From the IMG/VR virus record IMGVR_UViG_3300025000_000276, positions 1-34,861 of that record: a DNA stretch of 34,861 nucleotides. One strand, 5' to 3'. Source of the stretch: a virus. The position numbers and the translations under genes are program-made. Under the pieces are notes generated by a model. The model saw nothing but the letters and a program-made list of their open reading frames with translations, had not been told where the DNA came from and searched no databases. Position 1 is the first letter of the stretch. Each line of letters opens with the position of its first letter. Of the stretch, positions 1 to 34,861 are shown piece by piece.

Positions 1-184
1 CGCCGTCACGCTCACCACTTTTGATGGTGTATTCCATCTCAAAGTCGGCTGGCTCTGAGTTGGCGGGGTCGTCTGTAATCTTTGCCGGGTAATCGTGCCC
101 GCTACAGCTTAAAACTAGCTGATAATCCGCGTCTTCAATCGTCAAATCAATGTTTTGCTGTATGTTTTTCCATTGCCTGCTCAT
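1..184 (-). CDS. Hypothetical protein, 3' part outside window
   Basis: The gene starts at 184 (ATG) and stays open to the left edge, so about 61 N-terminal residues are visible, beginning MSRQWKNIQQ. A good ribosome site (GGAGG, 5 nt spacing) precedes the ATG, and the start overlaps the stop of the upstream gene as ATGA, which supports translational coupling. The visible part is acidic, with a short Cys-containing segment (VLSCSGHDYP), and shows no domain I recognise. It is the last visible gene of the leftward operon that starts at the promoter near 829-857. Confidence 0.6.
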   Translation of the reverse strand, partial: MSRQWKNIQQNIDLTIEDADYQLVLSCSGHDYPAKITDDPANSEPADFEMEYTIKSGERDG

Positions 185-342
185 ATTGCCTCCATCAGCC
201 GTTCTGCCTCGGCCAGTTCTTCTTGCAAGCTCCGGTTGTATCTCTCGGCCACTTCGCCGAGATTACGAGCCTGCGCGTAACGTGAATTGGACGCCATGAC
301 CGCGTTGATACGGTCGATTCGGGCTTGAATATAGTCTCTCAT
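181..342 (-). CDS. Small hypothetical protein (53 aa), helical
   Basis: A 53-residue protein starting MRDYIQARID and ending in an Ala/Glu-rich stretch (EELAEAERLMEAI), predicted by eye to be almost wholly alpha-helical. Its start overlaps the stop of the preceding gene as ATGA, and its own stop overlaps the next start the same way, so it is probably translated by coupling. No function can be assigned. Confidence 0.6.
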   Translation of the reverse strand: MRDYIQARIDRINAVMASNSRYAQARNLGEVAERYNRSLQEELAEAERLMEAI

Positions 343-515
343 ACAAGCTCAACGCCTTCTTTTTTTGCGTTGAGTATGACACACTCAAGACGCTCTCCGC
401 TTCCGGCTGCGCGTCCAGCGGTTGCGCCGTGTCGTATTACCGCCGCGACCGCATTTGCAATACTGCGGTCAAATCCGATTTCGTTGATTGTGTAGTTTTC
501 AACTGTTTTTTTCAT
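339..515 (-). CDS. Small hypothetical protein (58 aa)
   Basis: A 58-residue protein (MKKTVENYTI...) with an Ala/Gly/Arg-rich middle. Its ATG shares one base with the TAA stop of the upstream gene (TAATG), and its stop overlaps the next start (ATGA). A purine-rich AAAGGCGGTGGC stretch lies just upstream as a ribosome site. It belongs to the four-gene run 790 to 1. I recognise no family. Confidence 0.6.
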   Translation of the reverse strand: MKKTVENYTINEIGFDRSIANAVAAVIRHGATAGRAAGSGERLECVILNAKKEGVELV

Positions 516-790
516 TATGCCACCGCCTTTGATTCCGGGTAAACTCTGACCAAAATAGTGGTCAGGAGGTCATTTCTGCTTTGATGCATTTGCTCGGCGG
601 CCTTATCAAGCCAAGCCCATGCATCTTGCGGCAAACACACCATGTTTGGCGTGCTTGGCTGTTCTGCATCAGCCCATGCTTTGTTTGGCATAAGTGGCGC
701 AAGACCCGCTACTACAAGCGCGTTGAACTTGCCAAGCGCCTTTATTCGTGTTTCAAGAGCCGGCACCACGTTGATTTTTTCAGTTTTCAT
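515..790 (-). CDS. Possible ribbon-helix-helix protein (91 aa)
   Basis: I chose the ATG at 790 because AAGAGG lies just upstream; a longer reading to 829 would run back into the promoter. The C-terminal 45 residues (a short strand around NMVCLPQDAW, a helix around AWLDKAAEQM, then SRNDLLTTILVRV) have the spacing of a CopG/Arc-type strand-helix-helix unit, which binds DNA as a dimer. The N-terminal half is unlike that family. The gene is first after the TTGCAA-type promoter at 829-857, so a regulatory role is plausible but inferred. Confidence 0.5.
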   Translation of the reverse strand: MKTEKINVVPALETRIKALGKFNALVVAGLAPLMPNKAWADAEQPSTPNMVCLPQDAWAWLDKAAEQMHQSRNDLLTTILVRVYPESKAVA

Positions 791-828
791 TTTCTTACCT
801 CTTTTGTTTTCGTTTCGCTCACAAACCA

Positions 829-857
829 ATCATAACATCATGCTTTTTGTTTTGCAA
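829..857 (-). promoter_or_regulatory. TTGCAA/TATGAT promoter, leftward
   Basis: On the minus strand TTGCAA (852-857) is followed after exactly 17 bp by TATGAT (829-834). It lies between two leftward genes and 39 bp before the ATG at 790. It is one of nine near-identical promoters in the window. Confidence 0.7.
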
Positions 858-866
858 GTCTTTTTT

Positions 867-983
867 TTATTTATTTTTCAAATCCTTTAAAATCCGCGCC
901 CACGCTTTGTTTGCCTTGTCGTCTGTTCCTGTCATCCAATCCGCCAGCAGCTCGTCGCACATCTTCACTAGTTGTTTGTTCAT
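867..983 (-). CDS. Small hypothetical protein (38 aa)
   Basis: Thirty-eight residues from ATG 983 (MNKQLVKMCDELL...), ending in a Lys-rich tail. The start overlaps the stop of the upstream gene as ATGA, and AAAGGCGTGG lies just upstream. An in-frame extension back to 1070 would overlap the neighbour deeply and is rejected. It is the last gene before the promoter at 829-857. Function unknown. Confidence 0.6.
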   Translation of the reverse strand: MNKQLVKMCDELLADWMTGTDDKANKAWARILKDLKNK

Positions 984-1213
984 TTTAACCACGCCTTTCT
1001 GAATTTGTTTAATACCTCGTCTGATGTTTCGCCCTTTTTCAGCAGTTTGATTGCGTCGGCAATCACCCATTCAATTCTATGTGGACTCTGCGCGGCTGCC
1101 TCTACGAGTTTGCGCATTAAGTAGTCGGTGCCGGTCAAAGATACTATCTCAGCCCTCATTTCAACCGTTTTTGGTGTTTCGTAGTTGTATAACGGTCTTG
1201 ATAAGATACTCAC
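980..1213 (-). CDS. Hypothetical protein (77 aa), GTG start
   Basis: The start is GTG, overlapping the stop of the upstream gene (GTGA at 1213-1210). The protein (MSILSRPLYN...) is mixed in charge, mostly helical in its second half, and ends FRKAWLK. No Cys pairs, membrane segment or known motif are visible. Tight overlap on both sides puts it in the same transcript as the flanking small genes. Confidence 0.6.
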   Translation of the reverse strand: MSILSRPLYNYETPKTVEMRAEIVSLTGTDYLMRKLVEAAAQSPHRIEWVIADAIKLLKKGETSDEVLNKFRKAWLK

Positions 1214-1413
1214 AACCCCATAACCTCCGTTAGTTCTTCGTCATTTAAGCCCAATAGCGCATCGTTTACGGCGTCATTGGTAATTGCATTGGTTATCAAC
1301 TCTATGCGCTCAATGCTTGCCATTTCCTGCGCCGCGTTGCTATGTTCTATCGTTGCGCCCATCAGCATAATCGTTACAATCACAGATGCCAGTATCAAAA
1401 CGTAATCTTTCAT
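1210..1413 (-). CDS. Small membrane-anchored or secreted protein (67 aa)
   Basis: I chose ATG 1413 because AAGCGAGG precedes it. Residues 3-21 (DYVLILASVIVTIMLMGAT) form a hydrophobic segment followed by a polar, acidic, helical tail of about 45 residues. This reads as an N-terminal membrane anchor or an uncleaved signal peptide. An AHN-like cleavage site (HSNAAQ) near residues 24-29 makes export possible. Phage proteins of this size and shape can be inner-membrane or lysis accessory proteins, but nothing here is diagnostic. Confidence 0.6.
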   Translation of the reverse strand: MKDYVLILASVIVTIMLMGATIEHSNAAQEMASIERIELITNAITNDAVNDALLGLNDEELTEVMGL

Positions 1414-1473
1414 TTGTTTGCCTCGCTTGTTTTGTTTCGTCTTGATATCTATCTGCACTTTGCCACAAAAACA

Positions 1474-1995
1474 TTAGCGTTTTTTTAAACAAACCTCAAT
1501 TTGTGCGCTGGCCTTGCCTCTGGTCTGGTCTATTTGCTGGTCTGCGGCGTAGTCGTAACCGTTATCCTCAATCCGGCAAAATTCAACAGTGCAAACATCT
1601 TCCAGCCATTTAAGCAGGATTTCCATTGATTTCACAGTGAACCTTGAGTGATGATTAGCGTTGAACTTCGACGGCCAGATACCTTTTTCATACAAAAAAA
1701 AGTCAGGCACGGCAAAATAAACGTATTCCCGCGCCACTCTTAGCCATTCTCGCAAAACAACCTCCGGCGATTTGAAGTGTTCAAGCACGTGAGAGGCATA
1801 AACAAAATCAAACGAGCCATCTGCAAATGGTAGATTGTGCGTGCTGCCATCGGGCAACGTATGCTGAGTAATCGGCTTGCCGTCTACGATTAACGGGTCA
1901 TTCCAACCGCCTATTTCTAAGCCGCTGCCAACAAAATATTTGTCATAAATGCCGAGTGCCCGGCGCTTTTCGGTGAGTTTACTTGTTTCGTTCAT
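1474..1995 (-). CDS. Class I SAM-dependent methyltransferase (173 aa)
   Basis: It resembles the methyltransferase type 11 group. A short glycine motif (LEIGGWNDP) sits where the SAM-binding loop is expected, and the segment DFVYASHVLEHF matches the conserved post-strand-4 motif with an HVLEH signature. This N-terminus is shorter than usual for a full Rossmann methyltransferase, so SAM binding may be atypical. ATG 1995 overlaps the stop of the upstream methyltransferase as ATGA. The neighbours are another methyltransferase and two glycosyltransferase-like genes, which suggests modification of a small molecule or glycan rather than DNA. Substrate unknown. Confidence 0.75.
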   Translation of the reverse strand: MNETSKLTEKRRALGIYDKYFVGSGLEIGGWNDPLIVDGKPITQHTLPDGSTHNLPFADGSFDFVYASHVLEHFKSPEVVLREWLRVAREYVYFAVPDFFLYEKGIWPSKFNANHHSRFTVKSMEILLKWLEDVCTVEFCRIEDNGYDYAADQQIDQTRGKASAQIEVCLKKR

Positions 1996-2492
1996 CTGAA
2001 AAACCACCAATCAGCCACTTCTTCGCCCTCATTTGCAGCGTGATAATACAGAATACCGCGCTCATTGCAGAACTGAATAACTGCCGCGCTTGCCCTGCCG
2101 TTGTCAGCCCAGTCGTGCCCGGCTACAATACCGCCGTCTTTCATTTTGTCATACCATGCGCAGAGCTCTTTGTAAACATGCTTCGGCGCGTGGTTATCGT
2201 CGATGTAAAGATAATCAAGCGAGCCGTCTTTGAATAGATTTGCCGCTGTGATAGCCTCATGGCGTATGATTACAACGTTTTCTTTGCCAGCAAAACGAAA
2301 CTCGGTCTGCCGCATCCACAAAATACAATCGGCGTTGTAGTCAGGATTCCAGCTATCAATCAACGAAAGCCGCTCGATGTTCAAGCTATCAAAAATCATC
2401 TGAGCGTTTGCGCCTGCTGCTACGCCCAATTCAACCGCGTTAACTGGCTGATTGCCAAAGATTTCAACTGCCATTTTTAATGATTCACGCAT
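1992..2492 (-). CDS. Class I SAM-dependent methyltransferase (166 aa)
   Basis: Motif I is clear (VELGVAAGAN, residues about 20-29), followed by an acidic strand-2 end (LIDSW) and a strand-4 motif LYIDDNHAPKHVYKEL; GGIVAGHDW follows. This is the layout of the methyltransferase_24 / cephalosporin hydroxylase-like group, where the IDxxH element holds the active site or a metal. A strong ribosome site (GGAGG) precedes the ATG. It overlaps the genes on both sides and is probably in one operon with the glycosyltransferase-like genes upstream. Substrate unknown. Confidence 0.75.
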   Translation of the reverse strand: MRESLKMAVEIFGNQPVNAVELGVAAGANAQMIFDSLNIERLSLIDSWNPDYNADCILWMRQTEFRFAGKENVVIIRHEAITAANLFKDGSLDYLYIDDNHAPKHVYKELCAWYDKMKDGGIVAGHDWADNGRASAAVIQFCNERGILYYHAANEGEEVADWWFFR

Positions 2493-3135
2493 TATTAGCG
2501 CCTCCTGTCAGGTTCTTTAAAAGATTGTTAGCTATCAAATCAGATACCACAATCTCTTCTGTTTCAAAATCGTGCCCGTTGCCGTCTTTTGGCTGCCACG
2601 GCTCATTTATGTTATGGATTTTGCTCTTAAAAAAATCAAAACCAGCGATTGCAAGCTCTTTCGGTTGGTATCGTATAATATCAAGAATCGCGCAAACGCC
2701 TGTTGTCGGTATGCTGCCTATTGTGCAAAAGCTGCTGATAAAGTTGGCGGGTGTTTGCGCAAAGTGCCGCGTGTTCTGCAATAGCGCCCTTCTTGTCTGC
2801 TGAACATATCGAAAATCACCACTCTTACCCGCTATTTCTCGGCCTCCAGTGTGCTTGTTGAACGCAAAATCAAAAGGATATTTGAAGAATAAAAACTTTG
2901 GGTTATCGCGCCGGATTCTCTCATCAACGCCTTTGATTGAGCGCCCAAAGAACGAATAATACACGTCTACGCGCCTGCACTCATTAAAAAACTCGTAGTT
3001 GTTAGCCCTCACGATAACATTAAAGCGGTTCAGCTCTTTTGCGCTCAGGTTCACTACGGACGGCGCAGAGCCTAAGATAATTACAGAGCGCCCGGCAAAA
3101 TACTTCTCAACCAGACTTTCTTGCAAAAGCATCAT
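2485..3135 (-). CDS. GT29-like (sialyltransferase-like) glycosyltransferase family protein (216 aa)
   Basis: The N-terminal motif GRSVIILGSAPSV followed by FNVIVRANNYEF resembles the L-sialylmotif region of GT29 enzymes (a G-S/N-x-P-S loop, then an R-x-N motif). A later TTGVCAILDI...IAGFDFF block resembles the second conserved region (PTTG...G-DF). I set the start at the tandem ATGs 3135/3132 behind AAGGGC, giving about 28 bp overlap with the upstream gene. Family members transfer sugars from nucleotide donors; the acceptor here is unknown. It shares its general layout with the duplicated protein at 29835-30896. Confidence 0.6.
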   Translation of the reverse strand: MMLLQESLVEKYFAGRSVIILGSAPSVVNLSAKELNRFNVIVRANNYEFFNECRRVDVYYSFFGRSIKGVDERIRRDNPKFLFFKYPFDFAFNKHTGGREIAGKSGDFRYVQQTRRALLQNTRHFAQTPANFISSFCTIGSIPTTGVCAILDIIRYQPKELAIAGFDFFKSKIHNINEPWQPKDGNGHDFETEEIVVSDLIANNLLKNLTGGANNA

Positions 3136-3799
3136 ATAGCCCTTGATATTCAGAATCCCACACATGATACGTGGTCTTTTTACAGCATACCTTTTTCGGC
3201 GTGATTTGTCTAATAAAAACTGTTGGCGATTTGCGTATCTTATCAGCGAAAACAACAAGACAATCTTTATTCAAGCCCTCTGCAAGTGCCGTTCCCCAGC
3301 CCTGCTGACACACAATCAAATCAGCTCCTCTGAACAATGCAACTGTTTCAAAATAGCTCTGGCTCACAATCTCAGTCACGTTTGCGTATTTTTCTATCGA
3401 CTTATTAGCAATGTGCAGCACAATATAGCCACACATGCGCAAATCATCTATAATCCGCTGCATTACTGCTTTGTCGGGTGTCATTTCATTACGCGAACCC
3501 ATGCCATTATAGCCAGCAGCAAAGATTGCAATCGGCTTATGCTCAATCTCAAAATCATCGGCGCAATCATAACCCATGTCGGCAAGCTGCGTTGTGTCGG
3601 GGGTTTCTTTGCCTTCAAGATACGAAAAAACTTTGTCGCACTTGCGGCAACGGTCGAACTTCTCAACTTTTACCGGCAAATGTGCAAAGATTTCAGGGTA
3701 ATTCGATAGCACGGTGACATTGCCTTCTGCCGCCTCTTTGCGCGCTAATGGCTCAAGATAAATTGAATCGCCAAAGCCTGATAAGCCTCTTATAACCAC
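3107..3799 (-). CDS. GT9-like (heptosyltransferase-like) protein (230 aa)
   Basis: A GTG start at 3799 follows AAGGAG with 8 nt spacing. The N-terminus (MVIRGLSGFGDSIYLEP) resembles the opening of ADP-heptose:LPS heptosyltransferases, where a G-D motif ends the first loop. The C-terminal half has FRGADLIVCQQGWGTALAEGL, comparable to the family's D-S/T-G-x-x-H loop though the His is absent. It is shorter than typical GT9 enzymes (about 320-350 aa), so it may be a reduced phage version. It overlaps the GT29-like gene downstream. A role in altering a surface glycan, or an unusual phage modification, is inferred. Confidence 0.6.
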   Translation of the reverse strand: MVIRGLSGFGDSIYLEPLARKEAAEGNVTVLSNYPEIFAHLPVKVEKFDRCRKCDKVFSYLEGKETPDTTQLADMGYDCADDFEIEHKPIAIFAAGYNGMGSRNEMTPDKAVMQRIIDDLRMCGYIVLHIANKSIEKYANVTEIVSQSYFETVALFRGADLIVCQQGWGTALAEGLNKDCLVVFADKIRKSPTVFIRQITPKKVCCKKTTYHVWDSEYQGLYDAFARKSG

Positions 3800-3966
3800 G
3801 GTTCAAGCTCCTTCTTTGTTTTCTTCGCAAACCGCCCAACATAACCCATGCACTTCTGAAAAAGTGTAGGTAATTCCTTGCCCTTGCAGTAGTTTTTAAC
3901 TTGATTCTGCGTGGCGCGTTTTCGGCACTGTTCTCGATTTCCGCAACTGTGGCATGTTTTTAGCAT
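3790..3966 (-). CDS. Cys-containing miniprotein (58 aa)
   Basis: From ATG 3966 the product starts MLKTCHSCGN and has a CxxC pair at residues 5-8 plus Cys14, Cys27 and Cys39 in a very basic background (many Lys and Arg). This looks like a small zinc-binding module, common in phage early regions. A GGAGG site precedes the start, and both ends overlap neighbours. Partner and function unknown. Confidence 0.65.
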   Translation of the reverse strand: MLKTCHSCGNREQCRKRATQNQVKNYCKGKELPTLFQKCMGYVGRFAKKTKKELEPWL

Positions 3967-4220
3967 TTTGCCTCCAAGTCGTCAGGCGAATTTACATAAT
4001 AGCCAATAAAGGCCGCTTCAATGTATGTGTAAGCGCAACATTTCATGCAGACGCAATAAATCTTTGCGCTGTTTAAGTCTGGCGTTCCGTGTTCATTTAT
4101 TTGCATTTGCAGCGGTTGCCATTTATGTTTGCACTTTCTTGTTATTTCGCTCCACTTTGTGTTTTGGCGATCTGCGTATTTATAGCCGCCAACTGATTTT
4201 TGTTTAAATGTTATCAGCAT
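3960..4220 (-). CDS. Cys-rich hypothetical protein (86 aa)
   Basis: An 86-residue protein with Cys at CKHKW and a cluster YCVCMKCCAYTY, which could bind a metal ion. It ends DDLEAKC. GAGG sits only 3 nt before the ATG, but the start overlaps the upstream stop, so coupled translation is likely. No family recognised. Confidence 0.6.
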   Translation of the reverse strand: MLITFKQKSVGGYKYADRQNTKWSEITRKCKHKWQPLQMQINEHGTPDLNSAKIYCVCMKCCAYTYIEAAFIGYYVNSPDDLEAKC

Positions 4221-4423
4221 TTCCTCAACTCCACCAACACCGCCGACAAATCAAGGCTTGCACGTTTTGCGGCTGCGAATTTGCGAGACGGGCGCGGGTC
4301 GTATTTGTCATGCTTGCCGTAGTCGCTTTTGTGGTATTCTTTGATTTCTTCAATCGCAAGCTCTGCGAGTCTGATAAACCGCTTTGCTTCTGTGATTGCT
4401 TGTTCTAGTTTCGGGGTTCTCAT
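4214..4423 (-). CDS. Hypothetical protein (69 aa), helical and basic
   Basis: Starts MRTPKLEQAI after GAGG at good spacing. The first 30 residues form a likely amphipathic helix (EAKRFIRLAELAIEEIKEY); the middle is charged and Tyr/Asp-rich, and the end is another helix. It is the first sizeable gene downstream of the promoter at 4553-4581, with a strong GCAA-loop hairpin just before its ribosome site. Function unknown. Confidence 0.6.
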   Translation of the reverse strand: MRTPKLEQAITEAKRFIRLAELAIEEIKEYHKSDYGKHDKYDPRPSRKFAAAKRASLDLSAVLVELRKC

Positions 4424-4436
4424 GTTGATTCCTCAT

Positions 4437-4454
4437 GGCGGGCTTGCGCCCGCC
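4437..4454 (-). promoter_or_regulatory. GNRA-loop leader hairpin
   Basis: On the minus strand GGCGGGC-GCAA-GCCCGCC forms a perfect 7-bp GC stem closed by a GCAA tetraloop. It ends directly before the ribosome site of the gene starting at 4423. No T-run follows, so it is not a classic terminator; an RNA-stability or translation-control role is more likely. Confidence 0.6.
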
Positions 4455-4461
4455 GATAGTG

Positions 4462-4530
4462 TTAGTCTGCGAAGTCGAAAAGAGTTGATTCTTTTGATTC
4501 TTGCCGATAAAATCTTGATAATTCATTCAT
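4462..4530 (-). CDS. Possible 22-aa leader peptide
   Basis: ATG 4530 opens a 22-residue frame (MNELSRFYRQ...) ending FDFAD at a TAA just before the GCAA hairpin. AAGAGG is 2 nt upstream, which is close; a second ATG at 4526 in another frame has better spacing and would read into the next gene. The arrangement of promoter, tiny frame, hairpin and gene resembles a leader peptide, but the evidence is thin. Confidence 0.3.
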   Translation of the reverse strand: MNELSRFYRQESKESTLFDFAD

Positions 4531-4552
4531 TACCTCTTTTCTAAGTTTCCTG

Positions 4553-4581
4553 ATTCTAGCACTATCTTTTACAAATTGCAA
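4553..4581 (-). promoter_or_regulatory. TTGCAA/TAGAAT promoter, leftward
   Basis: Minus-strand TTGCAA (4576-4581), 17 bp, TAGAAT (4553-4558) with TGC just before the -10 (extended -10). It would drive the glycosyltransferase/methyltransferase operon to its left. Confidence 0.7.
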
Positions 4582-4588
4582 GTTATTT

Positions 4589-4614
4589 TTGAGCAGTTTT
4601 ACAACATGCTCGGG
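4589..4614 (-). repeat. Intergenic inverted repeat, copy A
   Basis: GAGCA (4591-4595) and TGCTC (4607-4611) pair around an 11-nt loop. The plus-strand pattern GAGC-N9/10-CATGCTC-GGG is shared with copies B (5766-5791) and C (7112-7136). It lies just after the RNA ligase stop and before the promoter at 4553-4581. Confidence 0.55.
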
Positions 4615-4621
4615 TTGACTC

Positions 4622-5755
4622 TTACAGATTATGTTTAAGTAAAAATGATGGGTGGATAAACTTAAACGACTTCATACCGTTGATGTTCTGGTCGGCAAGC
4701 CTTACGACAAAGCCCTCTGCGATCGTATCGGCCAGCTTTGAGCGTGAATTTATTTGCCGCTCTTGCATAATTGCGTCAAGACTACCGCATCTGCCGCGAA
4801 ACAAAGCAGGCACGCAATCAAAGCCGAGTGCTGATAAATGCGGCGTTGCGCTTGTCATGATCCACTGAAAAGCAGCGCGGGTTTTGCTGTTGCATGACTT
4901 CATGTTGAAAATATAATATTTCAGGCAATCAACACCATATTTATTGCCCTGCACATTCGGCGCTATGATTTCGCCTTGCAGTATCAAATACCCGTTAGCA
5001 GGCAAATTCAACGCGGCGTGCAATGCTTTCATGCGCTCTTTAATGCTTTGCGACCTTGCAAATTCCCAGTAAACAGAACTATCCGGTTTATCAAGCATCT
5101 GATTTCTGCTGCAAACCATGAACTCTTCCGGCATAAACCAGCCGCCTTTGGGCTTGTAAATGTAAGTTGTTGATGTGCCGTCTACCTTTTCGGTTATCTC
5201 GATTTCTTGCCCTTGCCAATGCGCAAGCAATCGCGGGTTAATGTTCTGATAGCGTTCTTCATCGGTCTTGCTGACAATGTGAACCGGGAAAGGCATTGCG
5301 CCGGTCAGTCTGCGGTAACGGCGGCCAATAAAAGGTATCTTGGCAAGAATCTGCTGCCACCATTTTAAGCGCGGCTTTGGTCGCGTGATTTTTAGTTCAT
5401 CTTCGGCTTCTGGGTCGTGCTTCTTCACGCCGATAATGTCGGTAACATCATCGCCAACCTTAAAAGTTTTGCCGGTAAATTCTTTCAGCATACTTATCGG
5501 CTTTGCAAGCCCCTGCGAAAGCTGTTTCATACATTTAATGGTTCTGACTCTGAATTTGCGAGCACGCATAAATTCAAACATCGGCATGTCGGGCAGAATG
5601 CTGTCGAGTTCAAAATATACGCAGGCATCGCCAGCAACAAACTCCCCTTTTTGCGCCACGCATTGCCAGCCGTCGATTATGACAAGGCAAATGTTGTCGG
5701 CTCCCGGTATTTCCCGAACTTCTTTGATTTCTCGAATTATAGCTAGTTTTCTCAT
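4622..5755 (-). CDS. RNA ligase, DRB0094/Rnl5-like family (377 aa)
   Basis: The nucleotidyltransferase motif I is EKVDGTS, with Lys190 as the likely AMP-accepting residue. Motif IV (EGFVVR) and motif V (KSFKFIHPSF) are near the C-terminus, and QGEII lies between. The N-terminal 105 residues (HADNICLVIIDGWQ-type start, FELDSILPD, RTIKCMKQLSQGL) form the OB-like domain seen before the ligase core in the Deinococcus DRB0094 group. Such enzymes seal 5'-phosphate/3'-OH RNA ends, often with the 3'-OH strand in a duplex, and in phages they may repair tRNAs cut by host nucleases. AAGGAAG precedes the start, behind hairpin repeat B. All key residues appear present. Confidence 0.85.
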   Translation of the reverse strand: MRKLAIIREIKEVREIPGADNICLVIIDGWQCVAQKGEFVAGDACVYFELDSILPDMPMFEFMRARKFRVRTIKCMKQLSQGLAKPISMLKEFTGKTFKVGDDVTDIIGVKKHDPEAEDELKITRPKPRLKWWQQILAKIPFIGRRYRRLTGAMPFPVHIVSKTDEERYQNINPRLLAHWQGQEIEITEKVDGTSTTYIYKPKGGWFMPEEFMVCSRNQMLDKPDSSVYWEFARSQSIKERMKALHAALNLPANGYLILQGEIIAPNVQGNKYGVDCLKYYIFNMKSCNSKTRAAFQWIMTSATPHLSALGFDCVPALFRGRCGSLDAIMQERQINSRSKLADTIAEGFVVRLADQNINGMKSFKFIHPSFLLKHNL

Positions 5756-5765
5756 AACTTCCTTT

Positions 5766-5791
5766 CTGAGCAGTTTAAGCCATGCTCAGGG
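5766..5791 (-). repeat. Intergenic inverted repeat, copy B
   Basis: A perfect 7-bp stem CTGAGCA (5766-5772) / TGCTCAG (5783-5789) with a 10-nt loop. It lies between the clamp stop and the RNA ligase ribosome site (AAAGGAAG follows the hairpin directly). It is the best-formed of the three related copies. Confidence 0.65.
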
Positions 5792-5797
5792 CAAATC

Positions 5798-6892
5798 TCA
5801 ATAGCTTAACGGCATCAAAACAGCCTGCAACGGCTCATCGTCGATAGACTCAAAAAGCGCCGGATAACTCGGTGTTGTCATCTTAACGCTGCACTCATCG
5901 CAATTTACCGCGCCAAGAAAATCAGTCAGAAAGCTGGCGTTAAAAGCAATGTTAATCGGCTCCCCGGTCAGCTTGCAATCAATAGTCGATTCTGCTTTCC
6001 CGTTATCGTTGCTTTTCGACCAAAGTTTGATTGAGTTGTTTGCGAAATCAAGGTTGACCATGTTTGAGTTGTTGCGCGCAATCGGCATCAGACTCTTAAC
6101 GGCCTGCGCAAACTCTTTGCGAAAAAACACGGCTTCGATTGCGTGCTCTTTCGGCATGACGCGTTCCCATTTTGGAAAAACGCCATCAACCATGCGCGTA
6201 ATAAACGTCACACCTTCACGCTGAAACACAAGCTGCTCTTTGAACTTGCCGATTTTCACCATATCAGCGCCGGTCAGCATCGCAATCACTTCTTTAACTG
6301 CACGTATCGGCACAATAAACGGCTCTTTCATGCCTTCTGGCGCGTCGATTGTAATTTTGTTGGCTGCAAGGCGCTTGCTGTCGGTTGAAACAACGATAGG
6401 CACTTCTGAAAAGTCCACAAGCACGCTTTTTTGAACCGGGTTGCCGTCCTCTGTGCTCGCCGCGATACCGCCGCGCTTAATTGCATGTGCAAGCTCGCTG
6501 CCTTTGATTTCAACAAGCCCATCAACATCAGGAATCGGCGGGTAATCGTCAGCATCAAGCGTTCTCACGCTGAACACGCTCTTGCCTGCTGTTAGCTGCA
6601 ATTCATCGTTAATCAGCTCAACGCGCACCGGAAACAGCAAATCAGACGGCAAGCCTGAAATAAGCTCAAGTAGTAGTTTGGCGGGTGCGGTAATTTTACC
6701 ACACTTCTGAACGTCTGCCGCAACTTCGACGATCTGCATAACCTCTTGGTCGGTTCCGACAATTTTTACTTTGTCACCGTTGGCATCAATCAGCACGTTT
6801 AAAAGCACTGGTCTGGCCGTTTTGGTTGCAACTGCTTTTGATGCAATCGCAACCGCGTTTTTTAGTTCTCCTGCGTCGATTTCAAAAATCAT
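5798..6892 (-). CDS. dnaN: DNA polymerase III beta sliding clamp (364 aa)
   Basis: Length is that of bacterial beta clamps (about 366 aa), with the expected three-fold layout: an N-terminal strand set with VAIASKAVATKTARPVLLN, a central block SVRTLDADDYPPIPDVDG (the classic F-x-x-x-x-D-x-D-Y/F-P motif), and a third domain with AFNASFLTDFLGAV (the family's F-N-x-x-Y/F-L-x-D). The ring tethers DNA polymerase and other clamp-binding proteins. No phage polymerase gene is in the window, so it may serve the host replicase or a polymerase elsewhere. GGAGATATT precedes the ATG. Replacement of the usual PVRP C-terminal tail by LMPLSY is within family range. Confidence 0.9.
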   Translation of the reverse strand: MIFEIDAGELKNAVAIASKAVATKTARPVLLNVLIDANGDKVKIVGTDQEVMQIVEVAADVQKCGKITAPAKLLLELISGLPSDLLFPVRVELINDELQLTAGKSVFSVRTLDADDYPPIPDVDGLVEIKGSELAHAIKRGGIAASTEDGNPVQKSVLVDFSEVPIVVSTDSKRLAANKITIDAPEGMKEPFIVPIRAVKEVIAMLTGADMVKIGKFKEQLVFQREGVTFITRMVDGVFPKWERVMPKEHAIEAVFFRKEFAQAVKSLMPIARNNSNMVNLDFANNSIKLWSKSNDNGKAESTIDCKLTGEPINIAFNASFLTDFLGAVNCDECSVKMTTPSYPALFESIDDEPLQAVLMPLSY

Positions 6893-6901
6893 AATATCTC
6901 C

Positions 6902-7099
6902 TTAAAAATAGTTCTGGTCTGGATAGTTTTCTTTGATTTCTTTTTGAATGTCGGTTAGTTTGCCGATTAGATTTGATAAATCTTGCATTGAGCCGATTTT
7001 TACCGAAGCTATGCCGCAATGCAAGAAAATGCCGCCTTCTAATCTGTCGCCGTCGGAATCGTAAACACCAAATGAAAACGTAATGTCTTGCGGGTTCAT
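6902..7099 (-). CDS. Hypothetical protein upstream of dnaN (65 aa)
   Basis: Starts MNPQDITFSFGVYDSDGDRL after AAAGGCG. It has a beta-rich N-terminal half and a helical C-terminus (LTDIQKEIKEN) and ends PDQNYF. It sits 9 bp before the clamp ribosome site and so is probably co-transcribed with it. Not recognised. Confidence 0.6.
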   Translation of the reverse strand: MNPQDITFSFGVYDSDGDRLEGGIFLHCGIASVKIGSMQDLSNLIGKLTDIQKEIKENYPDQNYF

Positions 7100-7111
7100 T
7101 GTTCGCCTTTC

Positions 7112-7136
7112 GAGCCCTTTCGCGCCATGCTCAGGG
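7112..7136 (-). repeat. Intergenic inverted repeat, copy C
   Basis: Shares CATGCTCAGGG and the opening GAGC with copy B but has a changed left arm, so AGCCC (7113-7117) can instead pair with GGGCT (7134-7138). It lies just before the ribosome site of the gene at 7099, matching the position of copy B before the RNA ligase. Confidence 0.5.
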
Positions 7137-7144
7137 CTGGTTGG

Positions 7145-7459
7145 TTATTTCGATGGAAATGCAATTTGCGTCTGCATGTCCAGTGCAATATCTTGTATTT
7201 TCAGATAATGCGATTGATTGCCGCGCGCATCAAATCTAACAGCATCATTACCTTTGCTCGTCATTATAAGCATATTGTGATGCAGCCTGCCGTTAGCAAT
7301 AGCATGTCTGAACGCCATGACAACTATTTCTTGGCTTATCTTCAAGTTTACGTCCACAAAACCAAAACTAGAATCCTTTAAAATAGTTTCAACATACGAT
7401 ATCACATCTGCATCTGCGACTAATTTGCCGCCTTTGTTGCAAAATTCAATAGTTATCAT
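7145..7459 (-). CDS. Hypothetical protein (104 aa)
   Basis: Starts MITIEFCNKGGKL behind GAGGAG with a rather long 10-nt spacing. It alternates strands and helices and has VVMAFRHAIANGRLHHNM in the middle. No catalytic motif stands out. It is the first gene after the promoter at 7585-7613 and has a leader of about 110 nt containing a long inverted repeat (7501-7546). Confidence 0.6.
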   Translation of the reverse strand: MITIEFCNKGGKLVADADVISYVETILKDSSFGFVDVNLKISQEIVVMAFRHAIANGRLHHNMLIMTSKGNDAVRFDARGNQSHYLKIQDIALDMQTQIAFPSK

Positions 7460-7500
7460 AAGTGTTATTCTCCTCAGCTTTCACACTGCAATATTGTAGA

Positions 7501-7546
7501 TTTGCAAAATGATGGGTCTAAAAAAACAGAATTATCATTTTGCAAA
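7501..7546. repeat. 13-bp inverted repeat in leader
   Basis: TTTGCAAAATGAT at 7501-7513 is repeated as its exact complement ATCATTTTGCAAA at 7534-7546, with a 20-nt spacer containing a T7 run on the minus strand. The right arm lies within a 12-bp palindrome ATTTTGCAAAAT (7537-7548). In RNA from the promoter at 7585 this would form a 13-bp hairpin in the 5' leader. As DNA it could be an operator. Confidence 0.65.
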
Positions 7547-7584
7547 ATAAAATCCGCGCCAACCAAGAATTTTCGCACAAATTT

Positions 7585-7613
7585 ATAATAGCAGATGTTA
7601 TTTTGAATTGCAA
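7585..7613 (-). promoter_or_regulatory. TTGCAA/TATTAT promoter, leftward
   Basis: Minus-strand TTGCAA (7608-7613), 17 bp, TATTAT (7585-7590), with TGC before the -10. It lies just after the ibrB-like stop and would drive the gene at 7459, the clamp and the RNA ligase. Confidence 0.7.
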
Positions 7614-7620
7614 GTATTAT

Positions 7621-8172
7621 TTATTCCCATGCCTTAGAATATTCGTGATTTTTAAAAATAGCGGCAATGCCTGTATTTTGCTTGAGCCTTAAAACTTCAT
7701 CAGCACTCATTCCAAGGTGTTTTCCAATATCCGTATCACTCCAACCTAGCATTATTAACTCGGCAACAATATTGCTCATCTGCGTTACGTTGTGCTCGCC
7801 ACGCGCCCTATTGTGCCTGATCGTGCTTGCCATACGGTCTTTTATTGCCTTGTTTATTATAACCACAGGCACCATAGGCAGTTTGAATTTGTCAGCAGCG
7901 TTTTTATATCTATGGGCGCCATCAACAACGATATAAACATCATTTTCATCATCGTAAATAGTTACAATCGGTTGCGTGTAGCCGTCTTCTTCAATACTAT
8001 GCTGCAAAAGCTTCATTTCCGGCGGAGCTACCGCGTTAGGATTGTATTCATTAAATTTTACTTTTTCAATCGGCACAAGAACAGCAAACAAACAGGGAAA
8101 AGCCATTCTTTTTTCATCTTCGCTAATTTGAGCGCCCTTTTTCATCAAATCAAAAATTTCAGTAGTTTTCAT
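7621..8172 (-). CDS. ibrB: IbrB-like ParB/sulfiredoxin-fold protein (183 aa)
   Basis: A ParB N-terminal-type domain is clear: VPIEKVKFNEYNPN, then LLQHSIEEDGYTQPIV, then the active-site-like VDGAHRY at residues 83-89. A C-terminal segment (RHNRARGEHNV, ELIMLGWSDTDIGKHLGMSADEVLRL, GIAAIFKNHEYSKAWE) is typical of IbrB. The family is named from E. coli prophage regulators of immunoglobulin-binding (Eib) proteins and almost always pairs with IbrA, as here (4-bp overlap). ParB/Srx folds can bind nucleotides and DNA, and some hydrolyse CTP or ATP. The biochemical role in phages is unsettled. Confidence 0.85.
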   Translation of the reverse strand: MKTTEIFDLMKKGAQISEDEKRMAFPCLFAVLVPIEKVKFNEYNPNAVAPPEMKLLQHSIEEDGYTQPIVTIYDDENDVYIVVDGAHRYKNAADKFKLPMVPVVIINKAIKDRMASTIRHNRARGEHNVTQMSNIVAELIMLGWSDTDIGKHLGMSADEVLRLKQNTGIAAIFKNHEYSKAWE

Positions 8173-9452
8173 AAGTCTTTATATTTTTCCTTTAATTGTT
8201 CAAGTTTTTCGTATTCTTCTTTGTTGGCTGAAAACGTAAGATTTTTACATAAATAATCACCCTTAATAAGCACTTTTGCAATTCTGCGCCAGCTTGGAAC
8301 TTTTTTGTTGGTATCGCTTTCGTGTTCGTCGTTAATGCTTACAACATAAAGGCCTTCTGAGTCTAGCCTTTCGTTTTCAGCATAGTCTTGCGTATAAGCG
8401 TGCTCAATGTCTTTGTATATTTCTTTGCGCCACCAGCGCAAGAAAACATTTATTCGCCTTAAATAATGTTCTCGTAAAAATGGCGGCATTGTTCTAAGGA
8501 TTAGCCGCGCCCATTCTTGCCAAGAAACATTTTCCGGCTTTTCAATCCGGCCCTTAATAATATTCTTACCCTTGTAGAGTTTCGCAAAGTTTGCGCCATA
8601 AACTCTGTTTGTCATTCGAGCCCAAGTTTCAGGCTCTATTTTGCAAAACAAATCAATATTGTCTCTTTGTTCTTCACCGTATGGCTGACAGATGCGCATA
8701 CTGCACAATGGATAACCAGCAAGATACATTTTATCGTAGACGGCGTTGTATTTTTTATCAACCATGTATTTCCAAACGTCTGTTACATCCCAGTCATAAA
8801 CAGGATGAACGCTATAGGTTTGATGTCCAGTTGATTTCTGTTTTAAAATCCATTGCTTGCCGTTGTAAAACTCACGAAATTTTTGAACGCGCATTTTTAG
8901 AAAGCGGTTAAAACTCTCTTGTGTTCTAATTCCGATTATCTGCGCGACTTTTTCAAGCCCTTGTTTTTCTACAAGAAACTTCGGAAATTCAATAATAAAT
9001 TCTTCAAACTCCATGCCTACTCGAAAATGATTGCCAAATGGGTTATTTGTTTCGTTTACAATCAAACTATGTCCTGGCATTGGCCTAATCCATTCGTCTT
9101 TTTTGCTCGAATCCCATGCTAGCCATTTCGGCATGTGAAAGCTGCTGGCGTTGCTTAAATTAAAAGGCAAGCACAACCAATAACCCCGCATTTCAAATTG
9201 CTTATCATTTGCCAATTCAAGCAAAAAATCATTGTGCAGCTTGTAATGTCCTTCAAGGTCGATGATTAGCGTGTTAATGTAGTTAATGCCACGATTCATC
9301 GCGATTTCCCGCATAAGATAATAACAAACAGTGCTATCTTTGCCGCCAGAAAACGACAGCCATATCTCTTCTGGTTTAAAGTTGTCATACAAATAGTTTA
9401 CGCGCTCTTTCGCAGCCTCATGAACATCAATGTTTAAATATCTTTTACTCAT
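8169..9452 (-). CDS. ibrA: IbrA-like PAPS reductase / DUF3440 protein (427 aa)
   Basis: The PP-loop SGGKDST at residues 35-41 identifies the ATP-pyrophosphatase/PAPS reductase fold, followed by IDLEGHYKLH. Later blocks YSVHPVYDWDVTDVWKYM and PLCSMRICQPYGEEQRDNI match the long C-terminal domain (DUF3440) of IbrA. The family relates to CysH and DndC (the phosphorothioation protein), so adenylyl or sulfur chemistry is plausible, but the DndC-type Cys set is not obvious. ATG 9452 overlaps the helicase stop as ATGA and the stop overlaps ibrB. Length is full. What it modifies is unknown. Confidence 0.85.
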   Translation of the reverse strand: MSKRYLNIDVHEAAKERVNYLYDNFKPEEIWLSFSGGKDSTVCYYLMREIAMNRGINYINTLIIDLEGHYKLHNDFLLELANDKQFEMRGYWLCLPFNLSNASSFHMPKWLAWDSSKKDEWIRPMPGHSLIVNETNNPFGNHFRVGMEFEEFIIEFPKFLVEKQGLEKVAQIIGIRTQESFNRFLKMRVQKFREFYNGKQWILKQKSTGHQTYSVHPVYDWDVTDVWKYMVDKKYNAVYDKMYLAGYPLCSMRICQPYGEEQRDNIDLFCKIEPETWARMTNRVYGANFAKLYKGKNIIKGRIEKPENVSWQEWARLILRTMPPFLREHYLRRINVFLRWWRKEIYKDIEHAYTQDYAENERLDSEGLYVVSINDEHESDTNKKVPSWRRIAKVLIKGDYLCKNLTFSANKEEYEKLEQLKEKYKDL

Positions 9453-10864
9453 AATTTTTTAAGCACCTCCTTTAATTTTTTATCCGACTTACCCTTCAAC
9501 TTCTTTATTTCCTCAATTTCGCGCTGAAATGATAACAGAATATTCTCCTTTTTCGCAAGCGATTTATCAATTCTTTCGTCAATGGTATTTGACGCGGTTA
9601 TTGTCACATAATGCACTTTGTTTTTTTGCCCTAGTCTGTGCTGCCGATCTTCAGTTTGCAATCTTTCGGCAAATTTAAAACTTTGAGTATAAAAAATAGC
9701 ATAGCTGCTGCAAACAAGCTCGTTCAGGCCATGACCGCCGGTGGATTGTGTGCCAACAAAAAAACGGCGGTCTTGCATAAATCGTTGCGCCTCAACAGCC
9801 CGCTCTTTTTCGCTCTTGCGGCCTGTATATTCACTTGTGCAATCCGCGCCATGCGCTTTCCGCAACATCGCAAGAATGCTGTCTATATCGTGCATATACT
9901 TAGCCCAAATCACTATTTTTTGATTCTCGGGAATTTCTTCAATGATTTCTTGCAAAACATCCAATCTTTTGTGTGCAAATTCAAGTTTTTTGCCGTTTTC
10001 AATCTCGTAGCCGCTGCAAATCTTTTGCAGGTCGGTAAAAAGGTTAAACACGGCTGTTGAGCCAACTTCTTCATATTTTTCTAGCAACTCAAAAAATGCC
10101 TCTTTTCTAATCTGATAAGCCGCTTGCTGAGTAGCCATCAGCGAATAATGCCGGGTTGAATGTGTTTTTTCAGGCAAATCTAAGCAGTCTTCTTTTTTCA
10201 CCTGATAAACATACGGTTTCATCTTTTCAGCCAGAACGTCGGTATGGTGCGCCCTTCGCACAACGCCGGGGTATTTTTCGCTATATTCGAGATGATTAGC
10301 CGCAAAGCTGAAAAAACTGTTATATCCTAAAATAAGTGTTGACAAAAATCGAAACTGCGAAAACAAGTCTTTGAACCCGTTGCTTGTCGGCGTTCCGGTC
10401 ATAATCATGCGGTATTTTGCCTTTTTGCCGCATTCTGTAATCCACTTCGTTCTATTTGCGCTATGGCTTTTGATATAGGTTGATTCGTCGCATACTACAG
10501 CGGTATTTTCATCGCACAAATCTAACGCGCAAAAGATAATTCTTTTGCTGTCGCTCATGCTTTCAATGCCGATAATGTAAAAATCTGCTGCCGGGATTTT
10601 GCCCTGTTTGGTTTTATCGTCGAAAACATAACAAGTCGCCGTTGTATGCTGTTTGAGCTGATCTGCTATTGTTTTTTTAACCGATACAGGGCAAAAATAC
10701 ACAACCTTGCTGATTTTGTGCTGCTTTAACCGTAGCCATTCAAAGGCGGTTAGCGTCTTTCCGGTGCCCATGTCCATGAATAGCGCGGCCACCTTAACGC
10801 CTTTGAGTTTTTCAATGGCATCTTGCTGATGCCGCATTAGTTCAGTCGTTATCGCGTAGTTCAT
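9449..10864 (-). CDS. SNF2-family DNA-dependent ATPase/helicase (471 aa)
   Basis: Helicase superfamily 2 motifs are in order: RHQQDAIEKL (Q-like), MDMGTGKT Walker A (residues 31-37), VVCDESTYIKS (motif II, DES in place of DEAH), MIMTGTPTSNG (III), STGGHGLNEL (V) and DRQHRLGQKNKV (VI). The SNF2 HRxGQ signature is clear. At 471 residues it is a minimal two-lobe engine without accessory domains, so a separate partner may give targeting; the HARP-like protein directly upstream is a candidate. Phage SNF2 proteins are thought to remodel DNA-protein complexes or forks. The start ATG 10864 overlaps the upstream gene by 23 bp. Confidence 0.9.
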   Translation of the reverse strand: MNYAITTELMRHQQDAIEKLKGVKVAALFMDMGTGKTLTAFEWLRLKQHKISKVVYFCPVSVKKTIADQLKQHTTATCYVFDDKTKQGKIPAADFYIIGIESMSDSKRIIFCALDLCDENTAVVCDESTYIKSHSANRTKWITECGKKAKYRMIMTGTPTSNGFKDLFSQFRFLSTLILGYNSFFSFAANHLEYSEKYPGVVRRAHHTDVLAEKMKPYVYQVKKEDCLDLPEKTHSTRHYSLMATQQAAYQIRKEAFFELLEKYEEVGSTAVFNLFTDLQKICSGYEIENGKKLEFAHKRLDVLQEIIEEIPENQKIVIWAKYMHDIDSILAMLRKAHGADCTSEYTGRKSEKERAVEAQRFMQDRRFFVGTQSTGGHGLNELVCSSYAIFYTQSFKFAERLQTEDRQHRLGQKNKVHYVTITASNTIDERIDKSLAKKENILLSFQREIEEIKKLKGKSDKKLKEVLKKL

Positions 10865-11168
10865 CGGGTATTTCCTGATTTGCCAGATATTTTTCTAATT
10901 CTGCAAGCCGCTTAATCAGCAAGTCACGCTCTTTAACCGCGTTTTCACGTCTTGCAATGCTATCGCTTGCCTTGATTTCGTTGCATTCACCGAAAAAGTC
11001 AAGACAAATCTCTATTACCTGATTTTCTTGTGGTGATTGGAACTTCCATAATTTTTTAATAGAATCCCATCTGCCGCCTAGTTTTCTTGCAGCCTCGCAG
11101 AATCGAACGTGATAAGGCGACCAGCAAAGGCACTGATCGCCCTGTATTTGTGTCTTAGTTTTCTGCAT
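10842..11168 (-). CDS. HARP-like small protein paired with SNF2 helicase (108 aa)
   Basis: Residues about 14-43 read LCWSPYHVRFCEAARKLGGR followed by WDSIKKLWKF. This pattern (small strand, helix, G-G/R-x-W/Y-D, then W-x-F) resembles the HARP domain next to the SNF2 domain in SMARCAL1/HARP annealing helicases. The C-terminal 45 residues form a charged coiled coil (RERLLIKRLAELEKYL-type). The ATG at 11168 has no good ribosome site and overlaps the previous stop, so translation is probably coupled. Pairing with the helicase is inferred from adjacency. Confidence 0.55.
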   Translation of the reverse strand: MQKTKTQIQGDQCLCWSPYHVRFCEAARKLGGRWDSIKKLWKFQSPQENQVIEICLDFFGECNEIKASDSIARRENAVKERDLLIKRLAELEKYLANQEIPDELRDND

Positions 11169-11391
11169 CAATTTCAGGGTAAGAATTATTTAATGCTGTC
11201 TGAATCACGTTTTTTAATTCTTCAAGTTTGGCGCAAATAGCATAACCGGCGCGGCTTGCTTCTGTTTGCTTGAAAAACGATAGCTTGAAAGATGCTGAAT
11301 GTTCTGATTTCAAAACCTCGTAAGCTGCGAAGGTTTCCTCTATGTTGGAATCGTTCAAATTTTCAATCAGGCCGTTAATTTTGTTAATCAT
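11155..11391 (-). CDS. Hypothetical protein (78 aa), first gene of helicase/Ibr operon
   Basis: I chose ATG 11391 because AAGAGG precedes it and the promoter -10 lies upstream at 11432-11437; a longer reading would start inside the promoter. It is helix-rich, with NGLIENLNDSNIEETFAAYE and a C-terminal helix LEELKNVIQTALNNSY. It overlaps the HARP-like gene by 14 bp. Not recognised. Confidence 0.6.
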   Translation of the reverse strand: MINKINGLIENLNDSNIEETFAAYEVLKSEHSASFKLSFFKQTEASRAGYAICAKLEELKNVIQTALNNSYPEIDAEN

Positions 11392-11431
11392 TTTAATTAC
11401 CTCTTTTTTAATTCGTTCACTCAACAAATTG

Positions 11432-11460
11432 ATTATAAAACATCTATCGGTAAATTGCAA
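11432..11460 (-). promoter_or_regulatory. TTGCAA/TATAAT promoter, leftward
   Basis: Minus-strand TTGCAA (11455-11460), exactly 17 bp, TATAAT (11432-11437), a perfect sigma70 -10. It lies between a terminator (11482-11513) and the first gene of the HARP-like/SNF2/Ibr operon, so it probably drives that cassette as its own unit. Confidence 0.75.
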
Positions 11461-11481
11461 ACTATTTTTTATTTATTTCTA

Positions 11482-11513
11482 CAAAAAAATATCCGGCCTC
11501 GCGGGAAGCCGGA
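11482..11513 (-). terminator. Intrinsic terminator after phosphoesterase gene
   Basis: Minus strand: TCCGGC (11508-11513) and GCCGGA (11492-11497) form a 6-bp GC-rich stem, followed by a run of seven T (11483-11489). It separates the phosphoesterase unit from the next promoter. Confidence 0.75.
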
Positions 11514-11546
11514 CTACAAAGGAATACAATGACCAAAAAAGAACCG

Positions 11547-12956
11547 TTAGCAATCAAATCTTATTAAAGTGTCAGATATACGACCTTTTTTGCCGTATTC
11601 AATCAATCTACAACCCGGCTCAGAGCCAAGCCCTAAATTTGCAGCATACTCATCACCGCTGCAAAAGGCGTTGTTGTAATAAACAGGCACGTTATCCATG
11701 CTCTCTACGCGGTAACAATGATAATGACCGGCTACAATTTCAAGAAGATTATGTTTTCTAAGCAGTTTATCGAAGTTTGATAGCTTCTTTGTTTGGTGTC
11801 CATGCAGCGCAAGCACGTTGTATTCAAAAAACGGTATCAAAGCCATGTGATTAACGGTTTCGATAAACTCAATCTGCGCAAAGTGCTCAAATTTGCAGCG
11901 CAATCCCCATGCGGTAAAGCGGGCAAAGCTCTCTTCGTTTACCCTTGCACTGCCACGGTTGATGTAATCATGGTTGCCGGGCGTGTGTGCAATCCTGAGC
12001 CTGAATCCTCGCAAAACCAGCGTTAAAAACATGCTAGAAAGCGACTCGACAAGGTGAAAAATGCTGTCTACGGCGTTAAGGCTCTGCTTTCCGCAAGAAT
12101 CATGCGGCGGCGCATGAACATCGTCACCAAGCAGCGCAATCGTCAGGCGGCAGGGCTTTAACTTGCTGACTATCTGCTCTGTCACATCTACAAATCGTTT
12201 TTTCATCACGTCGATAGAATAATCACCGAGAAAATTAGATACTTCAAGCCCCGCGTGAAAGTCTGTGGCAATCAGCATGTATTCGGTATCACCATGTTTA
12301 ATCGGCTTAATCTCGTATGGTTTTGGGTCGATAGCATTGATTTTGCTGGCGAACTCATCAGCCCAAAACTCGGCTTTGTGTAACCGCTTAACTTCGGTTT
12401 CAATGTCGGCAAACTTGGTAGAATGCAGCTTTTGCAGCGCATAGCGTTTTTTTGCAATTCTCATGCGCTCGGCTAATTCATCGGTTGTCAGCGCGTCTAT
12501 GGTTTCCGGCAGAAATGGTATCGAATCGTGCGTGACCTCAAATGCGGTTTTAATCGCGAAGTATTCGGCGCGGCTCCAGCCCATTTGCAGCGCTACCGCG
12601 TTCATCGTCAACCCGGCAATGCAGAACAGTTGAAAGGCGTGCTCAATTTGCTCTGTTGTGGCCGCTATTTGCTTATTCTTGCCGTATCGTATCAGATAGC
12701 CGGATTCGGTGCGTTCGACCTTTGGCTTGCGCTCTGTTGAGCCTTCTTTTTCTTTAATCTCTGCACTCTTGCGCGGCTTGTCAGTCAGTGGCATATCAGG
12801 ATTTCTACATGCGCGGGTTACATTTTTTACACGATCATAACTCCAACCATCAACGCCCATTGCAGCCAATGCTTTAACAATTTCTGGCATTAACGTGCCC
12901 TTTAATCGCTCATCAATGCAGAATTGGCGTATCTCAGCGTATGTTTTAATCCTCAT
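11547..12956 (-). CDS. Calcineurin-like metallophosphoesterase with N-terminal DNA-binding-like region (469 aa)
   Basis: The metal-binding motifs are in order: ATDFHAG (D-x-H, about 231-236), LGDDVHAP (277-282), TPGNHDY (325-331), LALHGHQ and AGHYHCY near 400. This is the complete dinuclear phosphoesterase site. The first 225 residues are extra: a segment with IAGLTMNAVALQMGWSRAEY that looks like a helix-turn-helix, then charged helices. Substrate could be DNA or RNA ends or a nucleotide; a repair role is inferred from phage context. ATG 12956 is chosen over the TTG at 12971 because AAAGG lies 8 nt upstream. It overlaps the RHH gene and ends at a terminator. Confidence 0.8.
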   Translation of the reverse strand: MRIKTYAEIRQFCIDERLKGTLMPEIVKALAAMGVDGWSYDRVKNVTRACRNPDMPLTDKPRKSAEIKEKEGSTERKPKVERTESGYLIRYGKNKQIAATTEQIEHAFQLFCIAGLTMNAVALQMGWSRAEYFAIKTAFEVTHDSIPFLPETIDALTTDELAERMRIAKKRYALQKLHSTKFADIETEVKRLHKAEFWADEFASKINAIDPKPYEIKPIKHGDTEYMLIATDFHAGLEVSNFLGDYSIDVMKKRFVDVTEQIVSKLKPCRLTIALLGDDVHAPPHDSCGKQSLNAVDSIFHLVESLSSMFLTLVLRGFRLRIAHTPGNHDYINRGSARVNEESFARFTAWGLRCKFEHFAQIEFIETVNHMALIPFFEYNVLALHGHQTKKLSNFDKLLRKHNLLEIVAGHYHCYRVESMDNVPVYYNNAFCSGDEYAANLGLGSEPGCRLIEYGKKGRISDTLIRFDC

Positions 12957-13218
12957 CGTCAGACCTTTCAACGTGGAATCCTATTGCCGATTCACGCTCA
13001 AGCGGCGCATCGTCTGAACCTTCTTCGTCTTGTTGTAGCGCTACTTGCAAGCCAATTTCAATAAACAGCCGCGCTTGCTGGCTCAATGTGCGTATATCCT
13101 GCTTGGCAAACTGCTTAATGTTAAAGTATGTTTCCTCGGGCACAGTTACCGTTATTTTGCGGTTTTCAGGTAGTTTTTTGCCGGGTTTGCGCTTCGCTGG
13201 TTTTCTCTTGGCTTGCAT
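12946..13218 (-). CDS. Ribbon-helix-helix (CopG/Arc-type) DNA-binding protein (90 aa)
   Basis: After a very basic N-terminal tail (QAKRKPAKRKPGKK) comes a strand KITVTVPEETY and two helices (FNIKQFAKQ, LSQQARLFIEIGLQVAL), the RHH fold that binds DNA as dimers. The C-terminus is acidic (RSDDED). ATG 13218 has AAGGCGG at good spacing; GTG 13224 is an alternative. It has its own promoter with an inverted repeat in the spacer, a typical autoregulated design. A 12-bp stretch in this promoter also occurs at the iteron array in the initiator gene. Confidence 0.8.
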   Translation of the reverse strand: MQAKRKPAKRKPGKKLPENRKITVTVPEETYFNIKQFAKQDIRTLSQQARLFIEIGLQVALQQDEEGSDDAPLERESAIGFHVERSDDED

Positions 13219-13241
13219 ATTCACCGCCTTTCATTTTTTAC

Positions 13242-13271
13242 AGCATACCCTATTTTGGGGAATTTGCGCAA
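13242..13271 (-). promoter_or_regulatory. RHH gene promoter with candidate operator
   Basis: Minus strand TTGCGC (13266-13271), 18 bp, TATGCT (13242-13247). The spacer holds CCC-CAAAATA-GGG, an inverted repeat, and overlaps AAATAGGGTATG, a 12-mer that also occurs at 20595-20606. The -35 is part of the palindrome TTTGCGCAAA. This fits autoregulation by the RHH product. Confidence 0.55.
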
Positions 13272-13299
13272 ATAAAAAATACCCCGCCGTTAAGCGGGG
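13271..13299 (-). terminator. Intrinsic terminator upstream of RHH gene
   Basis: CCCCGC (13294-13299 on minus) pairs with GCGGGG (13282-13287) around a 6-nt loop, followed on the minus strand by TATTTTTTATTT. It ends the unit containing the zinc miniprotein at 13324-13482. Confidence 0.75.
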
Positions 13300-13323
13300 C
13301 AAAAGAGAGGATTTGAATGATAC

Positions 13324-13482
13324 TCAAGCAAAACTTTTTAAATCACGTTCAAGCAAGCCGCGAAGGTAGCATACTCCACACTCTTTGCCTTCAAGACTTT
13401 TCAATTCTTCGGGCGTTAGTTCTCGGTCGGTCTTTGCGGTCATCATTGCGCCGCACTTGCACTTGATTGTCACATCGAACAT
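13324..13482 (-). CDS. Zinc-ribbon miniprotein (52 aa)
   Basis: From ATG 13482 the product (MFDVTIKCKCGAMM...) has a CxC pair (residues 8, 10) and a CxxC pair (35, 38, in ECGVC), the four ligands of a compact zinc ribbon. Between them are helices with TPEELKSLEG. It has its own TTGCAA promoter (13510-13538) and its own terminator, so it is a single-gene transcription unit. Function unknown. Confidence 0.65.
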   Translation of the reverse strand: MFDVTIKCKCGAMMTAKTDRELTPEELKSLEGKECGVCYLRGLLERDLKSFA

Positions 13483-13509
13483 TTTCTGATTCCTTGTTTG
13501 ATTTTTGTT

Positions 13510-13538
13510 ATTCTAGCACAAATCAAGCGGGTTTGCAA
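13510..13538 (-). promoter_or_regulatory. TTGCAA/TAGAAT promoter, leftward
   Basis: Minus-strand TTGCAA (13533-13538), 17 bp, TAGAAT (13510-13515), TGC before the -10. It overlaps the 3' end of the upstream coding gene and drives the zinc miniprotein. Confidence 0.7.
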
Positions 13539-13732
13539 TTAGTTTTTAGCTGCATCTGCAATTCAAGCAGTTTAATGCGCTGGTCGGCAAACAAGAGCTG
13601 TTCGCGTAGGTCGATGTTTTCGGTTTCGAGCTGCAAATATCGATCATAGCGGGCTGGCTCTACAAGAATGTGTTTGTTTTTTATCGCTGTGTATTGGCTT
13701 GTATCCCATTTGTGGTTTGATAAATCGCTCAT
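13523..13732 (-). CDS. Small coiled-coil protein (69 aa)
   Basis: Residues 31-63 (RYLQLETENIDLREQLLFAD and on) show a leucine heptad-like pattern typical of a coiled coil, so it probably forms a dimer or binds a partner. The start overlaps the YopX stop as ATGA. Its 3' end overlaps the promoter at 13510-13538. No family recognised. Confidence 0.6.
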   Translation of the reverse strand: MSDLSNHKWDTSQYTAIKNKHILVEPARYDRYLQLETENIDLREQLLFADQRIKLLELQMQLKTNCKPA

Positions 13733-14154
13733 GCTTTTTGCTCCAACAATTCCTGGTTATCATGCAAATTTCCAATAACAATGGCATCTGACATTCTTGT
13801 TAAATCGCTTTGACAAGCATAGAAAAAGTTTCTGCCGTTGGCTAATCTGAAAGCGCATGATTTAAAAACTACCGATGTTATAAAGTGTTCTGGGTTAAAT
13901 CCGCACGTTACAAATTCAAGCACATCGTTTTCGTAGATTTCATTACCTTTCTCATCAACCATCCCGACAAACTGGCCGATTGTGGCGGGATCTACCGAAA
14001 ACGGCTCGTCGCTGTCTATTCGCGCATGATGACCGTCTGTTTCGCAGCAAGCGACCGGAATTATGTATGCGTTCCCGTTGCGAGATTGGAAAAGATTGCC
14101 AATAACCCAATTACCGGAATGTTGCAGTTCGCCCCTGAATTTAATCGTTCTCAT
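13729..14154 (-). CDS. YopX family phage protein (141 aa)
   Basis: The opening MRTIKFRGELQHSGNWVIGN, the block DEPFSVDPATIGQFVGMVDE and KGNEIYENDVLEF match the YopX family (phage conserved protein of TIGR01671 type), found in many phages of Firmicutes and other hosts. These are thought to be small mixed alpha/beta proteins of unknown function. The start at 14154 shares a base with the upstream TAA (TAATG). The family assignment is firm; a role is not known. Confidence 0.85.
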   Translation of the reverse strand: MRTIKFRGELQHSGNWVIGNLFQSRNGNAYIIPVACCETDGHHARIDSDEPFSVDPATIGQFVGMVDEKGNEIYENDVLEFVTCGFNPEHFITSVVFKSCAFRLANGRNFFYACQSDLTRMSDAIVIGNLHDNQELLEQKA

Positions 14155-14291
14155 TATTTGACCTCCTTTCGGCAAATATCTTTTATAAACTCCGCGCTTA
14201 GAGCCATTATTGCGCGTTCTAGCATTTTGTTGGCTTTTCTGCCGCGCCGATTATCGCGGCCTTTGTATGTAAAATGTTTTTGTTTTTTCAT
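14154..14291 (-). CDS. Small basic protein (45 aa)
   Basis: ATG 14291 follows GGGGTG at good spacing. The N-terminal half is very basic (KGRDNRRGRKANK), the C-terminal half helical (AIMALSAEFIKDICRKEVK). It could bind nucleic acid. It lies between the zinc protein at 14296 and YopX. Function unknown. Confidence 0.55.
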   Translation of the reverse strand: MKKQKHFTYKGRDNRRGRKANKMLERAIMALSAEFIKDICRKEVK

Positions 14292-14295
14292 GATT

Positions 14296-14607
14296 TCACC
14301 CCCCCTTAAATATTTCACACCCAGCACACCCGCGCAAAACGCCTGCCTTATGCCGCATCGGGCAAACAACCGGGTCATATTCGCGCCCGCAAGATTGCAC
14401 AGAAAACGGTTGCGCCAGTGCGTCTTGCAGCTTCTCCCGTTGCTTTGCTTGATATGCGCGGCTTGCTGCGTTATACGCGGCTCTATCGCGTTCTCGGCGG
14501 TTCTTTGATATTAAACGATTGTCGGCGCGGTAACATTCCATGCAAATTGTTCGATCTGCCTTCATTGTGCCAAAATCGCCGCATCTTGTGCATTTTCCTG
14601 TTTTCAT
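14296..14607 (-). CDS. Double zinc-finger-like protein (103 aa)
   Basis: An N-terminal CTRCG...ICMEC set and a C-terminal SCGRE...VCPMRH...GCAGCE set give two likely zinc sites, separated by an Arg/Ala-rich helix (NRRERDRAAYNAASRAYQAK). ATG 14607 overlaps the upstream stop (ATGA). It resembles small phage zinc-finger proteins that bind nucleic acid or partners; no specific family is recognised. Confidence 0.65.
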   Translation of the reverse strand: MKTGKCTRCGDFGTMKADRTICMECYRADNRLISKNRRERDRAAYNAASRAYQAKQREKLQDALAQPFSVQSCGREYDPVVCPMRHKAGVLRGCAGCEIFKGG

Positions 14608-14729
14608 TCGCCTGGATACAATTCTATCACCATTCGCCGACTTAGAGCGCATGACGGGTCGTGTGATATGCAACAATGCGGCTCTTGGCAATACTTGCAA
14701 TATTTATCTGTGAATTCTTTTACTGTCAT
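14604..14729 (-). CDS. Cys-rich miniprotein (41 aa)
   Basis: From ATG 14729 with GAGGAG upstream: YCKYCQEPHCC then SCAL gives five Cys and His residues in a 25-residue stretch, suggesting a metal site. Ends PGE at a stop overlapping the next start. Too short for a family call. Confidence 0.6.
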   Translation of the reverse strand: MTVKEFTDKYCKYCQEPHCCISHDPSCALSRRMVIELYPGE

Positions 14730-14739
14730 AGTTTGCTCC

Positions 14740-14970
14740 TCAACTCACGTATTCAAGCCAACAATAAGGCGTATTGCATTCGTTGTAAAACGCTTCAATT
14801 CCCGGCCCGTATTTTGCGGCATCAAGCACGTTGGCAAACATTTTAGCCTCTAACTCATTTTTGCAAACGCCAACAGCAATAACGCGGTTGTTTTTTTCAA
14901 ATACATCAGTCACAAAATCCCGGTTTACCACCAAGCCTGATGTGTTTTTGGTTACGATTGATATTTTCAT
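14740..14970 (-). CDS. Hypothetical protein (76 aa)
   Basis: Starts MKISIVTKNTSGLVV after GAGG, with alternating strands and helices and a Tyr/Cys-containing end (FYNECNTPYCWLEYVS). The promoter at 15000-15028 lies 30 bp upstream, so this is the first gene of a unit including the zinc proteins and YopX. Not recognised. Confidence 0.6.
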   Translation of the reverse strand: MKISIVTKNTSGLVVNRDFVTDVFEKNNRVIAVGVCKNELEAKMFANVLDAAKYGPGIEAFYNECNTPYCWLEYVS

Positions 14971-15406
14971 CTTGCACCTCGTTTAAATTTGATATTTGAA
15001 TCATAGCACCATGCGAAACAAATTGCAAGCATTTTATCTTACCCCCCCAAAAATTCGATTGATTAGCCCATTGCATCAGTTCGGCGTAAAGTATTTTCTT
15101 GTTTTCTCGGATTATATCGGCTATGCGGTTGTTTAAAAGCAACATAGCTGATTCTGCCGTTGTTAATCGTGATTGCTGCACAAGTGCATTATCTAGCACA
15201 AAGAAAAAATGCCTTTGCCGTAATCCGGCTACAATTTCACAAGTTATATCTTTATTTGTCGCACTTCGATAGCTTTTAATATGATAATTTTCGGTTATTT
15301 TCGGGCTTCCCGCCGACAAAGTATGCTCAAACTTCATGCTAATCGGCACATTCAAAAACTTGCGCCTCACACCGTATTGTAGTTCAAATTCGTGATAATC
15401 ACTCAT
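14906..15406 (-). CDS. Hypothetical protein (166 aa as read), 3' end suspicious
   Basis: From ATG 15406 the first 120 residues look like a normal protein (MSDYHEFELQYGV...). The last 43 residues run through a promoter (15000-15028) and into the next gene. The change occurs at a run of seven G on the minus strand (15052-15058): with six G the frame would stop within three codons, and with eight it would stop at once. Either the reading has one base wrong, or the tract slips in vivo. The true product is probably about 122-125 residues. Function unknown. Confidence 0.5.
   Translation of the reverse strand: MSDYHEFELQYGVRRKFLNVPISMKFEHTLSAGSPKITENYHIKSYRSATNKDITCEIVAGLRQRHFFFVLDNALVQQSRLTTAESAMLLLNNRIADIIRENKKILYAELMQWANQSNFWGGKIKCLQFVSHGAMIQISNLNEVQDENINRNQKHIRLGGKPGFCD
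15000..15028 (-). promoter_or_regulatory. TTGCAA/TATGAT promoter, leftward
   Basis: Minus-strand TTGCAA (15023-15028), 17 bp, TATGAT (15000-15005), TGC before the -10. It lies inside the doubtful 3' extension of the gene at 14906-15406. Confidence 0.7.
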
Positions 15407-15572
15407 CTTTGCATTCAAAACAGCGCGGCGTGCTTGCATAGCAACAAATCGGCGGGTTATCTTTGCCCCACCAAAGCCGGGCAGCGGCTTTAACTTCGTC
15501 TGTTAGCATGCGCTCGCATTGCACGTTTTTACACTCAAGAAACGGGCAGAACGTAATATCTTTATAATACAT
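15399..15572 (-). CDS. Cys-rich miniprotein (57 aa)
   Basis: ATG 15572 has a strong GGAGG. Cys residues fall as FCPFLECKNVQCE near the start and ICCYASTPRCFEC near the end, enough for two metal sites. Between lies AARLWWGKDNPP. It overlaps both neighbours. Likely a small zinc-binding protein of unknown role. Confidence 0.65.
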   Translation of the reverse strand: MYYKDITFCPFLECKNVQCERMLTDEVKAAARLWWGKDNPPICCYASTPRCFECKDE

Positions 15573-15735
15573 TGATATCCTCCATAAACACCCGCATTTT
15601 AAGCATGGCAACCTTGTGAATTGCCGCCAGCAGCTTCAAGCTGCCACTTTCTCTTGCAAAGTCAGCGTCATTGCTGCCTTGCGCGTAATTGTAGCCGGAT
15701 TCTTGAACGGCTTTGATGTGGTCTTGTTCGGTCAT
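15562..15735 (-). CDS. Hypothetical protein (57 aa)
   Basis: The ATG at 15735 overlaps the upstream stop (ATGA). The product (MTEQDHIKAV...) is helical, with acidic middle and C-terminal segments (DADFARESGS, RVFMEDINVL). No recognised motif. Confidence 0.6.
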   Translation of the reverse strand: MTEQDHIKAVQESGYNYAQGSNDADFARESGSLKLLAAIHKVAMLKMRVFMEDINVL

Positions 15736-16016
15736 AATTCCACCTTTTGTAAACATTCGGGCACTACAAACCGCCATTGTCGCAGCTTTGCACGCCAATA
15801 TTTTTTTGTTTCTGTGTTTTCATCAGTCCAACCGTCACCGTAATAAATTACGCGTGTCTTGCCGTCTTGCATGTAAATCATGTTTTCTTTGTCAAAAGCA
15901 AGCTGTTTCAGAATTTCGTTATCTTCATCGAAAATCAACCCGCCGTGCTTTTGCACTTCGATTATGCGCTCAAAGATTGGTTTTAACCAGTTGTATGTTG
16001 CTTCAAATCTTGTCAT
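15732..16016 (-). CDS. Hypothetical protein (94 aa)
   Basis: ATG 16016 overlaps the stop of the zinc protein upstream as ATGA; a longer reading would overlap it deeply. The product starts MTRFEATYNWLKPIFERIIE (helical), then a Tyr/Gly/Asp-rich middle and a basic end. No family recognised. Confidence 0.6.
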   Translation of the reverse strand: MTRFEATYNWLKPIFERIIEVQKHGGLIFDEDNEILKQLAFDKENMIYMQDGKTRVIYYGDGWTDENTETKKYWRAKLRQWRFVVPECLQKVEL

Positions 16017-16537
16017 TTGATTATAGCTGCAACTTTCCCTGGATACCAGCAATGCGGCGGTTGTTTTGCAAGCAGCTCGTTAAGCGCATTTACGGCGGCT
16101 TTAACTTCTGGCGCAACTTCATAATCTTCGTGTAAATCCCAGTTTTCAATCTGGATTTGCGGCAACGACTCTGGCTCGCAGAATACAAAACGCAAATCTT
16201 TGACATTAAATTCTTCGTTGTTGACTTTTTCGTCGACCATGCAATATTCGAGTTCATCATCAAAAAAGTAATGGTCGATAGCTTGTGAGTAAAGCGGTTC
16301 GCCTTTCCATTTGCGGGTCGGCAACTTGGCGTATTTTTCGATAGCAATCTTTTCGCGGCACGATTTACACGCAGTATATGGTTTCGCCGTCGGCTCGCCA
16401 CATCCGCAGCGGGTATGCGTTGCGCTTGCATATCTTGCGGCGCGCTCGTCTTGATATGCTCTGCCGTCTAAGCCCATAAACAAAATGCATGGGCGTTTTT
16501 CCGGCACAAAATCTTCGAACATTATTATCTTTGTCAT
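16013..16537 (-). CDS. Phage protein with zinc-ribbon centre (174 aa)
   Basis: CGCGEPTAKPYTACKSCREK around residues 45-64 gives four Cys in CxC...CxxC arrangement, the layout of a zinc ribbon, followed by a conserved-looking basic segment (KLPTRKWKGEPL). The rest is acidic (DDELEYCMVDEKVNNEEF). GGAGG precedes the ATG. It has its own TTGCAA promoter at 16558-16586. I recall similar phage proteins of unknown function but cannot name a family. Confidence 0.7.
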   Translation of the reverse strand: MTKIIMFEDFVPEKRPCILFMGLDGRAYQDERAARYASATHTRCGCGEPTAKPYTACKSCREKIAIEKYAKLPTRKWKGEPLYSQAIDHYFFDDELEYCMVDEKVNNEEFNVKDLRFVFCEPESLPQIQIENWDLHEDYEVAPEVKAAVNALNELLAKQPPHCWYPGKVAAIIK

Positions 16538-16555
16538 TCAAAACCTCCTGTTTCA

Positions 16556-16780
16556 CTATTTTATCACGCTACGCTCTGAATTGCAAGTTATTTTTACATA
16601 GTAATCAAGCAACTTTTGACACGCGGCCTCGGCTGTCGGCTCTTCGATTTTTGGGTTCTCAAATTCTCTTGGATTGCGAAAGACAGCCGACCATCTTCCG
16701 TCTACGCAAGCGATAATAACGGCAGGCAGGCCCCACGACTTGTAGTTTATTTCTGCAAGCTGCTGAAATACATTTTTCAT
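16556..16780 (-). CDS. Hypothetical protein (74 aa)
   Basis: Starts MKNVFQQLAEINYKSWGL and has a strand-rich middle (AVIIACVDGRWSAVF) and a C-terminal helix (EAACQKLLDYYVK). The start overlaps the upstream stop (ATGA), and its 3' end overlaps the promoter of the next unit. No family recognised. Confidence 0.6.
   Translation of the reverse strand: MKNVFQQLAEINYKSWGLPAVIIACVDGRWSAVFRNPREFENPKIEEPTAEAACQKLLDYYVKITCNSERSVIK
16558..16586 (-). promoter_or_regulatory. TTGCAA/TAAAAT promoter, leftward
   Basis: Minus-strand TTGCAA (16581-16586), 17 bp, TAAAAT (16558-16563), about 20 bp before the ATG at 16537. Flanks read AACTTGCAATTCA, as at 7608. Confidence 0.7.
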
Positions 16781-16956
16781 ATCTTCGCCTCCAAAATCTG
16801 CGCCACGTGCTCAAACAGAGCTTGAGCGGCTTCCGGGCTGTTTTTTTCGACATAGTAAACATCGCCGCTTGTCGCAAAATTCACCATTGTATCTGCTTTG
16901 TAAACGCTGGCAATCATTGCCAAGTTTATCAGCATGTCTTCAGTTCTTAACCACAT
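16777..16956 (-). CDS. Hypothetical protein (59 aa)
   Basis: ATG 16956 has a strong GGAGG with good spacing. The product begins MWLRTEDMLINLAMIASVYK and ends in a helix (AAQALFEHVAQILEAKI). The middle strands (NFATSGDVYYVEKN) suggest a small alpha/beta protein. The stop overlaps the next start. Not recognised. Confidence 0.65.
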   Translation of the reverse strand: MWLRTEDMLINLAMIASVYKADTMVNFATSGDVYYVEKNSPEAAQALFEHVAQILEAKI

Positions 16957-16977
16957 TTTAACACCTCCACGGCTATT

Positions 16978-17208
16978 TTAATACAAGTTCGGCTTCTCTT
17001 GTAGCTTTCGCATTGTATCAGCATTGAATATTTTTACGCATTTTCTTGCATCAAGAGTTTCTAATCTACCGGCCAACTCAACGCAAACATCGCCTTCAAG
17101 CTCATCGTCTAACGCCACCATCAAAAATAATTCGCCTGATTTTTTTCTAATTAGCTTTCCATTATCCGATTTATACGCAAAAACATCATTTTTTCTTATT
17201 TTTTCCAT
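16978..17208 (-). CDS. Hypothetical protein (76 aa)
   Basis: Starts MEKIRKNDVFAYKSDNGKLI with GGAAG close upstream, and overlaps the previous gene by 23 bp. The first half is strand-rich and basic; an acidic segment follows (DDELEGDVCVEL). Could be an SH3- or OB-like small fold, but that is a guess. Confidence 0.55.
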   Translation of the reverse strand: MEKIRKNDVFAYKSDNGKLIRKKSGELFLMVALDDELEGDVCVELAGRLETLDARKCVKIFNADTMRKLQEKPNLY

Positions 17209-17641
17209 CTTCCACGTCCATTAAAAAATTCATTTTTAAAACTTTTTCAACACTGTCACCAATTCTTAAGGCAACCAATTCATCAACAGATTGCGCGTGT
17301 TTAATTACTGTATGCGTAACACTTGATACTGTGATGCCGCGCCAAAGCTTCATTGTAACTTGATTGCAAGACGCGCCCTTCAGTGAAAATTCTTGCCATT
17401 GTTTTATTTCAAATCCATCATCGAAGCGTCTAACCCATAAAACACTATCGGCATCAGAAACAATCCACGGCGACAACGTAATTGCTTTTACGTTTTTATC
17501 TTTTAAGTTTTCAAAAAAACTAGCCTGCTCGTTTGCATCTAGCATTGTTTCTGGAAACCAAATCGCGCCGCCAAGTTTATATTTTTCTTTTTCTTTCATC
17601 AAGAGTCGCAAATCTTTTCCAAATCCAGTTATTGCTATCAT
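17186..17641 (-). CDS. Hypothetical protein (151 aa)
   Basis: Starts MIAITGFGKDLRLLMKEKEK after AGGGGAG. The middle is rich in Trp and Asp (LSPWIVSDADSVLWVRRFDD) and the end is acidic-basic (MDVEDGKNKKK). It follows the promoter at 17659-17687. A mixed alpha/beta protein of unknown family. Confidence 0.6.
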   Translation of the reverse strand: MIAITGFGKDLRLLMKEKEKYKLGGAIWFPETMLDANEQASFFENLKDKNVKAITLSPWIVSDADSVLWVRRFDDGFEIKQWQEFSLKGASCNQVTMKLWRGITVSSVTHTVIKHAQSVDELVALRIGDSVEKVLKMNFLMDVEDGKNKKK

Positions 17642-17656
17642 AAACTCCCCTTTTCG

Positions 17657-17836
17657 TTATTTTAATACAAGTTTGGCGAGATTGCAAGTTTTATTTTTTA
17701 ATTCTGCAAAGCAATCGGGGCAAAGCAAGATTAAACTATCGAGCGAATCGCCAGAAGTTAGCAAATAAGTATCTTGTCTGCTGCATTTTGCGCATTTCAA
17801 AGGGCTTATTATTTCTCGCGGATTGTCTTTGTTCAT
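17657..17836 (-). CDS. Zinc-ribbon miniprotein (59 aa)
   Basis: ATG 17836 directly follows the previous TAA. Residues 15-18 (CAKC) and 39-42 (CPDC) give the four ligands of a classic zinc ribbon, with a 20-residue loop (RQDTYLLTSGDSLDS) between. The 3' end overlaps the promoter at 17659-17687. Similar to small phage 'transcription factor-like' ribbons, but no role can be assigned. Confidence 0.65.
   Translation of the reverse strand: MNKDNPREIISPLKCAKCSRQDTYLLTSGDSLDSLILLCPDCFAELKNKTCNLAKLVLK
17659..17687 (-). promoter_or_regulatory. TTGCAA/TAAAAT promoter, leftward
   Basis: Minus-strand TTGCAA (17682-17687), 17 bp, TAAAAT (17659-17664), 18 bp before the ATG at 17641, within the 3' end of the zinc-ribbon gene. 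Confidence 0.65.
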
Positions 17837-18079
17837 TTATTTTGCTCCATTTCTTTGTTTATCCCATTTAATGCAAACAACTCCATCTTTGCCTTGATAA
17901 AATACTTCTAGTCCGCAATCCAATAACTTTAATAATCCAGCACTGAACATTGCCTCGCACGACCTGTGAAATGCGTGCTCTGTCTGACAATCTACAAGAA
18001 AACAATTTGCATAAAGATTGTTTCTTTTGGTTCTTTTTCTTTCAGATTCTGCAATCATACTTTCGATTGTTACGTTCAT
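17837..18079 (-). CDS. Hypothetical protein (80 aa)
   Basis: Starts MNVTIESMIAESERKRTKR after GGAG. It has Cys at CFLVDCQ and RSCEAMF, then LLDCGLEVFYQGKDGVVCI, which reads as two strands. It overlaps the primase-helicase stop by ATGA-like coupling. Not recognised; its position suggests a replication accessory role. Confidence 0.6.
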   Translation of the reverse strand: MNVTIESMIAESERKRTKRNNLYANCFLVDCQTEHAFHRSCEAMFSAGLLKLLDCGLEVFYQGKDGVVCIKWDKQRNGAK

Positions 18080-20169
18080 TTAAATTTCTCCTTTGATTTT
18101 TTACTTGCGATGTAGCCTATTTCTGCGAATAGCGGGCTGCCGGGTTCGACCGCGAAAGCCAATTTACTGCGTGTGCCAGCACCATTTCTAGCTGCGCCGA
18201 TTATTACGGTTCTATTGCTCATTACCTTTTCTATATCGTTTGGTCTTTTTATGTCAGTTTCTACCATTTCACTAGTAGCGCCAATCAGAATTGATGTTTG
18301 GCACAGCCTGCCAAAGGCCGCACTGCCCTGCATATCTTCAACCGACAAGGTTTCATCTTCATTGCCTTTTTTTGTATGCGAAATTATAACAAGACTTACT
18401 TTGTAATCCGCTGCAATACCGCAAAATTCTTGCACAAATGCTTCTTCTGCCTCCCATCTTTTAAACCCACCAAAGCTAATCTGTGCAAGAGGGTCGACAA
18501 ATATTACCCTTTTACCGTTTCTAGCCTGGCTTTCAACCCATTTTAAAATCAATTCAGGGGTTACTCTTTGTCTAGCTTTCTTGCCATTAATGACAACCGA
18601 ATTAACTCTCGGATTTTGGCTTACGCTTTCAAGGTATGACATGATTTCAGGCCTTCTTCTCGTCATAACTTCGTCTCGCCTTAACGCTGTTTCTGGATTA
18701 TCTTCAACCATTGTAAAATCATTCTCAAGAATCGCCATAATGCGCCAAGTCCATTCTTTTTTGCCGTCTTCTAGCGGCAAATAAGCCCATGGCACCGCAT
18801 TTTCGTGCAAATGTTTTACAATATTCATTGAAAATAAGCTTTTCCCTACCTTTGTAGCACCACAGATAATAGTTACGGTTCCTTCTCTCAAGGCGTTTGT
18901 GCCCCTGCTCAATCTAGTCCACGGCATCGGTATTGTTGATATTTTCCCTGCAAGTTGGTCTTTAATATCTTGCTGCATTTCTTTGAAAATTTCTTCGTTT
19001 TCGTTTTTCTGTATTAACTCAGTCAAAATATATGTTTTATCGCCATGCGCCTTTGAGCACAGCATTGGCACGCTCTTATCTAAGAGCAGCACGCCTGTTT
19101 TATGATAGTCGTTGTATTCCGGCTCAATCGGGTCTAGGGTTCTACAATTATGATATTCTTTGCGGTTTCTTAGAATTTCAAGGATTGTTTTTTCTACTTT
19201 GATTCCATCTTTAAATAAAAACACTTTAAAATCACCAGCAAGAGTGCCGCCGTTATAAGCAGATTTATAAAATTGCCTCAATACTCGCTTTCTCGCTTCT
19301 GGTTGATCTTTGATGCGATCTTCAATGTGACTGTCTTGCTGTTTGCTAGATTCAGCTTTATGAATCGCTTTTTCAGCCGCAACCAACTGGCTATATGAGT
19401 ATTCTTCTTTGCCCGTCAACCGCGTTACTTTTGCATATTCCAAGCATCGTCGGCAGCCTTTTAATATCTCTGGCACTCTGTTTTTTTGTTCAAGAGGCTT
19501 TTCGCATTTCGCGCCAGAAGCAAAGTCGAATCGATTAGTTTGCCACACGGTAGCATCAACAGGCCCTCGCACAAGCATTGAGCCTGCTGCGCTAATGAAA
19601 ATATTACCCATGCCGGCAAGCCATAGCTTTTTAAAGATTAAGCTGCCTATTTCCAAGATTTTGCTTGCATCGTCTATGAAAAAGTAAAGTCTTTGTCCTT
19701 TAATTCCGGTTAATTCTTTATCGCCATTAAAAATATAAGAGCTACTCGACGGCATCCACATTTTATCGACGGTTTGCAACTCAGGCAAAACATAAGCTAT
19801 GGAGTCAAGAAAGTCTTTTTTGCTTAAGCCGCTATCATGGTCAAGAAACAAAACACCGCCGCCGACAGGCCATTCAAAGTCCTTTTGTGTCCTCGCCATT
19901 TCACCTTCAATCTTATAGTCATTTGCAGCAATGTCAACCGAGTCGCCTATTTTTATTCCCTTCGGCGTGCCATAGCACAAAGCCTGATTGTTTTTCAGAC
20001 CATAAACAATATCGGCAAATTCTTCAATGCTGTTTGCTGATACCACGTCTGCGCGACCGTATAGCATTTGTCCTACGGTTTCTTTTCTAAGATTGTCGCC
20101 TTCAAGCCAATACCGCTTTGTTAAGCACTTAGGCTTTTCGCTGGTCATAATCGTAAAACTTACTTGCAT
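18076..20169 (-). CDS. Primase-helicase fusion (AEP-like plus DnaB/RecA-type ATPase), 697 aa
   Basis: The N-terminal 250 residues have GGGVLFLDHDSG (105-114), the acidic metal motif of archaeo-eukaryotic-type phage primases, followed by SSSSYIFNG and GQRLYFFID in the pattern of primase-polymerase cores. The C-terminal 280 residues are a RecA-fold helicase: Walker A CGATKVGKS (436-444), Walker B VIFVDPLAQ, and IISHTKKG (motif III sensor). So one protein both primes and unwinds. GAGGG precedes the ATG, which overlaps the initiator stop. Direct juxtaposition with the winged-helix initiator makes a replication module. Primase assignment is moderate, helicase firm. Confidence 0.85.
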   Translation of the reverse strand: MQVSFTIMTSEKPKCLTKRYWLEGDNLRKETVGQMLYGRADVVSANSIEEFADIVYGLKNNQALCYGTPKGIKIGDSVDIAANDYKIEGEMARTQKDFEWPVGGGVLFLDHDSGLSKKDFLDSIAYVLPELQTVDKMWMPSSSSYIFNGDKELTGIKGQRLYFFIDDASKILEIGSLIFKKLWLAGMGNIFISAAGSMLVRGPVDATVWQTNRFDFASGAKCEKPLEQKNRVPEILKGCRRCLEYAKVTRLTGKEEYSYSQLVAAEKAIHKAESSKQQDSHIEDRIKDQPEARKRVLRQFYKSAYNGGTLAGDFKVFLFKDGIKVEKTILEILRNRKEYHNCRTLDPIEPEYNDYHKTGVLLLDKSVPMLCSKAHGDKTYILTELIQKNENEEIFKEMQQDIKDQLAGKISTIPMPWTRLSRGTNALREGTVTIICGATKVGKSLFSMNIVKHLHENAVPWAYLPLEDGKKEWTWRIMAILENDFTMVEDNPETALRRDEVMTRRRPEIMSYLESVSQNPRVNSVVINGKKARQRVTPELILKWVESQARNGKRVIFVDPLAQISFGGFKRWEAEEAFVQEFCGIAADYKVSLVIISHTKKGNEDETLSVEDMQGSAAFGRLCQTSILIGATSEMVETDIKRPNDIEKVMSNRTVIIGAARNGAGTRSKLAFAVEPGSPLFAEIGYIASKKSKEKFK

Positions 20170-20993
20170 TTGTTTCCCTCAAATTCTTGAGCTTCAACTT
20201 CCCATGCGGCTAATGTGTCGTTGTCAGGGCCATCGTCAAACCAGTCTTCTGAATCCGCTTGTTTGTTATCTTCATCAGCGTAATTCGCATCTTCATATAT
20301 GCCTTGCCAGTTTTTTTCTATGCAAAAGTTAATAGTATGCAATGCTTTTTTTAATCCAAAGATTGAGAGCTTTTCTAGTTGTTTTTTAAAGGCGCTATTT
20401 GTCGTTTTGGCGTTTTTCTCCTTCAGGTGTTCTTGCCAATCCTGCCAAGTCTTTAAAAAATCAGGCGTGTTTAATTCTTCTGGAATTTCAAAAACCACAT
20501 CGTGTTTTTTTGCTTCTTCTTTTGTTGTTGCTTTTGTTGTTACTTCTTCTTTTGCTTTTGCTTCTTCTTGTATCGGTAGGGTATTTTCCGCGTTAAATAG
20601 GGTATGGATAGGGTATGGATAGGGTATGTTTAAAATTTCTGCAAGGTTTTTGCACAATACAGAACGTGGCAAATTTTGAATCTGAGTTTCGGCGCCCTTT
20701 TTCTGCTTGGCAGATTTTATTTGATACTTGTGCATGTTTTTAATCCAAACTATTTCATGCTCTGGGTCGTATTGGATTAAGCCCAACATGCAAAGTTCCT
20801 TATAAGCCGCCTTGCTTTCATTTTCGCTTAGTGGTGTGTCGATATTTACGTAATCAAGCGACATTTCAGAAAGCCCGCTAAAATGAGTGTGTGGACTTGT
20901 AAGAAGATATAAAAACAAGATATAGCCGTCTTTCGACAGTTTTTTGATTTTCTTGTCTTTCCAGAACCTTTCGTCGATTTGCTTGTAAGCCAT
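20160..20993 (-). CDS. Winged-helix replication initiator-like protein (277 aa)
   Basis: The opening MAYKQIDERFWKDKKIKKLS followed by LFLYLLTSPHTHFSGLSEM and LCMLGLIQYDPEHEIVWI is the typical N-terminal winged helix of phage replisome-organiser proteins. Residues about 115-120 onward (IPYPYPIHTLFN) are encoded by 11-bp iteron-like repeats; a Lys/Glu/Thr-rich linker (EEVTTKATTKEEAKK) follows, then a helical C-terminal domain that may load the helicase. An origin inside the initiator gene, as with lambda O, is likely. It sits directly upstream of the primase-helicase. Confidence 0.8.
   Translation of the reverse strand: MAYKQIDERFWKDKKIKKLSKDGYILFLYLLTSPHTHFSGLSEMSLDYVNIDTPLSENESKAAYKELCMLGLIQYDPEHEIVWIKNMHKYQIKSAKQKKGAETQIQNLPRSVLCKNLAEILNIPYPYPIHTLFNAENTLPIQEEAKAKEEVTTKATTKEEAKKHDVVFEIPEELNTPDFLKTWQDWQEHLKEKNAKTTNSAFKKQLEKLSIFGLKKALHTINFCIEKNWQGIYEDANYADEDNKQADSEDWFDDGPDNDTLAAWEVEAQEFEGNKCK
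20577..20630. repeat. Iteron-like direct repeats, candidate origin
   Basis: Three perfect or near-perfect tandem 11-mers TAGGGTATGGA begin at 20598, 20609 and 20620 (the last ends TT), and a fourth, TAGGGTATTTT, at 20577. Spacing is 21, 11 and 11 bp, so all lie on nearly the same helix face. They sit in the initiator gene beside a T-rich coding-strand A-rich stretch (20500-20570) that could melt easily. This arrangement resembles lambdoid origins within the initiator gene. Confidence 0.6.
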
Positions 20994-21013
20994 TGTTTAC
21001 GCCTCGCTAATGT

Positions 21014-21472
21014 TTAATGCGTCGGTCGCCACAAATTAACACCATTAAGTCTAATGTGTTCTTTGCTGGATTCCCATTCAATAAGGCCGTGCGTCGCATC
21101 TGTCATTAAGCTCGCTCTATCTACAAATTTCACCTTAGGAAACAAGTGCCTCATTGTATATGTCGGGCCGCATGATTTTCCCACAAGATAGCATTGCACT
21201 TCGTAGTCTTTGTATTCTGGAGAGTGATTAAGGCTTTGCTCAAACTGCCACAAATAGTTTAAGGTTTGTTCTAGTGCTGGCAAGTGTATTTTGCCCATCT
21301 TTACCTCTATGAGATAAAATCTTTTTAACACTCTGTTGATTCCAAGAATATCAATTTTGCCATTTATTGTTCTGAACTCTTCCTTAAGTTCGCTTATTAC
21401 GCCGTCGCCAAAATCAAGATATTTATTTTTCATCAATTTCCACTTAAAAACGGTTTCAGCAAGCATTGGCAT
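21014..21472 (-). CDS. PD-(D/E)XK nuclease, RecB/NucS-like (152 aa)
   Basis: The motif GKIDILG (Asp41) followed 14 residues later by FYLIEVKMGK (Glu56, Lys58) is the D...E-x-K core of the PD-(D/E)XK fold. A Gln/Tyr motif downstream (ALEQTLNYLWQFEQSL) corresponds to the helix after the core. The gene starts directly after the HTH gene's stop, with GGGAG 8 nt upstream. Such phage nucleases degrade or process DNA ends or resolve branches; the target here is unknown. It is the first enzyme gene transcribed leftward from the control region. Confidence 0.8.
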   Translation of the reverse strand: MPMLAETVFKWKLMKNKYLDFGDGVISELKEEFRTINGKIDILGINRVLKRFYLIEVKMGKIHLPALEQTLNYLWQFEQSLNHSPEYKDYEVQCYLVGKSCGPTYTMRHLFPKVKFVDRASLMTDATHGLIEWESSKEHIRLNGVNLWRPTH

Positions 21473-21649
21473 TTAATTATCTCCCGCAAACGGCGTCGAC
21501 CGGAGCTTCGCAATCTCTTCTTTCAAAAAGTAAACCCGGCCATTGAACGCCTTGTGGGGCATGAGTAATTTTTTTTCAATGTAATTGTAAATAGTCTGTC
21601 TCGTAACTGAAAGCATTTCTGCTGCCTCTTCAAACGTAACTTTGTCCAT
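21473..21649 (-). CDS. Excisionase/MerR-type HTH protein (58 aa)
   Basis: The product starts MDKVTFEEAAEMLSVTRQTIYNYI, the layout of the HTH_17 (excisionase family) helix-turn-helix: an AAEML helix, turn, then the recognition helix TRQTIYNYI, ending with the wing (NGRVYFLKEEIAKLR). It is the first gene of the leftward transcript, 26 bp past the -10, and its TAA abuts the nuclease ATG. Small proteins of this type control transcription or excision. AGGAG precedes the start. A lytic/lysogenic switch role is only inferred. Confidence 0.8.
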   Translation of the reverse strand: MDKVTFEEAAEMLSVTRQTIYNYIEKKLLMPHKAFNGRVYFLKEEIAKLRSTPFAGDN

Positions 21650-21674
21650 ATAAAACTCCTTTTTGCGATGAATT

Positions 21675-21704
21675 ACTATACACTATTTTACAAACTTCTG
21701 TCAA
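21675..21704 (-). promoter_or_regulatory. Strong leftward promoter of the control region
   Basis: Minus-strand TTGACA (21699-21704), perfect -35, 18 bp, TATAGT (21675-21680). It differs from the TTGCAA set in its -35 hexamer. It drives the HTH gene, nuclease, initiator and primase-helicase. Confidence 0.75.
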
Positions 21705-21722
21705 CACAATTTTCCCACAAAT

Positions 21723-21752
21723 TTGTTAAAAAACACCAACCTGTGCTAATAT
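21723..21752 (+). promoter_or_regulatory. Rightward promoter of the control region
   Basis: Plus strand TTGTTA (21723-21728), 18 bp, TAATAT (21747-21752), with TGC immediately before the -10 (extended -10). Divergent from the leftward promoter 19 bp away. It drives the packaging operon. Confidence 0.6.
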
Positions 21753-21774
21753 AAAATAACTAACAGGGGGAACC

Positions 21775-22239
21775 ATGGACAAAGAAAAAAAGATTAAATT
21801 GCTTGGAGAAGTTTTCGAGAAAATGAAATCCGGGCACCCGATAACCGGCGACAATGCCGCGTGCAGCGTGATTAGCGAGCCCATAAGCTATATCACGGTT
21901 TACAACTGGCTGCAAGAGTTTCCAGAGTTGCGCGAACAATATCGGGCAATGCGTGAAGAATCGAAGCATACACGCATGAGTAGCGCCGGGCGAATATCGG
22001 TTGCGACTAAGCGCGAAATGCTCAAGCGGGTTATTGCTTACATTGCCGAGGGTTATACGGTCAGAGGCAAGCACAGCGCCGTGCTGAGAGCGTCGAAAGA
22101 GCTGAACATCAAGCCGGTTCACTGGCAGACGGTGCATGTTTGGCTGAGGCGCGATTTTAACGAGCTGAAAGAAAGTTACTTGGCTGCGAAAGAGGCTAGA
22201 AAAAGGCATACTGAGTTGAAAAGGAAGGCAATGGAATGA
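21775..22239 (+). CDS. Duplicated-HTH DNA-binding protein, possible terminase-small-like (154 aa)
   Basis: Two related halves are visible: residues about 15-60 (SGHPITGDNAACSVI...TVYNWLQEFPELREQYRAMR) and about 95-148 (EGYTVRGKHSAVLRASKEL...TVHVWLRRDFNELKESYLAA). Each has a HTH-like helix pair ending YNWL or HVWL and a charged helix. This is the design of terminase small subunits or phage transcription regulators. AGGGGG precedes the ATG. It is the first gene rightward; whether it recognises DNA ends or the control region is open. Confidence 0.65.
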   Translation: MDKEKKIKLLGEVFEKMKSGHPITGDNAACSVISEPISYITVYNWLQEFPELREQYRAMREESKHTRMSSAGRISVATKREMLKRVIAYIAEGYTVRGKHSAVLRASKELNIKPVHWQTVHVWLRRDFNELKESYLAAKEARKRHTELKRKAME

Positions 22240-22439
22240 ATACTAAAAGAATCGAAGAAATACAGAAGCAGACAGCTTACCCCGAAAGCCATAGCGTAAC
22301 CAATGCGCTTTGTCAGGTTTGGCATGAGTGTGAGATTGAGTCTAATGCAATTAAAGAAGAAAACGAAAGACTGAAAAGTATTATAAAAAATGTTTGCAAT
22401 GCAGTTGCAGTAGAAAGCCAAAGTTTACCACTAATCTGA
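22236..22439 (+). CDS. Hypothetical protein (67 aa)
   Basis: Starts MNTKRIEEIQKQTAYPESHS and is mostly helical, with a coiled-coil stretch IESNAIKEENERLKSIIKNV. The ATG overlaps the upstream stop (ATGA). No family recognised. The 140 bp after it hold a weak hairpin (CAACGC/GCGTTG near 22488), a promoter and a palindrome. Confidence 0.55.
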   Translation: MNTKRIEEIQKQTAYPESHSVTNALCQVWHECEIESNAIKEENERLKSIIKNVCNAVAVESQSLPLI

Positions 22440-22511
22440 AAAAGTGGCGTATTTTTGAAAAATTAAAGGTAGCCGCAAACACGCTGACAACGCTGATAGC
22501 AAGGCGTTGTT

Positions 22512-22539
22512 TTGCGTTTCCTGACTTTTGTGGTATGAT
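22512..22539 (+). promoter_or_regulatory. Weak rightward promoter for the terminase genes
   Basis: Plus strand TTGCGT (22512-22517), 16 bp, TATGAT (22534-22539) with TGG just before (extended -10). It lies 44 bp before the terminase small subunit ATG. Confidence 0.5.
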
Positions 22540-22561
22540 TAAGTGTGGTATTTTTACCACA
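22529..22561. repeat. TGTGGTA repeats / palindrome at terminase promoter
   Basis: TGTGGTA occurs at 22529-22535 (overlapping the -10) and again at 22544-22550, where it faces its inverse TACCACA (22555-22561) across TTTT. This forms a 7-bp inverted repeat with an AT loop in the 5' leader, suggesting an operator or RNA hairpin. Confidence 0.5.
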
Positions 22562-22582
22562 ATCTAGTTAGGAGGCGTTATT

Positions 22583-23092
22583 ATGGCTGGAAAGCCGAAG
22601 TCTGGAAAGACAAACGCTGGCGCAAAGAGCAAATATGAAGATAGCTGGCCTGAGATAGCTGAAGGCTATGCTAGACGCGGGTTATCTGATGCTGATATTG
22701 CAAAAAATCTTGGCATTAGTGTTAATACTTTTTATGTTTATCAAAACAAGTATGAGGAATTTTCTAAGGCAATACAGCGCGGGAAGAAGCCTGCTAACTT
22801 GATTGTAGAGAATGCGCTTTATAAACGCTGCCTCGGATTTGTATCGGAAGAGGTTAAAGAGCGCGTTTTTGATGACGATCAAGGCAAGCCGCGCACCGAA
22901 ATAACCACTACGCGCAAAGAAATCATACCCGATATAAACGCGATTCGTTTTTGGCTCACCAACAGAGAACCTGAATTATGGAAAAATTTCAGAGAAGAAA
23001 TTGCAAGCGGTGATAATGCCGATGAAAAGATAAAAGAACAGCTTGAAAGCTATTTCAAGGCGTTGTTAAATAAGCAGAAAGATGCTGAATAA
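22583..23092 (+). CDS. Terminase small subunit (169 aa)
   Basis: Residues 33-60 (GLSDADIAKNLGISVNTFYVYQ) form a HTH domain, followed by KYEEFSKAIQRGKKPANLI (a linker typical of this group) and a C-terminal block DINAIRFWLTNREPELWKNF. This is the layout of phage terminase small subunits, which bind packaging sites and recruit the large subunit. It lies directly before the large subunit gene. GGAGG precedes the ATG. Confidence 0.85.
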   Translation: MAGKPKSGKTNAGAKSKYEDSWPEIAEGYARRGLSDADIAKNLGISVNTFYVYQNKYEEFSKAIQRGKKPANLIVENALYKRCLGFVSEEVKERVFDDDQGKPRTEITTTRKEIIPDINAIRFWLTNREPELWKNFREEIASGDNADEKIKEQLESYFKALLNKQKDAE

Positions 23093-23191
23093 TTGTGATT
23101 AAGTTGCTGGCTAGGGTAGCTCCCGAAAAACCGAACCTGAACGGCCTGCCAGTGATTTTCTCTTTTCAGGAATACAATCAGGAGTATTTTT

Positions 23192-25663
23192 ATGAAAAAT
23201 GTTTTGAGTGAAGCATGGCGCAAGCGATTATTTCCCCTTATCGACAACCCCGAAGGGCTGAGATTTTCTTTATCAAACAAAAGATTTGAGGTTGTTGTTG
23301 CGGGTCGCAGATGTCTTGAGGCTGGAACTATGGTTGCAACTCCGTGCGGGCCGGTTCCTATTGAACAAATTCGCCCCGGTGATATCGTTTTTGGTTATAA
23401 TGCTGACGGCGGTATTTCAAAAACTGCCGTAATTAACTTCTTTAACAATGGCATTCAAGCGGTATACCCTTTTTTCTCAAGCAACAAAAAAATAGTTGCT
23501 GCTACTGAATTGCATAAATTTTGGGCTTGCAATGAATCTTTTTTTGATAGCAGAAAGCAAAGTATTAAATATAAAGAATCATGCCAGTATAAAAAAAGAC
23601 CAGTCGGCCAATTATCAAAAAGATACCGCGTAAAAAAAGAATATTTGTTTGATTTTTTTGAGGGAGGCAAAAAGCACGTTAAAAATGCTTATTCTCTTGG
23701 CGCTTTTATTGGCAACGGATGTTGCTTGCAAGGCAGTATTACAACCGGCGCTCAAACAAAATATTTATATATTTCAGACGAAGATGGCATCGTAGCTCAT
23801 GCCGTAGCAAAAGAAATGGGTGGTTATGCTGAAAAACAGCACGAATCTAATTATACTTGGAAAATTTGTGGCGTTGAAAATGTTTTAGATGCAATTCCCT
23901 TTTATCGCGAATGGTGTTGTATGCGGTATGCGCATGAAAAAATAGCCGATTGGAACGAAATAGACACGTGGAATAAAGATTCTGCAATGGCTTTTCTTGC
24001 GGGCGTATTTGATACAGATGGCAGCGTTTTTTACAAAAACAAAGAACAAGTAGAGGCGGTTATTCAGATAGGGATGCAGGCCAAATCTGTTGTGGAAGTG
24101 TGCCAAAAAATCATATATAAATACTTTCAGGAAGATTTAACTATTTTTGAAGATTCCCGAGAAAAATACAAAAATGGCAATGTTTTTTTTGTAAAAACAT
24201 CTTCTAATCTTTTATCAAAGCGGCTATACTTGGCATTATTACCATATTTAAAAAAAAGAAACAATTTTAATCTTGAACACTTAGAATTAAGAAACATTTT
24301 GCCCGATAGGATTGGAATGAAGAAAGGCGAGCCGTATTTGGCCGCCACTTATGATATTACTGTTGATAACGACACAAACCTTTATGTATTGCATAATTGT
24401 GGCCTCGTAACAAGCAATTCGGGCAAAACCGAAAGAGCCAAAAGAAAGTTTATACAACGCATTCTAGCAGGTTCAAAACACCCTCGACCTCGCTATGTTG
24501 CGGCGGCTCCAACGATTGAGCAATCCCGCCGAATATTTCTTCAAGATATTTGCGATATGTTGCCGTCGTTTCTTATCAGTAAAATAAATAAAAGCACGTC
24601 ATCTATTTTACTCACAACTGGCGCTGAAATTCTGATTGCAGGGCTTGATAATCCCGCAAGGGCAGAAGGTTCGCCGATTGATGGTATGATTATTGACGAA
24701 ACAGATGATTTAAAGCCCCGCGTTCTTGAAGAACACATTTACCCGTGTTTTACCGATAGACAAGCGTTTTGCATGTTTTTGGGCGTGCCTAACGGGTTAA
24801 AATTGCTTTATGAGTTAAGCAAGAATGCGTTAATTGAGCCGAAAGAATGGGATTTTTTTACATGGCCTTCAAGCGAAGTTTTGCCCGCCGCTGAATTAGA
24901 GAGATTTCGCAGGATTTACGATGAGAACACTTTCAATCAGGAATTTAACGCCAGCTTTGTTACGTTTTCCGGGCGCGTTGCCTATGATTTTGGCCGCGCC
25001 AATTACAAGCACGAATTAGTGCATTATCTCAACAAGCCGCTTGAAATCTGCTGGGATTTTAATAACAGCCCTGGCATAGCCGCAATCGTGCAAGAACAAG
25101 TAATGCCCGGTCAATACGAGCTTTTCAACACTGGCTCAGAGATTATAAAATCACAAGTTATCGGCTCAGGCGTAATCGGTGAAGTGTGGATACCGCGCCA
25201 CTCTAATACGATTCTGGTTTGCAGAAAGATTTATGAGGACTGGAAACATCACAAAGGCGAAATTATCTTTTACGGCGACCCGGCAGGCGGTCAGCAAAAA
25301 TCCTCTGGCATTGCTGGCTCAGACTGGGATTTGGTGCAGAATTTCTTCAAGCAAACTGAATGGGCTAACCGAATTTCTTATGATATACCACGCGCTCACC
25401 CTTCGGTCAGATCGCGAATTAACGCGATGAATTGCAGAATTAAGTCGATTGATGGTATAATACGTTTTATGGTTGACCCTGTCGCCGCGCCGCATGTTGT
25501 TGAAGATTTCGAGCGGTTAACGGTGCTTGAAGGCTCAAACGGCGAAATTGACAAGAAAAGCAACAAGGCAATCGGGCATTTGTTCGACGCGGTATCATAT
25601 CGTGAAGCGCAGAAATACCCGGTTGATGACGAAAACAGAATTATTAAAGTTTGTGATTTCTAG
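23192..25663 (+). CDS. Terminase large subunit interrupted by an intein (823 aa precursor)
   Basis: Removing residues 41-409 joins VVVAGRR to SGKTERAKRK and restores a Walker A (AGRRSGKT). The mature 454-residue protein has Walker B DGMIIDETDD, the nuclease domain with ICWDFNNSPG, IIFYGDPAGG and a final IGHLFDAVSYREA. It powers and cuts DNA during packaging. The intein is needed to splice out before activity, and its insertion at the ATP loop would silence the ATPase until splicing. AGGAG precedes the ATG; it is followed after 8 bp by the portal gene. Confidence 0.9.
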   Translation: MKNVLSEAWRKRLFPLIDNPEGLRFSLSNKRFEVVVAGRRCLEAGTMVATPCGPVPIEQIRPGDIVFGYNADGGISKTAVINFFNNGIQAVYPFFSSNKKIVAATELHKFWACNESFFDSRKQSIKYKESCQYKKRPVGQLSKRYRVKKEYLFDFFEGGKKHVKNAYSLGAFIGNGCCLQGSITTGAQTKYLYISDEDGIVAHAVAKEMGGYAEKQHESNYTWKICGVENVLDAIPFYREWCCMRYAHEKIADWNEIDTWNKDSAMAFLAGVFDTDGSVFYKNKEQVEAVIQIGMQAKSVVEVCQKIIYKYFQEDLTIFEDSREKYKNGNVFFVKTSSNLLSKRLYLALLPYLKKRNNFNLEHLELRNILPDRIGMKKGEPYLAATYDITVDNDTNLYVLHNCGLVTSNSGKTERAKRKFIQRILAGSKHPRPRYVAAAPTIEQSRRIFLQDICDMLPSFLISKINKSTSSILLTTGAEILIAGLDNPARAEGSPIDGMIIDETDDLKPRVLEEHIYPCFTDRQAFCMFLGVPNGLKLLYELSKNALIEPKEWDFFTWPSSEVLPAAELERFRRIYDENTFNQEFNASFVTFSGRVAYDFGRANYKHELVHYLNKPLEICWDFNNSPGIAAIVQEQVMPGQYELFNTGSEIIKSQVIGSGVIGEVWIPRHSNTILVCRKIYEDWKHHKGEIIFYGDPAGGQQKSSGIAGSDWDLVQNFFKQTEWANRISYDIPRAHPSVRSRINAMNCRIKSIDGIIRFMVDPVAAPHVVEDFERLTVLEGSNGEIDKKSNKAIGHLFDAVSYREAQKYPVDDENRIIKVCDF
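23312..24418 (+). other. Intein with DOD (LAGLIDADG) homing endonuclease domain
   Basis: Protein segment of 369 residues: splicing block A CLEAGTMVATPCGPVPIEQI with Cys1, block B with TELHKF (Thr65, His68), block F YDITVDNDTNLYV, and block G ending LVTSN with Ser +1. The endonuclease motifs are LGAFIGNG (129-136) and LAGVFDTDG (229-237). In the first, the catalytic Asp of the usual GDG is Asn. The penultimate residue is Ser in place of the usual His. The segment is more AT-rich than its flanks by eye. A decoy HN-C (361-363) lies just before the true junction. Confidence 0.85.
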
Positions 25664-25671
25664 GAGTAAAT

Positions 25672-27123
25672 ATGTTTGAAACGCTACCGACAACGATTAC
25701 AAGCGCAAAAGGCCCGGCTCACAAGCGGCAGGAATTGGAATGGCAGATGATTAACGCGCTGCTTGGCGGCAGTGGTTCAATGCGTGCGTGGGGTAATGTT
25801 TATTTACCCGCGCTCGACAATGAAAATGCAGTAAGATATAAAAAACGCCTGTCAAAGGCCGTGCTTGCACCGTTCTTTAAGCGTGCTGTTGGCTTCTCGG
25901 CTGGCAAGGCGTTCTTTCGCCCGATAACCGTGAGAGCCGTTAAAGAGAAAACCGCAATCAGCGACAAGATGCAGGCCGTTCTTAATGATGCAAACCGCAA
26001 GAGTGATTCGCTAAACAAGTTTGCCGCGTCTGCGTTCAAAGACGGGATTGCAAAGGGTCTTGGTTATATTTACGTTGAGGCTGATGCTTACAGCCCGGAA
26101 AGCATCAAAACAGAAGCTGACTTTAAAGCCGCGAACATCAGGCCGTATCTGCTTTATTTGCCCGCCGAAGATGTGTTGGACGCGGATATTGACGAAAACG
26201 GCAATATCATTTACGCCAAAATCATCGAAAAATTTACCCGCTTCAACAACGAAACAAAAGCAACCGAAGAAGCGACCAGAATCAGGCTTGTTACCCCGAA
26301 ATGGATAGGCGTCTACAATCAAGAAAAGGCCGTTTCTACCGCGTTAAACAAGCGAACGGGCACATTCACCTATTACATGACCGAAGAGCCCATGGTCAAC
26401 GCGCTAGGCAAGGTGCCGCTTGTGCCGTTTTACGCCGGCGAAAAGAAAACAGAATTTGAAGCGCCGAGCCCGTTTCTCGACCTTGCTTACACTAATGTGC
26501 AGTATTACCAAGACGAAAGCACCCACGAAATGGCGATTTCAACCGCTGAATTTCCTATTCTTGTCGGCAAGGGCAAAGGCACTGATGTTGATATAGGCCC
26601 GCATAAGATTGTTATCGTGCCTGCCGATGGTGATTTGCGATACGTTGAACACTCAGGCGCGGCTCTTGAGGCTGGCAGAAGGAACCTTGAAGAGCTGCGC
26701 ATTAAAGCGGCTTATTGTGGCTTGAAAGCGCTTGCTTCTGATTCTTCTGGCGGCGGCGGTAAAACAAAAACTGCATCTGAGGCTGAAATGGATTACATCG
26801 ACGCTAACTCAGATTTGAAAGTTGCTGCTGATTCCTTCGCGGACGCGCTTAATATGGCGCTTTGGTATGTTCAGCGGTATCTCGGTGAAGTGCAAGACGG
26901 CGAACAATCAAAATACATGGCAAAAATGAATGGTATGTTTGCTGTTACTGCCTCTGACGTGCAGGAAATTGGTTATCTGATGCAACTCAAAGATGCTGGA
27001 CAAATGCGCGTTGAGACGTTTTATCACGAATTGAAGCGGCGAGGCACAGTATCAGATGATTTTGATATTGCTTCTGAGTCTGCGTTTGCGGCTGAAAATG
27101 CTGATAATCCAGAGGGTGTGTAA
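25672..27123 (+). CDS. Portal protein (483 aa), DUF4055-like
   Basis: The N-terminal region has WQMINALLGGSGSMRAWGN and LPALDNENAVRYKKRLSKAV followed by RAVGFSAGKAFFRPI, the pattern of DUF4055-type portals. A central ARIRLVTPKWIGVYNQE-type segment and a long C-terminal helical part with a Gly-rich run (SSGGGGKTKTASEAEMDYID) follow. Position between terminase and a Mu F-like protein fits. The portal forms the ring through which DNA enters the head. ATG 25672 has AGGAG. Confidence 0.8.
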   Translation: MFETLPTTITSAKGPAHKRQELEWQMINALLGGSGSMRAWGNVYLPALDNENAVRYKKRLSKAVLAPFFKRAVGFSAGKAFFRPITVRAVKEKTAISDKMQAVLNDANRKSDSLNKFAASAFKDGIAKGLGYIYVEADAYSPESIKTEADFKAANIRPYLLYLPAEDVLDADIDENGNIIYAKIIEKFTRFNNETKATEEATRIRLVTPKWIGVYNQEKAVSTALNKRTGTFTYYMTEEPMVNALGKVPLVPFYAGEKKTEFEAPSPFLDLAYTNVQYYQDESTHEMAISTAEFPILVGKGKGTDVDIGPHKIVIVPADGDLRYVEHSGAALEAGRRNLEELRIKAAYCGLKALASDSSGGGGKTKTASEAEMDYIDANSDLKVAADSFADALNMALWYVQRYLGEVQDGEQSKYMAKMNGMFAVTASDVQEIGYLMQLKDAGQMRVETFYHELKRRGTVSDDFDIASESAFAAENADNPEGV

Positions 27124-28307
27124 TGTCTAAAATTGAGGAAGCTTTACAAGATATCTACATCGCAAGAGCCTTCGACCTAGAAAAGGTCAAGAACGCCAGC
27201 GCTAAGAAGATTTCAAAGATTCTTGATGACCTAGTCCGCGAGATAACCCGCGAAGTCGAAGATATTAACCCGCTCGGCGTGAAGCGAACAGCGTATCAGC
27301 AAGAACGCCTTAACAAGCTATTTAACATGGCTGACAAGACGATTAAGAGCCAATATAAAGAGATTTACGGCGGCGTTGTTGGTGAGCTAATAACGCTTGC
27401 AGAGGTTGAGGCTATGTTTGCCGCAAAGGCAGTTAACAGCGTTTTGCAGGTTAATCTTGTTGATTATGCGCTTTCGCGTGAGGTATTGGAGTCGCTTGCG
27501 AAAGATACGCTGATTCAAGGGGCGCCGTCAGAAGTCTGGTGGTCAAAGCAAGCATCATCATTGCAAGAAGAATTTAAGCGCGTTATGCGTGTTTCTGTTG
27601 CGCGCGGTGAAACTTTGGGGCAGATGACTGCAAGGCTTAAAGGCACACAAGACATAACCAAGTTGGGCGTTAGAGGCAAGATTCCGGGCGTTACTGATGA
27701 AATGTTGAGAGCGGCACTTGGCGAGCCAGGAATGGCTAAGAAAGCTGCAAGAAATGCAAAGGCGCTTGTGAAAAGCAGCTATCAGGCCGTTATGAGCGAA
27801 GCGCGTATAGAAGTTTATAAGCAGAATGAGGATGTAGTCAGGGGCGTGGTCTTTACGGCCGTTTTAGACAATCGCACAACCGTTATCTGCCGAGCTTACG
27901 ACGGCAGTAAATTTGATAATGACGGCAAACCAATACTGGGCACAAAATTACCATTTAAAAGCCCGCCGCAAAACACGCATTGGGGGTGTCGGTCGGTTCT
28001 CGTTCCCCTCATGCGGAGCCTCGACGATATTCTTGGATTGCCTGGGGGTGACGATATGCCCGAAGGAACGCGCTCGGCCTTCTCTGAAACAGGTATGCGC
28101 GGCCAGATTGCAGGCTCAACTAATTTTGACGGCTTTATGAGAAGCATGTCGAAAGCAGAAGGCTCGAAAATCATTGGTAAAAAGCGATACGAGCTTTGGG
28201 ATTCAGGCAAGATCACGCTGCAAGATATGCTTAATTCCGAGGGCAACGTAATGAGCTTGAAAGCCCTGCAAGAAAAGACTGAAAAGGGTTTATTTTGGGC
28301 TGATTAA
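27123..28307 (+). CDS. Mu F-like minor head protein (394 aa)
   Basis: The C-terminal half has DNRTTVICRAYDGSKF and FKSPPQNTHWGCRSVLVPL, the D-x-R-T...C...PP-x-H-x-x-C-R signature of the phage Mu gpF-like head morphogenesis family. The N-terminal half is helical (KNASAKKISKILDDLVREIT). It often follows the portal and may be ejected or aid head assembly. TAATG joins it to the portal gene. No major capsid gene follows it in this window. Confidence 0.85.
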   Translation: MSKIEEALQDIYIARAFDLEKVKNASAKKISKILDDLVREITREVEDINPLGVKRTAYQQERLNKLFNMADKTIKSQYKEIYGGVVGELITLAEVEAMFAAKAVNSVLQVNLVDYALSREVLESLAKDTLIQGAPSEVWWSKQASSLQEEFKRVMRVSVARGETLGQMTARLKGTQDITKLGVRGKIPGVTDEMLRAALGEPGMAKKAARNAKALVKSSYQAVMSEARIEVYKQNEDVVRGVVFTAVLDNRTTVICRAYDGSKFDNDGKPILGTKLPFKSPPQNTHWGCRSVLVPLMRSLDDILGLPGGDDMPEGTRSAFSETGMRGQIAGSTNFDGFMRSMSKAEGSKIIGKKRYELWDSGKITLQDMLNSEGNVMSLKALQEKTEKGLFWAD

Positions 28308-28312
28308 ATTTG

Positions 28313-28340
28313 CTTTACTTTTGATGGATTTTGTTATAAA
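28313..28340 (+). promoter_or_regulatory. Weak rightward promoter
   Basis: CTTTAC (28313-28318), 16 bp, TATAAA (28335-28340), in the 65-bp gap before the gene at 28373. Similar to the element at 28717, but the -35 is weak. Confidence 0.35.
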
Positions 28341-28372
28341 ATAAACTAACGAAATTCATAGGAGGTTTGAAG

Positions 28373-28693
28373 ATGGCTACAATTAGAGGATGGCTTAACG
28401 ACAGTGGTTTTAACTGGGAAAAAGGCGTTATTGTTCATCAGCCCACCGAATCCAGCTGCCCGGGATGGGGCTCGCCGATATCTGCTGAAATTGTCGGAAT
28501 TAACGACAGGGTGCTTGACCATGATTTTCACACTGGATTCGGTGGCCCAGAATGCCCGCGCTTTGTCGCAGAAGATGACATGGCGTTTTACTTTCCATGC
28601 CAGTATGACGGCGCAACTAGCGTTGAAAAGTTGCTTAAAAATATCGAGAGCTATCTTGATGTAAGCAATCCAACTCCATATCCCGGCGGCTGA
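28373..28693 (+). CDS. Hypothetical protein (106 aa), own promoter
   Basis: ATG 28373 has AGGAGG with 7 nt spacing, stronger than the in-frame TTG at 28367. The product (MATIRGWLND...) is acidic, with clusters such as CPGWGSPISAEIVGINDRVL, His/Asp-rich DHDFHTGFGGPEC and ends NPTPYPGG. Not a known capsid or decoration protein as far as I can tell. Confidence 0.6.
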   Translation: MATIRGWLNDSGFNWEKGVIVHQPTESSCPGWGSPISAEIVGINDRVLDHDFHTGFGGPECPRFVAEDDMAFYFPCQYDGATSVEKLLKNIESYLDVSNPTPYPGG

Positions 28694-28716
28694 TTGATTT
28701 TGTGATAAAGTTTTTC

Positions 28717-28745
28717 TTTACAAGTGCAATCTTTTGTGTTTTAAT
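28717..28745 (+). promoter_or_regulatory. Rightward promoter before the repeat protein
   Basis: TTTACA (28717-28722), 17 bp, TTTAAT (28740-28745), 35 bp before the ATG at 28781. Confidence 0.55.
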
Positions 28746-28780
28746 GAAAACAAGTTCAAATTTAAACAAAAGAGGTGTTT

Positions 28781-29656
28781 ATGGATATTTCAAAAGCAAA
28801 CGCAATTCAGAGTTTTAAAGTTTTTAATTCAGATTGGAAATGTCGTGATTTTCAGTTTGAAGTCGGCAAATCGTATCAACACAGCGGCGTTGTTGTTGCT
28901 TGCGATTCCGGCTTTCATGCTTGCAAGAAAATTGCAGACTGCTTTTCTCATTACGACTTTAACCCTAAAAACAAGATTGCATCTGTTTTGCAATGGGGCA
29001 AAATCGACGAATCAGAATGCGATAAAGTTGCTTCTGAGTATATTGAAATAATTAAAGAAATTACATGGTCTGAAATGTTGGAATTAGCTAATACCGGGCG
29101 AGGCTGTTCAGGCCACAGGAACAGCGGCCACAGGAACAGCGGCAACAGGAACAGCGGCCACAGGAACAGCGGCAACAGGAACAGCGGCCACAGCAACAGC
29201 GGCAACAGGAACAGCGGCCACAGGAACAGCGGCCACTGGAACAGCGGCCACAGCAACAGCGGCCACAGGAACAGCGGCGACTGGAACAGCGGCTACAGGA
29301 ACAGCGGCGACTGGAACAACGGCGACTGGAACAGCGGCTATTTAAACTCAACAACACCAACAACAATCAGGGTCTTTAACAAAGATTGCGATAGAAAGCT
29401 ATGGGAAGATGCTGACAAGCCCGCTTTGCTTTATTTTGATTTAACCAAGTGGATTGATTTTGATGAAATGGATAGTGTTGAGAAAAAAGCCAATCCGGGC
29501 GCAGAAACATGTGGCGGTTATTTGAAGACACTGGATTATAAAGCAGCTTGGGCGGAATCATTCGCAAAGGCAACGCTAAAAGACATTGAATTGCTCAAAA
29601 GCCTGCCAAACTTTGATGCTGATGTGTTTTTTGAAATATCTGGAATCCGCGTATAA
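28781..29656 (+). CDS. Pentapeptide-repeat protein with DUF7666-like N-terminus (291 aa)
   Basis: The N-terminal 105 residues (KVFNSDWKCRDFQFEVGKSY, then CDSGFHACKKIADCF) match the phage DUF7666-type domain. Residues 111-190 are 16 copies of a pentapeptide GxxNS (mostly GHRNS, GNRNS, GDWNS), close to the NxGxx repeats of mycobacterial PPE-MPTR proteins (Pentapeptide_2), which may form a beta-helix. The C-terminus (LYFDLTKWIDF and on) returns to a mixed fold. The gene ends in a terminator. It could be a receptor-binding or host-interaction protein, but that is inferred. Confidence 0.7.
   Translation: MDISKANAIQSFKVFNSDWKCRDFQFEVGKSYQHSGVVVACDSGFHACKKIADCFSHYDFNPKNKIASVLQWGKIDESECDKVASEYIEIIKEITWSEMLELANTGRGCSGHRNSGHRNSGNRNSGHRNSGNRNSGHSNSGNRNSGHRNSGHWNSGHSNSGHRNSGDWNSGYRNSGDWNNGDWNSGYLNSTTPTTIRVFNKDCDRKLWEDADKPALLYFDLTKWIDFDEMDSVEKKANPGAETCGGYLKTLDYKAAWAESFAKATLKDIELLKSLPNFDADVFFEISGIRV
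29111..29350 (+). repeat. 16 x 15-bp coding repeats
   Basis: Consensus GGCCACAGGAACAGC, encoding GHRNS with variation (GNRNS, GHSNS, GHWNS, GDWNS, GYRNS, GDWNN, GYLNS). Divergence is higher at the 3' end. Copy number could change by slippage. Confidence 0.85.
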
Positions 29657-29659
29657 GAT

Positions 29660-29682
29660 AGCCGCCTTCGGGCGGTTTTTTT
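29660..29682 (+). terminator. Intrinsic terminator after the repeat protein
   Basis: CCGCC (29662-29666), UUCG loop, GGCGG (29671-29675), then TTTTTTT. A textbook UUCG-loop terminator. Confidence 0.85.
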
Positions 29683-29692
29683 GATAATTTTA

Positions 29693-29701
29693 TGGTATAA
29701 T
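29693..29701 (+). promoter_or_regulatory. Extended -10 rightward promoter
   Basis: TGG TATAAT (29693-29701), a perfect -10 with TG extension; no clear -35. It lies only 7 nt before the ATG at 29708, so transcription would start at or near that ATG. Confidence 0.55.
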
Positions 29702-29707
29702 GCGCAA

Positions 29708-29842
29708 ATGAATAAACAAGATTTAAAAGCATTTCAAAACATCGCAAAGCTGATTGCTGCCGACAAAGCATCAGCTATTGCTTTTTTAATCAGAGTTGGC
29801 ATTTTGGACGAAGATTGTAAATTAACAGAGAATTATGAATAA
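29708..29842 (+). CDS. Small protein (44 aa), possibly from leaderless mRNA
   Basis: Starts MNKQDLKAFQNIAKLIAADK, with a helical hydrophobic centre (ASAIAFLIRVGIL) and an acidic end. The upstream sequence is the promoter -10, so there is no ribosome site. Its stop overlaps the next gene by 8 bp. It may be real and leaderless, or just an upstream reading of the next gene. Confidence 0.45.
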   Translation: MNKQDLKAFQNIAKLIAADKASAIAFLIRVGILDEDCKLTENYE

Positions 29843-30896
29843 ATCCACAATCATAATCGGCGGCGCGGAAAGCGTATGGCGCGAACTAGATGCGCTGAAC
29901 CTGCCCGATGCCGATATCATCGCAATCAATGACGCTGGCTGCCATTATCCCGGCAAACTGGCAATGTGGATTACTCTGCACCCGCAAAAAATGCCAACAT
30001 GGAAGCAGCAAAGAGCCGCAAAAGGCTTTGATATGACGATGCTAGCAGTCGGGCACGTTTCGCCGGGTGAATTGCCAAAGTTTACCGATGAAGGCTCTGA
30101 CTGCTGGCGCGGCAAAGGCAAGGCTAGCGGCTCAAGCGGCTTGTTTGCGTGTCAGATTGCGCTTGCAAAGGGCTATGAGAAAATCATACTATGCGGCGTG
30201 CCAATGAATGGCGATAAGAACCTATTCAGAGGCAAGGCGTGGGCTGATTTTGTCGGCTATCGGCAAACATGGCTTGATAAACTGCATCTGATTGAAGAAA
30301 AAGTTGTTTCTCAGGGCGGCTGGACTGCTGAATTGCTCGGCACATACGAGAACCCAAGGCCGCGCAAACGCAGAGCTATTGTGCTTGGCGGCGCGCCGTC
30401 AGTGTGGTCTGATTTCGATATGCTCGAAGATATTCATGCTACGAGCGACATAATCGCCTGCAATGATGCTGGTTGGAATTACCCAGACAAGCTTAAATAC
30501 TGGGTTTCGCTGCATCCCGATTGTTTCAAAGCATGGAATTGGCTCGAAAAGCGTAAAGCAGCCGGTTATGATATGGATTTAAAAACAGTCGGTTTTACGC
30601 GAGACTTTAAGCCAGTGCCGGGCGTTGATGAGTTGCGCAGCGCGTGGGGCAGCTCAGACGGCAAAGCAAGCGGCTCAACCGGGCTATTTGCTGTTGAGAT
30701 TGCGCTTGCAAAGGGCTATGATGAAATTATTCTTTGCGGCTGCCCGCTTGAATATGTGTCAAACATGTTTAACGGCCATGATTGGCATGACTTCGGCATT
30801 TATCGACAAGCGTGGATTGATAAGTTTGACAAACTCAAAGGCAAGGTGTATTCTCAAATCGGGTGGACGAAAAGCCTGCTCGGTAGTTGGATTTAA
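29835..30896 (+). CDS. Tandem-duplicated Rossmann-like protein (353 aa), GT/MptE-like
   Basis: Two halves align along their whole length: residues about 5-170 (IIIGGAESVWRELD, IIAINDAG, WITLHP, GKASGSSGLFACQIALAKG, IILCGVP) and 180-353 (IVLGGAPSVWSDFD, IIACNDAG, WVSLHP, GKASGSTGLFAVEIALAKG, IILCGCP). Each looks like a small nucleotide-sugar-binding fold with a GG-x-x-S loop, resembling GT29-like and DUF115/MptE-like proteins. The gene at 2485-3135 has a comparable single-copy layout. Function unknown; a sugar or nucleotide transfer role is inferred. Confidence 0.65.
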   Translation: MNKSTIIIGGAESVWRELDALNLPDADIIAINDAGCHYPGKLAMWITLHPQKMPTWKQQRAAKGFDMTMLAVGHVSPGELPKFTDEGSDCWRGKGKASGSSGLFACQIALAKGYEKIILCGVPMNGDKNLFRGKAWADFVGYRQTWLDKLHLIEEKVVSQGGWTAELLGTYENPRPRKRRAIVLGGAPSVWSDFDMLEDIHATSDIIACNDAGWNYPDKLKYWVSLHPDCFKAWNWLEKRKAAGYDMDLKTVGFTRDFKPVPGVDELRSAWGSSDGKASGSTGLFAVEIALAKGYDEIILCGCPLEYVSNMFNGHDWHDFGIYRQAWIDKFDKLKGKVYSQIGWTKSLLGSWI

Positions 30897-30907
30897 AAGG
30901 GTGAATT

Positions 30908-31099
30908 ATGATTGATATGAAGATTACAACCGGCACGATTGCGGCCAACAATATCTGTGATCTAACCGCCGCGCAAATAGACAGCATTTGTATGCGCAAT
31001 AGTCCTGATTTTGCGCTATTTGATGAAGAAATGAAAGACGCTGCAAGGTTTCAGTGTAAATGTTGGTTTGAAGCGATTAGGAAGGAGTTTAACGGGTGA
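30908..31099 (+). CDS. Hypothetical protein (63 aa)
   Basis: Starts MIDMKITTGTIAANNICDLT with AAAGGG upstream. It is helical in the second half (EEMKDAARFQCKCWFEAIR). The stop overlaps the next gene (GTGA). Not recognised. Confidence 0.55.
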   Translation: MIDMKITTGTIAANNICDLTAAQIDSICMRNSPDFALFDEEMKDAARFQCKCWFEAIRKEFNG

Positions 31100-31323
31100 A
31101 CACAATATTGATATTAGGCGATATTTTCATTTTTGCATTTATGGTATTTCGTATCGGGCAAGAATACGGCGAATGGAAAACAAAAAAGCAGCACACATGC
31201 AAGAAATGCGAGCAATACTATAATCAATCAGATTGGCGCTATGTTGACGGCGCAAGCGCGCAAGTAATAGCCAGAGACGGCTATTGCAATGATTGTGCTT
31301 CTGCGATTGCGAGGCAACCGTGA
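31096..31323 (+). CDS. Membrane-anchored zinc-ribbon protein (75 aa)
   Basis: GTG start overlapping the upstream stop. Residues 3-20 (TILILGDIFIFAFMVFRI) form a transmembrane anchor. The rest is a zinc ribbon: CKKCEQ near residue 35 and CNDC near 66. An inner-membrane protein with a cytosolic metal site is likely; function unknown. Confidence 0.6.
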   Translation: MNTILILGDIFIFAFMVFRIGQEYGEWKTKKQHTCKKCEQYYNQSDWRYVDGASAQVIARDGYCNDCASAIARQP

Positions 31324-31571
31324 ATTTGTGCTATAAAATTTGGGCTTGGCTGACCGGCCAAAAGATTGTATATTTGCAAGACTTTGATGGCGAAATAACA
31401 AAAACTTTTGCAACCAAGACGCCTTTTGGTTGGGTTGCAAAGCGGCATTGGCCTGAGTCGCTTAAAAATGTTTTGCTGCTTAAAAACGGGTTGGTTGAAA
31501 ACGGTGTTTATGTAACAAAGTGGATGCCTGAAAATCCTAATGATTTTGACGATAAGGGTGACAAAAAATGA
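31320..31571 (+). CDS. Hypothetical protein (83 aa), GTG start
   Basis: The GTG at 31320 overlaps the previous stop (GTGA), so this start is better than an upstream ATG inside the neighbour. The product (MNLCYKIWAWLTGQKIVYLQ) has an aromatic, mildly hydrophobic start, then strands with KTFATKTPFGWVAKRHWP and an acidic tail. Not recognised. Confidence 0.55.
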   Translation: MNLCYKIWAWLTGQKIVYLQDFDGEITKTFATKTPFGWVAKRHWPESLKNVLLLKNGLVENGVYVTKWMPENPNDFDDKGDKK

Positions 31572-31933
31572 GAGTAGCCAACTCATACAGCAAGCGAGGC
31601 GCAAAGTTATCATTTTTAAAATCTAGCTGGGGGTGGCGCAAGATTGCATTTGCTTTTTACCCGATTACAATACCCGCCGCGCTTTCGGTAGTGCTTGTTT
31701 TTTGCCTTATTGATTGTTTGATTGATGCTTGCGGGGAATTTAAAAACAATTTTGGTTGTTTCTGGCAAGATGCGCTGCACGGTAGCAAGCCTTTTGGAAT
31801 GCGCGAAGCAATGTATGCAGGTTGGTTTATATGGAGCAAGCAGAAGGCCGCTGATTATCTGTTTGGGCTTACCGATGAAGAGTTGAAGGGCGAAGAATGG
31901 CCGGGATTGCCGCCGATGCACAAAGAAAAATAA
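31568..31933 (+). CDS. Single-pass membrane protein (121 aa)
   Basis: Basic N-terminus (SYSKRGAKLSF), then a transmembrane segment PITIPAALSVVLVFCLIDCL at about 32-51, then a soluble part with an acidic end (LTDEELKGEEWPGLPPMHKE). It overlaps the upstream gene (ATGA) and ends the rightward operon before a terminator. Could be an envelope or lysis accessory protein; no proof. Confidence 0.6.
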   Translation: MRVANSYSKRGAKLSFLKSSWGWRKIAFAFYPITIPAALSVVLVFCLIDCLIDACGEFKNNFGCFWQDALHGSKPFGMREAMYAGWFIWSKQKAADYLFGLTDEELKGEEWPGLPPMHKEK

Positions 31934-31962
31934 GAACAACTTAGTTTTAAGCTGGGTTGAGC

Positions 31963-31991
31963 GCCTCGCTAATTAGCGGGGCTTTTTTTTT
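31963..31991 (+). terminator. Rightward terminator
   Basis: GCCTCGCT (31963-31970), AATT loop, AGCGGGGC (31975-31982), one G-T pair, then nine T. It closes the rightward operon. Confidence 0.85.
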
Positions 31992-32023
31992 GCTCACCTT
32001 ATCAATGAGGCGACCAAACGGGC

Positions 32024-32046
32024 AAAGAAAAAGCCCCTTTCGGGGC
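32024..32046 (-). terminator. Leftward terminator
   Basis: Minus strand: GCCCC-GAAA-GGGGC (32033-32046), then TTTTTCTTT. It closes the leftward operon that starts at 34220-34248, so two operons converge here. Confidence 0.8.
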
Positions 32047-32051
32047 GGGTG

Positions 32052-32561
32052 TTAGGATTTGATTAGTGTTGGCTCGTTTTTATTCGGAATCCAGTAAAAT
32101 TTCGGAGTGCTTTTTGTATCGACTAGGTGTTCATTGCCTCTTAACAGTGTCATTTTGCCAAAGTGCTCATTGCCAGTTTCAAATGAACCTGCATGTTTTG
32201 CTATAAAAACAACCGCAACCCAAGCGCTATCGTCGTGATCTCTTGCAAGAACCGGCGTGTATTTCTCCGGGAATTGCGGTTCTACGTGGATTACGCCGCC
32301 GACAAGGTTTGAAGCGGGAATTGTGTTGCGATGTTCTGGCGCAATGCGATTCTCAGACGTAAAGCCGCAATCAATCCTGAGTCCTGATACTGCGTCACAC
32401 CGGAGTTCGTCCGCCGAGATTTTGTGCTCAATGCCAACAATTTCATAGTGATTTTTAGTATCAAGTAGGGCGCTGTTCAATTCTGCAAAGTTGTTTTTGC
32501 TCACGTCCACCGTGCGAAATATTGGCACATCTTCAATAGTTTTCAGAATAAATCTAATCAT
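32052..32561 (-). CDS. Hypothetical protein (169 aa)
   Basis: Starts MIRFILKTIEDVPIFRTVDV behind AGGAG. Strand-rich, with VIHVEPQFPEKYTPV, WVAVVFIAKHAG and a basic C-terminal end (PKFYWIPNKNEPTLIKS). Could be a small beta-sandwich protein. No known motif found. It is the last gene of the operon driven from 34220-34248, before the terminator at 32024. Confidence 0.6.
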   Translation of the reverse strand: MIRFILKTIEDVPIFRTVDVSKNNFAELNSALLDTKNHYEIVGIEHKISADELRCDAVSGLRIDCGFTSENRIAPEHRNTIPASNLVGGVIHVEPQFPEKYTPVLARDHDDSAWVAVVFIAKHAGSFETGNEHFGKMTLLRGNEHLVDTKSTPKFYWIPNKNEPTLIKS

Positions 32562-32571
32562 CTTTCAACTC

Positions 32572-32658
32572 CTATTTAAAAATAATCCACGCCGCGCCGA
32601 CGAACACCGCCGACACGAACATTAGAGCCAGTATGAGGTCATCGTTGTTGTTGAGCAT
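32572..32658 (-). CDS. Possible 28-aa membrane miniprotein
   Basis: MLNNNDDLILALMFVSAVFV then GAAWIIFK: a single hydrophobic helix. The start overlaps the previous gene, with no clear ribosome site. Small phage membrane proteins of this type exist, but the call rests on hydrophobicity alone. Confidence 0.45.
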   Translation of the reverse strand: MLNNNDDLILALMFVSAVFVGAAWIIFK

Positions 32659-32884
32659 CTTTTGTTACCAATATGCCGATGTTTTCTCCGATTCTGACCG
32701 GGTAAAGCGGCCTGTTTATATCGAAGCCCTTAATTTCATATTCAGCGTCATTGATGATTATGCGCTCACCAATAGCCGCTTTCATAGCCTCCCGCGTTCT
32801 TTCTGCTGTTACCGGGCTTGGTATAACAAACACCGTGCCGCGCCCGGTGATTTCGTATTGGTCTAGTGATTTTACGCTGAACAT
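32639..32884 (-). CDS. Small beta-rich protein (81 aa)
   Basis: YEITGRGTVFVIPSPVT, then AIGERIIINDAEYEIKGFDI: a beta-barrel-like pattern (ITGRGTVF and a G-x-x-V/I-x-I-x-x-x-x-Y-x-I-K-G element) that I have seen in small phage proteins resembling an EF-Tu domain 2 or similar barrel. Not named with confidence. The start overlaps the upstream stop (TAATG). Confidence 0.6.
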   Translation of the reverse strand: MFSVKSLDQYEITGRGTVFVIPSPVTAERTREAMKAAIGERIIINDAEYEIKGFDINRPLYPVRIGENIGILVTKDAQQQR

Positions 32885-33084
32885 TATTTAACGACCTCTG
32901 CAACAAATTGAACGGCGTCGATCAACCTATAAATGTTAAACACACCAATCCCGACATTAAGCAGCATAAGAAAACCGTTAAACATGGTTAAACCATAATT
33001 TTCATCGACTGCCGCCATTATAGCCAATCCCGCGCAAAGTCCAGCCGCAAACCAGTTGATACATAATACAATTATTATACCCAT
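32884..33084 (-). CDS. Two-pass membrane protein (66 aa)
   Basis: Start at 33084 behind GGGGG. Two hydrophobic segments: IIIVLCINWFAAGLCAGLAI (3-22) and MFNGFLMLLNVGIGVFNIY (34-52), separated by a short polar loop (AVDENYGLT). Ends in a charged tail. A holin-like architecture is possible, but many phage membrane proteins look like this. Confidence 0.6.
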   Translation of the reverse strand: MGIIIVLCINWFAAGLCAGLAIMAAVDENYGLTMFNGFLMLLNVGIGVFNIYRLIDAVQFVAEVVK

Positions 33085-33085
33085 G

Positions 33086-34192
33086 TCAAGCCCCCAACAC
33101 ATCAACGCTAATCACATCTCCGAAATTATCAGCCATAATCTGTTTAAGCGCGTTGGTTGCATCTTCTGCGGTTGCGTTAATATCGCAGCAAAGTTTGATT
33201 TTCGCAGTCAGAAAGAAAACCTTTGTCTGTTGCGGCTTCTCTTTCGGTGCTTCTTCCCGTTCCATTTCGGCAAGAGCAAGCTGAATGGCCTGTGCCCGGC
33301 GCTGTTCTTCTGCGTCTGTCGCACGTTTTTCAGCGGCCTCTGTTTCACGCTTTGCGGCATCAAGTTCTTCTGCCGCTTTCCGGGCTGCCGTCGCCGCTGC
33401 GTGTTCTGCTGCCAGTCTTTCATTGTCGGCGCGTGCTTCTGCATCTTTCAACGCCTTCGCCGCCGCCTCTGCTGCTTCTTTTTCTTTGCGCTCTGATTCC
33501 GCTTTCATTCGCGCTTCGATTGCCTTCTGTCGGCTGATTTCGGTATCAATCATGCGGTTGAGTTTTTCGGTGTAACTTGCCTCCGGTTCGCGCACAAAAG
33601 CCATAATTGCATCGGGATTGATTGCAGGCTCAAGCCCGGCGCGTTTGCAGATGCTTTCTAGGTTCGCTATTCGCGAATTAACGGTGTCTTGCGTGTTTTT
33701 GTCTGCCGTAACCATTTCAAGCACAGATTCAACGGCCTTCTTGCTTAGTTTCATGCCGCCGGTTAGATTACTTGAGATTGCGAGCTTGTCAATGTTTGCC
33801 GTTCTGTATTCCGGGCTGATTGCAAACGATTCGTTGAGGCGTGTAAGTTCTTCAAGCAGAAGTTTTTTGCAAAGCTCTCTTACTTTGTTCTCGTAAACTT
33901 CGGTCTGCGTGATAATCTTGGCGCGGCCATCAAGAATCAGAGTGGTCAGCTCTTTTACTTTTGCCTCAAATGCCACAACGGGCGCTTTAAACTCGGTTGC
34001 CTTGGCCTTGCGCACATCGTCAATCTGCTTTGCCAGCTTGTTGAGGTCGGTTGCCATGCGTTTTGCTTCGGCTAAGTTTTCATCTGTTACGGCTATGTCA
34101 AAGGCTTTCAGGTTCTCGACAAGCTCTGTTTTGATTTCCTCAAAGTTGCCGGTGATTGCTACGGGCGTAGCGGTGATAATCAGTTCGTTCAT
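33086..34192 (-). CDS. DUF1351-family protein (368 aa)
   Basis: The first 180 residues (MNELIITATPVAITGNFEEI, then KTELVENLKAFDIAVTDENL, DLNKLAKQIDDVRKAKATEF, NKLAISSNLTGGMKLSKKA) match DUF1351 proteins found near recombination genes (RecT/Erf) in Firmicutes and other phages. The C-terminal half is a long Ala/Glu-rich coiled coil (AAEAAAKALKDAEARADNER and on), then a short end. I start at 34192 because AGG precedes it. No recombinase gene is seen nearby in this window. Confidence 0.8.
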   Translation of the reverse strand: MNELIITATPVAITGNFEEIKTELVENLKAFDIAVTDENLAEAKRMATDLNKLAKQIDDVRKAKATEFKAPVVAFEAKVKELTTLILDGRAKIITQTEVYENKVRELCKKLLLEELTRLNESFAISPEYRTANIDKLAISSNLTGGMKLSKKAVESVLEMVTADKNTQDTVNSRIANLESICKRAGLEPAINPDAIMAFVREPEASYTEKLNRMIDTEISRQKAIEARMKAESERKEKEAAEAAAKALKDAEARADNERLAAEHAAATAARKAAEELDAAKRETEAAEKRATDAEEQRRAQAIQLALAEMEREEAPKEKPQQTKVFFLTAKIKLCCDINATAEDATNALKQIMADNFGDVISVDVLGA

Positions 34193-34219
34193 AAATACCT
34201 CATTTCGTAAAGTTAGATT

Positions 34220-34248
34220 ATTAAAACACAAATTAGGCCGGATTGCAA
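34220..34248 (-). promoter_or_regulatory. TTGCAA/TTTAAT promoter, leftward
   Basis: Minus-strand TTGCAA (34243-34248), 17 bp, TTTAAT (34220-34225), before the DUF1351 gene. It overlaps the end region of the upstream gene. Confidence 0.65.
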
Positions 34249-34251
34249 GCG

Positions 34252-34503
34252 TTATTCAAAATTATTATAGAGTTGCGCGTCATGCACGCCTTTGGTTTTG
34301 TCGAATGGCTCTCTAACGGTATTTTTGGTAATTGTGTTTGCAGTATCCATCTCAAGCACTTTGCAGCCATATTTACCACCGCGATACCATTCATAATTGA
34401 TTGCAATGTCGAAAGCCTCTTGCTTGTGCTCGATAACAGCAACAATAACGCTATGCTTTTCTTCATCGCCGTAGCGCAAAGCGTGAACTACATAAACTAT
34501 CAT
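34252..34503 (-). CDS. Hypothetical protein (83 aa)
   Basis: MIVYVVHALRYGDEEKHSVI, then strands and EAFDIAINYEWYRGGKYGC; a mixed alpha/beta protein with a GGKYG loop. The start overlaps the upstream stop (ATGA). Not recognised. Confidence 0.55.
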   Translation of the reverse strand: MIVYVVHALRYGDEEKHSVIVAVIEHKQEAFDIAINYEWYRGGKYGCKVLEMDTANTITKNTVREPFDKTKGVHDAQLYNNFE

Positions 34504-34697
34504 TTCTTTTTCTCCCAGCGTTCAAAATCCTGTATTTCAGCCGCCAGCACATTAAACGCAAAGTCAATATCTTGCGCCTTGCAATGCGCGTTGTTGATCG
34601 TATTCACCGCTCGTTCAACCTCCGGGCACTCTTTGCCCTCGGCGGCGCATCTGATAATAATTGCACGCGCGATTGTTAGTAGTTCGTCATTTGTCAT
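34500..34697 (-). CDS. Hypothetical protein (65 aa)
   Basis: Start at 34697 (MTNDELLTIARAIIIRCAAE) within the end of the previous gene. Helical throughout, with Cys in RCAAEGKEC, and a Lys-rich end. No family recognised. Confidence 0.55.
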   Translation of the reverse strand: MTNDELLTIARAIIIRCAAEGKECPEVERAVNTINNAHCKAQDIDFAFNVLAAEIQDFERWEKKK

Positions 34698-34821
34698 TTC
34701 TGAGCACCACCGACACATTTTCGCCGCCGTCCTTGATTTCCTCGGCTTCGTAGCCTTTCTCGATGTTTCGCAAGATAAATGCGCTGACAATGGCGCGGGT
34801 TCCAGTTATAAAGAGTTTCAC
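34687..34821 (-). CDS. Small protein (44 aa), GTG start
   Basis: GTG start at 34821 with GGAGG 7 nt upstream. The product starts MKLFITGTRAIVSAFILRNI and has an acidic-basic C-terminus (YEAEEIKDGGENVSVVLRND). The start overlaps the stop of a gene cut by the window edge. Not recognised. Confidence 0.6.
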   Translation of the reverse strand: MKLFITGTRAIVSAFILRNIEKGYEAEEIKDGGENVSVVLRNDK

Positions 34822-34861
34822 AGTTCGACCTCCAAGTCATGTATTAAATATTCGCCAGCAT
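34818..34861 (-). CDS. Partial gene cut by right edge (13 aa visible)
   Basis: The last 13 residues (AGEYLIHDLEVEL) end in a TGA that overlaps the GTG at 34821, the same overlap style used across the window. Too little is visible to say more. Confidence 0.4.
   Translation of the reverse strand, partial: AGEYLIHDLEVEL

Follow-up and report, generated by a model that had tools for sequence, protein, structure and literature searches.

The stretch of DNA analysed here (34,861 nt, positions 1 to 34,861 of the IMG/VR virus record IMGVR_UViG_3300025000_000276; hereafter the window) encodes a terminase large subunit (TerL) whose Walker A motif is interrupted by an intein with a putative LAGLIDADG endonuclease. 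Two substitutions pointed out in a preliminary description of the sequence are real: the first LAGLIDADG motif reads GNG in place of GDG (codon AAC; checking the sequence gave no GDG), and the penultimate residue of the intein is Ser (codon AGC) in place of His.

Table 1. Features of the intein-containing TerL gene and its neighbours in the window
Feature	Position	Strand	Basis
Terminase small subunit (context gene)	22583-23092	+	phrog_309, E 3.4e-39
TerL precursor ORF, 823 aa (intein and exteins)	23192-25663	+	phrog_2 terminase large subunit, E 4.6e-18
N-extein, ending AGRR	23192-23311	+	alignment to intein-free TerL
Intein, 369 aa, Cys1-Asn369	23312-24418	+	junction alignment, predicted fold
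Block B, AATELHKFWA (T65, H68)	23498-23527	+	family alignment
First LAGLIDADG motif, LGAFIGNG; Asn135 (codon AAC, 23714-23716) replaces catalytic Asp	23696-23719	+	alignment; end of predicted helix 126-135
Second LAGLIDADG motif, LAGVFDTDG; Asp236 kept	23996-24022	+	alignment; LAGLIDADG_3
Blocks F and G, TYDITVDNDTNLYVLHNCGLVTSN; Asp348, Thr355 (24374-24376), Ser368 (24413-24415), Asn369	24347-24418	+	TIGR01443 above cut-off
C-extein, starting SGKT, including stop codon	24419-25663	+	homologue alignment
Portal protein (context gene)	25672-27123	+	phrog_145, E 1.3e-78

A single open frame without stop or shift runs through both exteins and the intein, which forms residues 41-409 of the precursor (codon of Cys1 at 23312-23314, of Asn369 at 24416-24418, +1 Ser at 24419). 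The frame lies between the genes of the terminase small subunit and the portal protein, and these neighbouring packaging genes are intact. AGRRSGKT is unbroken in all five intein-free TerL homologues examined (L002-L006). When the exteins were joined in silico (AGRR/SGKT; the slash marks the insertion site) the product had the sequence of these homologues, and the alignment was free of gaps at the junction. In a tblastn search of sequenced phages, the TerL matches among those listed begin at precursor residue 403 or, mostly, at 410-411, which is SGKT. Because the homologues are unbroken and the matches begin at SGKT, the boundary is exact to the base. The coordinates given for the intein in the preliminary description, re-examined by codon check and by the alignment with the five homologues, are exact. 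The intein is inserted between Arg and Ser of the Walker A sequence GRRSGKT.

The junction, together with the conserved residues of the intein, strongly argues that splicing restores GRRSGKT, as the preliminary description had proposed. Since the P-loop would be rebuilt by splicing, TerL would be expected to gain its ATPase and packaging activity only afterwards; the position of the insertion points to this dependence. Walker A of phage TerL proteins is known to harbour inteins: the mycobacteriophage inteins TerL1-a and TerL1-b (Kelley et al. 2016, PMC5050341) interrupt the motif between Lys and Thr and one residue away, respectively. Neither site is matched by the insertion in the window, so that comparison with known TerL inteins, suggested earlier, finds a precedent for the motif and a difference in the exact position. 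The G+C content of the intein is 36.4%, as against 44.2% in the exteins; this puts it in the bottom 1% of window segments of the same length and may hint at acquisition by transfer. Uninterrupted GRRSGKT sites are common among related TerL genes (in a gene set collected partly by that motif), so empty homing targets exist.

The identity of the insert was supported by profile searches and by structure prediction. In a six-frame search the intein_Cterm model TIGR01443 gave a single match in the whole window, which scored above the cut-off (20.5 vs 15.6 bits). LAGLIDADG_3 (Pfam) was above its gathering score within the intein, and the N-terminal Hint block was matched weakly by Pfam and NCBIfam models. 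The AlphaFold2 model, computed from a 15-sequence family alignment, had a pLDDT of 90.9 and a pTM of 0.90. It aligned end to end with PI-SceI, the yeast VMA intein (Z 21.5, rmsd 4.4, 322 residues), with which residues 1-369 of the window intein share a two-part fold at 17% sequence identity; PI-SceI is larger (454 residues). The model also matched the splicing domain of Npu DnaE (Z 18.1, rmsd 2.0, 131 residues), PI-PfuI and TliVMA. Judged by the predicted structure, the insert is bifunctional, consisting of an intein and a LAGLIDADG endonuclease.

The features of a class 1 intein are present. The residue-1 nucleophile is Cys1, invariant in the 15-member alignment; the block B TxxH is found as T65-E-L-H68; the intein ends in Asn369 and is followed by Ser+1; and the predicted model has the Hint fold. 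The penultimate His, a usual but non-obligatory feature of the class, is absent, Ser368 standing in its place, but this is no bar to class 1 membership because published exceptions exist. Assignment to class 3 was considered on account of the Thr at G:5, and was ruled out by Cys1 and by Asp348 at F:4.

Searches of viral contigs with single sequences, either the intein or the TerL C-extein, gave no matches; degenerate junction patterns and alignments were required. A scan with the junction pattern and alignment-based scans of viral contigs revealed seven further distinct inteins at GRR/SGK (L101, L103, L105, L106, L107, L108 and L117), which with the window intein make a clade of eight; several additional loci proved to be duplicates, from the same contigs or from identical ones. 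Two candidates (L122, L125) were chance matches to the C-terminal junction pattern, and the sole result of a single scan of genome contigs was an unrelated Hint protein of Verrucomicrobia (L121). Among sequenced phages and plasmids the clade was not found, beyond short Hint-type or distant matches; unlike TerL1-a and TerL1-b, the close relatives of the window intein were found in environmental viral contigs only. In the tree the eight inteins are separated, with 100/100 support, from sister inteins that end in HN. The sisters share the N-terminus CLA[EK]GTLVATPxGP, occupy other P-loops of TerL or other ATPases (e.g. NQ/SGKS, GK/T and NR/CGKT), and most of them also lack the block-F His.

The C-terminus of the window intein (Table 1) lacks a second histidine that the preliminary description had not mentioned. 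Thr355 occupies the position seven residues past the block-F Asp, where Npu DnaE has His (YDIGVERDHNF). Both changes are shared by the whole clade: the penultimate residue is Ser in 8/8 members, all of which end in TSN before SGKT or SGKS, and the block-F His is replaced by Thr or Ser in every one of them. A His in the loop between blocks F and G (LH) is found in seven of the eight; it is missing from L117, a mini-intein, and is therefore not a general substitute helper.

Splicing without a penultimate His is already known. Phage class 1 inteins with Gly, Lys or Ser at this position have been described, one with penultimate Gly splices efficiently and is slowed by His there, and the block-F His was noted as able to stand in for the penultimate one (Kelley et al. 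2016, PMC5050341). According to a review both positions assist, block-F 13 being most commonly His (PMC4031507). Npu DnaE, which is like the window intein in its Hint fold and its penultimate Ser (it ends in IASN), is unlike it in being naturally split and free of an endonuclease and in keeping the block-F His (DHNF). A TerL intein of the isolated Gordonia phage Tangent, which ends in EVSN/T, likewise has a penultimate Ser; in contrast to the window intein it retains the block-F His and lies in another TerL at another site. All of 13 further phage inteins, a small and biased sample, end in HN and, like class 3 inteins, have Cys at F:4. What appears to set the clade apart is the absence of both assisting histidines in class 1 inteins. 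With so few sequences sampled, the simplest course of events would be an ancestor without the block-F His, followed by change of the penultimate His in the clade.

The loss of both histidines could be taken to mean that the intein no longer splices and that this TerL is a non-functional relic. We regard this as very unlikely. The same double loss occurs in 8/8 members of the clade, and in each of them the TerL frame flanking the intein is unbroken. In the window the residues needed for splicing are conserved (Cys1, the TxxH of block B, the block-F Asp, the terminal Asn and Ser+1), the ORF is free of stops and frameshifts and the packaging neighbours are intact. Ser368 itself does not mark the intein as failing, being fixed in the clade and documented both in phage inteins and in Npu DnaE; the substitution singled out earlier is real, but it is less unusual than it had seemed. 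Another conceivable solution is splicing at a different Asn: residues 360-363, just upstream of GLVTSN, read LHNC and resemble a canonical HN/C junction. Cleavage there would, however, strand CGLVTSN inside the P-loop, an arrangement seen in no relative, and neither the Asn nor the Cys is conserved in the family, where this position reads LH(N/D/H/Q/K)(G/C)G. The chance that LHN/C is the true junction is close to negligible.

The state of the endonuclease is less clear-cut. Two LAGLIDADG helices (126-135 and 222-236) are predicted in one domain, with motif 1 reading YSLGAFIGNGCC (LGAFIGNGC) and the intact motif 2 reading FLAGVFDTDGSV (LAGVFDTDGS). In an active LAGLIDADG enzyme a catalytic acid closes both motifs; in the window intein the first closes with Asn135 and the second with Asp236. 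The motif Asp of LAGLIDADG enzymes coordinates metal. Of the other members of alignment A3, 13 possess a first motif, and in 11 of these it reads GDG, as it does in several inteins from cultured phages. With the first catalytic Asp replaced by Asn, double-strand cutting has probably been lost. A parallel is provided by PhoVMA, an archaeal intein without an active-site Asp, which was nuclease-dead by experiment and in which regrafted motifs restored cutting (PMC8966425). Like the window intein it has lost the Asp and kept the architecture; the two differ in that block E of PhoVMA carries a deletion, whereas in the window intein one Asp of block C is replaced by Asn.

The rest of the domain is well conserved. 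Constraint was gauged by the conservation of invariant columns instead of dN/dS, which is unsuitable since the members are ~45-50% identical in amino acids and synonymous sites would be saturated. The count covered endonuclease columns that show no variation among the other members tested, and left out the Asn135 column, where L106 varies. The window intein breaks two of 25 such columns and intact members break 0-3, whereas L108 breaks 11 of 23. GNG also recurs. It is present in L106, with the codon AAT instead of AAC, and in an unrelated class 3 helicase intein of Erwinia phage Kwan (L163, NC_031010.1), whose second motif is intact. The tree requires two Asp-to-Asn changes, one in the window intein and one in L106, with branching within the clade not resolved and a single origin in 2% of the bootstrap trees.

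These observations leave some room for an endonuclease with remaining activity, whether nicking or weaker double-strand cutting, and for an intein that still homes. The domain is as conserved as in GDG members, and the occurrence of GNG in three inteins, with second motifs intact in L106 and Kwan too, could mean that Asn is tolerated and not lethal. A search of the literature found no usable account of PI-SceI D218 or of Asp-to-Asn nickases of LAGLIDADG enzymes. Against continued activity stand the prevalence of GDG, the metal-coordinating role of the Asp and the dead nuclease that accompanies its loss in PhoVMA, and on balance we consider it unlikely. The earlier suggestion of a missing catalytic Asp was thus correct, and that of a dead enzyme probable in view of the GDG norm, with the conservation of the remaining domain and the recurrence of GNG speaking for caution.

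If the endonuclease has indeed been inactivated, the event looks recent because the remaining domain is well conserved. The clade displays an intact GDG (L103 and L107, for example), GNG (the window intein and L106), an eroded domain in L108 (motif GDN, 301 aa, many invariants lost) and no endonuclease in L117, whose 135 residues are predicted to form a complete Hint fold (pLDDT 95.2). Since L108 is eroded and L117 has none, the endonuclease is dispensable in the clade. The simplest reading is that GNG has abolished activity only recently, as the first step of a decay that is further advanced in other lineages. The clade is thus a small environmental intein family in which several lineages, the window intein probably among them, are losing the endonuclease.

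Taken together, the insert is very probably a class 1 cis-splicing P-loop intein with a nested and probably inactivated LAGLIDADG endonuclease, which persists through the need of TerL for precise splicing and not because of homing. In this mechanism Cys1 would initiate the N-S shift, Ser+1 would accept the N-extein, and cyclisation of Asn369 would free the intein, with neither a penultimate nor a block-F His to assist it, a situation shared with the seven other members of the clade. The P-loop of TerL would be complete only once spliced. The endonuclease would have been inactivated recently, or would retain no more than nicking or binding. A more far-reaching version, in which the loss of both histidines reflects a different cyclisation arrangement, perhaps delaying TerL maturation until late infection, and the GNG enzyme may be a natural nickase, is doubtful.

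New in the clade are the insertion point, unlike those of TerL1-a and TerL1-b, the lack of both assisting histidines at the C-terminus of class 1 inteins, and the stages of endonuclease decay that a single site presents; the rest of the finding extends existing knowledge of phage TerL inteins. One extein motif here carries a natural series of intact endonuclease, single changed catalytic Asp, eroded domain and none, and because the series shares a single insertion site the homing-cycle model can be tested on one target sequence. The clade is also useful for asking what else drives Asn cyclisation without the usual assisting His.

Other inteins came to light beside the clade. L118 (IMGVR_UViG_3300015370_000076) apparently has two inteins in one TerL P-loop, at 3001-3402 and from 3412. 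WGRR is followed by a 134-aa mini-intein ending in VTHN, then by SGK, the only three extein residues between the two, and then by a larger LAGLIDADG-type intein that starts with Cys and ends in IITHN/T. At the NQ/SGKS site of TerL P-loops, L151, L152 and L153 are mini-inteins of ~125-140 residues without endonuclease, and their relatives L136, L137 and L144 are full-length; the near-identical C-exteins of L151 and L136 suggest a recent loss or swap of the endonuclease. The intein L147, at GRRSGK/T of TerL, has a large deletion just past the first LAGLIDADG motif and an intact splicing domain.

The window encodes further genes of interest. On the minus strand, 5798-6892 specifies the phage's own DNA polymerase III beta sliding clamp, in which each of the three Pfam domains is present, and 8169-9452 a protein with a PAPS reductase domain and DUF3440, flanked by genes for a ParB-like protein (7621-8172) and an SNF2-type helicase (9449-10864). 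Just 3′ of the head genes, the plus-strand gene at 28775-29653 joins DUF7666 to pentapeptide repeats, and its product matches PHROG 14105 (function unknown; E 5.5e-92).
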